Below, piece by piece: positions 1-64,000 of a stretch of 64,000 nucleotides of DNA (within the stretch, counting starts at the first letter, position 1; the number at the start of each line of letters is the position of its first letter). The translations under genes and the position numbers were made by a program. This stretch comes from Methanolobus sp. (GTDB lineage: Archaea; Halobacteriota; Methanosarcinia; Methanosarcinales; Methanosarcinaceae). The notes under the pieces are model-generated. The model was not told the origin of the DNA. It saw only the letters and a list, made by a program, of their open reading frames with translations, and made no database searches. The stretch covers positions 1-64,000 of the forward strand of contig JARVGJ010000009.1 in assembly GCA_029762595.1 (NCBI GenBank). The letters are read 5' to 3'.

Positions 1-1
1 A

Positions 2-76
2 AATCCAGTCAAAATCGTTTATATTGAAAAAACAGTAGCATCTGACTCTTTTTATGTCTTAACCGATGACACATGA
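2..76 (+). CDS. possible C-terminal end of a gene cut by the left window edge
   Basis: Frame 2 is open from the first complete codon to a TGA at 74-76, giving about 24 residues that end in YVLTDDT. The composition looks protein-like, and the stop lies 30 bases from the stop of the convergent cfbA gene, which fits a pair of convergent genes. So short a stretch could be open by chance, and I do not recognise the product. Confidence 0.3.
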   Translation, partial: NPVKIVYIEKTVASDSFYVLTDDT

Positions 77-105
77 ATTCATATTACAACAAATACACAT
101 GATGT

Positions 106-501
106 CTAAAGTACTTCCTGTACTCTCTTGAAGATAAGTCCTGCAATGAGCTTATCACTTCCAAGAGGCTTTGCGTAAACGATCTTTACCTTCTGTCTGT
201 CTAACTCTACCTCACCTTCATTTGTCTGCGGGTCCAGGTCAAGGAATTCAGGAATATCTTCTGTGAGGTGGACCCCGGATGCAAGGAATATGGGCGTTGC
301 AGCTATTTTTGTTACACCTGTGCCTTCAAATGACATCAGTGCTTCTTTAACAGTAGGTTTACTATGCTCTACGAATCCTGTCTTGATCACATATTCAGGA
401 TGATCTTCTGCTATCATGTTTGCGATCTCGGTAACAACCTGGTTATTGTAGGGTAACCGGCTGCCGTGTCCTATAATTAAAATACCTATTTTGTCACTCA
501 T
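106..501 (-). CDS. cfbA: small sirohydrochlorin metallochelatase (CfbA/CbiX-S), copy 1
   Basis: A 131-residue single-domain chelatase of the short CbiX/CfbA type. In methanogens this family inserts Ni2+ (coenzyme F430 route) or Co2+ (cobamide route) into sirohydrochlorin in the cytoplasm. The GHGSR motif carries the candidate metal-binding His12, and FLASGVH carries the second, His78. The length equals the usual homodimeric short form, not the bacterial two-domain protein. A purine-rich ribosome site (AAAGGAAGG) lies just before the ATG. A close paralogue lies 266 bases upstream on the same strand. Which metal each copy handles cannot be read from sequence. Confidence 0.9.
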
Positions 502-767
502 TACGTAGCCTTCCTTTCAAAACACTATTACCAATATGGTATATATTAGTTGCTAAATAGAATACGTTTCTAAGTTTTTATAATATATTCTCATATGCTA
601 AAAACAAATGGCTTTTGTATTTTTTTATAATTCTGAAGATCGATCCTTCACGGTCCCGGTAAGAACAGGGAACATTTTTGCTCATTACAAGCCAGGAAAA
701 GAGTCTGTGAAAATAAGCTATCAATAAAGGTATATTCGAAAAAAGAAGGCTGTGCCAGTGACACAGC

Positions 768-1163
768 TTAAATTACTTCCTGTGCTCTCTTGAAGATAAG
801 CTCTGCAATTAGCTTGTCGCTTCCAAGAGGCTTTGCATAGACGATCTTTACTTTCTGTCCGTCAAACTCTATCTCACCCTCGTTTGTCTCAGGGTCCAGT
901 TTAAGGATTCCAGGGATGTCTTTTGTGATGTGGATGCCTGATGCAAGGAATACAGGTGCTGCAGCTATTGTTGTTACTCCTGTACCTGCAAAGGACATGA
1001 GCGCTTCTTCGACGGTAGGTTCGCTGTTCTCCATAAAGCCGGCTTTGACGATATACTCAGGGTGGTTCTCTGAGATCATGTTAGCGATCTCTGTCACAAC
1101 CTGGTTGTTGTATGGTAATCTGCTGCCGTGCCCAATAGCTAATATTCCAATTTTTTCACTCAT
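768..1163 (-). CDS. cfbA: small sirohydrochlorin metallochelatase (CfbA/CbiX-S), copy 2
   Basis: This 131-residue paralogue matches the copy at 106-501 without gaps, with about four of five residues identical by eye. Both metal-site histidines (H12 in GHGSR, H78 in ASGIH) are kept. The differences cluster in the middle (residues 30-65) and in the loop at 84-100. A good ribosome site (AAGGTGA) precedes the ATG. The gene follows fdhD on the same strand after a gap of about 120 bases, so it may be read with the fmd-fdhD operon or from its own promoter. Keeping both copies intact suggests divided metal or regulatory roles (nickel for F430, cobalt for cobamides), which is inference. Confidence 0.9.
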
Positions 1164-1281
1164 AATGTCACCTTCTTTGTATACACTGGTATTATAAAGG
1201 ATAATAATTGTGTTACTTAACAGGGGGATAGTAGGGTGGTTATGTGATATAATGTTTTTTGTTTCAAAGTATCAATATCCT

Positions 1282-2118
1282 TCATAATCTTTCATTTAAT
1301 CGGATTCGCTCTTCCCCTGCATACGCATACATATCGCGCCCCCTCACAAAAGCCACAAGCGTGATCCCTGCCTTCTTCGCAAGCTCCACAGCCTCGCGTA
1401 CAGTGGCGCCCTTGCTTGCAACAAGAGGGATGCCGGCATTCACAGCCTTTGAGACCATGGTGGATGCAAGCCGGCCGGTGGTCACCAGCATACACTGTGA
1501 GAGGTCTGTGCCGTTCATCAGGGCCTTACCAACGACCTTGTCCACAGAACATGCCCTTCCCACGTCTTCGCAGAAGAATAGCACTTCTCCTGCATTATCA
1601 CAGATCATGGAAGTGTGCGCTCCGCCGGTCCTGTGCCATATCCTGCCAAGCTCTTTTAGCTGGCCGACTGCATGTGTGATCGCATCAGTAGTGAATTTTA
1701 TATCTGGATTGATGTGTTTGATAGCATCCTTGCGGTATGATGTTGTTCCGCATCGCTCAAGGCGGGTGAGTTCCTCCAGTTCAGGAGTGTTGATCTCAAT
1801 TTTACAGAACATAGTTCTGCCTTCGATCTTTATGGGATCTAGTTTTGTATCAGGTTCAATGAATCCCTCGCATACGAGAAATCCCAGTGCAAGCTCTTCA
1901 AGTTCGTATGGACTTGCAAAAAAAGTAGTTACATGGAAGTTATTTACGAAAAGTTCTGACTTTTCTTCGATTATAACGTCCACAGTAACGTTTTGTTTAT
2001 CGTTCTCAGTGATCTGCAGGCACTTCATTGGGATATAAAAGGATGAGGGGATGTATTCCTCATCCCTGTGGAAAACCGTGGTCTTCCTGTTTCTTTCTGA
2101 GTACCGTTTCTCACTCAT
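1282..2118 (-). CDS. fdhD: FdhD-family sulfurtransferase for molybdopterin enzymes
   Basis: A 278-residue FdhD protein. Family members carry sulfur from a cysteine desulfurase to the bis-molybdopterin-guanine-dinucleotide cofactor of formate-dehydrogenase-type enzymes. The LALGFLVCEGFI segment (residues 77-88) and the C-terminal GRLASTMVSKA and GIPLVASKGATVREAVELA segments are characteristic. In E. coli two cysteines of a CxxC loop relay the sulfur. Here the corresponding loop reads ERCGTTSY, so only Cys123 remains. The start overlaps the fmdB stop by four bases, so it is the last gene of the fmd unit. Its obvious client is FmdB, whose fold and cofactor match formate dehydrogenase. Confidence 0.92.
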   Translation of the reverse strand: MSEKRYSERNRKTTVFHRDEEYIPSSFYIPMKCLQITENDKQNVTVDVIIEEKSELFVNNFHVTTFFASPYELEELALGFLVCEGFIEPDTKLDPIKIEGRTMFCKIEINTPELEELTRLERCGTTSYRKDAIKHINPDIKFTTDAITHAVGQLKELGRIWHRTGGAHTSMICDNAGEVLFFCEDVGRACSVDKVVGKALMNGTDLSQCMLVTTGRLASTMVSKAVNAGIPLVASKGATVREAVELAKKAGITLVAFVRGRDMYAYAGEERIRLNERL

Positions 2119-3428
2119 GCTTCCTTTCTGGCCTTTATCTTTGCAAAGAGCTGCTTAAGGGTATCCTCATTGCTCTTTGTTTCAGGGAAAGGTGAGTCTG
2201 TGAACGGTTCGAAATATACGGGCACATTGTCCAGCCTGTAGAACGTACCGTCACATTCCATTGCATCTATAACACCGGGCAGAACCACATCGGATGCAGT
2301 TGTTGTCGGGCATGGTGCAATGTCTATGCACACCATTGGTATCTCTGCAAGGTACTTTGCACTGTCTGCAGGAATGTGGTTAACAAGGTCTGCTGACATG
2401 ACAAACGCAGCGTCAACGTCCTTCTCCCTGAGAAGGTCCACACAGGTAGTCTCACCGGGGTTGTACCGTGGGTATCCCTTCATGAAGTCAAGACCGAATG
2501 GGTAACCGTAAAGATATGATGCAAGCTGGTTGAATCCTGCTACGTTACAGTGGCCTCTAAGGGCACCGATGTTACACTTGGTATAATTGTTCAGTTCTTT
2601 AACAAGATTCAGTGCTATCTCTATGTTCCTGTGCTTGCCGTATGAAGATGAAACACCAAGACCTACGTAGATGGCTACATAGTTTGATTCCTTCATCATC
2701 TCAACCGTCTGTTTCATCACTGAAATTGGTATTCCTGTGATCTCTTCAACAGATGGGTGAGGTTCCCTTCCGTTAAGGATGGTGAACAGTGCACTGAGAA
2801 GCTCATAGTCCGAGTTGGGGTTAAGCTGCAGATGCAGGTCCGATGCAATGGCTGTAGGGGTCACCCTTGGGTCCACTGTTACCATGGTCCTGTCAAACCT
2901 TCCTCTCTTTGTCCAGTAACCTCTTGGGAATACACCGTACTTTGACATATGTCTTGGCATGGATTCCAGTGCATTGACACCCCAGTAGACTACCATATCG
3001 GCCCTGTTCTTTGCCTGGCCGGCGGTAGCACCTACCATGCCTGATTCCTGAATTCCCATTACAGTTGGTCCGTGACAGATGGTTGCGTTTGAGTCTGCAG
3101 GTCCTCCAAGGTATTCTGCAATATGGAGTCCTACTTCCTGTGCCTCACATGATGTCTCACTTCCAAGGAAGAAGAATGGACGTCTTGCATTGACCAGTAT
3201 GTCTGCTGCCATTTCAAGAGCTTCATCCCAGCTTACTTCCTTTACCTTTCCATTTTCCCTGATGGTGGGTTTCAGGAGCCTGTGGTTACTTACTACTTCC
3301 TGGAACTTGGCGTTTCCCATCTTACATGCGTTCTGGACATCTATTGTACGGTTCTTGGTATCCAAATCTATCTGGACATCATCACATGAACCTCCGCAAA
3401 CCGGGCAGATAATGTTCTTATGGACCAT
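2115..3428 (-). CDS. fmdB: formylmethanofuran dehydrogenase subunit B (catalytic, molybdopterin)
   Basis: The catalytic subunit of formylmethanofuran dehydrogenase, which reversibly reduces CO2 to formate at a Mo/W bis-pterin site before formate is passed to FmdA. Start choice: a GTG at 3437 is open, but it lies inside the ribosome site GGAGGTG, which sits six bases before the ATG at 3428, so I use 3428 (437 residues). With that start the metal-ligand cysteine of the CHGPT motif is residue 118, the same number as the known tungsten ligand in the Methanothermobacter enzyme. It is Cys, not selenocysteine. N-terminal CPVCGGSC and NACKMG supply the [4Fe-4S] cysteines. It overlaps fdhD by four bases. 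Confidence 0.96.
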   Translation of the reverse strand: MVHKNIICPVCGGSCDDVQIDLDTKNRTIDVQNACKMGNAKFQEVVSNHRLLKPTIRENGKVKEVSWDEALEMAADILVNARRPFFFLGSETSCEAQEVGLHIAEYLGGPADSNATICHGPTVMGIQESGMVGATAGQAKNRADMVVYWGVNALESMPRHMSKYGVFPRGYWTKRGRFDRTMVTVDPRVTPTAIASDLHLQLNPNSDYELLSALFTILNGREPHPSVEEITGIPISVMKQTVEMMKESNYVAIYVGLGVSSSYGKHRNIEIALNLVKELNNYTKCNIGALRGHCNVAGFNQLASYLYGYPFGLDFMKGYPRYNPGETTCVDLLREKDVDAAFVMSADLVNHIPADSAKYLAEIPMVCIDIAPCPTTTASDVVLPGVIDAMECDGTFYRLDNVPVYFEPFTDSPFPETKSNEDTLKQLFAKIKARKEA

Positions 3429-3429
3429 T

Positions 3430-3819
3430 TTATTCACCTCCCATGTACAGCTTCAGGACAACTTCCTCGGCGCTGAGGACCTCTTCATTGGTAGGCTCTA
3501 CGAAAACAGGGCTTCCCTTGTAACGTGGTGAACCTGTTGAGAATGTATCTGGTTCCACAACGATATTTGCCCAGATGGACCTTGGTATGAATACCTGTCC
3601 GGACTTCATTGCTTCGGTAACTTTTGAATAAACTGCAATGGTATGCTTTCCGTCCCTTGATGTAACTGATACTTTCTCAGGACAGCCCAGGGATGTAAAA
3701 TCCTCTGCGCACATCCAGCAGACTGCACATTCCTTTGTGTACTCGTCGGAATACTTATTGCCACCTTTGGCAAGTCTTCCCTCATCTATGGTACTACCTG
3801 TATTGAGTAATGCTTGCAT
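3430..3819 (-). CDS. fmdD: formylmethanofuran dehydrogenase subunit D
   Basis: A 129-residue subunit with the double-psi beta-barrel fold that helps hold the molybdopterin dinucleotide of FmdB. The frame is open further upstream to 3894, but those 25 codons lie inside fmdC. The ATG at 3819 has a clear ribosome site (GAGGTGAT) and begins ten bases after the fmdC stop. KYSDEYTKECAVCWMCAEDF near the N terminus and the pterin-binding stretch IPRSIWANIVVEPDTFSTG fit the family. Its TAA falls just before the fmdB ATG, so translation of the two is probably coupled. Confidence 0.93.
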   Translation of the reverse strand: MQALLNTGSTIDEGRLAKGGNKYSDEYTKECAVCWMCAEDFTSLGCPEKVSVTSRDGKHTIAVYSKVTEAMKSGQVFIPRSIWANIVVEPDTFSTGSPRYKGSPVFVEPTNEEVLSAEEVVLKLYMGGE

Positions 3820-3829
3820 GAATATCACC

Positions 3830-4639
3830 TCACAGACACTCGTTGTTCTCACAGGACACATACAGTGTGCCCTTTCCTTTCTGCGGGATGGCATAATCGC
3901 CTGTGAACTTCTTGTATTCCCCGGGGCACTCTATGTCATTGAACTTCAGGTCGGACTCGACTCCAGTCATCTCAAATCCCGGTGTGAATCTCTCGATACA
4001 GCCTCCGATGACAATGGTGCCGCCAGTCATTTCCGCTCCGACTGTCCTGACAGCGTTCCCCTTCACGACGATAAGGCCGCCGTTAATGCGGATGCCGCAG
4101 AAGTGCTTTACACTGCCTCCAATGACTATTTCACCGCCGGTAAGGCCTCCGCCTACCTGGCTTACAGCGTCCCCGTCCACAGTGATACGTCCGCCACTCA
4201 TGCCTTTCCAGCTGCCACGGTATGCACATCCAAGGTGGTCCTTTGTGTTGCCTTTGATGTGTATGGAGCCACCTTTCATCTCCATGCCTGCCCATGAATC
4301 GGCGTCACCTTCAATAATTATCTCTCCACCCTTCATTCCGGAGCCCATGTGCATTCCTGCGGAGCCTTTGATAAGTACTCTGCCGGCTGTCATTTCCTGT
4401 CCGATGCGCTTGACCCTGGGGATATCTCCGTCTACGATGATGGTAGTATCCTCTGCAGAGTTTCCGCCATTTCCCTGCACCGAAAAGAAATCGGTGAGCG
4501 GGTACTCTTTTGGGCCCTGCCAAACGAGTAATTTTCCAATCTCTTCGGTAGTTTTTCCGGCAAAGTTGTCAGGTGTGACAACTTCTGCCTCTACGGTAAG
4601 GTCGAAATTTCCTGTTGGTTTAAGAATTACGTCTGCCAT
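3830..4639 (-). CDS. fmdC: formylmethanofuran dehydrogenase subunit C
   Basis: A 269-residue subunit made of GxGxG-type beta-helix repeats like the C-terminal domain of glutamate synthase large chain. Repeats such as GGEIIIEGDADSWAGMEMKG, spaced about 18-20 residues, run from about residue 70 to 215. In the enzyme this helix packs against FmdA and FmdB and is structural. A GTG at 4648 is also open, but the ATG at 4639 gives the usual N terminus (MADVILKP). The fmdA stop at 4645-4647 lies just before it, consistent with translational coupling. Confidence 0.95.
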   Translation of the reverse strand: MADVILKPTGNFDLTVEAEVVTPDNFAGKTTEEIGKLLVWQGPKEYPLTDFFSVQGNGGNSAEDTTIIVDGDIPRVKRIGQEMTAGRVLIKGSAGMHMGSGMKGGEIIIEGDADSWAGMEMKGGSIHIKGNTKDHLGCAYRGSWKGMSGGRITVDGDAVSQVGGGLTGGEIVIGGSVKHFCGIRINGGLIVVKGNAVRTVGAEMTGGTIVIGGCIERFTPGFEMTGVESDLKFNDIECPGEYKKFTGDYAIPQKGKGTLYVSCENNECL

Positions 4640-4644
4640 TAGAA

Positions 4645-6399
4645 TCACTTCTCCGCATTGACCTGGATAGGTGTCGGGTTTGCCAGGTACTTCTCAGGTG
4701 TCGGATAGTTATTGAAACCGAGAGTGTAGTACTTGAACCATTTCTTTACATCCTCAAGCATCCTCTTCTCATCATCAGCATCCACTGCAATGTCTGAGTA
4801 GAAAGTGTTCTTCTCAGGGATGGCGACGATCTCGCCCATCTGTGAGACGACCTCTCCTGCCTTGATGGTGTATGCAGCATTCTCAAAGCTCCTTATGATG
4901 CTCTCGTAATCGCTGACTTCGAGTTTCTTTGGATCAATGTCGTAAATTGCAACATCACCGTCTGCACCGATGCCAAGGGTTCCCTTCCTGTATGACATTC
5001 CGATCGTCCTTGCAGGGTTTGCACGGGTGATGGTTGCTATCTCAAAGAGGTCCATTTCCCTTGTCTCTGCACCAAGATCACTCCTGTCCTGTGCCCATTT
5101 GTGGCATTCATCAAAGGTATCCTGCCTTGCTTTGTTGGACATGAGCCATGCAATGATCTGCGGATACTTTATGAATGGGCCGCCGTTGGGGCTGTCCGTT
5201 GTCATGATGCTCTTCCATGCGTCCTTGACATAGAGCAGCACTTCAAGGCCCATTGCCCACTGTACACTGTGTACGGGATTGCTCTTCAGGTATTCAAATG
5301 GAAGTACACCTGATCCGCACTCACACTCGACATCAGTGTTTGACCATTTATGGCCTGTAAGTACATAGAGGTCGTGGATTGCAGGACCGTCACCTGTCAT
5401 CACGGTCGCATCACCGAAAGGTACGCATCCGCTGTCCATTACAACGTGGTCTGTGCTGTTCACGTAATCGGTGATCCCCTTTACACCGGATTCGAAGTCC
5501 CTCCATGAGGTACCGCCAAATGCATTGAACTGGCAGTGAGTAAGATAAACTGACTCGTGCCTCTTGGCATTCTTCTTTGTCTCGGCCCACTCAACATCGG
5601 TGTTTGGTTTTGCCTTGACGTTCTTTGGGATCTTGAGTGAATCCCTTGTTATTTCCCAGCATCCTGGATGTCCCAGATTGTTTGCGTGCAGGTGCACAGG
5701 CATGGGGATGCCAAGTTTCTCATTGATTTCTGTAAGACTTTTTATAATATCTTCAGGTGTGACTTCGAAATGAATGTTTGCCTGGTCAAGGGCACTGACA
5801 TTCTCGCCCCATCCCCAGTTCTCAACACCTGCCGGATTGACACACTTAATACCATAGGTCTTGTGCGTCCTCATCATCCATGATATGTAAGCTGCTGCCT
5901 TATCGATGTCCCCTTCCTTGAAGTATCTCATGAGGAACCAGTTGTTACCCAGTACAAGATAGCCTCCCATGTCAAGCATCGGGGTTGAGCGCATTTCCTC
6001 GTGTGTATGGCGGGCTTCCATCGGTGGGACTGCTGCCTCGAAAACAGTTGTATATCCCATCTTGGAGTACTCATATCCTCCCAGGTAAACAGAAGGTACA
6101 GTGTATCCGCAACCGGAGTGTGTAATTGGTGTTCTCTTCTGGTAGAACTTGTAGTGGTCCTCAGGCCTCATCATCCTGCCTACGTTGACCTTTGCCCCTG
6201 CTACGTGGGAGTGCGAGTCCACACCACCGGGCATGACTGTCTTGCCCTTTGCATCAATTTCCTTGACATCTTTCATATCTGCTCCGGAGAGCTCAGTAAC
6301 GACCTTTCCGTTCTTTATGAAGATGTCCATCATTTCCCCGTTTATCTCATTGAGGGGATCGTAAACGTAACCGTTCTTTATTGCAATAGTTCCTGCCAT
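4645..6399 (-). CDS. fmdA: formylmethanofuran dehydrogenase subunit A (amidohydrolase)
   Basis: A 584-residue amidohydrolase-superfamily subunit that condenses formate with methanofuran at a dinuclear zinc site, linked by an internal tunnel to FmdB. The metal-binding DSHSHVAG motif (about residues 61-68), VHLHANNLGHPG (about 237-248), and the late VMDSGCVPFGDATVMTGDGP segment are visible. Length is normal for the family. The start has a strong GGGAGGAAT ribosome site located in the end of fmdF, two bases upstream. It is part of the fmdF-A-C-D-B-fdhD unit. Confidence 0.97.
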   Translation of the reverse strand: MAGTIAIKNGYVYDPLNEINGEMMDIFIKNGKVVTELSGADMKDVKEIDAKGKTVMPGGVDSHSHVAGAKVNVGRMMRPEDHYKFYQKRTPITHSGCGYTVPSVYLGGYEYSKMGYTTVFEAAVPPMEARHTHEEMRSTPMLDMGGYLVLGNNWFLMRYFKEGDIDKAAAYISWMMRTHKTYGIKCVNPAGVENWGWGENVSALDQANIHFEVTPEDIIKSLTEINEKLGIPMPVHLHANNLGHPGCWEITRDSLKIPKNVKAKPNTDVEWAETKKNAKRHESVYLTHCQFNAFGGTSWRDFESGVKGITDYVNSTDHVVMDSGCVPFGDATVMTGDGPAIHDLYVLTGHKWSNTDVECECGSGVLPFEYLKSNPVHSVQWAMGLEVLLYVKDAWKSIMTTDSPNGGPFIKYPQIIAWLMSNKARQDTFDECHKWAQDRSDLGAETREMDLFEIATITRANPARTIGMSYRKGTLGIGADGDVAIYDIDPKKLEVSDYESIIRSFENAAYTIKAGEVVSQMGEIVAIPEKNTFYSDIAVDADDEKRMLEDVKKWFKYYTLGFNNYPTPEKYLANPTPIQVNAEK

Positions 6400-6401
6400 T
6401 C

Positions 6402-7421
6402 TTATTCCTCCCTTCTCTCAAGTGCGATGGCACCTACAGGACATATCATGACACATGCAGCGTCTGACCCGCAGACTTCCTGGTTCACTATCTTTACGAC
6501 ACCGTTTCTGACTTCAAGGATCTTCTTGGCATCGACCTCATTAAGGTATCCTGCTCCGACCTCTTCATCGGTTGCATTCACCGGGCAGACGATCACACAG
6601 TTGCCGCATCCAAGACATGCATCCTCATAGGTGACCAGCCTTGAAGTAAGTGTGGGCCTTTTCATCTCAACGTTTAGCAGTTTCTTCTCAAGGATCCCCT
6701 TCTTGTCCATTTCCGGGATGATGGCTGTCTTTGTAACAGTAATCGCATTTACAGGGCATGACATGTCACATGCGCCACAATAGATACATGCATCAGCACG
6801 CTGTGCTATTTTGTCAACCCTTTCTCCGGCTTCCCAGTCCGGGTTAAAAAGAGCATTGCAAGGGCATGTGTCCACACAGGTGCGGCAGGCAGTACAGGTA
6901 TCCTCATCCCTGAACCATGTTCCTTCAAAAGGTTTCTCAACAGTGATAGCTTCTGCAGGACAGACAGCCTCACACCATCCGCAGTGTATGCAACATCCTG
7001 CGTCAATAATTGTCTCACCGTCAACCTTTGCGCTTCCGTCGTTTGAAAGCCACTGTTTTACCTCTATGCATCCCTGGGGGCATACCTGTTCGCAAAGTCC
7101 GCAGTGGACACAGTTGTCATTTACGGTTGTCTCTTTGAGTGCAACACTTATGTAACTATTGTCATTTACAGACTTTCCATCCTGTTTCATTTCAAGTGCA
7201 CCTGTTGGGCATGTCTTGGCACAGATCCCACATACAATGCAGAGTTCTGTCTGGTTCTCAAGGAAATCCTTGTCGATAAGTCCTCTTGCTACTGCTCCCA
7301 CTGAACCGAGAACTAATGAGCCTTTAGGACATGCCATAACGCACGTTCCACAGCCGATACACTTCTCTGGTGTGTATTCCAGCTGCTTACTGTCTTTTAC
7401 TCCAAACACTACTTCGTTCAT
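6402..7421 (-). CDS. fmdF: polyferredoxin subunit of formylmethanofuran dehydrogenase
   Basis: A 339-residue polyferredoxin with eight cysteine clusters. Seven are standard CxxCxxCxxxCP motifs (CIGCGTC, CIVCGIC, CVHCGLC, CIHCGWC, CTACRTC, CIYCGAC, CLGCGNC) and the last is a longer CGSDAACVMICPVG. That matches the eight [4Fe-4S] clusters known for FwdF, which wires electrons to FmdB. It is the first gene of the operon, with a GGAG ribosome site eight bases before the ATG. The order F-A-C-D-B is that of the Methanosarcina barkeri molybdenum operon fmdEFACDB, so the Mo isoenzyme is the better guess. No fmdE precedes it here. Confidence 0.96.
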   Translation of the reverse strand: MNEVVFGVKDSKQLEYTPEKCIGCGTCVMACPKGSLVLGSVGAVARGLIDKDFLENQTELCIVCGICAKTCPTGALEMKQDGKSVNDNSYISVALKETTVNDNCVHCGLCEQVCPQGCIEVKQWLSNDGSAKVDGETIIDAGCCIHCGWCEAVCPAEAITVEKPFEGTWFRDEDTCTACRTCVDTCPCNALFNPDWEAGERVDKIAQRADACIYCGACDMSCPVNAITVTKTAIIPEMDKKGILEKKLLNVEMKRPTLTSRLVTYEDACLGCGNCVIVCPVNATDEEVGAGYLNEVDAKKILEVRNGVVKIVNQEVCGSDAACVMICPVGAIALERREE

Positions 7422-7995
7422 CTGATCTTCTCCGTAATCCTGCCTATATGAGTTAAAATGCTTTCAGGTCAATGTCCTGCAAATGATTTCAGCAGTTTCT
7501 GCAAAGTGTTTGTGCAGAGATAAATGCCGACGTTCACTAAATAACATTATCATTCCAGCACTTTTATGTGTTTGCGGGCATGAATACGCCATTTTCAACA
7601 AACATTTCCTTTGTGCAAAGCGCCATACAAGGAAGCTTATTGATTATCCTGACTTAAATGATCGCGTCACTATGCTAAATGTCTCCGGTTCTGATGGACC
7701 AGAGAATTGTAATTATAGTAACGCGTATTTGTTATAAAAGTATCGTTCGTATCTGTTGTTGTTTTTCGCATTTTCTGGCTTGTATTACTTTAGGATCCGG
7801 CCTATATCTTAAATTCTATTATATGTTGCATATTGAACATTTGTATATAGTGTAAAACGGCATGACTTTCGGTGGGTTTATATATTACTAAATCTCCCCT
7901 ATTATATGGGGTACATAATTGGGCCAAAGAAGACTCATTTCATCTATCCCGGTTTATCGGGCCCGGTGGTCTTTTGTTTATATGGAGAGGGGAAT
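7422..7995. other. 574-base divergent intergenic region (fmd operon / DUF1638-like gene)
   Basis: This holds the upstream region of fmdF (minus) and the promoter of the rightward gene. I see a TATA-like box at 7877-7887 for the rightward transcript and short inverted repeats: CTGCA..TGCAG at about 7498-7517 and CTTTG-TG-CAAAG at 7609-7620. The length leaves room for a long fmd leader with metal-responsive control, but no operator is recognisable. An 84-codon open frame (7483-7737, plus) is Cys-rich but has no ribosome site, and I do not call it a gene. Confidence 0.6.
7877..7887 (+). promoter_or_regulatory. TATA box for the DUF1638-like gene
   Basis: TTTATATATTA is centred about 27 bases before position 7909. 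The transcript would therefore begin at or near the ATG at 7906, giving either a leaderless message from 7906 or a leader of about 90 bases to the ATG at 7996. Confidence 0.5.
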
Positions 7996-8544
7996 ATGGC
8001 TTTAATGAGTATAATTGGTTGCACTGGATTTGAAAGGGAAATTGTGAAATTACTTGCTGAGGATGAAATGATCGATAAGCTTCTTATCGTCGATGGATCC
8101 ATGTCATCAGAATTTGTATTGGAGCTTGAACGCAGCGGTTTGAAACCAGAACTGCTTTTTCCGGAAACGCTTCCCCGTGACTTGAAAAAAAGCAAAGGCT
8201 TCAATGTCCTGGTGACCCTTCAGGATATGAATGCATACAAATCATTGCAACACTTCAAGAAAGAGGCCTATGAGAGAATAAAGTTCTACGGTCTTGTATC
8301 CAATGGTGTCCTTATGTTCTATGGTTCATGTGAAGGTATATTTGAGGATGCACTTGTTGATTTCCGTAACAGTGGTTTCTTCCTTGAGCTACTGTCATCT
8401 GAGAAGGGGGAATATCTGAAAGGTATTGATCAATGTTCTGGGGGTATCCGTAAAGATAAAGTTCATTCTCCTGAAATTCTTGAAAAATACAAAGGTTGTT
8501 ATAACAAACTCAGGAATCTGGTACTTTCTTCCCACGTAAATTAA
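7996..8544 (+). CDS. DUF1638-like conserved methanogen protein
   Basis: A 182-residue soluble protein. The opening SIIGCTGFEREIVKLLAEDE and the middle segment MFYGSCEGIFEDAL resemble DUF1638 proteins, which in methylotrophic methanogens often lie near corrinoid methyltransferase genes. The role is not established. The frame is open from 7906, but the ATG at 7996 has a strong GGAGAGGGG ribosome site and gives the family-like N terminus, so it is preferred. The 30 extra codons look unlike the family, although the TATA position would allow them. The assignment to DUF1638 is by eye. Confidence 0.7.
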   Translation: MALMSIIGCTGFEREIVKLLAEDEMIDKLLIVDGSMSSEFVLELERSGLKPELLFPETLPRDLKKSKGFNVLVTLQDMNAYKSLQHFKKEAYERIKFYGLVSNGVLMFYGSCEGIFEDALVDFRNSGFFLELLSSEKGEYLKGIDQCSGGIRKDKVHSPEILEKYKGCYNKLRNLVLSSHVN

Positions 8545-8553
8545 AATTTCAAG

Positions 8554-8587
8554 GTATCAGGTATTCTGTAGTATCAGGTATTCTGTA
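8554..8587. repeat. perfect 17-bp tandem duplication
   Basis: GTATCAGGTATTCTGTA occurs twice back to back (8554-8570 and 8571-8587), just after the DUF1638-like gene. It is probably a slippage duplication. No regulatory meaning is apparent. Confidence 0.85.
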
Positions 8588-8753
8588 TAATCTCTGTTCT
8601 CATTCTTTTTGACATTACTCTTTAATAGTTTATGGTAATGTAATGAATAATCATACAGGTTCGTCATTTAGGTCTGCCCATCGTCATTGATGGTCATTTG
8701 CTGATCATGTCTAGATGAATTATTTACAGCGTATAAGTCACAGGGATATTATA

Positions 8754-9623
8754 ATGGTCTTAAAAGGAAGTGCTTATGCACTTGGCGCCGGCACGGTGAT
8801 CAATGCAATAGCCACATGGAAAGGTGCGGCTTTTGGTATAGATCTAAAAACATATGCAGATGTGGAACTGAATGAAGATACATCTGTCATTCAAGGGTCA
8901 GTAGGGGGAATGCCGGATGCAGACACTTCCCTTATCGAAAGATCGGTCTCTTATGTGCTTGATCATTTCGGGATAAAAATGGGGGGAACTGTGACAACAC
9001 GTTCCGAAGTTCCGCTTGCAAGTGGCCTTAAAAGCAGTAGTGCCGCAGCAAATGCCTCTGTGCTTGCAACACTTGCTGCAATTGGTGAGGAACTTGCTCC
9101 TTTTGATGCTGTGAAGACAGGTGTACGTGCGGCTCTTGATTCCGGGGTTACCATTACAGGTGCCCTTGATGATGCATGTGCCTCCTTCTATGGTGGTTTT
9201 GTTGTAACTGATAACAGGGAAATGGAGTTATTGAAAAGGACAGAACATGAATATGAAGTGTTGATCTTCTCTCCTGAAGTGAGATCATTTAGCTCCGATA
9301 CCAATGTTTCACGTTCACAGACCATAGCTCCGTGGGTGGACATTGCATATGATCTGTCCCTTAAAGGTGAATATCAGATGGCTATGACACTCAATGGTTT
9401 TCTTTATTGTGCCGCACTTGGTTTTGACACGGAGTTCCTGATGCGCGCCCTGGATATAGGCGTTAAAGGCGTTACTTTATCAGGTACGGGTCCTTCTTAT
9501 GTGGCACTTGTGAATGAGGATCAGGTCGCAGAACTTAAATGTGCATGGGATGCTTGTGGTGTAAGCGGAAGCGTGATAAAGACAAAGGTAAATAATAAAG
9601 GTGCGGAACAGATCCGGCCTTAA
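8754..9623 (+). CDS. aroK: archaeal shikimate kinase (GHMP family)
   Basis: A 289-residue GHMP-superfamily kinase that phosphorylates shikimate at the 3-hydroxyl in the chorismate pathway. Archaea use this type in place of the bacterial P-loop enzyme. Family signatures are the N-terminal GSAYALGAGTVINAIATWKG, the ATP loop PLASGLKSSSAAANA (about residues 84-98) and the C-terminal LSGTGPSYVAL. An ATG at 8715 is in frame, but homologues begin close to MVLKGSAYALG, so 8754 is chosen. A chorismate mutase gene follows at once, placing two aromatic-pathway steps in one transcript. Confidence 0.94.
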   Translation: MVLKGSAYALGAGTVINAIATWKGAAFGIDLKTYADVELNEDTSVIQGSVGGMPDADTSLIERSVSYVLDHFGIKMGGTVTTRSEVPLASGLKSSSAAANASVLATLAAIGEELAPFDAVKTGVRAALDSGVTITGALDDACASFYGGFVVTDNREMELLKRTEHEYEVLIFSPEVRSFSSDTNVSRSQTIAPWVDIAYDLSLKGEYQMAMTLNGFLYCAALGFDTEFLMRALDIGVKGVTLSGTGPSYVALVNEDQVAELKCAWDACGVSGSVIKTKVNNKGAEQIRP

Positions 9624-9644
9624 GTTAAAGTCAGCGGGGGACAC

Positions 9645-9932
9645 ATGTCCACTATCAAAGAAGTACGTGAAGAAATAGAACAGATTGATAGCGAGCTTAT
9701 AAAACTCATACATAAAAGGGTTGCCATGGCAACGAAGGTCCTTGATGCCAAGAAAAATGAAGGGATAAACATCAATGACCCCTCCCAGAACACCGTTGTT
9801 CTGGAGCGTGCAGTAGATACGGCAACTGAATTGAATCTCGATATTTCTGCCATAAAAGAGATTTTTGGCATATTGATCAGAATGAACATAGAAAGACAAA
9901 AGGAATTGAGCGGAGAAGGTAATCTTCCTTAG
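9645..9932 (+). CDS. chorismate mutase (AroQ type)
   Basis: A 95-residue all-helical AroQ-class chorismate mutase that converts chorismate to prephenate for phenylalanine and tyrosine. VREEIEQIDSELIKLIHKRVAMATKVLDAKK is the typical first helix with its Arg and Lys active-site residues, followed by the loop with PSQNTVVLERA and a final helix with the expected Gln/Lys end (IERQKELSGEG). It lies 21 bases after aroK with a G-rich ribosome site (GCGGGGG) and 12 bases before purE. It is a stand-alone domain, not fused to prephenate dehydratase or dehydrogenase. Confidence 0.93.
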   Translation: MSTIKEVREEIEQIDSELIKLIHKRVAMATKVLDAKKNEGININDPSQNTVVLERAVDTATELNLDISAIKEIFGILIRMNIERQKELSGEGNLP

Positions 9933-9944
9933 GAGAATAGAAAA

Positions 9945-10334
9945 ATGGTTGATATTGCAATAGTAATGGGCTCGGAATCTGACAGGTCAGTGGCAAACAG
10001 GGTAACGGGTGTTCTTGATGGCACCAATTATTCATATGATGTCCAGGTCATATCCGCCCACCGTAATCCGGACAGACTGGATGAGTATGTAGCTCAGAGC
10101 GATTCAAAGGTATACATAGCAATAGCAGGTCTGTCTGCTGCTTTACCGGGTGTTATAGCATCCAAGACAAAAAAACCGGTGATCGGGGTTCCTGTCAGTG
10201 CAAAGATGATGGGTCTTGATGCCCTGCTCTCTACAGCCCAGATGCCTCCAGGTGTCCCGGTAGCAAGTGTGGGTGTTGACAACGGTGCCAACGCAGCACA
10301 TCTTGCGGTAAGGATATTGGATCTGATTCAATAG
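9945..10334 (+). CDS. purE: PurE, N5-carboxyaminoimidazole ribonucleotide mutase / AIR carboxylase
   Basis: A 129-residue PurE-fold protein acting in purine synthesis at the carboxylation of aminoimidazole ribonucleotide. MGSESDR (residues 8-14) is the phosphate/nucleotide loop and SAHRNPDRL (about 37-45) carries the catalytic His. The [30 protein letters not shown] stretch is standard. It is shorter than the usual bacterial PurE of about 160 residues but is not visibly broken. Class I or class II chemistry cannot be told without alignment. A ribosome site (TAGGAG) precedes the ATG. The last codons overlap the convergent response-regulator gene by seven bases. Confidence 0.9.
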
Positions 10335-11191
10335 TCTGTCCTGTTCAAGTGGAATAAGCACTGCTCGTCGCCATTTCCTATGGTTTCGAGCACGTCAACT
10401 TCAAGGTCGTGCCCGTAGATATCAAGGATCCTTGTAATAATGCCTCTTGACAGGGTACATAGTATGGGATTGAGCTGAGCTTCTTCTTTCCCCCAGGGGC
10501 ACGTATTTCCCTGGATAGTGAATACTGTATTCTTTCCGGATGTTATCTCTGACTCAAAGTTAGCTCCCAGTTGGTTTATTATCTGGCAGCACAGATCCCC
10601 TATACACTCATAACCGGCCATCCCTTTTTCAGGATCAGTATCATCCAGAATGGCTTCCACGACCATGTCCATCATCTGGTGTATTACGACACTCTTCTGT
10701 TCTGCGGGCAATGTTCTCAGCAGAGTCGGGATTACCTGTGTGAGCACGGAGCGGATCCGGTTTTGCAAATTAAGCTTATCCCTTTCTGCCAGCAGGTCAT
10801 AGTGCATATTCTTCAGTTTGAGCAATGAGCTGATGCGTGTAAGAAGTTCCATCTTATTGACGGGTTTTGTAAGGAATTCATCTGCTCCGGCTTCGATACC
10901 GTTTATCCAGTCATCTCTTCCTGAAAGTGCCGTAACCATAATAACAGGTATGAACTGGGTATCAGGTTCTCCTTTAAGTTTCTGACAAACCTGGTAACCA
11001 TTGATGTCAGGCATCATTACATCAAGAAGGATTACGTCTGGTTTTTGTGCCGTTACAAGTTCAAGCGCATCTTTGCCATTTGTGGCCATGATCACTTCAT
11101 ATTTTTCATCAAGGTATGCTTTAAGCAGTTCAATGTTCATGATCTCATCATCAACAATGAGAATTTTAGGTTTAGATGCGGATGATGTAAT
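10328..11191 (-). CDS. response regulator with methanogen-type output domain; apparent ATT start
   Basis: A receiver domain (first about 125 residues) is followed by a Cys-containing output domain resembling the methanogen output domain MetOD1 ([18 protein letters not shown] near the end). Receiver features are [11 protein letters not shown] (phospho-acceptor Asp), VIMVTALSG and DEFLTKPVN. The first ATG is at 11140, but that would remove the first beta strand and the acidic pair. In frame upstream the sequence reads [11 protein letters not shown], and no ATG, GTG or TTG exists before the stop at about 11217. The only sensible initiator is ATT at 11191, eight bases after a strong AAAGGAG site. 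I therefore place the start there (287 residues). A KaiC-like gene lies upstream on the same strand. Confidence 0.8.
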
Positions 11192-11441
11192 GGTAAAAAC
11201 TCCTTTATGATTGTATTACATTTTTTTGTAGGGGATAGTATCAACTAAATTATGCAATATTAATATAATTATCTTATTAATATATATATCTACTGGATTC
11301 AATATTGTTTCATAATATCTTCTATCTTTAAATGCAACGAGCTAATAAATAAAGAAAACAGCTTGCTTACTTTATTTATGTGCAGTCTGTACTTTTAAAT
11401 ACCGACGCAATTAACTAAAAAAGTAAGGTGCATTTTATTCT

Positions 11442-12239
11442 TTAGAGTTCCACAAGTTTGGCTTTGGAACCTTTAAGGCTGATGCCTGCAGAAGTGATGT
11501 CAAACATATTTATATCCAGGGATATTTTAGTACTGCGCATCTTAGGTATGCTCAGGAAGCGTTCATTCTTGCCGGTGTACGGATTCTCTTTGACCATCAG
11601 CTTAACAGCCCCATATGTTGAATAATCTGCAATCTTATGTGTCATCTCATAGGCAGCTTCATCCATTATGTAAAGGGATGTGGTCTTTTGTTTTGCAAGC
11701 ATGCGATTTATGGTGTCGAATTTGTCCCTGAACTCCTTAGGACCAAGTCCAAAGGCAAGCACTCCTATATTGTCAATTACTGCTACATCAGTCTCATCTG
11801 GTATCAACCTTACAAGGTCTATGAGGTCTATTTCCTCGATATTGAAACCTTCCTGGTCCGGACGGATATACCTGTCAAGATGTGTTTCTTCTATGATCTC
11901 TATTTCCGTATCACTAAACTCATCTATCAGGTGTGCTTCTCTGGCAATGGTACCGGTCCTGAATTCCATGACCTGTTTTATTTCCAGCAAACCTCTGTCT
12001 ATAAAAGATTCAAGACCCAGTCCCAGCATTGATGCCTGTTCCAGCAGGTCTTCAGGTGATTCTTCAGTTGCGACCATGATGCATTTCTGTCCATCCATAC
12101 ATGACTTGTGCAGAAAATGTAATCCGAATATCGTCTTGCCTGCTCCAGGTACTCCTGTTATAAGGATGCCTTTTCCTTTAGGGTATCCACCACTTATCTT
12201 TTTGTCCAGATTTGCTATTCCTGTGGGCATTCTTTCCAT
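11442..12239 (-). CDS. KaiC-like RecA-superfamily ATPase
   Basis: A single KaiC-type RecA ATPase domain of 265 residues. Walker A is GVPGAGKT, followed by MVATEESPEDLLEQASMLG, and the Walker B region is VAVIDNIGVLAFG. Archaeal single-domain KaiC homologues are numerous. They are suspected signalling ATPases, and none has a known clock role. Either a GTG at 12248 or the ATG at 12239 could initiate, and the latter gives the usual N terminus (MERMPTGIANLDKKISGG). The response-regulator gene lies 250 bases downstream on the same strand, which suggests a signalling pair, but a separate promoter is possible. Confidence 0.85.
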   Translation of the reverse strand: MERMPTGIANLDKKISGGYPKGKGILITGVPGAGKTIFGLHFLHKSCMDGQKCIMVATEESPEDLLEQASMLGLGLESFIDRGLLEIKQVMEFRTGTIAREAHLIDEFSDTEIEIIEETHLDRYIRPDQEGFNIEEIDLIDLVRLIPDETDVAVIDNIGVLAFGLGPKEFRDKFDTINRMLAKQKTTSLYIMDEAAYEMTHKIADYSTYGAVKLMVKENPYTGKNERFLSIPKMRSTKISLDINMFDITSAGISLKGSKAKLVEL

Positions 12240-12577
12240 TGATATCACGTCAGACCTGAATATACGATAATATTCCTTCTGTAATTTATATATTATTAAG
12301 TTAAATATATTATATAAACATATTCTTATTCCTTTCTTACTTATTCCTTTATATTTTCCACTTGTGCACTACATCTTTCCAATACTGCTCTGGAACATAG
12401 CCTGCGAACAATATTTATAGCTTCGATCCAAAAGAGAGTAGGGGAGCAGGATAGTCACTTCTGTCTGTCAGGTGTACATTGTATCATCTCATGAGGGTAC
12501 AGGCAGGCTTGGTGATCTTGATCTATGTATTTGTTATTTCATATTTGCATAAGGTATGGGAGCAGAAAGGGATAATC
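12240..12577. other. 338-base divergent intergenic region (KaiC-like gene / 2-oxoacid oxidoreductase)
   Basis: AT-rich around 12270-12360. A TATA-like AATATTTATAG at 12410-12420 points rightwards and would start a transcript near 12442 with a leader of about 135 bases to korA. An open frame from 12479 that joins korA has hydrophobic but unfamiliar codons and is taken as leader, not protein. Confidence 0.5.
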
Positions 12578-14305
12578 ATGAACATCGGTCTCAATTTGAA
12601 AATAGGGGGTGCAGCCGGTCAGGGCTTGCAAACAACAGGAATGGTACTGGCAAAGACACTAAAGAAAAGTGGGTTCCATGTTTTCTCCACACAGTACTAT
12701 CTTTCAAGGGTTCGCGGAGGGCATAATACTTTCCAGATACGTATCAGTGATTCTCCTGTTTTGGCAATGACTGAAAATGTAGACCTTCTCCTTGCACTGG
12801 ATAGCGAGTCTATAGAGCAGCACTTGTCTGAACTGGGCGATGGTGTGGTAGTTGCTGATGCTGATGTAATTGACATCAAGGGATCTGTAGATTCCATTTT
12901 TCATGTTCCTATGTTAAAGATTGCCAGGGATGTATGTGGGGACAGGATATATTCAAACTCTGTTTCCATGGGGGCTGTTGTCGGTTTACTCTGCCTTGAA
13001 CTCCGCGGGATTGAGCAGGTATTAAAAAAGACGTTCAAAAAGAAGGGTGATGAGGTCGTAAAGAAGAATATAGATGCTGTACGCGCCGGTTATGCTTACG
13101 TTAAAGAGAACTATCCCGGAGGGTGCAAATTCTCACTGGCCGATCCCGGGGAAATTGAAGATATGATGCTTATAAATGGAAATGATGCAGTGGGTCTTGG
13201 TGCCCTGGCTGCCGGTGTGCAGTTCCTTGCAGCATACCCGATGACCCCTTCAACTGGTGTAATGACCTATGTGGCGACAAATGCTGACAACTTCGGTGTG
13301 GTCGTGGAACAGGCAGAAGATGAGATAGCGGCACTGAACATGGTCCTGGGTGCTTCATTTGCAGGCGCACGCTCCATGACAACAACATCAGGAGGGGGTT
13401 TCTCCCTGATGGCTGAAGCCCTTGGACTTGCGGGTATTACTGAAACCCCTGCTGTGATATTCCTTGCCCAGCGTCCCGGGCCGGCTACCGGTCTGCCTAC
13501 AATGACCGAACAGGGTGACCTTCTGTTTGCCCTGCATGCTGCCCAGGGTGAATTCCCAAGATGCATCCTTGCACCGGGAACTGCGGAGGAATGCTTCTAT
13601 ATGACTGCAGATGCCTTTAACATTGCAGATGAATACCAGATCCCTGTAATTATCATGAGTGATCAGTACCTGGCTGATTCGCTGTTCACATGTCCAAGGT
13701 TCGATGCTTCCAACGTGGAAGTTGAAAGGCATTTACTGTCTGACCAGGAGCTGAGGTCCAAGGGTGAAGAATACAGGCGCTACAAACTGACTCCATGGGG
13801 GATCTCACCGAGAGCTCTTCCGGGACAGGGTGGGGTGCTGGTTGTTGCTGACAGTGATGAGCATGATGAATCTGGTCACATCAACGAGGAACCTGAAAAT
13901 CGCATTAAGATGAATGATAAACGTATGAATAAGCTGGAAATGCTTCGTAAGGAAATGCCTGTGGCCAAATTATATGGAAATCCGGATGCTTCTCTGACAC
14001 TCATTGGATGGGGTTCTGTTTATGGCCCTCTTGTGGAGGTGGTTGATATACTAAGCAGCCAGGGCAAGTCTGTGAATTGCATTCATTTCACTCACATTCA
14101 TCCGCTGCCAGTTGAAGCTACAATTAAATTGCTTTCAAAGGCACAGAAGATCGTATGTGTTGAGAACAATTCCACCGGGCAATTCTCCCGCTTTTTGAAA
14201 GCAGATGCAGGTATAAGTGTCACAGAGAATGTTCTTCGGTACGATGGAAAGCCCTTCAGTCCGGGATATGTTATTGATGCTCTGAAGAAAAAGGAGGTAA
14301 TCTGA
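12578..14305 (+). CDS. korA: 2-oxoacid:ferredoxin oxidoreductase, fused gamma-alpha subunit
   Basis: A 575-residue subunit joining the gamma domain (about residues 1-185, GGAAGQGLQTTGMVLAKTL and SRVRGGHNTFQIRI) to the alpha pyrimidine-binding domain (about 200-575, NDAVGLGALAAGVQFLAAYPMTPSTG). With the beta subunit it oxidatively decarboxylates a 2-oxoacid to acyl-CoA, or runs in reverse, using ferredoxin. The two-gene form with fused gamma-alpha is typical of 2-oxoglutarate-type enzymes, but the substrate cannot be fixed from sequence. The frame opens at 12479, but homology and the AAAGGGATA ribosome site place the start at ATG 12578. It abuts the beta gene directly. Confidence 0.9.
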   Translation: MNIGLNLKIGGAAGQGLQTTGMVLAKTLKKSGFHVFSTQYYLSRVRGGHNTFQIRISDSPVLAMTENVDLLLALDSESIEQHLSELGDGVVVADADVIDIKGSVDSIFHVPMLKIARDVCGDRIYSNSVSMGAVVGLLCLELRGIEQVLKKTFKKKGDEVVKKNIDAVRAGYAYVKENYPGGCKFSLADPGEIEDMMLINGNDAVGLGALAAGVQFLAAYPMTPSTGVMTYVATNADNFGVVVEQAEDEIAALNMVLGASFAGARSMTTTSGGGFSLMAEALGLAGITETPAVIFLAQRPGPATGLPTMTEQGDLLFALHAAQGEFPRCILAPGTAEECFYMTADAFNIADEYQIPVIIMSDQYLADSLFTCPRFDASNVEVERHLLSDQELRSKGEEYRRYKLTPWGISPRALPGQGGVLVVADSDEHDESGHINEEPENRIKMNDKRMNKLEMLRKEMPVAKLYGNPDASLTLIGWGSVYGPLVEVVDILSSQGKSVNCIHFTHIHPLPVEATIKLLSKAQKIVCVENNSTGQFSRFLKADAGISVTENVLRYDGKPFSPGYVIDALKKKEVI

Positions 14306-15160
14306 ATGGTCAGCATAGAGGACTATGGGAACTTTGAAACAGCATGGTGTCCCGGGTGTGGGAATTTTGGAATCCTGAAGGCACTCAAACAGGCGCTCGT
14401 AAATCTTGGCCGCTCGCCCCATGAAGTGCTGATAGCTTCCGGTATCGGACAGTCAAGCAAACTGCCTCATTACCTGAAGTGCAACACTTTCAATGGCCTT
14501 CATGGTCGCTCTCTCCCACCTGCAACAGGGGCGAAGGTGGCTAACCATGAGCTTACTGTCATTGCAGTCACAGGGGATGGAGATTGCTATGGAGAGGGTG
14601 GTAATCATTTCCTGCACACTGTCAGGAGGAACCCGGACATTACAATGATAGTCCACGATAACCAGATATATGGTCTTACAAAAGGCCAGGCATCTCCTAC
14701 AAGTGAGGTAGGTATGAGAACAAAGATCCAGGCACATGGTGTTTTCAATATGCCTCTCAATCCGCTCTCACTGGCAATATCTATGGATTGTTCCTTTGTA
14801 AGTCGTGGATATGCAGGCAACATCCCGCATCTGGCAAAACTTATCGAAAAGGGTATACAGCATAAAGGTCTGTCTCTTGTTGATGTGCTCCAGCCATGCG
14901 TTTCCTTCAACAAGCTGAATACTTTCAAATGGTATTCTGAAAGGGTATATGAAATGGAGGATCCGGGTTATGAGCTAAATGACCGGGTGCGGGCTTTTGA
15001 GAAGTCACTTGAATGGGGTGATAGGATCCCTCTTGGTGTATTCTATGTGAATGAAAAACCAAGCTTTGAAGAACATCTTGATGTGCTGGCCACGGGCCCA
15101 TTATACAGAAATGCAGCAAAGACCGATGCAGTGAATGAACTGATAGATGGTTTTGTATGA
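14306..15160 (+). CDS. korB: 2-oxoacid:ferredoxin oxidoreductase, beta subunit (TPP-binding)
   Basis: A 284-residue thiamine-diphosphate-binding subunit. WCPGCGNFGILKAL supplies two [4Fe-4S] cysteines, LKCNTF and LQPCVSFNK are candidates for the other two, and GDGDCYGEGGNHFLHTVRRNPDITMIVHDNQIYGLT is the TPP/Mg motif with the expected GDG...N spacing. No ferredoxin-like delta domain is encoded next to it, so electrons should pass directly to a separate ferredoxin. The ATG follows the alpha stop without a gap, and the AAGGAGGTAAT ribosome site lies inside the end of korA. The downstream neighbour is convergent. Confidence 0.92.
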   Translation: MVSIEDYGNFETAWCPGCGNFGILKALKQALVNLGRSPHEVLIASGIGQSSKLPHYLKCNTFNGLHGRSLPPATGAKVANHELTVIAVTGDGDCYGEGGNHFLHTVRRNPDITMIVHDNQIYGLTKGQASPTSEVGMRTKIQAHGVFNMPLNPLSLAISMDCSFVSRGYAGNIPHLAKLIEKGIQHKGLSLVDVLQPCVSFNKLNTFKWYSERVYEMEDPGYELNDRVRAFEKSLEWGDRIPLGVFYVNEKPSFEEHLDVLATGPLYRNAAKTDAVNELIDGFV

Positions 15161-15190
15161 CCATCCTTTGCTTATGTTCCTGGATAATTT

Positions 15191-15790
15191 CTAATGGTTA
15201 TTCAGGCACATGCCTTTAATGACAACAAGTCTTTCAAAAGAGCATTTCTTACTGGCAATTACCTGTGTGCCAAAGCCCCATTTTTCTATTTTTGTCCTTA
15301 CCTTATCGATGCCTGTAAGGGATGAGATAAGCAACAATATGACAGCTCCCGGTTTCAGGTAGTCTTCCACATCTTCCATGAAAGGGTCTATCTCCTTGCG
15401 ACCATCAATACCGCCGTCAAAGGCATAGTTAAGCCACCCCGGGAGCTTTTCCTCTTCCGAGGTTGGAAGATAGGGGGGATTAAATATCACAATGTCGAAT
15501 TGATGGTTCTTTTTGATCCCTCTGAACATGTCTGTCCTGATGACATCTATGCCATTGGATCGTGCACAACTTACAGCAAAAGGGCTGATGTCCGTTGCCA
15601 GGAGATTGATCTTCCTGTTGGCTTTAAGAACAGCAGAGACAAAACCACTGCCTGTGCCTATTTCAAGGACATTCATGCCATCCCTTAGTATCCCAAGGGC
15701 TGAGTCCGCAAGTAAAAAAGAGTCTTCAGCAGGTTCATATACTTGTTCTGAGAGGGATACTGTTGCATTCTGGTAATTTATCGTGACCAT
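15191..15790 (-). CDS. HemK2/PrmC-type class I methyltransferase
   Basis: A 199-residue S-adenosylmethionine-dependent methyltransferase of the archaeal/eukaryotic HemK2 group, which methylates a glutamine of the release-factor GGQ motif. The SAM loop is VLEIGTGSGFVSAVL, and the catalytic FNPPYLPT is the NPPY amide-methylation motif. VYEPAEDSFLLADSAL near the N terminus is typical. A TTG at 15826 overlaps the ksgA stop as TTGA and could give twelve more residues by coupled translation, but the ATG at 15790 matches the family start. It ends the L21e-rpo4-DUF655-ksgA gene cluster. Confidence 0.88.
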   Translation of the reverse strand: MVTINYQNATVSLSEQVYEPAEDSFLLADSALGILRDGMNVLEIGTGSGFVSAVLKANRKINLLATDISPFAVSCARSNGIDVIRTDMFRGIKKNHQFDIVIFNPPYLPTSEEEKLPGWLNYAFDGGIDGRKEIDPFMEDVEDYLKPGAVILLLISSLTGIDKVRTKIEKWGFGTQVIASKKCSFERLVVIKGMCLNNH

Positions 15791-15822
15791 GGTTGTAGTA
15801 ATCCGGGAAATATGTCCGCAGG

Positions 15823-16635
15823 TCAATATCTCTTTCTGTGCATGGATAATATGTTTGCTATCTCTGCAAACTGTTGCGGTTTAAGGTTCTCAGGTCTTGC
15901 ATCAAGTATTTCCTGCGGAAGTTGTGGTATTATATCCTTCATGTCCTCAATTCCAAGCAGCTGCCTGTTCCTCAGTAGCGAGTTTCTCATCTTCTTGCGT
16001 CTCTGTCCGAAAACAGCAGTCACCAGGTCCTGGAAATATTTCTCATCCAGAACATCAAAGTCTGCAGGTCTGGGTTTTATTTCGACTACTGCAGAAAGGA
16101 CTTCCGGAGGCGGGGAGAAAGCGCTCTTTGGGATCTTCATGATCATTGAGGTATCTGCAAAATAATGTGCATTGACTGACAGGCGGCTATAATCCCTGGA
16201 ATTTGCAGTGGCTACCAGTCTTTGTGCAAACTCATACTGGTACATTAGTATCCCTAACCTGAAACGGTGTTTGAAGAGCTTGAATGTGATCTCGGAGGAT
16301 ATGGAATAGGGCAGGTTTGAGACAACTTTGTCAAAAGAAGGAAAATCGGTTTCAAGCACATCACCTTGAATCACTGTAAGTTTCTGGTGGTCTCCAAAAC
16401 GGTCCCTGAGGACATCTACAAGCTCAGGGTCCCTTTCAATTGCAAAAACATGTGCCGCTTTTTCCATCAACCTTTCTGTCAGGTTTCCAATGCCTGCACC
16501 GATCTCAAGTATGGTTTCATCGGATCTTATATCTGCAGCCAAGACTATCCTGTCAAGGACGCGTTCGTCTATCAAAAAATGCTGGTCATGGTATCCACCA
16601 CGGATACCATATTTCTTTAATATATCGCGCACCAA
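15823..16635 (-). CDS. ksgA: 16S rRNA adenine dimethyltransferase KsgA/Dim1
   Basis: A 270-residue rRNA methyltransferase that dimethylates two adjacent adenines in the 3' terminal helix of 16S rRNA. The QHFLIDERVLDRIV opening, the SAM site ILEIGAGIGNLT and the catalytic NLPYSISSEI motif are visible, with the C-terminal helical domain (QRRKKMRNSLL). The start is non-ATG: TTG at 16635 or GTG at 16632, preceded by AAAGGATG at a normal distance. The gene lies between the DUF655 gene and the HemK-type gene, a cluster found in many Euryarchaeota. Confidence 0.95.
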   Translation of the reverse strand: MVRDILKKYGIRGGYHDQHFLIDERVLDRIVLAADIRSDETILEIGAGIGNLTERLMEKAAHVFAIERDPELVDVLRDRFGDHQKLTVIQGDVLETDFPSFDKVVSNLPYSISSEITFKLFKHRFRLGILMYQYEFAQRLVATANSRDYSRLSVNAHYFADTSMIMKIPKSAFSPPPEVLSAVVEIKPRPADFDVLDEKYFQDLVTAVFGQRRKKMRNSLLRNRQLLGIEDMKDIIPQLPQEILDARPENLKPQQFAEIANILSMHRKRY

Positions 16636-16649
16636 GAAATAAACATCCT

Positions 16650-17264
16650 TTACTGGTCACGAGAGCGGCGAATGGGTATTGTAAAGAGCCTGTACTTTAT
16701 ATTGTCATCCTTCAGTTCTTCTATTATCCTGTTGACAATTACCTTCTCAGGTGAATGTACTCCACCGACTCTTTCATGTAAGTCCTGGAAGTTCTTGAAA
16801 GTGCCTTTCTTCCTTTCATCTATGATGGCCCACATGAGCTTCTTCCCAATGCCGGGAAGTAGTTCCAGCATGTGCAGCCTGTTTGTAATTGGATGTGCAT
16901 CGTTGAAGAACTGTATGAACTTGTCTTCGTGATGTTTCACGCTCATCTCAAGGATATAGGGCAACTCAAGCTGTGCACCATGGCTTAAGTCCTGGTATGG
17001 TATGCGATGCTTAACGTGATCAATAAGGTCTCTGTCACCTTCGCCTATATATACCCGGGCCTGTATGTCAGGCACTTTTCCCTCTTTTGGTACAAGCTCC
17101 ATCAGTACAAAGTGCTTCTCTCCCACGGCCTGTACAACAGGCTTCTTTTGATATGAAGGGCGTTTATCATCGGAACTTCCGTATGGAAGATAGTCCAGAA
17201 CCCATGCATTATCTTCTTTTTCAGGTGGCTTTCCCTTTGTTATCATATATTCCTCCAGTGACAT
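16650..17264 (-). CDS. DUF655 RNA-binding-type protein (OB and helix-hairpin-helix)
   Basis: A DUF655 protein of 204 residues. The middle part (VVQAVGEKHFVLMELVPKEG ... RVYIGEG) fits an OB-like barrel, and LELLPGIGKKLMWAIIDERKKGTFKNFQDL (about residues 132-161) is a helix-hairpin-helix segment. The biochemical role is unknown. Its constant position between rpo4 and ksgA in archaea suggests rRNA maturation or coupling of transcription with ribosome assembly. A GTG at 17270 is an alternative start two codons earlier. Confidence 0.88.
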   Translation of the reverse strand: MSLEEYMITKGKPPEKEDNAWVLDYLPYGSSDDKRPSYQKKPVVQAVGEKHFVLMELVPKEGKVPDIQARVYIGEGDRDLIDHVKHRIPYQDLSHGAQLELPYILEMSVKHHEDKFIQFFNDAHPITNRLHMLELLPGIGKKLMWAIIDERKKGTFKNFQDLHERVGGVHSPEKVIVNRIIEELKDDNIKYRLFTIPIRRSRDQ

Positions 17265-17323
17265 ACCCACTGCTACTCGTACAAGTTATCCAATCTAAAA
17301 AAATGGATGTATTGAATATAAAT

Positions 17324-17677
17324 CTAATCCATTGCTTCTTCTACAAGATCAAGTATCTGGTCTAGTTCTACATCCGTTAGTGTGAATCTTTCCTTTGCAT
17401 AAAGTGATCTGAGCTCATCCCTGGTCTGAGGCATGATATCAGCTACCCTTATAGCTATTTCAGGTTTCATCTTTTCAAGTCCGAGAAGTTTGTTCACAAG
17501 GTCCCTTGCTCTTTCGGGGCTTGTCTTTGCGAACATCTCTGCATGGTTGATAGCTTTACGCAGTTCATATCCCAGTTCTTCTTCGTCTGTGAGACGCTCC
17601 TCCATGATCTCGTGCAATAGGCCCTTCACTTCTGAAAGGGTTAACAATTCTTCACTCAGAACTTCTTTTACTATCAT
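17324..17677 (-). CDS. rpo4: DNA-directed RNA polymerase subunit Rpo4 (RpoF)
   Basis: A 117-residue homologue of eukaryotic Rpb4, the stalk subunit that pairs with Rpo7 on archaeal RNA polymerase. The sequence is almost wholly helical with the family core YELRKAINHAEMFAKTSPERARDLVNKLLGLEKMKPEIAIRVADIMPQTRDELRSLYAKERF. Length is normal. The gene follows L21e after 161 bases that contain inverted repeats and precedes the DUF655 gene. Its ribosome site is weak, so it may rely on the upstream L21e promoter. Confidence 0.95.
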   Translation of the reverse strand: MIVKEVLSEELLTLSEVKGLLHEIMEERLTDEEELGYELRKAINHAEMFAKTSPERARDLVNKLLGLEKMKPEIAIRVADIMPQTRDELRSLYAKERFTLTDVELDQILDLVEEAMD

Positions 17678-17752
17678 TGGTATACACTCTATGCATTATT
17701 TAGATATTAATTCATCGTTGGATGGCAATTAGATATCAATATGATTTAGTTA

Positions 17753-17791
17753 TATCGTTAGACACGCGCAATAAAGATATATCTAACGATA
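17753..17791. repeat. perfect 10-bp inverted repeat between L21e and rpo4
   Basis: TATCGTTAGA (17753-17762) and TCTAACGATA (17782-17791) form a perfect stem with a 19-base spacer. It lies in the L21e-rpo4 gap. It could be an RNA hairpin that adjusts read-through or processing between the ribosomal and polymerase genes, or a protein site. Confidence 0.7.
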
Positions 17792-17804
17792 AAAAGGTAT
17801 TTCA

Positions 17805-17829
17805 GAAACAGAATTTAAATTACTGTTTC
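17805..17829. terminator. hairpin downstream of L21e
   Basis: GAAACAG and CTGTTTC (17805-17811 and 17823-17829) form a seven-base stem around an AT-only loop, ten bases after the L21e stop. On the transcribed (minus) strand there is no immediate U-tract, so it is a processing or attenuation hairpin rather than a strong terminator. Confidence 0.4.
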
Positions 17830-17838
17830 CTTTTTTAA

Positions 17839-18132
17839 TTAGTACTTCTGTGGTTTAAGGTGCTGTGGCAGGGAGATTATCTCTTTCATTGCGTTACCGT
17901 CCCTTATCTGCAGCAGGTAGGCACGGCCGCGCTGACCTGTAACCTTACCTGTCTTTCCCTGGAACCTGGCGTTTGGCATCCCTTTCTGTACGCTGGGGTC
18001 GATGTCTATGTGAACCATCTGTCCGTTGTCAAACTCCTGTATAGCTTTACTAACAGGTGAGATTCCTCTTTCTCTTGTGGTCTTCTTAAGTTTGTATCTT
18101 GTACAGCATTTTTCACCGTGTGATGTTGGCAT
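17839..18132 (-). CDS. rpl21e: 50S ribosomal protein L21e
   Basis: A 97-residue L21e protein of the large subunit. The start [34 protein letters not shown] and the core [21 protein letters not shown] are family signatures. A strong GGAGGAAAAT ribosome site precedes the ATG. It heads the L21e-rpo4-DUF655-ksgA-hemK series, an order kept in many Euryarchaeota, and pus10 ends about 85 bases upstream. Confidence 0.97.
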
Positions 18133-18217
18133 GATTATTTTCCTCCATTGATCAAATGATTATCTTATACTGATTCTGTGTAAATGTTCAATCTGATACC
18201 CAGAAATGGGATCATTA

Positions 18218-19510
18218 TTATATGTCTACTTTGATGACATTGAGTTCGCTCACTTCTGCCTGTACTCCTAGCAGCCCTGTGAGACTTGGCTCAGTCCTTC
18301 CATCGTCACCTGATGTGAGTTCCTTTACATACAGGCCTCCATCACAGTGTACTTCTATAATTGCATACTCATCGGTCTTTTCTTTGAGTTGCATATCATG
18401 AACATATCGTTTACGGACAAGGTCTGCCCTTCTGTGGGCTACTCTTTGAGGTGTCCTTTGATGCACCTGAACTCCTATAAGGGAGCTGATGGCATCTTTA
18501 AGCCTGTCCGTGGAAACTGGCTCCTTGAATGTAACTTTAAGGTTATAAACTTTATCCGCCTTTGATGACTTCAGGTCCTCTATGACGGTCTTCTCTACAA
18601 GTTTCAGTCCTTCAACTTCCACTTTACCGGCAGCAAACCCGTTGATCTTCTTTTCCAGTTCCCATGCATCTATGCTGCGGATCTTTGGGCTCAATGCCTC
18701 TACAACAAAAGGCCTGCCTGTTCCCAGCATGAGTGCATCTATATCCTCGCGTCCTGCACCATGGAATTTTGTATCCGTTCCGCCTGTGGCTTCAATCACT
18801 TCTTTGCCGATAAGCTCGTCAACGGATTCCGGGTACTGTTTCCCCGTATTGTCGCATTGTTCACATCCGCGGCCACCACACTTGCGGCATGGCCATCTGG
18901 TCTGTGGGATCCCCCTTACAAGTTTTTTGTATCTTCCCTGTATGTAAAGCGATCTTACATGTATGCTTGCAGTCTCTTCTGCAAGGTCAAGGGTTACCAC
19001 AACATCCGGTCTTATAAACTCTACCTCTTTTGCAGTACGTGCTGCTATGAGCTTACCAACCTCGCGGTTCATTTCTGTCTTGAACTGCTCTGCCTGTGTT
19101 ATTCCGCACTCGCTCCAGAGTATTTCCTCGTTCTCACCTATCAGTCCGCTGACCTTTGTACCCACCAAAAACGTAGAGTATTCTATATCTCCTATGCTTG
19201 CAACTGCCTTGTCCGCCCAGATGTCCAGCTCATCAAAAATACCCTGGCATACCCAGCATTTATCATCTTTTCCTTCTACTTTCAGGGTCTTTCTTGCATA
19301 TGTGCTGCTACTTGCCATTGCTTCAAGAAGGGACTCGTCACCTGATTCTTTGAACATGGCATCCCCTTCCATTACAAGGCTCAGTTTTACAGCTTGTCCC
19401 CTTTCAACATTTGTGAGGCCGGTAGACAATTTGGCAAATTGTCTGCCCATGCAATGGTCGCAGATGGGTCCTTCATTGATGATATTCTTAGCAGTTTCAA
19501 GTATGTTCAT
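18218..19510 (-). CDS. pus10: tRNA pseudouridine 54/55 synthase Pus10
   Basis: A 430-residue Pus10 that converts U54 and U55 of the tRNA T-arm to pseudouridine in archaea. The N-terminal zinc-binding part is ICDHCMGRQFAKL plus CWVCQGIFDEL, and RWPCRKCGGRGCEQCDNTGKQYPESVDELIG is a further Cys-rich insert. GAGREDIDALMLGTGRPFVVEAL contains the catalytic Asp region. Its neighbour trmY methylates the pseudouridine made at position 54, so two successive steps at one nucleotide lie side by side. Confidence 0.95.
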   Translation of the reverse strand: MNILETAKNIINEGPICDHCMGRQFAKLSTGLTNVERGQAVKLSLVMEGDAMFKESGDESLLEAMASSSTYARKTLKVEGKDDKCWVCQGIFDELDIWADKAVASIGDIEYSTFLVGTKVSGLIGENEEILWSECGITQAEQFKTEMNREVGKLIAARTAKEVEFIRPDVVVTLDLAEETASIHVRSLYIQGRYKKLVRGIPQTRWPCRKCGGRGCEQCDNTGKQYPESVDELIGKEVIEATGGTDTKFHGAGREDIDALMLGTGRPFVVEALSPKIRSIDAWELEKKINGFAAGKVEVEGLKLVEKTVIEDLKSSKADKVYNLKVTFKEPVSTDRLKDAISSLIGVQVHQRTPQRVAHRRADLVRKRYVHDMQLKEKTDEYAIIEVHCDGGLYVKELTSGDDGRTEPSLTGLLGVQAEVSELNVIKVDI

Positions 19511-19640
19511 GGGATCACTTTCAGTTATCTGTCTGTCATGTCAAATTCATATAAGCATATAAGATATATGCATATAAGATGTTTTTTTGTCTTTAGGCGG
19601 ATGCCTGGCACAGAATGGTACTATATAATATAACCTTTGG

Positions 19641-20237
19641 CTATACTTCCTTTCTATCCAGTTCATTATGGATGATCAGCATGCAATGGTCGGAATGGAG
19701 CGACAGAGGTCCTATATTAAGTGTCTGTTTTGCCACTCTGGAAATGAGCTCTTCTTCCTCTTCGGTGACCCCTGTATGGTCGCCCAGGATGAACACTGCA
19801 TCAGTGGAAAGTTCTGTATATTCCCTTATGTCCTTTCCATCTTCCTTCAGGTAATAAACATCCCTGCCTGCTTTGCTAAATTCACTGAGCAGTTCTTGCA
19901 GGCCTGCACGTCGCACCCATACTCCGGGTGTGGATTGGGTTTCATATGGTGTGGCATCCTTTTCAAGTGCTTTCTTTATAAGGGATCCACTGCTTCTCTC
20001 ATCAGGATTGAGGTATTTGAGTTTCTCTCCGTTAAACCTTATCACTTTCACCGGATCTGGCTCTCCGAGGAGTATCAGGTGGACATTGACGTCCCTTCTC
20101 ATCCCATGTGAAAGGAAAAGTGCGGAATTGACGCACCTGCAAAGAATATCCATTCTTCCTGCAGAACCAGGAAGGTCGTTAAGGGAAAAGTCACCGCAAG
20201 TCAATGCTTTATGTCCTATTATCACAAAATCCTTCAT
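19641..20237 (-). CDS. trmY: tRNA (pseudouridine54-N1)-methyltransferase TrmY
   Basis: A 198-residue SPOUT-class methyltransferase that makes N1-methylpseudouridine at tRNA position 54. MKDFVIIGHKALTCGDFSLNDLPGSAGRMDILCRC and the SAM-knot region DAVFILGDHTGVTEEEEELI are family features. An ATG at 20255 overlaps the helicase stop as ATGA, but GAGG at the right spacing supports the ATG at 20237, and homologues begin close to MKDF. It lies directly downstream of the DEAD-box helicase and upstream of pus10, so the three may share a transcript for tRNA/rRNA maturation. Confidence 0.94.
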   Translation of the reverse strand: MKDFVIIGHKALTCGDFSLNDLPGSAGRMDILCRCVNSALFLSHGMRRDVNVHLILLGEPDPVKVIRFNGEKLKYLNPDERSSGSLIKKALEKDATPYETQSTPGVWVRRAGLQELLSEFSKAGRDVYYLKEDGKDIREYTELSTDAVFILGDHTGVTEEEEELISRVAKQTLNIGPLSLHSDHCMLIIHNELDRKEV

Positions 20238-20251
20238 TCTATTCCTCTTTT

Positions 20252-21547
20252 TCATTTATCGCCTTTAAGGAGCATTTTTGCAAGTGCCGCAGCAACCTGC
20301 CGGTAATTCATATCATCATCTGCAATGCCTGATACGAATTCATCGTATTTGTCCAGCTTTCCCCGCCTTATATTCATCCTTACCTCATCTGCGATACGAT
20401 CCTCTTTTATTCTTTCGATATCCCTGTTGCTGGGTAGTTCTCTTTTCAGGATATCGGTTTTTGTTATATTGGTAATTGCATCGATCTTGCTCGTTTCCCT
20501 GCCCGTTACAAGCGTGTATGCAAGCCCTGGCCTGCCTGCTCTTGCAGTCCTTCCTATCCTGTGGACATAGGTCTGTGGATCCTGGGGCAGGTCGTAATTG
20601 AAAACAACCTCGATGTTATCAATGTCTATGCCTCTTGCAGCCACATCAGTTGCTATGAGGATGCCGGTGTCCTCCTTCCTGAACCTGTCCATCCTCTGCT
20701 CCCTATGTCTTTGTTTGATATCTCCGTGAAGTGCTTCTGCAGGATATCCTCTGGAGCGCAGTTTCACTAATAATTTGTCAACTTCCTTTTTGGCGTTACA
20801 GAATACCAGTGCAGATTTGATATTCTCTGCTTCTATCAGGCGTTTTAAAGCTTCAGGCTTTGCATTTTCCTTTACTTCAAAATAATATTGTTTGACCTGG
20901 GGTACAGTTAGCTCTTTTTGTGACACTCTTATATGGACTGGCTCTTTCTGGTAGTTCTCTGTAAGCTTCAGTATCGATTCTGGCATTGTTGCCGAGAAGA
21001 GCAATGTCTGGCGGTTTGAAGGGATCTTTTCGAGTATATTCTCGATGTCCTCCCTGAAACCCATGTTCAACATCTCATCAGCTTCGTCAAGTACCACGAT
21101 GCTTATGTCGTCTGTCTGCAATGTCTGTCTTTCAAGATGGTCTGTGATCCTTCCCGGGGTTCCTACTACTATCTGTGTTCCGGCCCTGAGCTCATTTATC
21201 TGGGTCTCTATGGGAAGCCCGCCGTATATTGGTATTATCTTTATATCGGGAATATATTTTGCAAGCCTTCTCAGTTCTTCGCAGACCTGTCCTGCAAGCT
21301 CCCGTGTCGGGCACATCACAAGACCCTGGGTTTTCTTGATAGCCGGGTCAATAAGCTCCAGCATTGGTATGCCAAATGCTGCTGTTTTTCCTGTTCCGGT
21401 ATGACCCTGTCCGATTATATCCTTTCCTTCCTGTATCGGGGGGATGCATTTCTCCTGGATCTCCGTGGGCTCCCTGAATCCCATTTCTTTAATGCTCTTC
21501 CTTATTTCCTTTGAAAGGTAGAGTCCCTTGAATATTTCTGTTTCCAT
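20252..21547 (-). CDS. DEAD-box RNA helicase
   Basis: A 431-residue ATP-dependent RNA helicase core with little extra sequence. Visible in order are the Q-motif (GFREPTEIQEKCIP), motif I HTGTGKT, PTRELAGQ, TPGRITDHL, VLDEADEML, FSATMP, then the second RecA domain with ALVFCNAKKEVD, DVAARGIDI and HRIGRTARAGRPG. The C terminus (residues 370-431) is a short helical extension, unlike the long basic tails of bacterial cold-shock helicases. It opens the unit with trmY, whose possible upstream start overlaps its stop. It likely unwinds structured RNA in rRNA/tRNA maturation. Confidence 0.95.
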   Translation of the reverse strand: METEIFKGLYLSKEIRKSIKEMGFREPTEIQEKCIPPIQEGKDIIGQGHTGTGKTAAFGIPMLELIDPAIKKTQGLVMCPTRELAGQVCEELRRLAKYIPDIKIIPIYGGLPIETQINELRAGTQIVVGTPGRITDHLERQTLQTDDISIVVLDEADEMLNMGFREDIENILEKIPSNRQTLLFSATMPESILKLTENYQKEPVHIRVSQKELTVPQVKQYYFEVKENAKPEALKRLIEAENIKSALVFCNAKKEVDKLLVKLRSRGYPAEALHGDIKQRHREQRMDRFRKEDTGILIATDVAARGIDIDNIEVVFNYDLPQDPQTYVHRIGRTARAGRPGLAYTLVTGRETSKIDAITNITKTDILKRELPSNRDIERIKEDRIADEVRMNIRRGKLDKYDEFVSGIADDDMNYRQVAAALAKMLLKGDK

Positions 21548-21726
21548 TTTATTTTCACTCTTGTAAAAACCCTAAATTATCCCGGTATATTATCAAAGAT
21601 GCCTAATGTGTATCAGATATGTGTTGTGTGTGGGTATAATTTGTTATATGTGGATATGATGTGTTATATTTGAGCATGAATAGTAATGGTGCAATTTCAA
21701 TATACTACATTTCAGGTCCTATGCCA

Positions 21727-23070
21727 TTATTGTCTTTGCAGGCCTGCATGTCTCCTGGCAATTCTCACAGCCAGGTTTGCAACTTCTTTTGCATCATGTC
21801 CTGTGACCCTGATCATGGCCTCCTTCCCGAAACCTCCTATGTCGTAGATGATGTCCGGTACTCTTCCATGTGTTTTTATTGCTTCAGAGGTCCCCCAGTC
21901 CATTGTATGCACGCCCTGAGGTTCCTCTTCCCTTGAAAATGATGCAATGTCAAGTCCCAGTTCTCTGCATATCTCCAGAACACTCTCGCAATACATTATA
22001 TTCACAGCAGCCCTGCACGATGCATCATGTTCCATTGCAGTAAGGACTATACGGGCAACATGGCTGCTTGCATCAAAGTCAATATCACCTACTGCTACTA
22101 CTTTTCCTTTTACCCTTACTATCCGCCCGGTTACTGCCGCAACATCTCTGATAGATTCAGCCCCTTTCACTGCCATGGCTATGTTGCATCCGACTTCTGG
22201 TGTAAGTGCTGCAAAGTCCCTGCAATCGGTAAGTATCCTTACTCCTTCTTTTACATTTTCCAGGACCTTGTATCTCTCCGAATTGTGAAGTATCCCGGAT
22301 AACTGGTTTACAGGCCCTGCTCCCTTTCCCACAGGCACACTGCCTTTTATGGCTTCCACGACAAATCCCTTTGCCCCTTTGGCAGCTTCCTCTATTCCAT
22401 ATCCCTGCGCAAGGAAAGAGGCAAGTGCAGCGGAATATGTACAACCTGAGCCGTGTGTACCGCCTTTGATAAAGGTTCCGGGAATTATGGTATATGTGTC
22501 TTTTTCAGCATCATAGATGATGTCTGATGCATCAAGGTGCCCACCGGTGACAATGACGAACCGGACTCCATTCATGCTTATTATTTTGGCAGCTTCTTTA
22601 GCACTTTCCACATCATTTATCTGTATTCCTGAAAGGATGCTCGCCTCATTGATATTCGGCGTGACGACCTCACTTACAGGTAAGAGCTCTTCTTTAAGGG
22701 TTGATACTGCATCCTTGCATAGCAGGTCCCCGCCAGCTTCCGCAGCCATGACAGGGTCCACTACCAGCTTAAGTCCATATTTCTTTACCATGGACGCAAC
22801 GGCTGATGTGATCTCTGCTGAGGAAAGCATTCCTGACTTCGCCCATTTTATTTTCATGTCCCCGCAAACGGCATCTATTTGTTTGCATATGAATTCACCG
22901 GGGATGTCACAGGCATCCAGCACACCGGTGGTATTCTGTGCTGTTACTGATGTGACAGCACATGCAGGGTGCAGTCCAAGACATGCTATTGTTTTTATGT
23001 CTGCCTCAATTCCAGCTCCTCCTCCGGAATCTGAACCTGCGATGGTCAATATGACTGATATCCTTTTCAT
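21727..23070 (-). CDS. thiDN: bifunctional HMP(-P) kinase / thiamine-phosphate synthase ThiDN
   Basis: A 447-residue fusion. Residues 1-260 are ThiD (LTIAGSDSGGGAGIEADIK, DPVMAAEAGGDLL, GTHGSGCTYSAALASFLAQG), which phosphorylates hydroxymethylpyrimidine twice. Residues about 270-447 are ThiN (PEVGCNIAMAVKGA, VAVGDIDFDASSHVARIVLTAMEHD), the archaeal thiamine-phosphate synthase that replaces ThiE. Together they join the pyrimidine to the thiazole made by Thi4, encoded at 25928-26716. The upstream region contains three copies of a 12-base repeat, the nearest overlapping the ribosome site. Confidence 0.95.
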   Translation of the reverse strand: MKRISVILTIAGSDSGGGAGIEADIKTIACLGLHPACAVTSVTAQNTTGVLDACDIPGEFICKQIDAVCGDMKIKWAKSGMLSSAEITSAVASMVKKYGLKLVVDPVMAAEAGGDLLCKDAVSTLKEELLPVSEVVTPNINEASILSGIQINDVESAKEAAKIISMNGVRFVIVTGGHLDASDIIYDAEKDTYTIIPGTFIKGGTHGSGCTYSAALASFLAQGYGIEEAAKGAKGFVVEAIKGSVPVGKGAGPVNQLSGILHNSERYKVLENVKEGVRILTDCRDFAALTPEVGCNIAMAVKGAESIRDVAAVTGRIVRVKGKVVAVGDIDFDASSHVARIVLTAMEHDASCRAAVNIMYCESVLEICRELGLDIASFSREEEPQGVHTMDWGTSEAIKTHGRVPDIIYDIGGFGKEAMIRVTGHDAKEVANLAVRIARRHAGLQRQ

Positions 23071-23072
23071 AT

Positions 23073-23116
23073 TATTGCCTTAGATCTTATTGCCTTCTTA
23101 TATTTTATTGCCTTAG
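23073..23116. repeat. three phased repeats upstream of thiDN
   Basis: TTATTGCCTTAG (23073-23084), TTATTGCCTTCT (23088-23099) and TTATTGCCTTAG (23105-23116) recur at 15 and 17 bases. Read on the gene strand this is (C/G)TAAGGCAATAA-like, and the copy nearest the gene supplies the AAGG ribosome site seven bases before the thiDN ATG. It may be a regulator site for thiamine control or local slippage. Confidence 0.7.
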
Positions 23117-23265
23117 TTGTGTCTAATTGATAACGGAGCCCTTAAATGCCTTGATGTTTATATATCAGTTGGTTTACGGGCCCATATGTCTTTGCGATGA
23201 TATATATTGTCACAGTAAAGGATATTGTCAATGGCCAAAAAACCGATCTTCACGATAATTATATA

Positions 23266-23303
23266 TGTTGCGTCAGCAACATTGGTGCATCGCAACATGT
23301 ATA
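23266..23303. promoter_or_regulatory. inverted repeats upstream of the LSm-L37e-purF unit
   Basis: TGTTGC-GTCA-GCAACA (23266-23281) is a perfect inverted repeat. The same GCAACA core recurs at 23292-23297 in CGCAACATGTATAT, which can pair alternatively with ATATATGTTGCG at 23261-23272. It lies 75-115 bases before the LSm start, near AT-rich promoter-like sequence, so it is a candidate operator or leader hairpin for this operon. It sits in the 306-base gap (23071-23376), in which I see no gene. Confidence 0.5.
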
Positions 23304-23364
23304 TGTAAGTACATAGATTTACAAGTCGATATTCGCATATAATTATTTGGATTTATTAAACTGA

Positions 23365-23595
<231 letters not shown>

Positions 23596-23728
23596 AATGA
23601 ACGTAACCTATAAGAACTACTAGCCATATCATGGGAACTCCAAGCTTTCATTGGCTACAATTGATCTATTGCTGGGTCATAATGCTAAAATGATTTCCAA
23701 CTAATATTAAATCAAAAGGTGATTATAA

Positions 23729-23899
23729 ATGTCCAAAGGTACTCCTTCAATGGGTAAAAGGCAAAAGCGCACACATGTCAAATGCAGGCGCTGCGGTAGC
23801 GTTTCACTTAACATTCATACAAAACAGTGCACATCATGTGGCTTTGGAAAGAGTCCGCGCATGAGAAGCTACAAGTGGCAGGCTAAGTGCAAATATTAA
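23729..23899 (+). CDS. rpl37e: 50S ribosomal protein L37e
   Basis: A 56-residue zinc-ribbon protein of the large ribosomal subunit. The opening [20 protein letters not shown] and the four zinc ligands C19, C22 (CRRCG), C34 and C37 (CTSCG) are exactly those of L37e, followed by the basic [12 protein letters not shown] tail. AAAAGGTGAT provides the ribosome site. It lies between LSm and purF and ends 24 bases before the purF ATG. Confidence 0.97.
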
Positions 23900-23923
23900 G
23901 TCTTTTCTAGACTAGGGATATAA

Positions 23924-25345
23924 ATGCGCGAAGAATGCGGTGTTGCAGGGGTCGTGAAGTTCGATTCAGAGCCACATCCTGTACCCTCTGCACTTCGCAT
24001 CTACTATGCGCTCTATGCCCTGCAGCATCGCGGACAGGAATCTGCAGGTATCGCAGTCCATGATGGCAGGCATCCCCAGACCATAAAAGGTATGGGCCTT
24101 GTGCCTGAGATATTTGATAAGGATGACCTTGTTTCCCTTAAGGGTGACGTGGGAATCGGTCATGTCCGCTATTCTACTTCCGGTGACTCCAGAATAGAGA
24201 ATTGCCAGCCATTCATAGTCAAATACAAGAGTGGCAGTGTGGCGCTTGCTCATAATGGTAATCTTGTCAACGGCCTTGAGCTGAGGGCCCAGCTGGAGGC
24301 AGAAGGTCACATCTTTGTTGCAAACTCTGATACTGAGGTAATTGCACATCTTCTGGTAAAGGAACTTCTAAAACATGATGAAGTGGAAGCTGTGCGCAAA
24401 GTGATGAAACAGTTGAATGGCTCCTATTCTCTGACCATCATGATAGATGATATGCTGATGGCCGTAAGGGATCCTTTTGGGTTCAAGCCTTTATGTATTG
24501 GTACCATTGATTCCGGTTACGTGGTTGCCTCCGAAAGTGTGGCAATTGATACGCTTAACGGAAAGCTTCTCAGGGACGTGATGCCCGGTGAACTGGTAAT
24601 CTTCAGGGAAGGTGAGATCCAATCTTATCAGCTATTTGATGAGAAATATTGTGCTCACTGTGTTTTCGAATATGTCTATTTTGCGCGCCCGGATTCCATA
24701 ATTGACGGACAGCTTGTATACAGGGTGAGGGAGAGAATCGGTGAGAGGCTTGCCAGGGAGTATCCGATTGATGCTGATATGGTATCTCCTGTTCCTGACT
24801 CTGGCATCACGTCTGCTATTGGTTATTCCAAAGGATCAAAGATAGACTATGAAGAGAGCCTGATGAAGAATCGTTATATAGGTCGCACTTTCATACTTCC
24901 GGGGCAGGCTATGCGCGAAACAGCAGTACGTCTGAAAATGAATACGATCAATGATAACATCAAGGGTAAAAAAGTTATCCTCATCGATGATAGTATTGTA
25001 AGGGGGACCACTTCCCGCCGTATAATCGATATGGTTCGCAATGCAGGTGCTATGGAGGTACATGCACGCATCGGAAGTCCGCCGATAGTGGCACCATGTT
25101 ATCTGGGCATTGACATGGCTTCAAGGGATGAGCTCATAGCCGCCCACAAGACCATTAAAGGAGTAGAGGCCGTGATCAATGCAGATTCATTGGGTTATCT
25201 GAGTATCGATGGTCTTGTAGAGTCAATAGGAATCGGAAGGGATCACCTGTGCATGGGTTGTCTGACGGGTGCTTATCCTGTAGAGATCCCGGGTGAAAAT
25301 ATCTGTCAGCGAAGACAGTTAAAACTTAACGAATTCGATAGTTGA
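23924..25345 (+). CDS. purF: amidophosphoribosyltransferase PurF
   Basis: A 473-residue glutamine PRPP amidotransferase, the first committed step of purine synthesis. The N-terminal nucleophile is Cys5 of MREECGVAG, so a short four-residue propeptide must be removed. The glutaminase domain includes GIGHVRYSTSGDS, and the phosphoribosyl domain has the PRPP loop VILIDDSIVRGTTSRRI. Cysteines in CVFEYVYFARP, APCYLGID and CMGC match the [4Fe-4S] ligands of the Bacillus-type enzyme. It closes the LSm-L37e-purF series, and an AT-rich stem and T7 tract follow the stop. Confidence 0.96.
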   Translation: MREECGVAGVVKFDSEPHPVPSALRIYYALYALQHRGQESAGIAVHDGRHPQTIKGMGLVPEIFDKDDLVSLKGDVGIGHVRYSTSGDSRIENCQPFIVKYKSGSVALAHNGNLVNGLELRAQLEAEGHIFVANSDTEVIAHLLVKELLKHDEVEAVRKVMKQLNGSYSLTIMIDDMLMAVRDPFGFKPLCIGTIDSGYVVASESVAIDTLNGKLLRDVMPGELVIFREGEIQSYQLFDEKYCAHCVFEYVYFARPDSIIDGQLVYRVRERIGERLAREYPIDADMVSPVPDSGITSAIGYSKGSKIDYEESLMKNRYIGRTFILPGQAMRETAVRLKMNTINDNIKGKKVILIDDSIVRGTTSRRIIDMVRNAGAMEVHARIGSPPIVAPCYLGIDMASRDELIAAHKTIKGVEAVINADSLGYLSIDGLVESIGIGRDHLCMGCLTGAYPVEIPGENICQRRQLKLNEFDS

Positions 25346-25360
25346 AACCCGGTACACTTT

Positions 25361-25397
25361 AAATATTATATTGCAATATTGTAAAATACGTTTTTTT
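25361..25397 (+). terminator. likely terminator after purF
   Basis: An AT-rich imperfect inverted repeat around AATATTATATTGCAATATT is followed by CGTTTTTTTG (T7 at about 25390-25396). An oligo-T tract after the stop is the usual archaeal termination signal. Confidence 0.5.
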
Positions 25398-25751
25398 GTA
25401 TGTTTATCGTTTATTAGTATGTTTATTAAATGTGTTGAACTGGCACGTAAGTCATATACATTTATATAGTAATAAAGTGTAAAATCCAGTTGCAATCATA
25501 AATTGTAAATTCATGCAAGGATGTACCACCCCTTGCTGAATGTGGGTTGGGGTTAATTTTCATATATTTCATATTTTTCCCTGCAATACGGGATTTTCAA
25601 ATGGCAAGATGACACGTAATTAGTGATTACTTTAAATGATTTTGCCCCTATATCAATAATATCTAATATCATCTTGATTTAGCTCTATAGAAGGTTTAAG
25701 CTATACAGCTATAAAATAGTAAATAACAAGTAAATAACAAAATGTGTATAA
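25398..25751. other. intergenic region between purF and tRNA-His with an orphan promoter-like site and hairpin
   Basis: A TATA-like CATTTATATAG near 25458-25468 would start a rightward transcript near 25490, where no protein gene follows. Within it GCAAGG (25515-25520) and CCTTGC (25531-25536) form a stem with a ten-base loop, followed by a G-rich stretch and T-rich sequence. This could be a small RNA gene, but nothing confirms transcription. The remainder is AT-rich without recognisable features. Confidence 0.35.
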
Positions 25752-25826
25752 TGGGGCCGGGATCGAGAATCGAACTCGAATCGTAGCCTCCACAGGGCTA
25801 CAGGATAACCGCTACCCTACCCCGGC
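25752..25826 (-). tRNA. tRNA-His (anticodon GTG)
   Basis: A full cloverleaf on the minus strand. The acceptor GCCGGGG pairs with TCCCGGC, the anticodon stem TAGCC/GGCTA holds the loop CTGTGGA (anticodon GTG), and the T arm is TCGAG-TTCGATT-CTCGA. The discriminator is C73, the histidine identity base, and CCA is encoded. The base before G1 is A, so the G-1 that histidyl-tRNA synthetase needs is not templated and would have to be added by a Thg1-type enzyme. Confidence 0.95.
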
Positions 25827-25927
25827 TTGAAGCAGGTGCTTTCCTTGAAAGCACCCTATAGATGTCCGTTTCTTACATAAAGCTTTTCCTTTGAAAGCGC
25901 TTTAACAGCATCATAAGGCTCTTTTAT

Positions 25928-26716
25928 TTATAAAGTGCCCTGTTTTTTCAGTTTATTGATGGCAATCTCAGCAGCTTTTTTGCCGGACATCATCATCCCG
26001 CCAAACACAGGTCCCATCCTTGGTGCACCTGCTACGGCATTTGCGGCCATTCCGGTGACAATGAGTCCCGGATAAACTTCTTTTGTTGTTTCCATCAGGA
26101 GGCGCTCACCAAGATCGGCCCACATGGGCTTTTCACCAACAACGCCTTTCTCCATTTTAGCTCCGGGTATTTTGCGTTGCACTGTGCTGCATATGCCTGC
26201 ATCATGTCCGGTCCCGTCAATAACGACCTTTGCACGCACAGCAAGCGGGTCTACATGAAGCTTTGTCATGGATACCGCTCCCCAGTTGATAACAAGTCCG
26301 CACACAGTATCATTTTCGCGGATCATCACATCCTCAACATCTATAAGATTGAATATTTCAGCGCCTGCACCGGTAGCACCGCAGATAAGCTTTGCAACGG
26401 ATTCCACAGAACTTGCCACATAATAGCCTTTCTCGTATTCCCGGTAATTTATATTAAAATCATCAAGGATGTCTTTTGCATCTTCCTGGACAACTATACG
26501 GGGGAACATCATCCCTCCTCCCCACATCCCTCCGCCGATGGAGAGCTTCTTCTCAAAGAGTACCGTTTTAAGTCCTGCTTCTCCAAGGTACTTTGCAGCA
26601 ACCAGGTTTGCAGGTCCGCCTCCAACCAAAGCTACGTCCACATCAGTGTAGTCAAGAAATACCTTTGAAAATTCTTCCACTATAGCTCTTGTAATAACTA
26701 TCTCATCAAGCTCCAT
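25928..26716 (-). CDS. thi4: Thi4-type thiazole synthase (sulfide-using archaeal form)
   Basis: A 262-residue FAD/NAD-binding protein that builds the thiazole of thiamine from NAD and glycine. The dinucleotide motif VALVGGGPANLVAAKYLGEAG, GGGMWGGGMMFPRIVV and the C-terminal GMAANAVAGAPRMGPVFGGMMMSGKKAA are characteristic. In yeast Thi4 a Cys donates its sulfur and the enzyme dies. At the equivalent place (TKLHVDPLAV) this protein has His154, as in the Methanocaldococcus enzyme, which is catalytic and uses free sulfide. It supplies the thiazole partner for ThiDN. Confidence 0.94.
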   Translation of the reverse strand: MELDEIVITRAIVEEFSKVFLDYTDVDVALVGGGPANLVAAKYLGEAGLKTVLFEKKLSIGGGMWGGGMMFPRIVVQEDAKDILDDFNINYREYEKGYYVASSVESVAKLICGATGAGAEIFNLIDVEDVMIRENDTVCGLVINWGAVSMTKLHVDPLAVRAKVVIDGTGHDAGICSTVQRKIPGAKMEKGVVGEKPMWADLGERLLMETTKEVYPGLIVTGMAANAVAGAPRMGPVFGGMMMSGKKAAEIAINKLKKQGTL

Positions 26717-26810
26717 TATATGTCCTCTTTATAATTGCTACTTTAATGATTACTATCAAAAAGTCCTGATTGTTACTATCTTCCTTATACTTAATGGGCA
26801 GTAGGGATAT

Positions 26811-29120
26811 TCAGCATTTTATCTGGAAATGTGCATTCTTTTCAGCGATGATTTCCATATCCGTGTTTTCAAAGATGATCTCCTCATTATCTGATTGATC
26901 TTTTTTTATCCTGAACCAGAATCTGCTGCCCGTTCCTTCCGGATTGTCCTCTACCCCAACTACTCCTCCGAGAAGCTCAGCTATCTTTTTGACAATAGCA
27001 AGCCCAAGTCCACTTCCCTTCACTCCACTTTTGTTAACTCTTTTAAAGCGGTCAAAAACAAGGGGTTTTGACTCATCAGGGATGCCTTCTCCAAAATCTG
27101 TAACATTTACTTTCCATTCATAGTTGCAGTCTTGGATGTCTATTATTATTCTTGTGTTTTCAGGGCTGTATTTTATGGCATTTGATATGAAGTTTGCAAA
27201 GATCTCTTCAGCAATAGGATTAAGCATTGCATGGTAACTGTTATTTGCCCTCATCTCTATTGTCATGTTCTTTGACATAAGGCGCTGATCGAACTGTTCT
27301 GTAACATTGTTCATGATGCTCATTATATCCATTCTTACAAGTTGCAGTTCTTCCAAAGAGTCAAGTTTGGCAAAGGTGGCGGCAGTTTCAATCATATCTA
27401 TAAGTTTGTTAATGTTTTTTTGCATACTCTGGATAATATGTGATTTTCCCGGCTCTTCTTCCATTTCCAGGAGTACTTCGGAGTATCCTTTTGCGTTCCC
27501 TGCTGGATTGAGGAGGTCATGACGCATAATGTCTGTAAAAAGGTCTTTCATTTCGTTGGAGTGACGTAGTTCTTCCTCAACTTTTTTTCTCTTGTCAAGG
27601 TCCATTGTTGTTCCGGTAAACCTGAATGGTTCATTATTCTTGTCCAACTCTGTCAATTTGCCTCTTGCAAGTATCCACTGCCATTTTCCATTATTGTTCC
27701 TGACCCTGAATTCCGATTCAAAGAACGGTGTTTCTCCTTGCAGATGTCTGTGGATGTTCTCATTCACAAATTTGATATCATCCGGATGTGTAATGTTTTT
27801 CCATGTATCGATATTGTGTTCTACACGATCGTACTCATACCCCATCATTTCAGCCCATCGTGGATTATACATGACCTCATTTGTCCTGAGATTCCAGTCC
27901 CACATTCCCAGGTCAGCTCCTTCAAGCGCAAGTTCCATTACCTCTTTTGTCTTTGCAAGTATCGACTCCATATCCTTGCGCTCAGTAACATCTCTCACAA
28001 TGGCCAGTGCATATTTATTATTGTCAATGCTGGAAAAAGTGACATTAATCTCTGCCTGCAGGGTGCTCCCATCTTTTCTTGTTATGATTTTGCTGGGCTC
28101 GAAATACCTGTCACCAAATATATCTCTAAATTCGTGCTCCCAGAAATTGTCATTGAAAAGTGAATGTATCTGGTCCTTTTTCATTCCAAGGAATTCATCT
28201 CTCTTGTAACCGAGTTCCTTGCATGCGGTTTCGTTCACATCTATAATGTTATTCTTTTCCATATCAATGACCAAAATGAAATCGTTTGATCTGTTTATCA
28301 GGTCCTTAAAGAGGCTAAGCTCCTTGAGGAATGATTTATGGTTAAGTGCCATGCTCACAAGCTCTGAGACTATTTTTATTGTCTGGGGATATACTTCATA
28401 ATAGATAATATCCGTATTCTCACTTTCTATACTGATAAAACCTGCCAGTTCTCCGTTAGATTCCACTGGTATTGCAATGAGGGATACAAGTCCTGTAGGA
28501 CTTGTACTTATCCTGTCAATGTTCACCATTTTATGGTTTACACCTTCTTTTTGGATAAACACTAACTGGTCTTTTCGGAGTTTATTGAGCATTTTTATAT
28601 ATTGTGGATGATCCACCTTTTCAAAAAAGCTTTGTGAGGCATTGATGTTTTCTTTTTTCCATTGATGTGATCTGTATGCTTCGCCGTTTTTGTTGAAAAT
28701 GAAAAGATAACTCTTTTCAGCATTACAGAGCGTTGCCGCTGTTTCAAGTGTTATTTCTATGGTCTTGTCAATATCTTTTGGATCGAGGAACATTTTAATG
28801 AGGGAGGATATCATGCTCTCTATCTTTGAGTTGCGCCCCACCAGATACTCTAGCTCTTTCCTTTTATCTTCAAGTTCGTTTACTTTTTTTTCCATTTCTG
28901 TGGTTTTTTTTTCAATATGGTTGCTGGCATAGATTATTACTATGAAAGCACTCCCTATCAAAGCTGAACTTATGGCTATTGAGCTGGTATCCTTTGCAAT
29001 TATGAAAGGTGCCAAAAATACAAAACCGAATATGCAGACTATCAGCAGGAAAACGGTATTCACTATATTTGGTATCTTCATGTTCCTAGTCACATTTCCA
29101 GTTTTAATTTTAGATAACAT
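26811..29120 (-). CDS. membrane-bound sensor histidine kinase (GAF-PAS-PAS-HisKA-HATPase)
   Basis: A 769-residue sensor kinase. Two hydrophobic helices (about residues 19-65) are followed by a charged coiled coil (66-95), a GAF domain (about 100-265), two PAS/PAC units (about 270-395 and 405-530), a phosphoacceptor helix with His534 in IMRHDLLNPAGN, and a HATPase with DFGEGIP and GSGLGLAIVKK. The near absence of an extracytoplasmic loop suggests that it senses a membrane or cytoplasmic cue. No response regulator is adjacent. The nearest in the window is at 10328. It may act by phosphotransfer to a distant regulator. Confidence 0.92.
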   Translation of the reverse strand: MLSKIKTGNVTRNMKIPNIVNTVFLLIVCIFGFVFLAPFIIAKDTSSIAISSALIGSAFIVIIYASNHIEKKTTEMEKKVNELEDKRKELEYLVGRNSKIESMISSLIKMFLDPKDIDKTIEITLETAATLCNAEKSYLFIFNKNGEAYRSHQWKKENINASQSFFEKVDHPQYIKMLNKLRKDQLVFIQKEGVNHKMVNIDRISTSPTGLVSLIAIPVESNGELAGFISIESENTDIIYYEVYPQTIKIVSELVSMALNHKSFLKELSLFKDLINRSNDFILVIDMEKNNIIDVNETACKELGYKRDEFLGMKKDQIHSLFNDNFWEHEFRDIFGDRYFEPSKIITRKDGSTLQAEINVTFSSIDNNKYALAIVRDVTERKDMESILAKTKEVMELALEGADLGMWDWNLRTNEVMYNPRWAEMMGYEYDRVEHNIDTWKNITHPDDIKFVNENIHRHLQGETPFFESEFRVRNNNGKWQWILARGKLTELDKNNEPFRFTGTTMDLDKRKKVEEELRHSNEMKDLFTDIMRHDLLNPAGNAKGYSEVLLEMEEEPGKSHIIQSMQKNINKLIDMIETAATFAKLDSLEELQLVRMDIMSIMNNVTEQFDQRLMSKNMTIEMRANNSYHAMLNPIAEEIFANFISNAIKYSPENTRIIIDIQDCNYEWKVNVTDFGEGIPDESKPLVFDRFKRVNKSGVKGSGLGLAIVKKIAELLGGVVGVEDNPEGTGSRFWFRIKKDQSDNEEIIFENTDMEIIAEKNAHFQIKC

Positions 29121-29251
29121 TTATCTATTTATATATTATCAATTACTATATTTAATGTTCGTCTATTTATTTTAAAATTGTGCATAGTCTAAGCTGCGAA
29201 ACATTTAAGGGTTAGATTTAATAATTTCCTCCTTTCATTAGTTATTAGAAA

Positions 29252-30388
29252 ATGAAAGAGATGGTAGACATAGTAAGGACAGCCCAGAAAACGAGCCAGA
29301 AGTCTAACAGAGAAACAAATTCCAAGCCTTCTGAATGTACTGCTGAGTTCCTTGTACTGGAACCTGCAGGCTATCCAATGGCAAGTGTGCTTGATGAGTA
29401 TCCTGAGATATCTGATCCAGGTGTCTTTGAACATTATGCAAGAGAACAATGGAAAGGTGTTATCGCTCTTAAAGGGGACTACCTTTTTGACCGCCGCATG
29501 TATCCTGATTTTGCTTATAAGGTCACCGATGTTGAGCCACCGGAGTCAATTATAGGTCAGAGTACCCATATAATTGTTAGGGATCCTGTTATAAGCAGTG
29601 TCCCGACGGTTGAGTTTAGAAGTGATGTCACATTCGATGATGTTATCGGGCAGCAGAATGCACGTAAAAAGTGTAAACTAATCGAACGTTTCCTCCAAGC
29701 GCCGGAAAAATTTGGCAAATGGGCACCCCGAAACGTGCTCTTTTTCGGTCCATCGGGCACTGGTAAGACCATGCTTGCAAAGGCACTTGCAAACAAGACC
29801 CACGTTCCTATATTGCCTGTAAAGGCCACTGAGCTTATAGGTGAGTTTGTGGGTGAAGGTGCAAGGCAGATACACCAGCTTTATGATCGTGCACAGGAAA
29901 TGGCACCATGTATTATCTTCATAGATGAGCTGGATGCAATAGCCCTTGATCGCAGGCATCAGGAACTTCGGGGGGATGTTGCGGAGATTGTCAATGCGCT
30001 ACTGACCGAAATGGATGGGATAGTGGAGCGTCCGGGTGTATGTACTATTGGTGCTACCAATCGTACCGATACTATTGATCCTGCTGTGAGGAGCAGGTTT
30101 GAGGAAGAGGTCGAATTCACACTTCCTGATGAAATGGAGCGTCTTGCAATCCTTGAGTCCAATGTAAGGACATTTCCTGTTCCGGTGAAAGATGTTGACC
30201 TTAAGGTTATAGCAAGGATGACCGGAGAACTTTCAGGAAGGGATCTTGTGGGAAAGGTGCTGAAAACCGCACTTCATAATGTGATTATAGAAGACCGTGA
30301 GAATGTTACGCAGGATGACCTGCTCGCATCCGTTAAGAAAATCAAGAATATTCAGCCACCTTCAAATACAGACAGGATGTACATTTAA
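29252..30388 (+). CDS. single-domain AAA+ ATPase
   Basis: A 378-residue AAA protein related to the CDC48/PAN group but with one ATPase domain. The first 130 residues have no recognised fold. Walker A is FGPSGTGKT (about 169-177), Walker B IIFIDELDAIA, and the second region of homology TIGATNRTDTIDPAVRSRFEEEVEFTLP is clear. The VGEGARQIHQLYDRAQ pore-loop region is AAA-like. No protease or partner is adjacent except a small unknown gene 39 bases downstream. The function is probably protein remodelling, with unknown substrate. Confidence 0.88.
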   Translation: MKEMVDIVRTAQKTSQKSNRETNSKPSECTAEFLVLEPAGYPMASVLDEYPEISDPGVFEHYAREQWKGVIALKGDYLFDRRMYPDFAYKVTDVEPPESIIGQSTHIIVRDPVISSVPTVEFRSDVTFDDVIGQQNARKKCKLIERFLQAPEKFGKWAPRNVLFFGPSGTGKTMLAKALANKTHVPILPVKATELIGEFVGEGARQIHQLYDRAQEMAPCIIFIDELDAIALDRRHQELRGDVAEIVNALLTEMDGIVERPGVCTIGATNRTDTIDPAVRSRFEEEVEFTLPDEMERLAILESNVRTFPVPVKDVDLKVIARMTGELSGRDLVGKVLKTALHNVIIEDRENVTQDDLLASVKKIKNIQPPSNTDRMYI

Positions 30389-30427
30389 GGATTATCTTTT
30401 TAAAGATAACAAATATATCGGTGGTCT

Positions 30428-30694
30428 ATGTCTGAGGTAAATGAATCTGACAGGTTTGAATGCATCATTGTTAATGTGATAGACTCTCTTCGTTGGAAAG
30501 GTGTCGTTGTCGAAGAAATAGAGTCTGGTGGACGTGTTTATTTTGGAAAGATCGATCCAGAATGCTTTGAATACGTTCCGGGTGACATTCTCTATATAGG
30601 GGTAAAACGCCTTCCATATGAATTTGATGAAATGAAAATAGAAGCGTCTCTTTATGATGCTGATGATCGGAAGCTTGACTGGACCTTCCTCTAA
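30428..30694 (+). CDS. conserved-looking small protein of unknown function
   Basis: An 88-residue acidic protein I do not recognise. It starts with ATG preceded by GGTGG, has no membrane segment or cysteine pair, and reads like a small beta-rich domain (CIIVNVIDSLRWKGVVVEEIESGGRVYFGKI). It follows the AAA ATPase by 39 bases on the same strand and could be co-transcribed with it, perhaps as an adaptor, which is inference only. Confidence 0.65.
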   Translation: MSEVNESDRFECIIVNVIDSLRWKGVVVEEIESGGRVYFGKIDPECFEYVPGDILYIGVKRLPYEFDEMKIEASLYDADDRKLDWTFL

Positions 30695-30746
30695 TATTCC
30701 TGATCATTGTTCTTTTTTCCATTTTAATTTCATCTCTAAGGCAGGG

Positions 30747-31667
30747 TCATATCTTATCCCGGAATGGGATCTCAAGCTCGAGGAGATCATCGGCTACTAT
30801 TACATTTTGGAACACTTCCCTGGCCTCCTCAAGCAATTGTGTAGCGTCGTCCGAATATCTTGAGCTTATATGTGTAAGTACAAGTTTTCTGACATTTGCT
30901 TCCTTTGCCAGGAGTGCGGCCTCCCTGGCTGTTGAATGCATGGATTCCATGGCCCATTCCTGCTGATCATTTGCAAGTGTTGAATCATGTATAAGGAGGT
31001 CTGCATCCCTGCTGGCCTCAAGTATGCTCTTACAAGGCCTTGTGTCCCCACTGTAGATTATTTTCCTGCCGGGGCGGCTTTGTCCTACAACATCCTCTGA
31101 GTGTATCAATTTGCCGTTCACTTCAACGGTCTCCCCTTTATGGAGCTTTGAAAAAAGGGGGCCTGGGGGTATTCCCAGCTCAATTGCTTTCTGGCGGTCA
31201 AACCTGCCTGCCCTTTCGTTATCAACAAGTGCATATCCGATGCTTGGTACGCTATGTTCTGTTTTTATGGCCATTATTGAATAGTCTTCTCTTTTGATCA
31301 CATCTCCTGGATTCAGGTCTATGGCATCTATCTCAAAACGGAGTTTGTAGTAGCCCAGTGCACTGAGTATTCTGGCAAACTCATGTATCCAGTGAGGTCC
31401 ATATATCTTCAATGGCTCGGTCCTTCCATGGAATGATAATGTTTGTATAAGGCCGGGAATTCCCAGCATGTGGTCTGCATGAAAGTGAGTTATGAATATG
31501 GAGGATAGTGCTTTCATTCCTGTCTTTGCCCGCATCATTTGTTGCTGTGCGCCCTCGCCACAATCAAAGAGCATCAGCTCGCCCTCACGGTTGATCATTA
31601 TGGCTGAAGGGTTTCGCTCCGGGGTTGGAAGGGCCCCCCCTGTTCCAAGAAATGTTACTCGAAGCAT
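30747..31667 (-). CDS. rnz: ribonuclease Z (tRNA 3' endonuclease)
   Basis: A 306-residue metallo-beta-lactamase-fold nuclease that trims tRNA precursors at the 3' end. FLGTGGALPTPERNPSAI, the zinc motif THFHADHMLGIPG, the exosite region GPPGPLFSKLHKGETV, YSGDTRPC and THISSRYSD are all present. Length matches the short RNase Z form. tRNAs in this window without encoded CCA (tRNA-Ala) would need it. Confidence 0.96.
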   Translation of the reverse strand: MLRVTFLGTGGALPTPERNPSAIMINREGELMLFDCGEGAQQQMMRAKTGMKALSSIFITHFHADHMLGIPGLIQTLSFHGRTEPLKIYGPHWIHEFARILSALGYYKLRFEIDAIDLNPGDVIKREDYSIMAIKTEHSVPSIGYALVDNERAGRFDRQKAIELGIPPGPLFSKLHKGETVEVNGKLIHSEDVVGQSRPGRKIIYSGDTRPCKSILEASRDADLLIHDSTLANDQQEWAMESMHSTAREAALLAKEANVRKLVLTHISSRYSDDATQLLEEAREVFQNVIVADDLLELEIPFRDKI

Positions 31668-31900
31668 ATGTCTATATAAGAGTTATAATTATTTATGAAT
31701 TGTCTATGCTATAAGGGTGCTAATAGTAGTCTTATGTATCTGGCTGTAAGTTTTCAGATTATCTGTCAGTACCATGCCACTCGTAAAGTTCATATAGCAT
31801 CTTAATATTAAAGGAACGTCCATAAATCATACCAGATTTGAACAGGGATTACGGATGGTAATTCCTTCACAATTATATAATACTTATAAGAGGATATATC

Positions 31901-32275
31901 ATGAAATGGCAAGGCAGATCCAGAAGAACATATACGGGTGCTAAGATCAAGACCTCCCGAGGTAAGAGAAAATACGAGCTTGGTCGCGAATCAGCTGAAA
32001 CTCATATTAACGATGTCAAGAGAAAGAACGTTGCAACCAGAGGCGGAAACAGAAAAGTAAGACTTCTCCAGTGCAATGAGGCAAACGTGACCAATTCACA
32101 GGGCAAGACACAGAAGACCACTATCGAGAATGTTACCGGTAACGATGCTAATGAGCACTATGTCAGGCGTAACATCCTTACAAAAGGATCTGTTATCAAG
32201 ACTCCAATTGGCAATGCCATTGTCACCAGCCGTCCGGGTCAGGATGGTGTTGTGAACGCAGTGCTGCTCGAGTGA
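31901..32275 (+). CDS. rps8e: 30S ribosomal protein S8e
   Basis: A 124-residue S8e protein. [30 protein letters not shown] and the C-terminal [31 protein letters not shown] identify it. AGAGG lies seven bases before the ATG, and an AT-rich promoter-like stretch (AATTATATAATACTTATAA) lies just upstream. A run of eleven T follows the stop within 15 bases. Confidence 0.97.
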
Positions 32276-32284
32276 TCGGGCATC

Positions 32285-32295
32285 TTTTTTTTTTT
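32285..32295 (+). terminator. oligo-T terminator after S8e
   Basis: An uninterrupted run of eleven T begins nine bases after the S8e stop. Such tracts are sufficient for archaeal RNA polymerase termination. Confidence 0.75.
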
Positions 32296-32335
32296 ATTTT
32301 CCATCTGACTGTCTGGTTTTATGGAGTTGTTATAC

Positions 32336-32827
32336 ATGGATGAAAAAACACGTCACATTTTAGAATGTCTTGAAGAGGATGCACGGATAAGTCATGAAGA
32401 GATTGCAACCCTTACGGGACTTAGTGTTGATAAGGTCTGCCAAAAAGTAAAAGAACTGGAAGATGGCGGCATAATCCGTAAGTACAAGACAGTCATTGAC
32501 TGGGACCTGGCCGGTGATGAATATGTTTATGCCATTATCGAGCTGAAGGTGACCCTTGAAAGAAAAATGGGTTACCAGGCCCTTGTGGAGCGTTTGTACA
32601 AGTTTCCTGAAGTGCGTTCTGTGAGATTGCTTTCGGGGCAGTATGATCTTTCATTGACCGTTTTTGGCAAGTCTATGAAAGAGGTGGCTTTTTTTGTGGC
32701 AGAGAAGATCTCCACCCTTGAACAGGTACAGCACACTACAACTCATTTTGTCCTGAAGACCTACAAAGAGGATGGTGTCATCCTTTATGAACAGGATCAT
32801 GTTACTCGTTTACCGGTGACACCATGA
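32336..32827 (+). CDS. Lrp/AsnC-family transcription regulator
   Basis: A 163-residue Lrp-type regulator. The N-terminal winged helix is HILECLEEDARISHEEIATLTGLSVDKVCQKVKELEDGGIIRKYKTVIDW, and the RAM ligand-binding domain follows (YAIIELKVTLERKMGY ... VRSVRLLSGQYDLSLTVFG). An upstream ATG at 32321 is in frame, but GGAG at the proper distance supports 32336. It lies 41 bases before an aminotransferase gene, so it probably controls, and may be tuned by, that amino-acid step. Confidence 0.93.
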   Translation: MDEKTRHILECLEEDARISHEEIATLTGLSVDKVCQKVKELEDGGIIRKYKTVIDWDLAGDEYVYAIIELKVTLERKMGYQALVERLYKFPEVRSVRLLSGQYDLSLTVFGKSMKEVAFFVAEKISTLEQVQHTTTHFVLKTYKEDGVILYEQDHVTRLPVTP

Positions 32828-32868
32828 CTTGGCTGCGGTATAAATACTAATGACATGGATGTATATAT

Positions 32869-34044
32869 ATGAGAAAAGCATGCACTCCCTCAAAGTTTGT
32901 AGCGGATGTAATGTCAAAAGTTCCACCATCTGGCATACGCCGTTATTTTGATCTGGCATCAGGTATAGATGATGTTATCTCTCTTGGTGTAGGTGAGCCA
33001 GATTATGTTACTCCGTGGCATATAAGGGAAGCATGTATACATTCGCTGGAATGTGGTGAGACATCATATACATCCAATTATGGTCTTATTGATCTGCGGG
33101 AAGCAATATCGGAACTTTTTTCCACAAAGTATGGTGTGGATTATGATCCTGCTTCAGAGGTCCTGGTGACGTCAGGTGTAAGTGAGGCTCTTGATCTTGC
33201 TATCAGGGCTATAACCAATCCCGGTGATGAGATTATCGTAGTCCAGCCTTCATATGTGGCATATGTGCCTTCAGTGATGTTCGCAGGAGGTGTTCCTGTG
33301 ATTGTTTCCACTAAAATGGAGAATAATTTCAAGCTTACTGCAAAGGAGCTGGAATCTGCTATCGGTCCCCGGACAAAGGCAGTGATCATCAATTATCCCA
33401 ACAATCCTACAGGTGCTACCATGGACAGGGCTGATTTGGAGGCTATTGCTGATGTGGTCTGTGAGCATAATATAATGGTTATATCTGATGAGGTCTATGA
33501 CTGTCTGACATACAATGGCGGTCACACCTGCTTCAGTTCCCTTGAAGGTATGCGTGACAGGACCATTCTCCTGAATGGTTTTTCCAAAGCCTACGCTATG
33601 ACCGGTTTCAGAATGGCATATGCCCTGAGTTCCCCGCGAGTCATAAGCGCAATGATGCTGATACATCAGTACTCAATGCTATGTGCTCCGATCACTGCGC
33701 AGATAGGTGCCATTGAGGCCCTGCGCAATGGCCAGAATGAAATGGAAAAGATGGTTCGTGACTATGATCGCCGCCGTCATCTAATTGTAAGCGGCCTGAA
33801 CAAGCTTGGTCTTGAATGTTTCGAGCCAAAGGGTGCATTCTATGCTTTCCCAAACATTGAATGTACAGGCCTGACTTCCGAGGAGTTTGCAGAGGGTCTT
33901 TTGAACGAGCAGAAGGTAGTCACCATTCCAGGCAATGTTTTTGGCCAGGCAGGCACTGGTTTTCTCCGATGCTCCTATGCAACTTCCAGGGAAGATATAA
34001 GAGAGGCCCTGGAGAGGATGGGCACTTTCATTGAAGGGTTGTGA
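32869..34044 (+). CDS. PLP-dependent aminotransferase, class I (aspartate-aminotransferase type)
   Basis: A 391-residue fold-type I aminotransferase. INYPNNPTGATMDRADLEAIADV, VISDEVYDCLTYNG and the PLP lysine motif LNGFSKAYAMTGFRMAYA are conserved, and LRCSYATSREDIREALERM has the C-terminal substrate-carboxylate Arg. Substrate cannot be set from sequence (aspartate, aromatic and alanine types look alike). It is adjacent to and in line with the Lrp regulator gene. Confidence 0.93.
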   Translation: MRKACTPSKFVADVMSKVPPSGIRRYFDLASGIDDVISLGVGEPDYVTPWHIREACIHSLECGETSYTSNYGLIDLREAISELFSTKYGVDYDPASEVLVTSGVSEALDLAIRAITNPGDEIIVVQPSYVAYVPSVMFAGGVPVIVSTKMENNFKLTAKELESAIGPRTKAVIINYPNNPTGATMDRADLEAIADVVCEHNIMVISDEVYDCLTYNGGHTCFSSLEGMRDRTILLNGFSKAYAMTGFRMAYALSSPRVISAMMLIHQYSMLCAPITAQIGAIEALRNGQNEMEKMVRDYDRRRHLIVSGLNKLGLECFEPKGAFYAFPNIECTGLTSEEFAEGLLNEQKVVTIPGNVFGQAGTGFLRCSYATSREDIREALERMGTFIEGL

Positions 34045-34159
34045 GATTAAAGCTGTTCTCTCTTATCCTTCTTCTTTTTTCATAGGTAACTAACAAGCAT
34101 CCATTGCCTTACTATTTTATACAGGTATTGTCATCCTCGGGTCAGGTATAAACAGACAA

Positions 34160-35215
34160 CTATGTCATTTCTGTATCTTTATCTTCAGACAGATATTCTT
34201 CATTGAACATCCTTGCTATCAGGCTCACATATGAAATAAGCAGAGGGCCGATAAAGATTCCCAGCAACCCGAAGAGATTTATTCCTATTATAACTCCTAT
34301 AAGTGTCTCAAGCGGGTGGATGCGTCCTACTTTGTTCTGTATCATGGGCCTGAGGAAGTTATCTACGGAACTGAGTATTACTCCTCCTATAAGGATTCCA
34401 AGTGCCGTGAAATAATCATTCTGGATCAACTGGATCACAACTGCAGGGCCCCAGATTATTGTGGCTCCGACTACAGGAAGAAAGGAAAGTATAGCAGCAA
34501 TAAAGCCCCATAGAAAAGCCCCTTCAACTCCAAGCAGCAGGAAAGTTATGGTAAGTAATGTTCCCTGTACAATGGCTATTATGCCGGAACTTATAAGCGT
34601 AGCATTAACTATGGATTTGAATTCATTCAACAGGATGATCGTGTTCTTTTTGCTGAAGGGGATGATTCCCTGAAGATTGGCAGAATTCATGGTATTTGTG
34701 CCTATGAATAGATAGTACAACAGGAAATACATTATAACAAACTCTATCAGGCGCTGTCCCAGGCTTTGGATTGCATTCAATAGCATTATACTGAAGAAAT
34801 TGGCTGCCGCAGAAACGACTTCTGTTATCCTTTCACTTACATTTATATCCACCGGCAATCTCTCAAGTGGCAGCTGACTGGCATAGAGGCTTACTAGGTT
34901 CAGATATTCAAGCAAGGACCCGGTATCAAAAAGTATGCTTTGTATCTGGAAGATCACAATGGTCAGAATTATGTATAGGGGTATCAATATAAGCACGATT
35001 GTAAGACTAATGATTGTAAATGCCGCAAGGTTCCTGTTAATGCGCATTCGGCTCGTCATGTAGGTATATAAGGGTTTGAAGATCACATAAAGGATGAATG
35101 CCCCGAAAAATGCATTGATGTAGGGATAAAGGGCATAAACAAGTACGATTGCAAGCACACCAAGTACCAGAAGTGCCTGTGGCATTTTGCTGGAATTTTT
35201 CATTGCTTCTCTCAT
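34160..35215 (-). CDS. AI-2E family (PerM-like) membrane transporter
   Basis: A 351-residue polytopic membrane protein of the AI-2E/PerM family. Hydrophobic helices lie at about residues 13-33, 35-53, 63-85, 140-172, 205-230, 235-262, 270-292 and 310-335, and the signature GVEGAFLWGFIAAILSFLPVVGATIIWGPAV is typical. Some members export small molecules or act as Na+/H+ antiporters, so the substrate is unknown here. It is divergent from the YihY-family gene, with about 90 bases between them. Confidence 0.9.
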   Translation of the reverse strand: MREAMKNSSKMPQALLVLGVLAIVLVYALYPYINAFFGAFILYVIFKPLYTYMTSRMRINRNLAAFTIISLTIVLILIPLYIILTIVIFQIQSILFDTGSLLEYLNLVSLYASQLPLERLPVDINVSERITEVVSAAANFFSIMLLNAIQSLGQRLIEFVIMYFLLYYLFIGTNTMNSANLQGIIPFSKKNTIILLNEFKSIVNATLISSGIIAIVQGTLLTITFLLLGVEGAFLWGFIAAILSFLPVVGATIIWGPAVVIQLIQNDYFTALGILIGGVILSSVDNFLRPMIQNKVGRIHPLETLIGVIIGINLFGLLGIFIGPLLISYVSLIARMFNEEYLSEDKDTEMT

Positions 35216-35307
35216 TACTATTCCTGGTATTTAAACCTTATATCATTTTATCGATATTGTTGTTGTGGCCCGATAATAACTATATCCTATCGGGTAATAT
35301 CCCTTAA

Positions 35308-36144
35308 TTGATGATATCGGAATATACAGGTCTTTTTCGCAAGACTCTTGACAAGTGGGTAGAGGATGATGGTATAACCAATAGCGCAGCACTTTCCTTT
35401 CATGCAGTGATAGGTCTGCCTTCCCTTATTCTCTTTACTCTTTTCTTAGGTAGTGTTTTTCTGAAACAGCAGTTTATCGAGGCATCTATCATCACGGATG
35501 TATCTATCTTTGCAGATGATATTGTTATTACGGCGTTGCATAATCTTTTTACTCAGCTTTCAGTGGATAGTTCATTTAGTTTAGGCATAATATTCAGTTT
35601 TGCTATCTACTTGTGGAGTGCTGGTAATATTTTCTTTCAGCTTCAAAAGATGATAAACAAGATGTGGGGTTTGGAAAGTTCTGCTAAAAGCTGGCTGAAG
35701 AAATTTGTACGCAAAAAGATGTCATCTCTGATAGCGGCTATTGTATTTGGAATGCTTGTAGCTTTAAGCACTCTTTTTGAAGTGATCTTTTTTGCAATTT
35801 CCGATAATCTGGAATCAACCCTTTCATTACCAACAGATGCCGTCAGGTATGCAAGTCTTTTTATAAGCTTCTTCACTCTGGTCTTATTTTTTATGTATCT
35901 TTACAGGGTATTGCCAGAAGCGACCCTTGGATTAAAATATGTCTTCATCGGTTCTCTGTTAACCGTGATATTGCTCACAATCGGTAAGTATATTATGGGT
36001 CTATATCTTTCATACAGCAATCTTGCGACATTATACGGGACAATAGGCTCTATACTTGTTATTTTCATGTGGATATACATGTCCTCCATATTTGTTACTT
36101 TCATGGTAGAGTTCACAGGAGTATATTCTGAATCAGGCTACTAA
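35308..36144 (+). CDS. YihY/BrkB-family inner membrane protein
   Basis: A 278-residue membrane protein with about six hydrophobic helices. The opening DGITNSAALSFHAVIGLPSLILFTLFL, the middle GIIFSFAIYLWSAGNIFFQLQKMINKMWG and the end YGTIGSILVIFMWIYMSSIFVTFMVEFTGVY match the YihY/virulence-factor BrkB family. The family was once mis-named RNase BN and its role is unknown. It may transport small molecules. It is divergent from the AI-2E family gene. Confidence 0.9.
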   Translation: MMISEYTGLFRKTLDKWVEDDGITNSAALSFHAVIGLPSLILFTLFLGSVFLKQQFIEASIITDVSIFADDIVITALHNLFTQLSVDSSFSLGIIFSFAIYLWSAGNIFFQLQKMINKMWGLESSAKSWLKKFVRKKMSSLIAAIVFGMLVALSTLFEVIFFAISDNLESTLSLPTDAVRYASLFISFFTLVLFFMYLYRVLPEATLGLKYVFIGSLLTVILLTIGKYIMGLYLSYSNLATLYGTIGSILVIFMWIYMSSIFVTFMVEFTGVYSESGY

Positions 36145-36416
36145 TGTTTTATGAGCAATGCCATGTTTTAGTGATGGTAATGTATGATTGGGGCACAAGG
36201 TGCTTTATGTGGGGCATATAGTAGAAATAGTTTGTATGTTAGTATATGATGTGTATTAATGTGTATTAATATGGAAGTACTAGCACTGTCGTATGTCCCA
36301 TTATCCTTATCTTATATCCTTACCTGGTATTATCTTCTATCCACAATTACACATCAACTTCATGAGCTCCAGGTTACTGGCTTTAATCGCTTGCTGATCT
36401 TGATTTTTCAGGATAT

Positions 36417-36716
36417 TTACAGGATATCCCTTAGTGCGTTGGCTGCAGTGTAAACAGTTCCTGCTCCGCAAATATAGTAAGCTACACGCACTGCCTGCAT
36501 TATCTCTTCTTTTGTGGCCCCTTCCTCCATTGCCTGCATTGCAAGGTTCTTAACTCCCTCTACAGCTCCATGGTCTGCATCAAGGGCCAGCGCAATCAGT
36601 AATTTGTATTTTAATGGTATGCCATCTTCAGAAAGTGCGCATTGGCGTGTTGATTCAAGTATGCTGGACAGTTCATTATCCTTGTCATGTATTATTTTTA
36701 GTGGATTTACTTCCAT
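36417..36716 (-). CDS. carboxymuconolactone decarboxylase-family (AhpD-like) protein
   Basis: A 99-residue all-helical AhpD/CMD-fold protein (PLKYKLLIALALDADHGAVEGVKNLAMQAMEEGATKEEIMQAVRVAYYICGAGTVYTAANAL). The usual redox CxxC followed by His is not present at the expected place (ADHGAVEG replaces it), so peroxidase-reductase chemistry is doubtful. It lies between membrane-protein genes and a divergent TetR-type gene, whose start is about 120 bases away. Confidence 0.85.
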   Translation of the reverse strand: MEVNPLKIIHDKDNELSSILESTRQCALSEDGIPLKYKLLIALALDADHGAVEGVKNLAMQAMEEGATKEEIMQAVRVAYYICGAGTVYTAANALRDIL

Positions 36717-36805
36717 ATTCTCATCTCTGTGATCTTAGGACTTACTGTTTGTTTTGGTGAGACCCTGTAGATAATTTCTGATTCAAAATACTTAAATATG
36801 ACTGC

Positions 36806-36819
36806 GGTCATCAATGACC
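36806..36819. promoter_or_regulatory. palindromic candidate TetR operator
   Basis: GGTCAT-CA-ATGACC is a perfect inverted repeat placed about ten bases after a TATA-like CTTAAATA (36791-36798) and before the TetR-type start. More half-sites (TGGTCA, TTTGACAATGATC, CTGGTCA) follow within 40 bases. A repressor bound here would block start-site access, so autoregulation and control of the downstream exporter are likely. Confidence 0.6.
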
Positions 36820-36835
36820 CTGGTCACTTTTGACA

Positions 36836-37473
36836 ATGATCCCAACCTGGTCAGGTGAGAAAAGAGGTATCATATCCCTGCGTGAAAAAAAGAAACATGA
36901 AACTAGAAACCGTATATTTGAAGTGTCTGCTCGTCTTTTCAGGGAAAAGGGCTTTAAGAACACCACTGTTGATGAGATAACAAAGGAAGCCGGAATAGCC
37001 AAAGGTACATTCTTCAACTCCTTCCTGACAAAAGAAGCACTACTTTTTTATTTCAGACAACAGAACGAAGAGCTGGTATGAACATCCTGCAGTCTCAGAT
37101 TGCATTGAATATGCCTGTAAAAGAAAAAATAAAGAACTTCCTTTCCATGCTTGCAGATAACTACCAAAAAGACCGGGAACTTGCCAGGATCCTTTTCTTT
37201 GAACACAGGAAATTATTAATGGCTCCAGGACCACGACCTTTTGACAATACTAACAAAGATCAAATATTTGCCTGTATACTTTGCGAACTTCTGTACGAGG
37301 GTGTTCAAAAGGGTAAGATCAGGAAGGACCTAGATATGATGTCCGCATCAGATACCCTGAATGCCATCTATTTGCATTCACTTATGACATGGCTGCATTC
37401 TGATGACGAATACTCTTTTTCCAGGGATCTGTCAGATAAGGTTGATATTCTCTTTGAAGGCATAGGGGAATAA
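36836..37473 (+). pseudogene. TetR-family regulator split by a frame shift
   Basis: Two overlapping frames together make one normal TetR protein of about 210 residues. The first (36836-37081, TTG at 36830 as alternative start) carries the DNA-binding domain: RIFEVSARLFREKGFKNTTVDEITKEAGIAKGTFFNSFLTKEALL. The second (37078-37473, 131 residues) carries the helical ligand domain (IKNFLSMLADNYQKDRELARILFFEHRK). The frames meet at GTATGAAC, so adding one base would fuse them. It may be a real one-base deletion, a sequencing error, or two ATGA-coupled cistrons. Both halves are otherwise intact, so any loss is recent. ABC exporter genes follow. Confidence 0.75.
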
Positions 37474-37477
37474 AAAA

Positions 37478-38461
37478 GTGTTTGCAATTACAGTTGAGAA
37501 CCTGACAAAAGAATTTGGTAACTTCACTGCCGTAAATGGTCTTTCTTTTAATATAGAACAAGGTGAAGTCTTCGGCCTCCTTGGTCCCAACGGGGCGGGG
37601 AAGACAACAACGATGTCTATGCTTTCCACTATGCTCAAACCAAGTTGTGGAAAAGCCTCTGTAAATGGATACGATATATTGAATAACGAAGATGAGGTTC
37701 GCAGGTCAATTGGCATAGTATTCCAGGACCAGAGCCTGGATGAGGAACTGACAGCATATGAGAATATGGATTTCCATGGCAGGCTTTACCGCCTGGACAA
37801 AGGGATAAGAAAAAAAAGGATAATAGAACTTCTTGAGCTTGTAGAACTGGCTGACAAAAAAGAGAACCTTGTAAAGACATACTCCGGCGGTATGAGACGG
37901 CGGCTTGAGATTGCAAGGGGGTTGTTGCATGAACCGAAAGTACTTTTCCTTGATGAGCCTACTCTGGGCCTTGACCCTCAGACGCGCAACCATCTGTGGG
38001 ATTATATAGAGAAACTGAGCCGTGAGAAGGGTATTACTATTATCCTGACAACCCACTATATGGAAGAAGCAGACAAACTGTGTAATAGGATTGCCATTAT
38101 AGATAAAGGTAGTATAATAGCCCTTGGTACCTCAGACAAACTTAAAAAAGATGTTGGAGTGGATATTATAAAAATAGTCTCTTCTGAAAAGGAGAAGTTA
38201 TGGTCAGCTGTAAGCTCCATGCCAGGTATCAAGAACATCGAAATCCATGATGATTCTCTTACTATTGGATTGAAAGATGCGGAGAAACATGTTGTAAAGA
38301 TTATAAATATGGCATATTCAAGGGATATTCCCATAGGGTCCATATCCATCCACAAACCCACTCTTGAAGATGTATTCCTTCATTTCACAGGCAGGACTAT
38401 CAGGGAAGAGGAAGCCTCAGGTAAAGAACAGATGCGCATGATGAGAAGGCTGAGAAGGTAA
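37478..38461 (+). CDS. ABC transporter ATP-binding protein (DrrA type)
   Basis: A 327-residue ATPase subunit of an exporter. Walker A is GLLGPNGAGKTTTMSML, the Q-loop is VFQDQSLDEELTAYEN, the signature is YSGGMRRRLEIARGL, and Walker B is VLFLDEPTLGLDPQTRNHLWDYI. The C-terminal extension (about residues 225-327) is the domain usual for daunorubicin-resistance-type ATPases. GTG is the start, with GGGGA upstream. It starts four bases after the TetR reading frame and six bases before the permease gene, one operon for drug or lipid export. Confidence 0.94.
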   Translation: MFAITVENLTKEFGNFTAVNGLSFNIEQGEVFGLLGPNGAGKTTTMSMLSTMLKPSCGKASVNGYDILNNEDEVRRSIGIVFQDQSLDEELTAYENMDFHGRLYRLDKGIRKKRIIELLELVELADKKENLVKTYSGGMRRRLEIARGLLHEPKVLFLDEPTLGLDPQTRNHLWDYIEKLSREKGITIILTTHYMEEADKLCNRIAIIDKGSIIALGTSDKLKKDVGVDIIKIVSSEKEKLWSAVSSMPGIKNIEIHDDSLTIGLKDAEKHVVKIINMAYSRDIPIGSISIHKPTLEDVFLHFTGRTIREEEASGKEQMRMMRRLRR

Positions 38462-38465
38462 GGGA

Positions 38466-39215
38466 ATGGACATTATCTATACCATATGGTTACGGAATTT
38501 AAAGCGCTATATACGTTCAAAAAGCAGACTTTTAGGCAGCCTGGGTATGCCCATATTCCTTATGCTTGTACTTGGATATGGTCTTAACTCCGTAGTCGTC
38601 CTCCCTGGTATGGAGCAGGGTTACATAGGTTTTATAATTCCCGGGATAATCTCAATGAGTGTTCTTTTCACTTCGGTGTTTGCAGGCATACAGATAATAT
38701 GGGACAAACAGTTCGGTTTCCTTAAAGAGACGCTTGTTGCACCGGTGTCAAGACTTGAGATCATGCTGGGTCAGACATTTGGTGGTGCCACCACAGCAGT
38801 TATACAAGGGCTCATAATATTTGTCCTGTCCTTGTTTATGGGCCTTAAGGTAAGCAGTATTCCCGGATTTGCAATAGCTATTGTGTTCATGATACTCATA
38901 GGGATATCTTTCACAGCATTCGGGATTGCCATCGCTTCAAGAATGGATGATATGCATGGTTTTCAGCTAATTATCAATTTTGTCATCTTCCCCATATTCG
39001 GATTATCTGGTGCCCTTTTCCCAATTGACGATCTTCCTTTATGGGTAAGGTCACTTACACTGCTAGATCCTCTGACATACGGGGTGGAAGGTATAAGATA
39101 TGGTCTTCTTGGAACTTCCCAGATAGATCCTCTGATCTGTTTTATGGTCCTTTCCGGCTTCACAGTAGTAATGGTAATGATTGGTTCCCATCTGTTCAGG
39201 AAGATAAGTATATGA
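38466..39215 (+). CDS. ABC-2 type permease (DrrB type)
   Basis: A 249-residue permease with six hydrophobic helices (about residues 22-45, 55-75, 100-128, 133-157, 163-187 and 222-243). The ABC-2 signature region GIQIIWDKQFGFLKETLVAPVSR precedes the third helix, and FGLSGALFPIDDLPLWVRSLTLLDPLTYGVEGIR follows the fifth. It pairs with the upstream ATPase to form a four-subunit exporter. The substrate is unknown, and TetR control suggests a toxic or signalling small molecule. Confidence 0.93.
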   Translation: MDIIYTIWLRNLKRYIRSKSRLLGSLGMPIFLMLVLGYGLNSVVVLPGMEQGYIGFIIPGIISMSVLFTSVFAGIQIIWDKQFGFLKETLVAPVSRLEIMLGQTFGGATTAVIQGLIIFVLSLFMGLKVSSIPGFAIAIVFMILIGISFTAFGIAIASRMDDMHGFQLIINFVIFPIFGLSGALFPIDDLPLWVRSLTLLDPLTYGVEGIRYGLLGTSQIDPLICFMVLSGFTVVMVMIGSHLFRKISI

Positions 39216-39283
39216 CCAAAGCAATGATTTCATTTACATATTAGTCCGCAATCATAGAAGGTCCGGACTTGCAGAAAAAGGAT

Positions 39284-39655
39284 CTAGGTCAGAAGTTCCT
39301 TATCGAAGTTCTCAATAAGTTCGTTCATTTTCTTATTCCACTGGTCTATTGTCTTCTTTATCATCTCTTTTACCACGGTTGGTTCAATGGCAACATATTC
39401 ATAATAATATCCGCCTATGGAGATGGATCTGGTCTCCCTGTATACAAGACCTGATGCAATGAGGTTTTGTAATGAGCGATAGGCCGTACTCCGTTCACGA
39501 CCAAGTAGTTCTCCGAGTCTCTCTGCTGTCATGGCACCGTTTTCAAGTAATGTCTTGTATGTACTGATATCAAGTTCTTTAAGTCCAAGTACACACTTTG
39601 CCATGTCCTCACATTTACATTCGGCTCTCAGCATTTCGGGAATAGAACTTGCCAT
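39284..39655 (-). CDS. TrmB/MarR-like winged-helix regulator
   Basis: A 123-residue protein with a single winged helix-turn-helix (LGLKELDISTYKTLLENGAMTAERLGELLGRERSTAYRSLQNLIASGLVYRETRSI, about residues 23-80) followed by a charged C-terminal helix (VVKEMIKKTIDQWNKKMNELIENFDKE) suitable for dimerisation. Two or three cysteines near the N terminus (CKCEDMAKC) could bind metal or sense redox. The target is unknown. It is divergent from the ArcS-core-like gene. Confidence 0.82.
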   Translation of the reverse strand: MASSIPEMLRAECKCEDMAKCVLGLKELDISTYKTLLENGAMTAERLGELLGRERSTAYRSLQNLIASGLVYRETRSISIGGYYYEYVAIEPTVVKEMIKKTIDQWNKKMNELIENFDKELLT

Positions 39656-39732
39656 AATTGATCCTCATCACAAAATAAGTTTATCATGTGGGATTGTACG
39701 ATTTGCACAAAACCGATTAAAGATTGCGTCAA

Positions 39733-39744
39733 TTATATATATAG
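39733..39744 (+). promoter_or_regulatory. TATA box placing the start site on a TTG initiator
   Basis: TTATATATATAG is centred about 27 bases before 39766, the TTG start of the downstream gene, so the message is probably leaderless. No ribosome site precedes that codon. Confidence 0.55.
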
Positions 39745-39765
39745 TTTGCCAGAATTTTCCATTCC

Positions 39766-40458
39766 TTGACAATAATACCTGAAGACGAGCGTTCCAGTCT
39801 GCCACTGGACACGGATGAGATAATATATCACCCTGATATGTTACGCGCAAACGAGTGGATACTTTCAAAATACGAAGCACCTGTTAGGGATTTTTGTATC
39901 TTTGTTCCATGTGCAAAGAAAAAGCCTTATCATGAGAGCCCTTCACATAAGATATTCGATAAGGTCATTTTTGGCATGCTCATGCCTGAACAGGTCCATG
40001 TTGTTGTTTTCGGGACATGTGGGATCACCCCCCGGGAGCTGGATACTGAGTATCCTTTCATGGATTATCATTTCATGCTTGGAAAGTGCAACGTGGCAAA
40101 AATAAAAAGGGACTTCATAAAGATGGAAAGCGAGAGACTTTCTCAATATCTTATAAAGACCAGGGAACATTATAAACATCGTATTGCTTACTGCATAGGT
40201 GATTTCAGGAAGGCCATGGAGCTGGCAGTTGAAATGTCCGGGATTGAGGTGATCATAGTCCCGAAAGAAGAAACCATCAATACACATGTACAACCGGATA
40301 AGAAGTTCATTTACGGAAGTCTGAACCAGAGTACATATCTTCAGGATTTTTCCGATGCAATTGCTTCAAAGACTGGCAGGCAGGCTAGCAGGGATATTCC
40401 CGCAGGTAATGAAAGGGCAGGTAATGCAGTAAACGATAATGAATGGTATTTGTTCTGA
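39766..40458 (+). CDS. ArcS-core (DUF5591)-like protein
   Basis: A 230-residue protein. FVPCAKKKPYHESPSHKIFDK (residues 47-67) matches the PC-x-(K/R)-KPY-xx-S-x-SH signature of the DUF5591 core found in archaeosine synthase ArcS, which attaches lysine to the preQ0 base in tRNA. VFGTCGITPRELDTEYPFMDYHFMLG and the Rossmann-like YCIGDFRKAMELAVEMSG fit that domain. The TGT-like and PUA domains of full ArcS are missing, so this is a stand-alone core. The TTG start has a TATA box at leaderless distance. It could be a split-ArcS subunit or a paralogue with another role. Confidence 0.75.
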   Translation: MTIIPEDERSSLPLDTDEIIYHPDMLRANEWILSKYEAPVRDFCIFVPCAKKKPYHESPSHKIFDKVIFGMLMPEQVHVVVFGTCGITPRELDTEYPFMDYHFMLGKCNVAKIKRDFIKMESERLSQYLIKTREHYKHRIAYCIGDFRKAMELAVEMSGIEVIIVPKEETINTHVQPDKKFIYGSLNQSTYLQDFSDAIASKTGRQASRDIPAGNERAGNAVNDNEWYLF

Positions 40459-40535
40459 AAAATCAAAATATATAAAAACATTTCATGTGTAATACGGTGG
40501 TATGAAAATGGCGGTAAGTGGCTGGTTTTGCCACT

Positions 40536-41264
40536 TTATTCCAGATATGGTGATTGTGCCAGCACGGCCATGCCGCTGTCTGATATATTAAGCACACGAA
40601 CTTCATTGATTGTTCCAGACCCTCTCATCTTCATGATGTAGATCGAGCGCTGAAGGTTATTCCCAGAGATGATACGACCCAGTTTTATCACGGAATCAGC
40701 GCCATATTCGACCATTTCATCAAGCCCAAACATTGATCCCACTGTTATCACAGAACTTACGTTATGTTTGCGGAACACGCTGAATACGTCGTCTATGAGC
40801 GTTCTCAATTTGTAGTTAGATTCGATTGCCAAAAACAGTGCCTCAATGGAGTCAATGAAGATACGTGTTGGCTGGATATCCTCTATTTTGCTTTCGACCA
40901 ATTTCTTAAAGCTCTTGATAAGTTCCGATGGTGCGATCTCAACACTTTTCTGAAGACGGAGGCTTGGATCTGTGATGTCGACAAAAGTAAGAAGACCCTG
41001 CTCTACATATTCTTCAAGGTCCCAGTTAAAGGATGTCTTCATTTCCTTCACGATGGATTTTGATTCCTCAGAAGTGATTATACACATTACTCTTTCGCCT
41101 TTTTTAGCACCCTCTACTATGAACTGCGTACCGAATATGGTTTTACCTGTACCAGAATCCCCTGATACCACATTCGCAGTTCCTTTAAAAAATCCACCAC
41201 GTAACATTTCATCCAGTCCGGGTATTCCGGAATTAACTCTCTCTGACGGGTTGGCATCTGTCAT
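40536..41264 (-). CDS. KaiC-like RecA-superfamily ATPase
   Basis: A second single-domain KaiC homologue in the window, 242 residues. RVNSGIPGLDEMLRGGFFKGTANVVSGDSGTGKTIFG includes Walker A, MCIITSEESKSIVKEMKTSFNWDLEEY follows, and RIFIDSIEALFLAIESNY is Walker B. The C-terminal beta hairpin (RSIYIMKMRGSGTINEVRVLNISDSGMAVL) is usual. GTG at 41273 is open, but AGGTGG lies five bases before the ATG at 41264. It stands alone, divergent from hmgA. Its role is unknown; relatives take part in signalling or gas-vesicle/flagellar control. Confidence 0.86.
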   Translation of the reverse strand: MTDANPSERVNSGIPGLDEMLRGGFFKGTANVVSGDSGTGKTIFGTQFIVEGAKKGERVMCIITSEESKSIVKEMKTSFNWDLEEYVEQGLLTFVDITDPSLRLQKSVEIAPSELIKSFKKLVESKIEDIQPTRIFIDSIEALFLAIESNYKLRTLIDDVFSVFRKHNVSSVITVGSMFGLDEMVEYGADSVIKLGRIISGNNLQRSIYIMKMRGSGTINEVRVLNISDSGMAVLAQSPYLE

Positions 41265-41560
41265 ATAAACCACCTTTTAATATCTAAAATGCATGATATG
41301 TATTCCCAAACTGCTTTATCATATATGCATAAATATGTTTCGTAAAAAGCATATGATGTTAATTTTTTATGCATTTCAGGACATTGTTAATTATGCTATC
41401 CTAATATAAAAAATCACGTATTTTATTTTTTTCTCATGAAATGTTTGTTGTGTCCCACAGAAAAAAGCGATTATGCGTGAACTATTTGTATTATTGAAGC
41501 TAACTCGTTACTTATGAAAAAGCTACAGGGTGCTGTTTGTCTGATTCACGGGAGATTAGT

Positions 41561-42805
41561 ATGACATCAAGAAAGGATTTGAACAGGGATAAAAAAGAAT
41601 TACTGGAAGGAGTACTATCCGGCAGAATATCTCTTCATAAGCTGGACAGCATGACAGATAAAAAAACAGCAGTCATGATAAGAAGGTTTTCCCTGGAGGA
41701 GGCCGGAGGGTTTGATTTCGACCACATCCATAATTTTTCGATAGATGTGGAGGATGCCAGTAAAAAGAACATCGAGAACATGATAGGCATCATTCAGGTC
41801 CCTCTTGGTATAGCAGGTCCCCTGAAAGTTAATGGTGAGTTTGCAGAAGGAAGTTTCCAATTACCACTGGCTACTACGGAGGGTGCTCTTGTTGCCAGTG
41901 TGAACAGGGGATGTTCTGTTATTACGCGATGCGGTGGTGCAAATGTCCGCATATTCCGTGATCTGATGACCCGAGCGCCGGTTTTCAGACTTGAGGATGT
42001 AATCCGCGCAAAGGAATTTTCAGACTGGCTGCAGGACCCTGAAGTTCTCTCCCGGATGAAGACAAAGACATCTGAGACCACCCGTTTCGGTGAACTTGTG
42101 GATGTGCAGACCTTTGTCACGGGCAATACAGTGCATGTGCGTTTTTCCTATGATACTAAAGATGCCATGGGTATGAACATGGTGACGATTGCAACTGACT
42201 CTGTCCTTTCCCTCATCGAGGATGAATTTGGTGCCATTCCTGTTTCTCTCTCCGGGAACATGTGCGTTGACAAAAAACCTGCAGCTATCAACACCATCCT
42301 TGGCAGGGGTAAGACTGTGATAGCGGATGTGACGATACCTGCAGCGTTAGTAGAGGAGCGTTTGAAATGCAAACCTGAGACGATTGTAGAGGTCAATTAT
42401 CGCAAGAATCTCCTGGGTTCTGCAAGGGCCGTTTCTCTGGGGTACAACGCACATGCTGCAAACATCATAGCAGCAATGTACATTGCCTGTGGTCAGGACC
42501 CTGCTCATGTTGTCGAAGGTAGCAGCACGATTACAACAATGGAACTGACCCGTTATGGGGATCTCTATTGCTCTGTGACCCTTCCTGCTATGGCTGTAGG
42601 TACTGTGGGCGGTGGCACCAATCTGGGTACCCAGCGAGACTGCCTGAGGATCCTGGGTGTGAGTGGCTCAGGGAATCCACCAGGCTCAAATTCCAAAAAA
42701 CTTGCAGAGATAATAGCTTCTGCAGTGCTGGCAGGTGAGATATCCCTGGTGGGAGCACAGGCAGCAGGGCATCTTGCAAGGGCCCACGCAGAACTGGGAA
42801 GATGA
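41561..42805 (+). CDS. hmgA: 3-hydroxy-3-methylglutaryl-CoA reductase (NADPH, class I)
   Basis: A 414-residue HMG-CoA reductase that makes mevalonate for the isoprenoid lipids of the archaeal membrane. VPLGIAGPLKVNGEFAEGSFQLPLATTEGALVASVNRG, the NADPH loop DAMGMNMVTIATDSVL, KKPAAIN and the catalytic-His region QAAGHLARAHAELGR are all present. A TTG at 41537 is in frame, but GGGAG seven bases before the ATG at 41561 sets the start. A strong hairpin and T-rich tract follow. The gene stands alone. Confidence 0.96.
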   Translation: MTSRKDLNRDKKELLEGVLSGRISLHKLDSMTDKKTAVMIRRFSLEEAGGFDFDHIHNFSIDVEDASKKNIENMIGIIQVPLGIAGPLKVNGEFAEGSFQLPLATTEGALVASVNRGCSVITRCGGANVRIFRDLMTRAPVFRLEDVIRAKEFSDWLQDPEVLSRMKTKTSETTRFGELVDVQTFVTGNTVHVRFSYDTKDAMGMNMVTIATDSVLSLIEDEFGAIPVSLSGNMCVDKKPAAINTILGRGKTVIADVTIPAALVEERLKCKPETIVEVNYRKNLLGSARAVSLGYNAHAANIIAAMYIACGQDPAHVVEGSSTITTMELTRYGDLYCSVTLPAMAVGTVGGGTNLGTQRDCLRILGVSGSGNPPGSNSKKLAEIIASAVLAGEISLVGAQAAGHLARAHAELGR

Positions 42806-42854
42806 TAGTTATATATTTAAAAGTGATATTGTAGTTCAAAAGAAGATTATAATG

Positions 42855-42895
42855 CAAAGGGTTTAGAACCCTTTGTAATTATTCTATTTTTTCCT
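42855..42895. terminator. hairpin terminator between hmgA and the convergent cohesin-domain gene
   Basis: CAAAGGGTT-TAG-AACCCTTTG (42855-42875) is a perfect nine-base-pair stem with a three-base loop. It is followed on the plus strand by a T-rich tract with T6, about 50 bases after the hmgA stop and just past the end of the convergent gene. Confidence 0.8.
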
Positions 42896-43633
42896 GTCAA
42901 GGAAAAAAGCAAATCCTAAAAATCCTATTGCTGTTAAAAGAAGCATGATGATTTTTGTAACTTCACTGCTCACAAAGCCAGCAACTTCCATTTCGCCTGT
43001 ATGGGTTTCTTCAGTTCCATCGCGTATGCTTTCAAATCTGTGTTCAGCGTTTTCCTTCTCAGGTGAAACGATGTTAAGTTCTTGATCGTCTTTATTTGCC
43101 ACTTTACCATTTTCATTTACAGAGCCAGCAGTTCCTGTTATCTTTATTGTCGAATCAAAGCTAGCTGAAGGCAGAGCGTTTCCCTGCTCGTCACTTATTA
43201 TGAGGTTAGCGATCCTGAAATGTCCTATCCCGTTTTCAGGTCCGGCTTTGGCATTGACGGTACAAAATATGCCATCGTTTATTACACTGCCCTCTTTCAT
43301 GAGTACACTGAATATATCTGAGATCATATCCACCTTTTCGTAATTCCCTGGCCTGAACATTACCGATGAGCCTGTTCCGGCAAAAAGGTCTCCTTCTTGT
43401 ACACTGCTGATCATTACAAGTGAACTGTCATACATAAGGTCCAGTTGTAAGCCCGAGATTGGTGTATGTGGTCTTACGTGAATCTGCAACGAAAACTCTT
43501 CTTCTGGAAGGACTTCATGTGTGGCCGGAAGTATGCTTACATTTGCAACTGCTGTTGCAACTCCTGGAATTAATAAAAAGAAACATGTAAGAAAAGCTGT
43601 GTAAACAGCAATGCTTGTAAATTTAAATCTCAC
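42884..43633 (-). CDS. membrane-anchored extracellular cohesin-domain protein
   Basis: A 249-residue exported protein with a signal peptide (about residues 1-28, ending VATA), a cohesin-like beta domain (about 30-165: NVSILPATHEVLPEEEFSLQIHVRPHTPISGLQLDLMYDSSLVMISSVQEGDLF), a low-complexity acidic linker (168-210) and a C-terminal membrane helix ending in DRKK. Cohesins in clostridia bind dockerins, but archaeal ones are orphan surface adhesion modules. It follows the convergent hmgA gene and precedes nothing related. Confidence 0.85.
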   Translation of the reverse strand: MRFKFTSIAVYTAFLTCFFLLIPGVATAVANVSILPATHEVLPEEEFSLQIHVRPHTPISGLQLDLMYDSSLVMISSVQEGDLFAGTGSSVMFRPGNYEKVDMISDIFSVLMKEGSVINDGIFCTVNAKAGPENGIGHFRIANLIISDEQGNALPSASFDSTIKITGTAGSVNENGKVANKDDQELNIVSPEKENAEHRFESIRDGTEETHTGEMEVAGFVSSEVTKIIMLLLTAIGFLGFAFFLDRKK

Positions 43634-43660
43634 AGGAGATCCTCAATATGATACTGTATA

Positions 43661-43864
43661 TTATTCAATTTTCTGCTTTGCGTTTTCCAGCAATTTTGAA
43701 CACTCATCCATTTTTACTGCAGCCATCCTGATATCTGAAGCTATTTCCTTATAGCCGGCTGCCTCTACTTTTAAAGCCCATTCACTAAAGCTTTTACTAT
43801 GGCTTTCGTTGTGCTCTATCCAGTGCTCTATAAGATGCTCAAGTTTTGGCCTGTCAAGTTCCAT
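43661..43864 (-). CDS. small helical protein of unknown function
   Basis: A 67-residue amphipathic protein (LEHLIEHWIEHNESHSKSFSEWALKVEAAGYKEIASDIRMAAVKMDECSKLLENAKQKI) predicted as two to three helices with a His-rich first helix (H10, H14, H18, H22). I do not recognise a function, though the pattern resembles small methanogen proteins seen near metal-handling genes. It lies about 27 bases upstream of the cohesin-domain gene and 80 bases downstream of the aconitase-family gene. Confidence 0.7.
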   Translation of the reverse strand: MELDRPKLEHLIEHWIEHNESHSKSFSEWALKVEAAGYKEIASDIRMAAVKMDECSKLLENAKQKIE

Positions 43865-43943
43865 TGTTATAACTCCGTATATGTTTCTCTGTAATTTCTC
43901 TCTGTGATTTCACTTAAAGTTCTAATGAATTTACTTTGTATCC

Positions 43944-45185
43944 TCAGATATCCCGGGGATCGGTAATCTCGCCTGTAAGTGCAGAGGCTGCTGCAGTTGC
44001 GGGAGATGCAAGGTAAATGAAGCCCCCTACACCCATTCTTCCTTTGAAGTTCCGGTTGGCAGTTGATATGCATGCTTCGCCTTTTCCAATGACTCCCATG
44101 TGTCCTCCAAGACATGGTCCGCATCCCGGGGGACCGATTGTCACGCCGGCCCCGAGGAGGTCTTCGACAAAACCTTTCCTGACCGCTTCAAGCAACACTG
44201 TGCGGGAGGCAGGCACAACAATTGTCCTGATGACAACCTTTTCCCCTTTGAGGATTGTTGCTGCCACCTCTAAGTCTTCCAGTCTACCGTTGGTGCAGGT
44301 CCCAATGAATGCCTGGTCAAGTTTTATAGGTTTTACATCAGATATGTCGCGTACGTTATCGACCTGGTGAGGACATGCTATCTGGGGCTCAAGTTCATTT
44401 GTATCGAAGTTATATTCTTCTGAATATATTGCATTGTCATCGGCATAAATGGCTTCATATTCCTCAACTGCAATTCTTTCAAGGAAATCTAATGTGGTGC
44501 TGTCAGGTGGGACTATCCCCGCCTTTGCTCCCATTTCAATTGCCATATTGCTGAGGGTCATTCTTCCTGACATGGACATGGAATCGATGGTGCTCCCATA
44601 GAACTCGGCAGCTTTGTATGTTGCACCGGCAACACCCAGGGTTCCGATTATTTTCAGTGTAAGGTCCTTTGCATATACACCTTTGTTGAATTTGCCTTCT
44701 GCATTTATCATTATACTTTCAGGAACCTTAAGCCATAGCTTTCCGGATGCGAATATCTCTGCCATATCTGTGGCACCAACACCTGTTCCAAAAGCTCCGA
44801 ATGCTCCATAGGTGCAGGAATGTGAATCAGCTCCCACAATAAGTTTTCCAGGCAGGGCAAATCCGTTCTCGGGAAGTAACTGGTGACATATGCCTTCTCC
44901 GATGTCATAGAAATTCTTTATTTTCTGATCTTTTATCCATTCCCGGATGTCTTGCTGTAATGCTGCAGTAGTATCAGTGTTTGCAGGTGTAAGATGATCA
45001 AATGGTATGACTATTCTTTCAGGATTCCATACTATTTCCTGTTCCATTTCCCTGAAAGCCCGTACCGCCAGGACACTTGTACCGTCATGGGCCATGGCAA
45101 AGTCAATATCTGCTATTACAAAATCATTTGCATGGGCTTTTTTGCCTGAAGCGCGGCTTAATATTTTTTCGCTTATAGTACTCAA
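43944..45185 (-). CDS. 3-isopropylmalate/homoaconitate dehydratase-family large subunit
   Basis: A 413-residue aconitase-family large subunit with a [4Fe-4S] cluster. [54 protein letters not shown] and [24 protein letters not shown] carry the three cluster cysteines. It isomerises either 2-isopropylmalate (leucine; LeuC) or homocitrate-type acids (HacA/AksD; coenzyme B). Archaea have one paralogue for each, and this sequence alone does not decide. No small-subunit gene (LeuD/HacB) is adjacent, as often in methanogens. Confidence 0.92.
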
Positions 45186-45339
45186 AAGATTAACTCCATT
45201 GGTGTAACTGGGATAGGATGTGTATCAATATTCCTCATAGATTTAAAATCTTCGATAGCAGGGATTGTTGCATTTATAGATGTTATAATTCCCTGTAAAA
45301 AAAAGGTTTTGCTATCTTCGCAGCAAATATTAAACAGTG

Positions 45340-45714
45340 TTATGCCAGTCTTTTGAGCTTTTCGATGTTGTTGAGCACGTATTTGCTTTCAATCAGGATC
45401 TTTTGTTCAATGTTCTGCACGATCTCATCCAGTGGTGTGACAAGCCTGTAAAGTTTTACGGGCCTTCCCTTGCCTTCTGTTTTTTTCTCTTCCCTGATGT
45501 CTACCCAGTTGTTATCCTTTAGGTATCTCATTGCTATACTGACTTCAGGTTGCCTGAGATTAGAGCATTTCTCTATCTCGCGGGACGTAATCTCCTCTCC
45601 ACCTGAAAGACAGGCCAGAGTTAGGGCCACAGGTCTGTTCATATCTAATTTCCTGAGCAACTCTACGATCTCATATTCTTTTTCACTCATGCCGCTGGGT
45701 TTTTTCTCTCTCAT
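45340..45714 (-). CDS. winged-helix transcription regulator (archaeal)
   Basis: A 124-residue winged helix protein: MNRPVALTLACLSGGEEITSREIEKCSNLRQPEVSIAMRYLKDNNWVDIREEKKTEGKGRPVKLYRLV is the DNA-binding domain, and the C terminus (IVQNIEQKILIESKYVLNNIEKLKRLA) is a dimerisation helix. It belongs to a group of short archaeal regulators near ArsR/MarR. The target is unknown. GGTGAT precedes the ATG at 45714. Confidence 0.85.
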   Translation of the reverse strand: MREKKPSGMSEKEYEIVELLRKLDMNRPVALTLACLSGGEEITSREIEKCSNLRQPEVSIAMRYLKDNNWVDIREEKKTEGKGRPVKLYRLVTPLDEIVQNIEQKILIESKYVLNNIEKLKRLA

Positions 45715-46197
45715 AAAATCACCGGATCATATGTAATTGTTTTCGTTTTGTTCTATTTCTTGTGTTTTTGTGCATGACATAAGGGTGATGATCCATTGAA
45801 TGTGTCAGGTAGGAACTTATCCCGGATATGTCTGCTGTGGATTAATTTCTGTAAATGCCTGTAAATGCCAATAATAATTATAAGTTGTTATTATATATTA
45901 ATATTTTTTATATTAAAATAGCAAGTCTGCAATATCTATTTTGAATGATATATTATTCGCCATTCAGTTAACATGAATGACTACTTGTTAAGTGTCTTTT
46001 ATAGGCAGTCTATTTAGTCTGCAGGGAAACCAACAGGGAAATAAGGAGATAACCGACAGTGAAATAATGAAACAAACCGGTGCAAAACCGAGTTGTATAT
46101 GTCTGGTATTTAGTTAAAATATTGGCAGAACAGCGATAATAACAATTATGCGATGGACAATGAGATGGACAATATTATTAATACAATACTAATCAAA
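45715..46197. other. 483-base intergenic region before tRNA-Ile
   Basis: No gene found. It includes a perfect tandem CTGTAAATGC x2 (45849-45868) and a very AT-rich stretch at 45880-45920 with TATA-like sequences usable by the leftward winged-helix gene and by other transcripts. The only open frames are short and lack ribosome sites. Confidence 0.6.
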
Positions 46198-46274
46198 TGG
46201 TGGGCCCGCTGAGATTCGAACTCAGGGCCTCACGGTTATCAGCCGTGCGCTCCACCTAGCTAAGCTACGGGCCC
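46198..46274 (-). tRNA. tRNA-Ile (anticodon GAT)
   Basis: A full cloverleaf on the minus strand. The acceptor GGGCCCG/CGGGCCC with A73 and encoded CCA, anticodon stem CACGG/CCGTG with loop CTGATAA (anticodon GAT), and T arm CTGAG-TTCGAAT-CTCAG are all perfect. No intron is seen. Confidence 0.96.
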
Positions 46275-46454
46275 AATTGCTTGTTTTTAGCGTGATGCTT
46301 TTTATCACGCGACACTCCAAATACGCATACAGGTACTTTAATATTGCGCTCCAGAGCTAATATCCATTCTGAATTATTTGATAATGATAATAAACGATAC
46401 AAGTTTGCAGCGATAGATTTATGTTTGATAATGTGCTGTATGACATGTTATTCC

Positions 46455-46526
46455 GGGCTGGTAGATCAGGGGAAGATCGCTACCTTGGCATGGTAGAGGC
46501 CTCGGGTTCAATTCCCGACCAGTCCA
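46455..46526 (+). tRNA. tRNA-Ala (anticodon GGC)
   Basis: A full cloverleaf. The acceptor GGGCTGG/CCAGTCC includes the G3-U70 wobble that marks alanine tRNAs, with A73. The D stem is GATC/GATC, the anticodon stem CTACC/GGTAG has loop TTGGCAT (anticodon GGC), and the T arm is TCGGG-TTCAATT-CCCGA. CCA is not encoded (TCATCA follows), so RNase Z and CCA addition are needed. An open frame across it is spurious. Confidence 0.96.
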
Positions 46527-46785
46527 TCATCACTTTTGACATTATTGTTTATTTCATACTGTTCTTTTTAGTATTAATCTGGCTTAGCTCCGGTTTTTTG
46601 ATTTCCATACTGAATGGCAATTATTTTCTTATTTTTCTTTATAATATGCAATCATAAGTTATCTGTAACTTCGTTTCAGCAACTTTATATACCTTAAAGA
46701 ATGACCTGCTAGATACGTGAAAATAATTATTGATGTTGTTGTATTTGCAGTTTTCAAATGAAGAATTGGTTCAAATGGTGCTCTC

Positions 46786-47325
46786 ATGAAAAATATATTA
46801 TTATCATTACTTCTTTTATCATGTGTTCTGTTTATCGCCGGATGCGCGGAATCTGACATGCAGGATACTGTTCAGGTTGGTGATCATGTTTCAGTAAACT
46901 ATATAGGCAGTCTTGATGACGGTACTGTATTTGACACTTCCCTGGAAGAGATCGCCATAAATGAAGGTACGTATGATTCACGTCGCAAATACGAACCTTT
47001 GCCTTTCACTGTTGGTACTGGCCAGATGATCAAAGGGTTTGATGATGCTGTTATTGGTATGTCTGTAGGGGAGAGTAAAAACGTCACACTGCTTCCCGAA
47101 GAAGCTTACGGTGAGATTAGTGAGGACTATATAATAACTTACTCTATGGATGATTTCACTTCTGCAAACATCACTCCCGTTATTGGTGAGAAAATAACTT
47201 CGCAGGGTCATGCTGGTACTATCATAAACGTTTCAGAAGATATGGTCATTGTTGATTTCAATCATCACCTTGCAGGCAAGAACCTGACATTCTTCATCGA
47301 ACTGGTCTCAATAGACAGATCCTGA
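46786..47325 (+). CDS. FKBP-type peptidyl-prolyl isomerase, lipoprotein
   Basis: A 179-residue exported FKBP. The first 20 residues are a lipoprotein signal ending FIAGC (Cys20). The isomerase domain follows (DHVSVNYIGSLDDGTVFDTSL ... PLPFTVGTGQMIKGFDDAVIGMSVGESKNVTLLPEEAYGE) with the SlyD-like inserted flap domain (about 115-160). It should fold surface proteins outside the membrane. It is the first of a likely four-gene run, with 15 bases to the next gene. Confidence 0.93.
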   Translation: MKNILLSLLLLSCVLFIAGCAESDMQDTVQVGDHVSVNYIGSLDDGTVFDTSLEEIAINEGTYDSRRKYEPLPFTVGTGQMIKGFDDAVIGMSVGESKNVTLLPEEAYGEISEDYIITYSMDDFTSANITPVIGEKITSQGHAGTIINVSEDMVIVDFNHHLAGKNLTFFIELVSIDRS

Positions 47326-47340
47326 TGCAGGGGTGAGTCT

Positions 47341-47724
47341 GTGGAAAAAGAAGAAAAGATAGTTGTCATTCTTCTGTGCATGGCTTTGCTATCTCTTACT
47401 ATATTATATGCCACATTTTATGCAGGAGACACAAAGACCGATTCCAATGGGTTCAGCCCCTCATCAGTTCCTGGTGAAAATGTGAGATTTGAGGGGGACG
47501 TGCTTTCAAAACGTTTCACCTATACCGGGGGCCACCTTTTGATGAACGTGGACTACGGAGAAGGTGTTGTCAAGGTTTTCATACCATCGGGTAATGGCGC
47601 AAAAGAATTGGACTCAAGGATAGCTGAGAATGACCATGTCTTTGTTTCAGGTACTGTTAACGAGTATAATGGTGAACTTGAAGTAATTGTCCAAAACGTC
47701 AACGGAGTGGTACTTCTAAATTGA
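47341..47724 (+). CDS. membrane-anchored OB-fold protein
   Basis: A 127-residue protein with one N-terminal membrane helix (IVVILLCMALLSLTILYATFYAG) and an outward OB-like domain (VRFEGDVLSKRFTYTGGHLLMNVDYGEGVVKVFIPSG ... DHVFVSGTVNEYNGELEVIVQNVNGV), like nucleic-acid-binding OB modules attached to exported nucleases. The ligand is unknown. GTG start with GGGGTGA four bases upstream. It lies between the FKBP and the sugar nucleotidyltransferase genes. Confidence 0.8.
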   Translation: MEKEEKIVVILLCMALLSLTILYATFYAGDTKTDSNGFSPSSVPGENVRFEGDVLSKRFTYTGGHLLMNVDYGEGVVKVFIPSGNGAKELDSRIAENDHVFVSGTVNEYNGELEVIVQNVNGVVLLN

Positions 47725-47787
47725 TGTCCTCCCTGTTAATTGCCTAGTCGCTAAAGATATATGCAAAAAAGGCCCTCTTACTAAAAT

Positions 47788-48945
47788 ATGAAAGCCTGTA
47801 TAATGTGTGGTGGAGAAGGTACCAGATTACGTCCTTTAACTTTCGCTCGTCCAAAACCCAGTATCCCTATCCTTAACAAACCTTCTGTTGTACATCTTAT
47901 AGAGCACCTGTCAAAGGAAGGTTTCAATGACATTGTCATTACCCTTGGCTATATGGCTGAGAAGATAGAAGAGGAGCTTGGTGATGGGAGAATGTTTGGT
48001 GTTCACATCGATTACGTTTATGAGAAAGATAAGCTTGGTACAGCAGGTGGCGTGAAGAACGCTGAACAATACCTGCGTGACCGTCCTTTCATCGTGCTTG
48101 GTGGAGATCATGTATTGAACCTGAACCTGAGGGAAATGTACAGGTTCCATGAAATGACCGATGCGATGGTTACAATAGGTCTTTTGTCAATTGACGATCC
48201 CCGTGAATTCGGCATAGCCGACATGGATGTTAATAACAGGATACATCGTTTTCTTGAAAAGCCGGGACCCGGTGAGATATTCAGTAATCTGGCAAGTACG
48301 GGTATATATGTATGCGACCCTGAGATATTTGACTGGATACCTGAGGGGAAACAATACGATTTTGCAAAAGATCTCTTTCCTGATATGCTTGCCAAAAAAA
48401 GAAAGATAAATGGTATTCTTGCAAGAGGTAGGTGGACGGATGTAGGAAGCCCCCAGGCATACAGGCAGGCCCAGCGCTGGATGCTTGAATCCTTGCCTGG
48501 AACTACTATTGAAGGTCACTTCAGGACAATTGATGCACGCATAAAAGGCCCTGTATCTCTTGGTCACAATGTTTCTGTGGGATCGAATTCTGCAATTGTG
48601 GGTCCGATCGTCATTGGTGAGAATACGACCATTGGGGATAATGTGCTTATCGGGCCTTACACTACAATAGGTTCTAACTGTGTAGTAGGCAACGATACCC
48701 GGATACTTTCATCTTATATATTCAATGAAGTGTTCATCGGAACAAACTCCAACGTTTCCGGTTCTGTGATCGATAATGGTACAAAGGTTGGTGATAACTG
48801 CAGCCTTGAGAATGGAACGGTCATAGGTCCTGATGTTAGCATTGAGGATGATGTCACCGTACATTCCAATATCAGGGTCTGGCCAGATGTGCTTATTCCT
48901 GCCCGTACGAAGGTAAAAGAGGATATACTGAGTGATTCCATGTAA
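47788..48945 (+). CDS. sugar-1-phosphate nucleotidyltransferase
   Basis: A 385-residue NDP-sugar pyrophosphorylase: MKACIMCGGEGTRLRPLTFARPKPSIPILNKP (nucleotide loop and signature), LGTAGGVKNAEQYLRD, VLGGDHVLN, FLEKPGPGEIFSNLASTGIYV and RWTDVGSP are standard. The C-terminal 130 residues are hexapeptide left-handed beta-helix repeats, as in archaeal mannose-1-phosphate or bifunctional nucleotidyltransferases. The exact sugar is not determined. It feeds surface polysaccharide or glycoprotein/lipid synthesis, in keeping with its membrane-protein neighbours. Confidence 0.92.
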   Translation: MKACIMCGGEGTRLRPLTFARPKPSIPILNKPSVVHLIEHLSKEGFNDIVITLGYMAEKIEEELGDGRMFGVHIDYVYEKDKLGTAGGVKNAEQYLRDRPFIVLGGDHVLNLNLREMYRFHEMTDAMVTIGLLSIDDPREFGIADMDVNNRIHRFLEKPGPGEIFSNLASTGIYVCDPEIFDWIPEGKQYDFAKDLFPDMLAKKRKINGILARGRWTDVGSPQAYRQAQRWMLESLPGTTIEGHFRTIDARIKGPVSLGHNVSVGSNSAIVGPIVIGENTTIGDNVLIGPYTTIGSNCVVGNDTRILSSYIFNEVFIGTNSNVSGSVIDNGTKVGDNCSLENGTVIGPDVSIEDDVTVHSNIRVWPDVLIPARTKVKEDILSDSM

Positions 48946-48971
48946 TCCTTTTTATCTTCAGGTTGGAGGAC

Positions 48972-50000
48972 ATGAACAAAATCAAAAAATGGCTTATTGT
49001 ATCACTGCTTATAAGTCTTATATCCGGTGCATTTGTAGTTCTTCTTACATTTGATTCAGGAACTATAAATGCTTTGATGGAGATAAGGCCTGAATATATA
49101 CTCGCTGCCGCATGCATACATGCAATGACCTATGTTATATGGGGTATGCGCACAAGTTCTCTTTGTCGGGCATTGGGGCATGATGTAGGTTATGTAAGAT
49201 CGATTGAGATCGTAACCTCCGGAACACTTGCTGCATCTATAACTCCTTCTTCCCTTGGTGGGGAACCACTGCGAGTTCATCTGCTCCATAAGCAGAAAAT
49301 GCCTTTGGGCAAAGCGACTGCAGTAGTAATTGGTGAAAGGATAATGGATGGGATATTTATATTGGCGCTGGCTCCTATTTCAATCTACGTTATACGCGGA
49401 GTTTTGCAGGATCCGATTTTCGATATTTTGTTCATATTTGCAGAAGCAGGCCTGATTTTCATACTTTTTCTTACATTGTATGCAATATGGAGACCCGCCC
49501 CTACAAAAAAGGTGGTCTATTTCCTTGTCCATAAAATTGCCCCATTACTCGGTAAAAAGACAGATGCTGCTCTTGAAAAAATAATAATGAGGGCTGATTC
49601 GGAGCTGGAGCACTTCCATGGTAGCATTTCGGTCTTGCTCAATGAAGGAAGAAAAGGTCTTGCTTTTGGGATATTCTATACAATTGCTTTCTGGGTGGTG
49701 GACTTCTCTATGCTCTATGTAATACTGATAGGTCTTAACCAATACCCCGATATGGTGATTGTTTTTGCCGCTCAGGTGATAGTGCTGCTGCTGCTTGCCA
49801 TCCCTGCAACACCAGGGGCCAGCGGAATAGCAGAATTTGCCGGAACCACGGTGTTCTCTTTATTTGTTGCATCTTCTGTCCTTGGTATTACAGTAATTGC
49901 CTGGAGGGCTTTTACTTTCTACATGAATGTATTTGTGGGAAGTTTTGTAAGCTTTAAGATACTCAAAGACACGGATTTCATTAAAAGGTTCCTTAACTAG
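48972..50000 (+). CDS. UPF0104 / lysylphosphatidylglycerol-synthase-like flippase membrane protein
   Basis: A 342-residue protein with about eight hydrophobic helices, related to the transmembrane half of MprF (GTLAASITPSSLGGEPLRVHLLHKQKMPLGKATAVVIGERIMDGIFIL and IPATPGASGIAEFAGTTVFSLF are typical). The family probably flips lipids or lipid-linked groups. It follows the nucleotidyltransferase gene by 26 bases. TTG at 48963 is an alternative start; GGAGG lies only two bases before the chosen ATG, so initiation is unusual or slightly upstream. Confidence 0.85.
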   Translation: MNKIKKWLIVSLLISLISGAFVVLLTFDSGTINALMEIRPEYILAAACIHAMTYVIWGMRTSSLCRALGHDVGYVRSIEIVTSGTLAASITPSSLGGEPLRVHLLHKQKMPLGKATAVVIGERIMDGIFILALAPISIYVIRGVLQDPIFDILFIFAEAGLIFILFLTLYAIWRPAPTKKVVYFLVHKIAPLLGKKTDAALEKIIMRADSELEHFHGSISVLLNEGRKGLAFGIFYTIAFWVVDFSMLYVILIGLNQYPDMVIVFAAQVIVLLLLAIPATPGASGIAEFAGTTVFSLFVASSVLGITVIAWRAFTFYMNVFVGSFVSFKILKDTDFIKRFLN

Positions 50001-50038
50001 GAATTCTCTGTTTTTCAGAAGGGGATTCCTCTGTTTTT
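49999..50038 (+). terminator. candidate terminator after the flippase-like gene
   Basis: AGGAAT (49999-50004) pairs with ATTCCT (50025-50030), followed by CTGTTTTTC. The block CTCTGTTTTTCAGAA occurs twice within 25 bases, once in the loop and once after the stem. Confidence 0.45.
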
Positions 50039-51720
50039 CAGAAAGTAATGTAGGGATATATATTTTCAAATCCCGTTCGCTTGATAAAATCATCATGACT
50101 GGAAAAAGGTATTTTGTTTTGTATCAGTCTGGCCTGTTTTTTCCCAATTCCTGGCAATTCCTGTATTAGTGTTAAAGGTGCTGTGTTGATCTTAAGTGGG
50201 TATGGGATGCCTGTGATGGACCTGTGACCATGGCGTGTTACTGTAACGTCTATGAACCTTCCAGTAGGTATATTTCCCGGTATTCCTACAAGTAAAGGGT
50301 ATGATCCCATCTGTCTGCCAAAACACATTTTGACGTCACTGACCTCACACATCACGTCTCTGAGTATAGTGCCCGCCGGGATGATCTTCTGAAGCATTGG
50401 AAGGTCTATGTCCTTTCGGATTATCTCTTTATATTTGAGAAACATGTTTTTATGTTTGCGTACAAGTTCATCGTGACCATACATAGGGGTTCCTGGAAAG
50501 GCCATTACCTGTCTTATGTTTATCCTGCGAAGTAACAGACCAGAATCTATCACTCTCTTGAGGAAATCATGGTTCAGTTCAAAGGTCTTCTTTGATTCAC
50601 CCATGAGTCCGTGTACAAGGTTAATTCCCGGAAGGAGTTCTGGCATACCGTTGTTCCCTCGTGCTCCTCCGACTTCATTTATTATTCGTATAGCTTCAAA
50701 CACCTCATCAGGCATTGCCTTGAGGCAATTGGACTTTATTACTTTCGGATCGGCACTTTCCATTCCAAGGGCTGCAACATCGCCTGGTGTATGGTACTTC
50801 ACAATTGTTCTGAGTATCTGCCTGCATTGCTCAGGATAGGTCGATATGGTCCCGGGATTGGCGTTATCCATATGAAGTACTTTAAGTTGGGGGGCTACTT
50901 TACGGATTCCTGTATAAAGTGAAAGTAGTGCTTGAGGGTCCGGTTCGGGAATGTTTCCTCCTTTGTCCTTTGCATGGTAGCTCAGGATATCGGGTTGTCG
51001 TCCAATCCTGAAATATCTGGCACCATTTTCATAAAGGGCCGATACTTCAGTGACCACATCATTTATGGCGCGATAATCCGAGGTTCCGTAGGAGGGTTCC
51101 GTGCAGAATGAACAGTGCTGGTGGCGTCCGCATCCTCTATAGGTTTCAAGTTCACAGGTCACGTTCGGGTAATCCGGATGCATTTTTATGATAAATGCTC
51201 CTTTTTGGGCCCAGCGTCCAATCTCTTCAACCTTTCTAAAGCGATGTTCGCAATTTAGCACATTATTTGCTTTATTCTCTTCTAAAACATCATAAACAAA
51301 AGCTTCAATATCTTTTTGACAAACAATGACGTCGTCTGTACTATTAGTTATTCTTTTTTCCGCCTTTTTTCCACCTTCAAGGGAAAAACCAAGTCTGATA
51401 GGTCCTCCTAATATTTTGATTCCTCTTGAGGCGCTGAATATGCTTTCTATCTCTGTCAGATTTATGGGTGTTGAACGGAGATACTTGCCTGGGACGGTCA
51501 TTCCGGCAAGTACTATGACCACTTCTGCGCGTTCTATTATTTCTGCAGCTGAGGGTGGACTTTTTCGAAGCTGGTCTATGGTGTAATAAGAAATATCCGT
51601 TTCATGCAGGCCTCTTTCACGCAGTGCTCCTGCGATATATCTTATGTAGGGGGATACGTAGGGCGGAACTCCAAAACATGCCGGCTCATCGATATATCCG
51701 TCAATTATTACAGCATTCAT
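50038..51720 (-). CDS. radical SAM protein with C-terminal helix-hairpin-helix
   Basis: A 560-residue radical SAM enzyme. The first 150 residues resemble a Rossmann-like (B12-type) domain. The cluster cysteines are in YRGCGRHQHCSFC (C197, C203, C206), spaced CX5CX2C instead of the usual CX3CX2C. ALGMESADPKVIKSNCLKAM and the following MPELLPGINLVHGLMGESKKTF fit the radical SAM barrel. The end (LIQELPGIGKKQARLIQNKIPF) is a helix-hairpin-helix, suggesting a nucleic-acid substrate. I do not recognise its reaction. It begins just before the ilvD upstream region and is divergent from it. Confidence 0.82.
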   Translation of the reverse strand: MNAVIIDGYIDEPACFGVPPYVSPYIRYIAGALRERGLHETDISYYTIDQLRKSPPSAAEIIERAEVVIVLAGMTVPGKYLRSTPINLTEIESIFSASRGIKILGGPIRLGFSLEGGKKAEKRITNSTDDVIVCQKDIEAFVYDVLEENKANNVLNCEHRFRKVEEIGRWAQKGAFIIKMHPDYPNVTCELETYRGCGRHQHCSFCTEPSYGTSDYRAINDVVTEVSALYENGARYFRIGRQPDILSYHAKDKGGNIPEPDPQALLSLYTGIRKVAPQLKVLHMDNANPGTISTYPEQCRQILRTIVKYHTPGDVAALGMESADPKVIKSNCLKAMPDEVFEAIRIINEVGGARGNNGMPELLPGINLVHGLMGESKKTFELNHDFLKRVIDSGLLLRRINIRQVMAFPGTPMYGHDELVRKHKNMFLKYKEIIRKDIDLPMLQKIIPAGTILRDVMCEVSDVKMCFGRQMGSYPLLVGIPGNIPTGRFIDVTVTRHGHRSITGIPYPLKINTAPLTLIQELPGIGKKQARLIQNKIPFSSHDDFIKRTGFENIYPYITF

Positions 51721-52296
51721 GTATTCTCTGTTATATATTATTTTTTATTTATGTATTCTTATGTATTTAACAATGTATATATTGTGCTATGGTCGATTTT
51801 TTACATGTCCTATCCCGATTTACCAGGCGTCTGTGTTTATATGGTGTTTTTATGTGATGCTTCGGTCATTATTTATAGAAATGATCAGGGCATTATTCAT
51901 TTCGTATCTTATAACTTCTTGCTTGTTCATTCCCTTCGTTCTTCATCCAAGTGACTATCTGTGTTGATATTCATGACATTACTGTATACGAGGTTTCATC
52001 CTCTTCCGGCATACGTTGTATGTTGTTCATACTTTTGTCATACGGCTCATACACAATCATGTCTTAAAATAGCTGATATCTTTATACATGATCAATGCTG
52101 ACATAAATGCATATTTTGTTCGTACTGTATCTTAATGGAAATCATATTCTTTCTGATTTTTCCTGGGGACTATTAGCAATATGGGATTATTTGTCATTCC
52201 TCTGGAAGCACATACTTATTATATAGCCCTTTTCTATTAACTATACCAGCAGTAGTATTCTGGTAGTATGCCAGATAGTAGCAACGAGGTTTTCTA
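51721..52296. other. 576-base divergent intergenic region (radical SAM gene / ilvD)
   Basis: AT-rich throughout, with no gene I can support; short open frames here have hydrophobic low-complexity codons and no ribosome sites. A TATA box TTATATAG at 52219-52226 would start ilvD transcription near 52250, about 45 bases before its ATG. Confidence 0.6.
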
Positions 52297-53958
52297 ATGA
52301 GAAGTGACAAGACCAAAAAAGGACTCGAACGTGCGCCCCATCGTTCACTTTTGAAGGCAACCGGCGTGACAGATTCCGAAATGAAAAAACCGTTCATAGC
52401 AGTTGTAAACTCCAGGAATGAACTGATACCAGGTCATATCCATCTCGATAAGGTTGGAGAGGCTGTTAAGGCAGGTATAAGAAGTGCTGGCGGCGTTCCA
52501 TTCGAATTCCACACTATAGGGATATGTGATGGTATTGCCATGGGGCACGAGGGTATGAAGTATTCCCTCCCAAGTCGGGAAGCTATCGGGGATTCCATTG
52601 AGCTTGTCCTGCAGGGCCACCAGCTTGACGGAATGGTCATGATCACCGCGTGTGACAAGATAACTCCCGGGCACCTTATGGCTGCAGGAAGACTGGACAT
52701 ACCTACAATTGTCGTCACAGGGGGTCCCATGATCCCTGGTTATGTTGACGATGAATACAGGGATCTAATATCCGTTTTTGAAGGAGTTGGGGAATGCCAG
52801 TCAGAGAAAGTATCAGATGAGAAGCTAAAACTGCTGGAAGATTGTTCATGCAGCGGTGCGGGTTCTTGCGCAGGTATGTATACAGCAAACACCATGGCCT
52901 GTATGACCGAAGCCCTGGGATTGAGTCTACCCGGATGTGGAACGGCTCATGCTGCCGATGCAAAGAAGATACGGCTTGCAAAGGAATCCGGTGAACGCAT
53001 CGTTTCCCTTGTAAATGAAGGTGTCAATCCCCGGAGTATAGTCAACATGAAGTCCTTTGAGAATGCCATTATGGTTGACATGGCCATAGGGGGCAGTACC
53101 AACACGACCCTTCACCTGCCGGCCATTGCTCATGAATTTGGTATTGAGCTTACTCTTGATGTCTTTGATCGGCTGAGTAGAACTACTCCTCATCTCATTT
53201 CCCTTAAGCCAGGTGGGTCCTATTATATGCTTGATTTTGAGAGAGCCGGGGGTGTCCAGGCTATTATGGCCCGGCTAAGGTCAAAGATTAACCTTGACGT
53301 GGTTAATGTAAATGGAAAAACAGTGGGTCAGAACCTTGATGATTTTATAGTTATCAACCCCAAACTCAATGCAAAGATCATGGCTACACTTGATTCCCCT
53401 ATCCATGAGGAGGGTGGGATAGCAGTACTAAGAGGAACTCTTGCACCTGATGGCTCTGTTGTAAAACAGGCTGCTGTGGATCCCAAAATGCTTAAGCATA
53501 GTGGTCCTGCAAGGGTATTTGACAGTGAGGAGGCAGCTATGGACGCTATCCTTGGAAAGAAGATAGTTGCGGGTGATGTTGTGGTCATACGTTATGAAGG
53601 TCCAAAAGGCGGTCCTGGGATGCGTGAAATGCTCTCTCCGACCTCGGCAATTGCTGGTATGGGCCTGATAGACAAGGTTGCGCTTGTCACAGACGGACGT
53701 TTTTCCGGAGGTACAAGAGGGCCATGCATAGGGCATATATCTCCTGAAGCCCAGGAGGGTGGTCCTATTGGTCTTGTAAGGGAAGGAGATACAATTGAGA
53801 TCGATGTTCCCGGGAGGAAGCTTGACCTCAAGGTCTCCGAAGAAGAACTTCAGAAGCGTAGGGAGACCTTTGCTCCGGTGGAAAAGAAAGTTACCGGTTA
53901 TCTTGCAAGGTACCGTAAATTTGTCAGTTCCGCAAGCAAAGGCGCAATCATTGATTGA
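52297..53958 (+). CDS. ilvD: dihydroxy-acid dehydratase IlvD
   Basis: A 553-residue iron-sulfur dehydratase forming the 2-oxoacid precursors of valine, isoleucine and leucine (also pantothenate). [24 protein letters not shown], the motif [46 protein letters not shown] and [25 protein letters not shown] are conserved. GAGG lies seven bases before the ATG, with a TATA box at 52219. No other branched-chain gene is adjacent. Confidence 0.97.
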
Positions 53959-54089
53959 TAATATGGCAAAACAGGTCCTAATGGGCCTGATCTTGTCGCT
54001 TTATCCTTTTTATTTCTTTTAATTCGTTCTGGATTTTATTTTGGTATTTATTCAAATTATGTTTTTGTGCCTGCAACTAACGATGAGTC

Positions 54090-54099
54090 TTATATATTT
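54090..54099 (+). promoter_or_regulatory. TATA box for the small zinc-finger gene
   Basis: TTATATATTT lies about 27 bases before the ATG at 54118, placing transcription start on the initiator codon (leaderless). Confidence 0.55.
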
Positions 54100-54117
54100 G
54101 TTGTCAGACTATCATTT

Positions 54118-54294
54118 ATGGAAAGAGCAGGATTTTGTCAAATATGCGGGTCTGTATCACGGCTGAACTCATGTACTATATGTGCAAGACTGGTATGCAG
54201 CAAATGTTACGACTTTTCCAAAAGTGTTTGCATACAATGTTCTCATTCAGGCCGTATCTTTGAGATGTCATCACAAAGAACAGGACTTGTCTGA
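54118..54294 (+). CDS. small zinc-finger-type protein (58 residues)
   Basis: A 58-residue protein with eight cysteines in four paired sites: CQICGSV, CTICARLVCSKCYD, CIQC. The spacing is that of two interleaved zinc-binding knuckles, like a B-box or orphan archaeal zinc finger (CxxC...CxxC...CxxC...CxxC). An in-frame ATG at 54067 exists, but the TATA box at 54090 lies after it and fits a leaderless start at 54118. It ends one base before the convergent RHH-repeat gene. The function is unknown. Confidence 0.75.
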   Translation: MERAGFCQICGSVSRLNSCTICARLVCSKCYDFSKSVCIQCSHSGRIFEMSSQRTGLV

Positions 54295-54295
54295 A

Positions 54296-55711
54296 CTACT
54301 TTAATCTGTGCAGATGCTCAGTGCCATTTTCCATTCTTAGCACAAGCACTTCCCTTGCCACAAGGTCCCGGATCTTCATATTTATCTCCTCATGGTTGAA
54401 CTGGCGTGAAACAAGGCTTTTTATTATATCTTTCTTCACCTTTGCTCCCCGGGGCATGTACATCAATATATTTGTCTCAAGCTTGTCAGGTTTAATATTT
54501 TCATTCCTGCTGGGTGCAACATCAGGGGAATGCACAGCACTTTTAACCGATGTCTCCTGGATTTGTTGCATATTGCTCTCTTCGGTATCCATGAACAGTG
54601 GTAAGACTGCCGGATTTTCTGTATTTTGCATTTCCGATGGTTTAAATTGGCTTAGTTCAGGTTCACTTTCTATTCCTATCTGGCTGAACTCCGGCATTAC
54701 AACCCCTTCTTCTTTCCTTTCCTGTACCGGTGTTTTGAGCTCCGGCATTACAACCCCCTCTTCTTTCCTTTCCTGTACCGGTGTTTTGAGCTCTGGTATT
54801 ACAACCCCCTCTTCTTTCCTTTCCTGTACCGGTGGTTTGAGCTCTGGTATTACAACCCCTTCTTCTTTCCTTTCCTGTACCGGTGTTTTGAGCTCTGGTA
54901 TTACAACCCCCTCTTCTTTCCTTTCCTGTACCGGTGTTTTGAGCTCTGGTATTACAACCCCTTCTTCTTTCCTTTCCTTAGCCGGTGGTTTGAACTCCGG
55001 TATCGTGTATTCTATCATTTCTGCGGGGGTTTCTATTGTTCTTTTGATTGGATCACTTGATGTATTTTCTTCTGGTGGTGCTTCTTTCTGGTCGATCTTT
55101 TCCGCTACTATCTCCGATAGCTTTATTCCCTGGGGGTTTTCAACGGTTTGACTTGCTATTTCTTCTGTGGTTTGGAAATCAGGTTCGATAACATTTTTCA
55201 TAATTGAATCCGGGAGCAATTCAAAAACTTCCACCGCAGGTTCAGTTTCTGCATGGCTTTCCTTTACGGGTTGCGACAATTCCTGCTCAAAAACTAGTAC
55301 GTCTGTCTTAGTTTTACTATCGTTTTCCTCTGTGTCTTCTATAGTGTCTGATCCAGTATGTTCTTCCGGGCTATTCATGCACCTTTGCGGTAAGATCGTA
55401 TCAGACGTTTCTAGTGACCCTTGCACAGTTTCCTGCATATTTCCTATATCTGGTAGAGTATTTAATTTCCCGCCAACCCCTTCTTCCATTTGGATCTTAT
55501 ATTCGAGATCTTTAAGCCTGGTAAATATCATATCAACATCGTCTTGGAGGATTGCAAATCTCTCTTTCCATGGTGTTTTTTCATTTGCAGGGATGTTATC
55601 AAGCACGTCAAGCTCTCTTTCAATGAGTTTTCTGATGAAAAGGCTCTTGTTCTCTATCTTGTCAAGTTTGTCAAAAAGTTCGTCCGACATGCTTATGGTA
55701 AGTCTTTTCAT
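54296..55711 (-). CDS. ribbon-helix-helix / repeat linker / winged-helix protein
   Basis: A 471-residue protein with DNA-binding-type domains at both ends. Residues 1-36 (MKRLTISMSDELFDKLDKIENKSLFIRKLIERELDVL) match a ribbon-helix-helix of the CopG type. Residues 60-90 are a charged helix. Residues 90-240 are acidic low complexity. Residues about 241-342 hold six 17-residue repeats (ELKTPVQERKEEGVVIP and variants). The last 65 residues (MYMPRGAKVKKDIIKSLVSRQFNHEEINMKIRDLVAREVLVLR) look like a winged helix. Tethering two DNA-binding modules on a long flexible chain suggests a DNA-bridging or regulatory role, which is inference. The RHH could dimerise. Confidence 0.75.
   Translation of the reverse strand: MKRLTISMSDELFDKLDKIENKSLFIRKLIERELDVLDNIPANEKTPWKERFAILQDDVDMIFTRLKDLEYKIQMEEGVGGKLNTLPDIGNMQETVQGSLETSDTILPQRCMNSPEEHTGSDTIEDTEENDSKTKTDVLVFEQELSQPVKESHAETEPAVEVFELLPDSIMKNVIEPDFQTTEEIASQTVENPQGIKLSEIVAEKIDQKEAPPEENTSSDPIKRTIETPAEMIEYTIPEFKPPAKERKEEGVVIPELKTPVQERKEEGVVIPELKTPVQERKEEGVVIPELKPPVQERKEEGVVIPELKTPVQERKEEGVVMPELKTPVQERKEEGVVMPEFSQIGIESEPELSQFKPSEMQNTENPAVLPLFMDTEESNMQQIQETSVKSAVHSPDVAPSRNENIKPDKLETNILMYMPRGAKVKKDIIKSLVSRQFNHEEINMKIRDLVAREVLVLRMENGTEHLHRLK
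54686..54991. repeat. 51-bp tandem repeat, six units, inside the RHH-repeat gene
   Basis: Six copies of a 51-base unit (coding 17 residues, KERKEEGVV core) lie between GAACTCCGG at 54686 and the same motif at 54992. The central units are nearly identical at the DNA level and the outer ones more diverged, so the array has expanded by duplication and probably varies in number among strains. Confidence 0.9.
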
Positions 55712-55934
55712 GGCACCCTTCCTAAAATGATTGGTTTATTTGACCATAGTTTATGCGTAATCAACTAATGTATGCACATATCATACATATATATTTAATG
55801 GAAATATATTTATTTAAACATACATCGTTATCATCTCTATGAATAAACCTCAAGCTAAAGTGTGAAATGCAATGACGCATAAAATGCACGAAAGTGTAAA
55901 ATGGGGATTTGAATTAGAAATATTCACACTGGTA

Positions 55935-55985
55935 TGAAAAAATAATAACCCTATGTGAGTGAGCTTATGGTGTAAGCTCACATAG
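55935..55985 (-). terminator. hairpin terminator at the end of the thymidylate synthase gene
   Basis: Read on the minus strand, CTATGTGAGCTTA pairs with TAAGCTCACTCACATAG (13 pairs with a 4-base bulge) and is followed by GGGTTATTATTTTTTC. The TGA stop codon of the gene (55978-55980) lies inside the first arm of the stem. Confidence 0.75.
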
Positions 55986-56742
55986 ATTTCTTACATTCAG
56001 GGCACGCTTTACCTTTTGTGGTCTGGATAAAAGAGTGTTTTGGTGTTATGCACTTGCATATGGGGCAAAGCTCATTATTCTTGAATATTTTTTCCACAGC
56101 CTGCAAGTCGGGTTCGTAGATGTGTGTGTCCCAACCTGTGGCTATCAGTGACTCTATCTCAAATTGCAGGTTCTGTTCAAGGAACACTTTTTTAAATCCT
56201 TCTACAATTGCAGGGATATTTGCAGGGAATCCGCCAAATGCATCCCATGAGCGATACAGGATATATATCCTGACCTGTTTATCATTTAGAAGTTCAACCT
56301 TATAGGCTATCCAGCAGGGCTGGTCCTCGTATTTAGGAATGTGGACTTCATTCTCCCATAGTACGCCAACGTGTCTCCTGGATCCCGGACGGATGTTTTT
56401 CACATTGTTCTGTAATGTATTGTATGCTGTTTCTCCGTACCTGAACAACTGCTTGGCATAACAGTAATCGAATTTCCTCTTGTCATCCTCAGCAAGTGAA
56501 ACGTACCAGTCCGCATATTCTTCTGTGAGTTCTTCTTTGTACTTCTTTATAAGATTCTCTCCAAAAGGTACTGCCGGGTTGACCTGTCTGTTGTTCACAT
56601 CCTCTATGTGAATAGTGGCATGGACTCGTTTTGTAATTGTCCCGTAGTCCGGTTTGTGCACCTCTCCCTTATGATATATCTCATGGATTAACTGTGACCA
56701 TGCAGAAGAAATATTTCTTGCTTTTATCAGTACTGCTTCCAT
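55978..56742 (-). CDS. archaeal thymidylate synthase (ThyA fold) with C-terminal zinc ribbon
   Basis: The core aligns by eye with ThyA: DQPCWIAYKVEL (nucleophile Cys143), ILYRSWDAFGGFPANI (Arg164, Asn175, the dUMP-binding Asn) and ATGWDTHIYEPDLQAVEKI (His207, Tyr209). The PCH of bacterial enzymes is PCW here, and the long folate-binding parts are lacking, as in methanogen enzymes thought to use methylene-H4MPT/H4SPT. A four-to-five-cysteine tail (CPICKC ... CPEC; C226-C250) forms a zinc-ribbon-like end I do not know from other ThyA. An ATG at 56751 is an alternative start, but it sits directly against AGGGA. Confidence 0.85.
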   Translation of the reverse strand: MEAVLIKARNISSAWSQLIHEIYHKGEVHKPDYGTITKRVHATIHIEDVNNRQVNPAVPFGENLIKKYKEELTEEYADWYVSLAEDDKRKFDYCYAKQLFRYGETAYNTLQNNVKNIRPGSRRHVGVLWENEVHIPKYEDQPCWIAYKVELLNDKQVRIYILYRSWDAFGGFPANIPAIVEGFKKVFLEQNLQFEIESLIATGWDTHIYEPDLQAVEKIFKNNELCPICKCITPKHSFIQTTKGKACPECKKSM

Positions 56743-56782
56743 GTCATTCATTCCCTGTCTTTATATTCCTGCATTTATATTG

Positions 56783-57640
56783 TTATTCATCTATAACTTT
56801 TTTTGTCCCTTGTTTTCCAACCAATGCACTTGCCAGCATTATTGCCTTGGTATAATGCCCGCCAACCCTGGAAGTATCAACAAAGACATAATCATCCATT
56901 AATATGGGTGCTCCCAACCCGTCTCCTCCGCCGAGGAAGACCAGTGTCCTGAATATAAGGTTGCCCGAGATACCATCTGGTGCGAGTATGAAATTTGCTT
57001 CCTTAATTGCATCCTCGATAAGGATCGTGTAGTGCTTAGCATCTATGCCTTGCTCTTTTATCCTGTTGACAATGAAATCCCCTTCAGCAAGTGTCTGATC
57101 AACACGGGGATTGCGCCCCAGATCTCCGATCCTTCCTCCGGAAAGGACTCCTACTGCAGGTTCGATGTCAAACCTGCGTATATATTCGACTCCAAGCTTT
57201 ATGAACTCGATCTTGTCTGCAAGTTCGTTTCCTTCGTCTATGCCCACGGGCGCAATGAAGAAAGGTATCCCTTCATCTGTCTGCAATAAAGCGATCCTGT
57301 GCAGTTTTTCCTGGTTCAGTATCTTCTTCAGATGTGTCAGGGTCTGTGAGGCCCCTGCGGTTCCTCTTACTGCGGCATCGATATATCCGGACCTCAAAAG
57401 GTCACCCAGGGTCCTTTCCGGTTCATTGGTCCCGACAATCTCCAGTTCTGTTCCGATATCTTCTATTTCCTTCTTATTTCCAACAAGTAGCACATGTGCG
57501 TATCCTGCTTCATGTGCATCTGAGGCACTTTTAAGCATCTTAAGGTTGGGATTGCGTACTCCTATGGCCACTCTTGCCCTGTTCTTCAATGCCCTTTTCT
57601 CTATGAGGCCAAGGAGGTTCTCTGTACTTTTTGTTCCCAT
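56783..57640 (-). CDS. mtxX: methanogenesis marker protein 4 (MtxX)
   Basis: A 285-residue protein of the MtxX/methanogenesis-marker-4 family, related in fold to phosphate acyltransferases ([89 protein letters not shown]). Found only in methanogens; it was once described as a methyltransferase component, but the function is unproven. The frame opens at 57691, but AGGGAT seven bases before the ATG at 57640 decides the start. It is divergent from rfcL. Confidence 0.92.
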
Positions 57641-57726
57641 TGCAAAATCCCTACCATTAATAATATCAATCAGAACAACAAAGTTGTGCAAACATTAATT
57701 ACTTTTCCTGAATATTAGGTAGTAAC

Positions 57727-59217
57727 ATGACTGTGCAGATGGAATGGGCAGAAAAATACAGGCCAAATACCCTGAAAGATATTGTGGGTCATAAAAAAGT
57801 AATAGATGATCTTCGTAACTGGAGTGAACAATGGTTATATGGCACTCCTGAAATGAAGGCTGTGCTGTTTTATGGGCAACCGGGTATCGGCAAGACTTCT
57901 TCTGCTTACGCACTTGCAAATGACATGGGATGGGAAGTGATCGAGCTCAATGCCAGTGATCAGAGGACAGCAGGTATTATCGGGAAAGTGGCAGGCTCAG
58001 CCTCAAGGATGCAGACACTAGCTGCGAACTCGGCAAAAAGGCTTATTATACTTGATGAGGCGGATAATCTTCACGGAAACAGTGACCGTGGAGGGTCACG
58101 TGCAATAATTGACATAGTCAAAAATACAAGTCAGCCTATTGTACTGATTGCGAATGATCTTTATGGTCTGTCTTCTTCATTGCGTTCTTTATGCCTTGGG
58201 CTTAAGTTCGGTTCTTTACAGTCCCGCTCAATGGTTCCGGCCCTGAAGGATATTGCACATAAGGAAGGTCTGGTGTGCAGACCAGGGGTTATTGAGAAGA
58301 TAGTAGAGAGCTCAGATGGTGATTTCAGAAGTGCTGTCAATGATCTGCAGGCAGTTTCCCTGGGTCGCACAGAAATTGGCATAGAGGACATTTCCACATC
58401 CCAGCGAGATAATAAAGAGAGCATATTCAAAGTCATTGGCAGGATATTCCATGGCAAGGATGTCGCTTCTGCATTGGAGGCCACATATGGTCTTGATGAA
58501 ACTCCGGAAGACCTCATTCACTGGGTGGATGAGAACCTGCCTTACCAATATACTGGCAAAGGAGAGGAAGCACTTACTGATGATATTATTAGTGCCTACT
58601 CATATCTCTCAAGGGCTGATCGTTTTCTGGGAAGAGTTCGCAGGCGTCAGAATTATCGTATGTGGCGCTATGCAGGTATGCTTATGACCGGAGGTACGGT
58701 TGTTTCCAAATCTCGTGTACGTGGTGGATTTGTTAAATTCCAGCCACCTTCGCTCTGGCGCAAGATGGGGCAGATGCGTGCTAAAAGGGCCATGAGGGAC
58801 AATATAGCTGTGAAGATCGGAACTCATTGTAATGAATCAATGCGTTATTCCCGCCTTGAGCTTGCAGGGCTCTATTCCCGGCTTTTGCAAACAGATGATT
58901 ATGCGCCTGCAGTTGTGACTACCCTTGGTCTTGACATGGATGAACTGCTCTATATGGCTGGTGCAAAGAAAGTCACAAAAAAGCTTCAGGCGGTTTATGA
59001 TGAAGCTCAAAAACAAATTCCGTCCATTGCTACTTCGGATGAGCCTTTGTTCTTTGTGGAAAAGAAGGCTCCTAAAAAAGATCCTTCTCAACTTAGCCTG
59101 AACAAATTACGAATTTCGGACAAAGAGGGTATCAACTCTGCCGAAATTACTGCTACTGGCCAAGCTTCTAAAAAGGATCCGGTGAAAAAGCCACAAAAGA
59201 CATTATTTGATTTTTAG
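57727..59217 (+). CDS. rfcL: replication factor C large subunit
   Basis: A 496-residue AAA+ clamp-loader subunit that opens PCNA with RfcS. EWAEKYRPNTLKDIVGHKKVIDDL opens the domain, FYGQPGIGKTSSAYALANDMGWEVIELNASDQRT is Walker A and its surround, LIILDEADNLHGNSDRGG is Walker B. The C-terminal region (about 400-496) is basic and ends in KKPQKTLFDF, a PCNA-interacting (PIP-box) motif. Start at ATG 57727, with AGGT upstream. Confidence 0.97.
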   Translation: MTVQMEWAEKYRPNTLKDIVGHKKVIDDLRNWSEQWLYGTPEMKAVLFYGQPGIGKTSSAYALANDMGWEVIELNASDQRTAGIIGKVAGSASRMQTLAANSAKRLIILDEADNLHGNSDRGGSRAIIDIVKNTSQPIVLIANDLYGLSSSLRSLCLGLKFGSLQSRSMVPALKDIAHKEGLVCRPGVIEKIVESSDGDFRSAVNDLQAVSLGRTEIGIEDISTSQRDNKESIFKVIGRIFHGKDVASALEATYGLDETPEDLIHWVDENLPYQYTGKGEEALTDDIISAYSYLSRADRFLGRVRRRQNYRMWRYAGMLMTGGTVVSKSRVRGGFVKFQPPSLWRKMGQMRAKRAMRDNIAVKIGTHCNESMRYSRLELAGLYSRLLQTDDYAPAVVTTLGLDMDELLYMAGAKKVTKKLQAVYDEAQKQIPSIATSDEPLFFVEKKAPKKDPSQLSLNKLRISDKEGINSAEITATGQASKKDPVKKPQKTLFDF

Positions 59218-59699
59218 ATGGCTTTTGCTGTCTCATTATGTTATGATTTTTGTCTGAATTTTATCAGAGTTTTAAAAAGCCATTTCATTTCTTATTGCAG
59301 AGAAAGTTCAGTACTTGCGTATTATCAGATGGGGCTCTTATTAGCATAAATAGGAGCATGCACATGAAATAACGAAATCATCTTTAAACCAGTGATAATT
59401 TGACAAAGATCTTTCCTCACTTGTAAATCCAACATAAATGGAGTGGAGTATGAGCGGGTTGGGGAGTGGGGGTTATTGTCAAAAAGAGGATAACCCGCTC
59501 ATCTAATCCATAAATGGATACTATGATATATAAATGTATTGCTCATCCTCATCATTATAATGAGGCGATTATGACTATGTGTCTTTTGATGCTGATTTTG
59601 AAATATATTTTATGATATGATTATCTGATATGGTTCTTTCCATCCCAAACATCGAAAACTGCTAAATACCTTGTGTCACACTTTCAGTGTAGTGATAAA
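59218..59699. other. 482-base intergenic region with a long inverted repeat
   Basis: Contains TGAGCGGGTT (59451-59460) and AACCCGCTCA (59492-59501), a perfect ten-base inverted repeat around a 31-base G-rich loop in which GGTTAT can also pair with ATAACC. A TATA-like CTAAATAC near 59662 may drive the AsnC-type gene. No other gene is seen. Confidence 0.55.
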
Positions 59700-59933
59700 A
59701 TGGTAATAGGGGTAACTATGGTAAACGTGCTGCCAGGCAGCGAAAGGCCAGCTTTCAATGAACTCCAAAAGATCGAAGGAATAAAAGATATATACCATGT
59801 TTTTGGAGAATATGACTTCGTTGTGATAATAGAGGTCGATGACCTTGGAAGTCTCAATAGTATTGTGGATCTGATACGTGAGACTAACTCTGTCACTGCA
59901 ACCCAAACAATTGTAGGCGCAGAGTTGAAATGA
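59700..59933 (+). CDS. stand-alone AsnC/Lrp ligand-binding (RAM) domain protein
   Basis: A 77-residue protein consisting only of the RAM domain of Lrp/AsnC regulators (VIGVTMVNVLPGSERPAFNELQKIEGIKDIYHVFGEYDFVVIIEVDDLGSLNSIVDLIRETNSVTATQTIVGAEL). It lacks DNA-binding sequence, so it probably senses an amino acid and modulates another Lrp by co-assembly. The ORF starts at 59673 with unfamiliar residues, and the ATG at 59700 is preferred. Top6 genes follow. Confidence 0.88.
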   Translation: MVIGVTMVNVLPGSERPAFNELQKIEGIKDIYHVFGEYDFVVIIEVDDLGSLNSIVDLIRETNSVTATQTIVGAELK

Positions 59934-60020
59934 CACCGGAAAAAACATTTTTATATATTCTGAGTTATTATTTTCTGGTCACGCAGATAATTAATAATAA
60001 CGGACAAGGAAGATAATCTT

Positions 60021-61883
60021 ATGGATAATCCGATTGCAGAAGAGCTTGCCAAGAACCAAAAATCAATAAGTGTTGCGGAGTTCTTTGAAAAGAACAGGCA
60101 GATACTGGGATTTGACTCTGCTCCCAGAAGCCTTATCACAACTGTTAAAGAAGCAGTTGATAACTCCCTTGATGCCTGCGAGGAGTCAGAGATACTCCCT
60201 GACATATTCCTGCAGATAGACAGGTCAGGTAAGGACAATGTGGTTGTAATTGTGGAGGATAACGGACCTGGGATCGTCAAGGAGCAGATCCCAAAGGTCT
60301 TTGCAAAACTCCTTTACGGCTCACGTTTCCATGCGCTCAAACAAAGCCGTGGACAACAGGGTATAGGTATATCTGCATCTGTACTGTACTCCCAGCTTAC
60401 ATCGGGGCATCATACCAGGATCATATCCAAGATCGGTCATGGTAAGCCTGCACACTATTACGAACTGATGATCAATACCAGCACCAATGATCCCGAGATA
60501 CTCAAGGACGATGTCGTTGACTGGGACCGTCCGCATGGCACACGCATTGAAATGGAAATGGAAGCTTCCTATGTAAAGGGGAGGAGGCAATCTATCTACG
60601 AATATCTTAAGGCAACTGCTATAGTAAATCCTCACGCAAGGATTACCCTGATAGAGCCTGATGGCAATGAAGTGGTCTTTGAAAGGGCAACGGACAAACT
60701 TCCTGTTCCTGCAAAGGAGATATTGCCGCACCCGCATGGGATAGAGCTTGGTACTCTCATGAAAATGCTAAGATACACCGAAAGGCAGAAGTTATCTCCT
60801 TTTTTACGTTATTCCTTTTCCAAGATAGGGCATCTTGCCGCTGAAGAGATCTGCAAGGCAGCAGGACTTGATCCTGAACTGGATCCGCATGAGATGACAA
60901 GGGATCAGTCAAAAAAACTTCTCGAAGCATTCAATAAAGTAAAAATAATGTCTCCGCCCACTGATTGTCTTTCTCCTATAGGTGAGGATCTTATCTATAA
61001 AGGGCTTGAAAAGGAGGTAAATGTCGATTTCATAGCTACTACCACCAGGAGCCCATCTGTTTTTTCAGGAAACCCTTTCATAATCGAGGTGGGTATAGCA
61101 TATGGCGGTGAGTTGCAAAAGGATGATCGTGTTGAAATAATGCGTTTTGCCAACAGGGTCCCACTGCTGTATCAACAGGGTGGCTGTGTGATCACTCATG
61201 CTATTGAATCCGTTAAATGGAAGCAATATGGATTGAATCAGCCAGGCGGAGGATTGCCCACAGGTCCGGTTGTCATCCTTGTACACGTAGCTTCGACAAA
61301 CGTTCCTTTCACTTCAGAATCCAAGGATGCGGTTGCTGATATACCTGAAATAAAAGATGAAGTGGAGCTGGCCATAAAAGAAGTTGCCAGGAAAATGAAC
61401 AGGTATCTTAACAAACGTGACAGTCTCAAGAAGAGGCGTGAAAAAGAAATCATAATCACAAAGGTTCTCCCAAAAATGGCTAAAAAACTGGCTGAGACGC
61501 TGGATCGTGAAGTCCCTGACATAAACCCGGTAGTTGCAAAGATAATGGGTAATCTCCTTGTAAGCAGAATGGTCGAATCCAGCGGTAACGGTGGTGTGAA
61601 CATATCCGTAAGTGTCAAGAACTTCTCCGGTAAAAAACAGGACTTTAAGATACATGATATGGTCCCTTTCGAAATACAGGATGCAGTACCAGAACCAAAG
61701 GTCATCAGTATGGGCAATGATTTTGATTACATTTGGAATCTCAGTGTTTCTCCTGGTTCTTCAAAGGTAGTTCGGTATTCTGTTGCATCTCTGGACGATA
61801 CGGAAGTAGCAAAGCTGCCGGCTCTTATAGTAGAAGGTCTTGAAGAAGAGCTTGTTACCGGTGCAAAGGCAATAAAGGGGTGA
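60021..61883 (+). CDS. top6B: DNA topoisomerase VI subunit B
   Basis: A 620-residue ATPase subunit of the type IIB topoisomerase that relaxes and decatenates DNA. The GHKL (Bergerat) motifs [30 protein letters not shown] and [22 protein letters not shown] are visible, followed by the transducer domain with the Lys switch in [23 protein letters not shown]. Length is normal. AAGGAAG precedes the ATG, and TTTTTATATA at 59949-59958 is a likely promoter. It precedes top6A by six bases. Confidence 0.97.
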
Positions 61884-61889
61884 TTATGA

Positions 61890-62999
61890 ATGGCAGAACA
61901 TATTTCTAATCAGAGAAAGGAACATGATGGGATTGCAAGCAACCGTTTACTGGGTCTTGCCGGCGATATTTATGATCAGTTTATCGATGAGGTAGTGCCA
62001 AATGTTTTCCTTCCAAGCCGTACAAAAGCCAATATCGAATATTCTGAGGATAGTGATGTCTGGGTATACGGGGACAGGGAAACGGAGAGAAGTGCCAAGA
62101 CGGTAAAAGGTGCTTTTCAGCTGTTGAAAACTTCCCATGTTATCGATTTCCTCATAAAGAACCATCTTGGACAGAACAGAGGTTCCACATTAAGGGAATT
62201 GTATTATATCTCGGAGAACTGGGACATAGCCAAGTTCCGGGAACAGCCTGAAAGTGACAGGTTGATAGAGGACCTGGAGATTATCTCGGGTCTGCAAAGG
62301 GAATATTTCCATATGCGTCCGGAAGAAGATGGTGCGACCATGTTCGGCCCGGTACGCCTGCGTGAGGAAACAAAAAGGGGGGATCGTGTTATCCACTGTC
62401 AGGAAGACATAGGTGAGAGCGGTTACCAGATCCCTTTTAACGTGGAGAATATCAAGTTTTTGGAATCTGATGCCAAATTTATAATTGCCATTGAGACTGG
62501 TGGTATGTATGCCAGGCTCATTGAGAATGGTTTTGATGATAAGAATGATGCCATACTTGTACACCTTAAGGGCCAGCCCGCACGTTCCACTCGTCGCATC
62601 ATCAAAAGGATGAATGAAGAGCTGAATCTGCCTGTGGTGGTGTTCACTGATGGCGATCCATGGTCATATCGTATCTTTGCTTCAGTAGCTTACGGGGCAA
62701 TAAAAAGTGCTCACCTCTCAGAGTACATGGCAACTCCCGGTGCTCAGTTTGTTGGTGTGCAACCTTCCGATATCGTGGAGTATGAACTATCCACTGACAA
62801 ATTGACAGATAAGGATGTGGCCGCCCTGAGGAGTGAACTTACAGATCCACGATTTGAAAGTGACTACTGGAAAGAACAGATCAGCCTCCAGCTTGAGATC
62901 AATAAAAAGGCTGAACAGCAGGCTTTTGCAGGCAAGGGTCTTGACTTTGTTACGGATAAATACCTTCCTGAACGTCTGACCGAACTGGGAATACTTTGA
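61890..62999 (+). CDS. top6A: DNA topoisomerase VI subunit A (Spo11 family)
   Basis: A 369-residue DNA-cleaving subunit. The catalytic tyrosine lies in [18 protein letters not shown] (about residues 94-111), and the Toprim domain has [12 protein letters not shown] (Glu) and [23 protein letters not shown] (the DxD). Together with top6B it forms the heterotetramer A2B2. The ribosome site GGGGTGAT lies in the end of top6B. A GGACC-TAT-GGTCC stem and T7 tract follow directly. Confidence 0.97.
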
Positions 63000-63003
63000 T
63001 GCT

Positions 63004-63026
63004 GGACCTATGGTCCTATTTTTTTC
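63004..63026 (+). terminator. hairpin terminator after top6A
   Basis: GGACC-TAT-GGTCC (63004-63016), five perfect pairs with a three-base loop, is followed at once by TATTTTTTTCC. It lies five bases after the top6A stop. Confidence 0.8.
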
Positions 63027-63036
63027 CTTGCCATCT

Positions 63037-63744
63037 TTATGTTTTCACTTTATCAGGCCTGAAATTCCTGCATATTGCGTTGGATGCTACAGCCATCGCT
63101 TTTGTTTCCTGGTGATGGCATACGTTATCTTTCTGGAACCAACATGATCTGCATGAATATACCTTTTGGGCAAGATTGTCCTGTATAAGTTTTTCTTTGA
63201 TGATGTCTTCCCCAAATCCCTTCTGGTATTTTATGTCCCTGAGATTGCACTTCATTGAATGTGCCAGGAGTGTGCTCACCGCAGGTGGTTCCCAACGCTC
63301 ATATATCTGGTTCACAGCAAGGTCCTTTGCAGGTAAATATGTTGTTATCCTTGTCTTTTCATCTGTTTTATACTCGATGATGGCATTTAGTTTTTCAATA
63401 TGTTCTTTGATCTTAATATTATCAGGTTGCACTTTCAATGCCTTGTTCATGAAATTCAGTGCAGCTTCATATCTTCCGATTTCCTTCAGTGCCAGACTTT
63501 TGTTATATAATGCGGGAAATGATCCTGATATACTATATTGGGCCAGTATCCTGTCATAACATTGGATGGCTTCCCTGAATTTTCCTTCTATATGAAGAAG
63601 CATTCCTTTGTTATTCAAAGCTGTAGTGTTATAGGGGTTAAGCTCAAGTGCAAGGTCAAGATAATGCATCTTCATGCACGGTTCTTTTTCAGCGAGGGCC
63701 TTTTCAGTCCATTCTACTGACACCTGGGACTTGTTTTTTTGCAT
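63037..63744 (-). CDS. TPR-repeat protein with C-terminal four-cysteine motif
   Basis: A 235-residue protein. Residues about 10-130 are TPR-type helix pairs (ALELNPYNTTALNNKGMLLHIEGKFREAIQCYDRIL; ALYNKSLALKEIGRYEAALNFMNKALKVQP). The C-terminal part has C198, C201, C209 and C225 (CRSCWFQKDNVCHHQETKAMAVASNAICRNF), a spacing able to bind zinc or an iron-sulfur cluster. TPRs suggest a protein partner. The role is unknown. It is convergent with top6A and upstream of the cutA gene on the same strand. Confidence 0.8.
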   Translation of the reverse strand: MQKNKSQVSVEWTEKALAEKEPCMKMHYLDLALELNPYNTTALNNKGMLLHIEGKFREAIQCYDRILAQYSISGSFPALYNKSLALKEIGRYEAALNFMNKALKVQPDNIKIKEHIEKLNAIIEYKTDEKTRITTYLPAKDLAVNQIYERWEPPAVSTLLAHSMKCNLRDIKYQKGFGEDIIKEKLIQDNLAQKVYSCRSCWFQKDNVCHHQETKAMAVASNAICRNFRPDKVKT

Positions 63745-63797
63745 AAGGCCGTTTTATTCCTTTAACTCTATATTATCTTTCTCTTCTGATAGTGTGT

Positions 63798-64000
63798 CTA
63801 TTTAGGTTCTATTCCAACAGACCGGGCTATCCACTCCAGGTATTCTTTTTCTCCCTCTATCTTCCATGCTATAATTGCAGGAAGTTCATAGCTGTGCATG
63901 ATCCTGATATGTTCTGTGACCTGGTCGACCTTGCAGCTTGTTGTCTTTATAGAGAGTGCAACTTCTTTGTCGTATTGCACTTTCCCTTCCCACATGTACA
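63798..64000 (-). CDS. cutA: CutA1 divalent-cation tolerance protein, N terminus beyond the window
   Basis: The last 65-66 residues of a CutA-family protein (YMWEGKVQYDKEVALSIKTTSCKVDQVTEHIRIMHSYELPAIIAWKIEGEKEYLEWIARSVG). Full family members are about 105 residues and begin before this point, and the frame runs open to the window end, so the start lies past 64000. CutA trimers are linked to copper and other metal tolerance. The role in methanogens is not established. Confidence 0.85.
   Translation of the reverse strand, partial: YMWEGKVQYDKEVALSIKTTSCKVDQVTEHIRIMHSYELPAIIAWKIEGEKEYLEWIARSVGIEPK

Follow-up and report, generated by a model that had tools for sequence, protein, structure and literature searches.

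The start of the window, the whole 64,000-nucleotide stretch of Methanolobus DNA analysed here, raises the question of why a methanogen should maintain two closely similar small chelatase genes side by side. The window begins at base 1 of an 83,611 bp contig (C58) and covers its first 64 kb, so the sequence to the left of the pair is not known. Both genes lie on the minus strand: cfbA copy A ('VEH type', 106–501), a member of the Methanolobus A clade described below, and copy B (768–1163), assigned to the ancestral 'MEN type' by its place in the tree. The spacer between them (502–767) measures 266 bp; in the 13 further pairs from Methanolobus it ranges from 141 to 3546 bp. An earlier note on this DNA had described two gapless, intact 131-residue CfbA/CbiX-S genes with about four of five residues identical and both metal-site histidines kept, and this description holds. 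Each copy is an intact open reading frame of 131 residues that scores above the cut-off of 120 bits against the full-length NCBIfam model F430_CfbA (NF033198; A 152.1 bits, B 160.9 bits). Each also carries one Pfam CbiX domain (PF01903), and these are the only PF01903 matches in the whole source genome. The two proteins align without gaps, with 103 of 131 residues identical (79%) and 119 similar (E 3e-80), while 79 of 396 nucleotides differ. Both retain the metal ligands H12 and H78 as well as the third ligand, E45, which the note had left unmentioned. The reported location by the fmd operon is equally accurate, as the pair lies directly downstream of an fdhD-like sulfurtransferase gene (1282–2118, minus strand), which is not itself a member of the pair but closes the fmd/fwd cluster of formylmethanofuran dehydrogenase genes (2115–7421). 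Only the claim that the differences are clustered in two regions is not supported: by scan statistic the 28 A/B differences show no significant clustering (4047, 2910 and 941 of 5,000 random placements reach the observed value for spans of 10, 20 and 50 residues), and clustering beside a metal ligand is seen only in changes common to the A copies across the family. The pair is not an artefact, and it exceeds a simple tandem duplicate.

The best explanation of these sequences is that both genes encode functional small class II chelatases of the CfbA/CbiX-S type. Size, whole-length match and metal ligands are shared with CfbA (NF033198; Methanocaldococcus jannaschii structures such as 6m27 and 6m2e), whose nickel ligands are given as His9, Glu42 and His75 (PMC11301274), the counterparts of H12, E45 and H78 here. 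CfbA structures are the best solved relatives of B by sequence and of A by fold search. B matches M. jannaschii CfbA with E 4e-21 and 6m2a, a chimera of the M. jannaschii and M. barkeri enzymes, with E 2e-27. The match of B to Archaeoglobus fulgidus AF0721 (2dj5/1tjn), a CbiX-S or small archaeal cobaltochelatase of the same fold family and homodimer type, is significant but weaker (E 1e-9), and sequence does not decide on a cobalt role of this kind. What distinguishes the locus from CfbA is that the gene is doubled and that A carries V44 and H46 (positions 41 and 43 in M. jannaschii) on either side of the metal glutamate. The His/Glu/His ligands are invariant in an alignment of 14 of the 18 A copies and are present in the other four too, and the A copy of one genome (G006) of a second genus, g5, scores 145.6 bits against the same NF033198 cut-off of 120. 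A predicted monomer model (mean pLDDT 89.7) superposes poorly on CfbA (TM about 0.5, rmsd about 18 Å) and no geometry was therefore taken from it. CbiX-L, CbiK and SirB are likewise described as descending from a duplicated CbiX-S and as having kept their histidines asymmetrically (PMC7689651). They are single fused chains of about twice the size with the histidines in one half, while A and B are separate genes, both complete, each encoding a single-domain chain rather than two fused domains. Because two subunits form the active site between them, a diverged partner would make it asymmetric, and A and B might thus form a heterodimer as a two-gene version of these single-chain enzymes. The symmetric cleft of CfbA/CbiX-S homodimers and the descent of the two-domain enzymes from CbiX-S (PMC7689651, PMC11301274) are in keeping with such a heterodimer, as is the finding that A was never found without B in the 18 A-bearing genomes. 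Nevertheless, both copies have the complete metal set, so that no one-sided loss is seen, and the genes, each with its own promoter, can be as far as 3546 bp from one another. We consider a heterodimer highly improbable.

Sirohydrochlorin is the point from which F430 (nickel), cobamides (cobalt) and siroheme or haem (iron) diverge, and class II chelatases are described as mostly lacking metal specificity in vitro (PMC7689651). The siroheme-forming chelatase of M. barkeri was reported as still unidentified in 2014 (PMC3942049). All 27 Methanolobus genomes surveyed carry CbiD and two members of the siroheme-decarboxylase family. Three metals thus compete, which counts against a simple division between nickel and cobalt, offered by the earlier note as the possible outcome of the duplication. 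CobN was considered as a competing chelatase and set aside as uninformative, being present in 23 of the 27 Methanolobus genomes both with and without A.

The distribution of the two types was surveyed in 111 genomes of Methanosarcinaceae, the copies compared being those in 59 stretches around CfbA-type matches and in the window, with A copies defined by the motif VEHS. A B-type copy is present in every Methanolobus genome (27/27) and an A-type copy in 14 of them, always downstream of B on the same strand at the distances given above. The tandem pair recurs in all four genomes of g5, also of the Methanosarcinaceae. A was not found in the remaining 13 Methanolobus genomes, which include four assembled in one or two contigs each (G042, G044, G046 and G064); absence from a draft genome is no proof, and G048 is only 70% complete. 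A search for remnants of A in the stretches fetched from these 13 genomes returned only B and three weak partial matches (G042, G048 and G064; E 0.15–0.26), of which that in G064, a non-significant match of 29 residues at 48%, could be a relic of A. The other standalone extra copies examined, the third in G063 and the second in G078 and G105, are B-type, and the G063 copy was counted as such. Given its absence from 13 of 27 Methanolobus genomes, A is not essential for any of the three branches.

What unites the A copies is a block of residues around the metal ligand. GFVEHS surrounds E45 in all 18 A copies and K50 follows in 13 of them, whereas the 58 other copies all have M44 and carry N (37), M (16), H (3) or K (2) at position 46. 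Of 392 genomes sampled from the phylum, 15 contain the coding pattern GFVEHS-x-P, and these belong to two of 136 genera, Methanolobus and g5. In simulated evolution along the tree, three shared-derived columns within seven residues arose in none of 3000 runs under LG and in one of 3000 under LG+C20, and at least three such columns anywhere in 32 and 49 of 3000, respectively. A shared-derived column was one found in at least three of the four g5 copies, at least nine of the 14 Methanolobus copies and no more than three of the rest, a criterion fixed after the alignment had been seen. These observations bear on whether A is simply equivalent to B, with two promoters providing more enzyme or a steadier supply. 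Such a dosage or backup role is consistent with the 79% identity, the same metal ligands, the different promoters and the patchy presence and repeated loss of A. We regard it as distinctly unlikely given that V44 and H46 are kept in all 18 A copies of two genera despite far-diverged synonymous sites between A and B, and given that the A copies, although defined by a motif, form well-supported clades of their own.

A and B also differ upstream. B is preceded by a predicted NikR-type operator (1189–1216, minus strand) with divergent half-sites, GTAACAC-N14-ATAATAC, matching at 11 of 14 positions and located 53 bp before the start codon, and alignment of 20 B upstream regions indicates a TATA-like box, ATTATATC, at 1246–1253 on the same strand. 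Delta-proteobacterial NikR operators are described as GTGTTAC-N13/14-GTAACAC, with the reversed arrangement in Desulfotalea psychrophila (PMC545781). The half-sites and spacing before B-type cfbA are the same, and the predicted site of B fits this form, with two GTGTTAC-type half-sites near the promoter at a spacing within the 13–14 bp range. The arrangement here, however, is divergent, and in Methanolobus the second half of the predicted site is degenerate. A predicted operator of the divergent GTAACAC-N14-GTGTTAC type precedes many ancestral-type cfbA genes at -50 to -58. Counting predicted sites of at least 11/14 at -44 to -62, 38 of 58 B-type copies have one and none of the 18 A copies does, compared with about 0.1% of shuffled upstream regions; these counts, made without G068 and the G109 fusion, are not independent because the interval was chosen after the position was known and the rows are related. 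The score is 14/14 in four copies, all from genus g14, and 11–12/14 in 22 of 28 Methanolobus B-type copies. The 20 B-type copies below 11/14 include those of g5 (9–10/14), Methanosarcina, Methanococcoides, Methanohalophilus and g4. When 200 bp upstream were searched, two A copies (G051 and G058) reached 11/14 at -84, a score also attained by 1 and 3 of 100 shuffles, respectively. The A promoter element of the window (519–546, minus strand), identified from an alignment of 14 A upstream regions, has no NikR-type site and consists of a TATA-like ATATATAC (539–546) followed by CATATTGGTAATAGTGTTTT, such that A appears to be transcribed from its own promoter. Methanolobus A promoters share a conserved ATATATAC and a TTATTGATAATGATATTTT-like stretch, while those of g5 are AAGTAAAGTTTACTT-like. 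With up to three mismatches allowed, the A promoter consensus matched eight sites in the 27 Methanolobus genomes, all of them A promoters, the window copy being too diverged to match.

A NikR-family gene is present in all 27 Methanolobus genomes. The operator pattern is not enriched genome-wide: GTAACAC-N14-GTGTTAC with at most one mismatch gave 37 sites in 31 of the 111 genomes against 40 for the control, yet cfbA accounts for 14 of the 37, the site being upstream of the gene at roughly the usual position in 13 cases and about 180 bp from it in one (G110). Across Methanolobus, GTAACAC-N13/14-NTNTTAC gave 20 matches against 30 for the reversed pattern, eight of the 20 being B promoters by position. 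Among the open-access literature matches listed, no paper addressed paralogous CfbA or NikR control of cfbA, a negative that does not prove absence. A 2006 study by Rodionov et al., cited in PMC10617489, reportedly dealt with NikR sites in the genomes of methanogens. In G063 a one-mismatch NikR-type site stands 42 bp before a DUF4198 gene, a family linked to nickel uptake. Similar one-mismatch sites coincide with the starts of FmdE-family genes, assigned by Pfam in G063 and by eye in G047, and another precedes a methyltransferase gene of G081 (L267:2824, L268:2750 and L248:1501); these genes are possible further members of a nickel regulon. A palindrome from g5, AAGTAAAnTTTACTT, was rejected as a regulon signal, as its one-mismatch matches are at control level (5, 3, 2 and 5 against 6, 3, 4 and 3), and a second site near a putative cobamide gene, noticed by eye, was discarded because it lies in a generally conserved spacer.

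The earlier note had proposed a phylogeny to date the duplication. In CfbA trees built without the truncated G068 copy and the 407-residue G109 fusion, the A copies of Methanolobus, 14 in all, make up a single clade (100/98) inside the Methanolobus copies, while the four g5 A copies (100/100) stand apart and group with Methanosarcina-type copies (99/95), with which they have a one-residue deletion in common. The separate placement of the two sets of A copies and the common deletion suggest that the tandem pairs probably arose by two duplications with parallel changes, for which support is good but incomplete: a single A clade is not rejected by the AU test over all columns (p 0.128). It is rejected once the shared columns are removed (p 0.016), a result that leans towards rejection because the columns dropped were those favouring one clade. 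A single ancient duplication before the genera split, its history later erased by conversion outside the metal-site block, would accommodate the first AU value. Apart from the second, biased value, it has to contend with the deletion and residues that g5 A copies share with Methanosarcina-type copies, with the absence of VEH copies from the Methanomethylovorans and Methanosarcina sequences compared and from the sampled genomes of these genera, and with the lack of any present within-genome excess of A–B similarity, and we consider it quite improbable. Gene conversion between A and B was examined as a candidate and rejected, since synonymous difference is barely lower within than between genomes in four blocks (0.577/0.609, 0.652/0.658, 0.505/0.529 and 0.576/0.585). 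A–B dS ranges from 0.70 to 2.15 and is about equal within and between genomes. Purifying selection acts on both copies, with a median omega of 0.085 for A–A comparisons (90 of 91 pairs usable) and 0.052 for B–B comparisons in the same genomes.

On a CfbE tree of 26 Methanolobus genomes and three outgroups (G048 dropped; outgroup branches long and some forks open), the presence of A requires five changes (4–5 in bootstraps), three of them forced by well-supported branches, and an early gain of A in Methanolobus followed by repeated loss fits best. G053 carries A although the rest of its group lacks it, which could also point to transfer. A was not found in G042 and G046, both nested among A carriers; each has only one CfbA match yet retains CbiD and two genes of the siroheme-decarboxylase family, the markers tested for the cobamide and haem branches. 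It follows that one CfbA can suffice and that A is an accessory. With its own motif, and without the operator at the usual place, A is best described as a selected, second type of CfbA outside the predicted nickel control.

The gene neighbourhood adds a further contrast between the two genera. Outside Methanolobus and Methanomethylovorans, cfbA mostly stands directly before cfbE, cfbD, cfbC and cfbB (names by NCBIfam), with a cfbA–cfbE gap at 21 loci outside g5 of 8–30 bp in 13, 90–91 bp in four and more than 1 kb in two (genus g4). In Methanolobus, cfbE and the next gene stand without cfbA, and two open reading frames of the sizes that usually precede cfbA are found before cfbE (26 loci; their identity was judged by eye in the source genome). 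Neither A nor B thus occupies the head of a cfb operon, a position that is a habit of relatives and no defining trait of the enzyme. Methanolobus B instead lies after fdhD and the fmd genes, an arrangement shared with four Methanomethylovorans loci. By script count, fdhD is no more than 700 bp away in 18 of the 27 Methanolobus genomes, a lower bound because some reading frames were miscalled. As cfbA has left the cfb operon and has this placement in Methanomethylovorans loci too, the fmd neighbourhood is probably an inherited position. In all four g5 genomes, A takes the ancestral place of cfbA, 18 bp upstream of cfbE, and B lies 350–605 bp upstream of A; being at the head of the F430 genes, g5 A looks like the F430 copy. 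The VEH type might on this basis be a nickel-dedicated CfbA for F430, with B remaining a generalist that also serves cobalt and iron, and the order of A, CfbE, CfbD, CfbC and CfbB in g5 argues for it. In Methanolobus, however, the predicted nickel-type operator precedes B rather than A, and A cannot be required for F430 where 13 of 27 genomes do without it; we judge a nickel-dedicated A unlikely. As regards the metal that A may prefer, the g5 arrangement points the opposite way to Methanolobus.

Among the loci displayed, one genome alone (G059; L054:7621–13232) has a gene for a DtxR-family iron-dependent repressor between B and A and a CobN gene right after A on the opposite strand. Downstream of cfbA, pairs of CobW/G3E-type GTPase genes occur in nine of 27 Methanolobus genomes with or without A (L034:7862–10278, L045:4547–6960 and others); two of these reading frames were checked by Pfam, and the pairs are possible metallochaperones.

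We tentatively favour a model, which we hold to be plausible though a little short of probable, in which a promiscuous chelatase has been subfunctionalised in both regulation and active site, with Methanolobus A serving mainly the non-nickel branches or buffering all three. H12, E45 and H78 would bind the metal, which would be inserted into sirohydrochlorin in the cleft between two subunits. If there were only one chelatase and nickel controlled it, the cobalt and iron branches would depend on nickel status. A would go back to a tandem duplication early in the history of Methanolobus and have subsequently been kept or lost species by species, with B retaining the predicted NikR operator of ancestral cfbA and A having its own promoter without it. 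When nickel-loaded NikR, presumed to bind before B, lowers its expression, A would most likely keep metal insertion going and free the cobalt and iron branches, while the fixed V-E-H block (V44, H46 and often K50) could tune metal exchange at E45 and give A a different metal or substrate preference. A would then serve mainly cobalt for cobamides, iron for siroheme and haem, or both, if it does not act as a buffer for all three metals. Subfunctionalisation has to be weighed against the occurrence of H46 alone in three non-A copies, the mostly unspecific behaviour of class II chelatases in vitro described in PMC7689651, and the lack of genome-wide operator enrichment together with the low g5 B scores. 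The clean nickel/cobalt split is only partly supported: the different promoters, a NikR-type site at the usual place only before B, conserved changes at the metal ligand in the A copies of two genera and purifying selection on both copies speak for divided roles, but iron constitutes a third branch, A-less Methanolobus keep cobamide and haem genes, and g5 A heads the F430 genes.

A bolder version of the favoured model, which we rate as rather unlikely, is that the V-E-H block acts as a switch of metal preference and arose on two occasions, both times in the paralogue leaving NikR control, and that in Methanolobus it produced a dedicated non-nickel sirohydrochlorin chelatase, possibly for the iron step of M. 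barkeri haem synthesis for which the 2014 account named no enzyme (PMC3942049). F430, cobamide and haem are three essential methanogen cofactors split from one molecule by the choice of metal. The A paralogue, with the same few changes in two genera and another promoter, therefore represents a natural experiment on how metal is steered at a branch point, and residues V44, H46 and K50 and the two promoters are testable leads.

Several other CfbA-type loci encountered in the survey depart from the usual form. At nine loci of genera g14 and g2 (L065, L066, L067, L069, L070, L073, L074, L092 and L272) the motif reads GFMNMNEP or GFMNMDEP, with Asn replacing the metal-ligand glutamate (Glu42 in M. 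jannaschii), and these lineages, known from metagenome-assembled genomes, may be candidates for modified F430 or other chemistry. The third, B-type cfbA of G063 (contig C18, 9945–10340; L274:1117–18649) is part of an island that also contains peptide/nickel-type ABC transporter genes, an FmdE-like gene (by eye) and a gene for a 1359-residue BcrAD/DUF2229 protein. The 407-residue fusion in G109 (L068:7041–8264) joins a CfbA-like domain to a SAM-methyltransferase domain. In genus g13 (G074:C1:4284853–4294311, G097:C37 and G101:C124), several weak CfbA-like matches fall within very long open frames of 4229, 1654 and 1290 codons, which would thus contain repeated chelatase-like domains.
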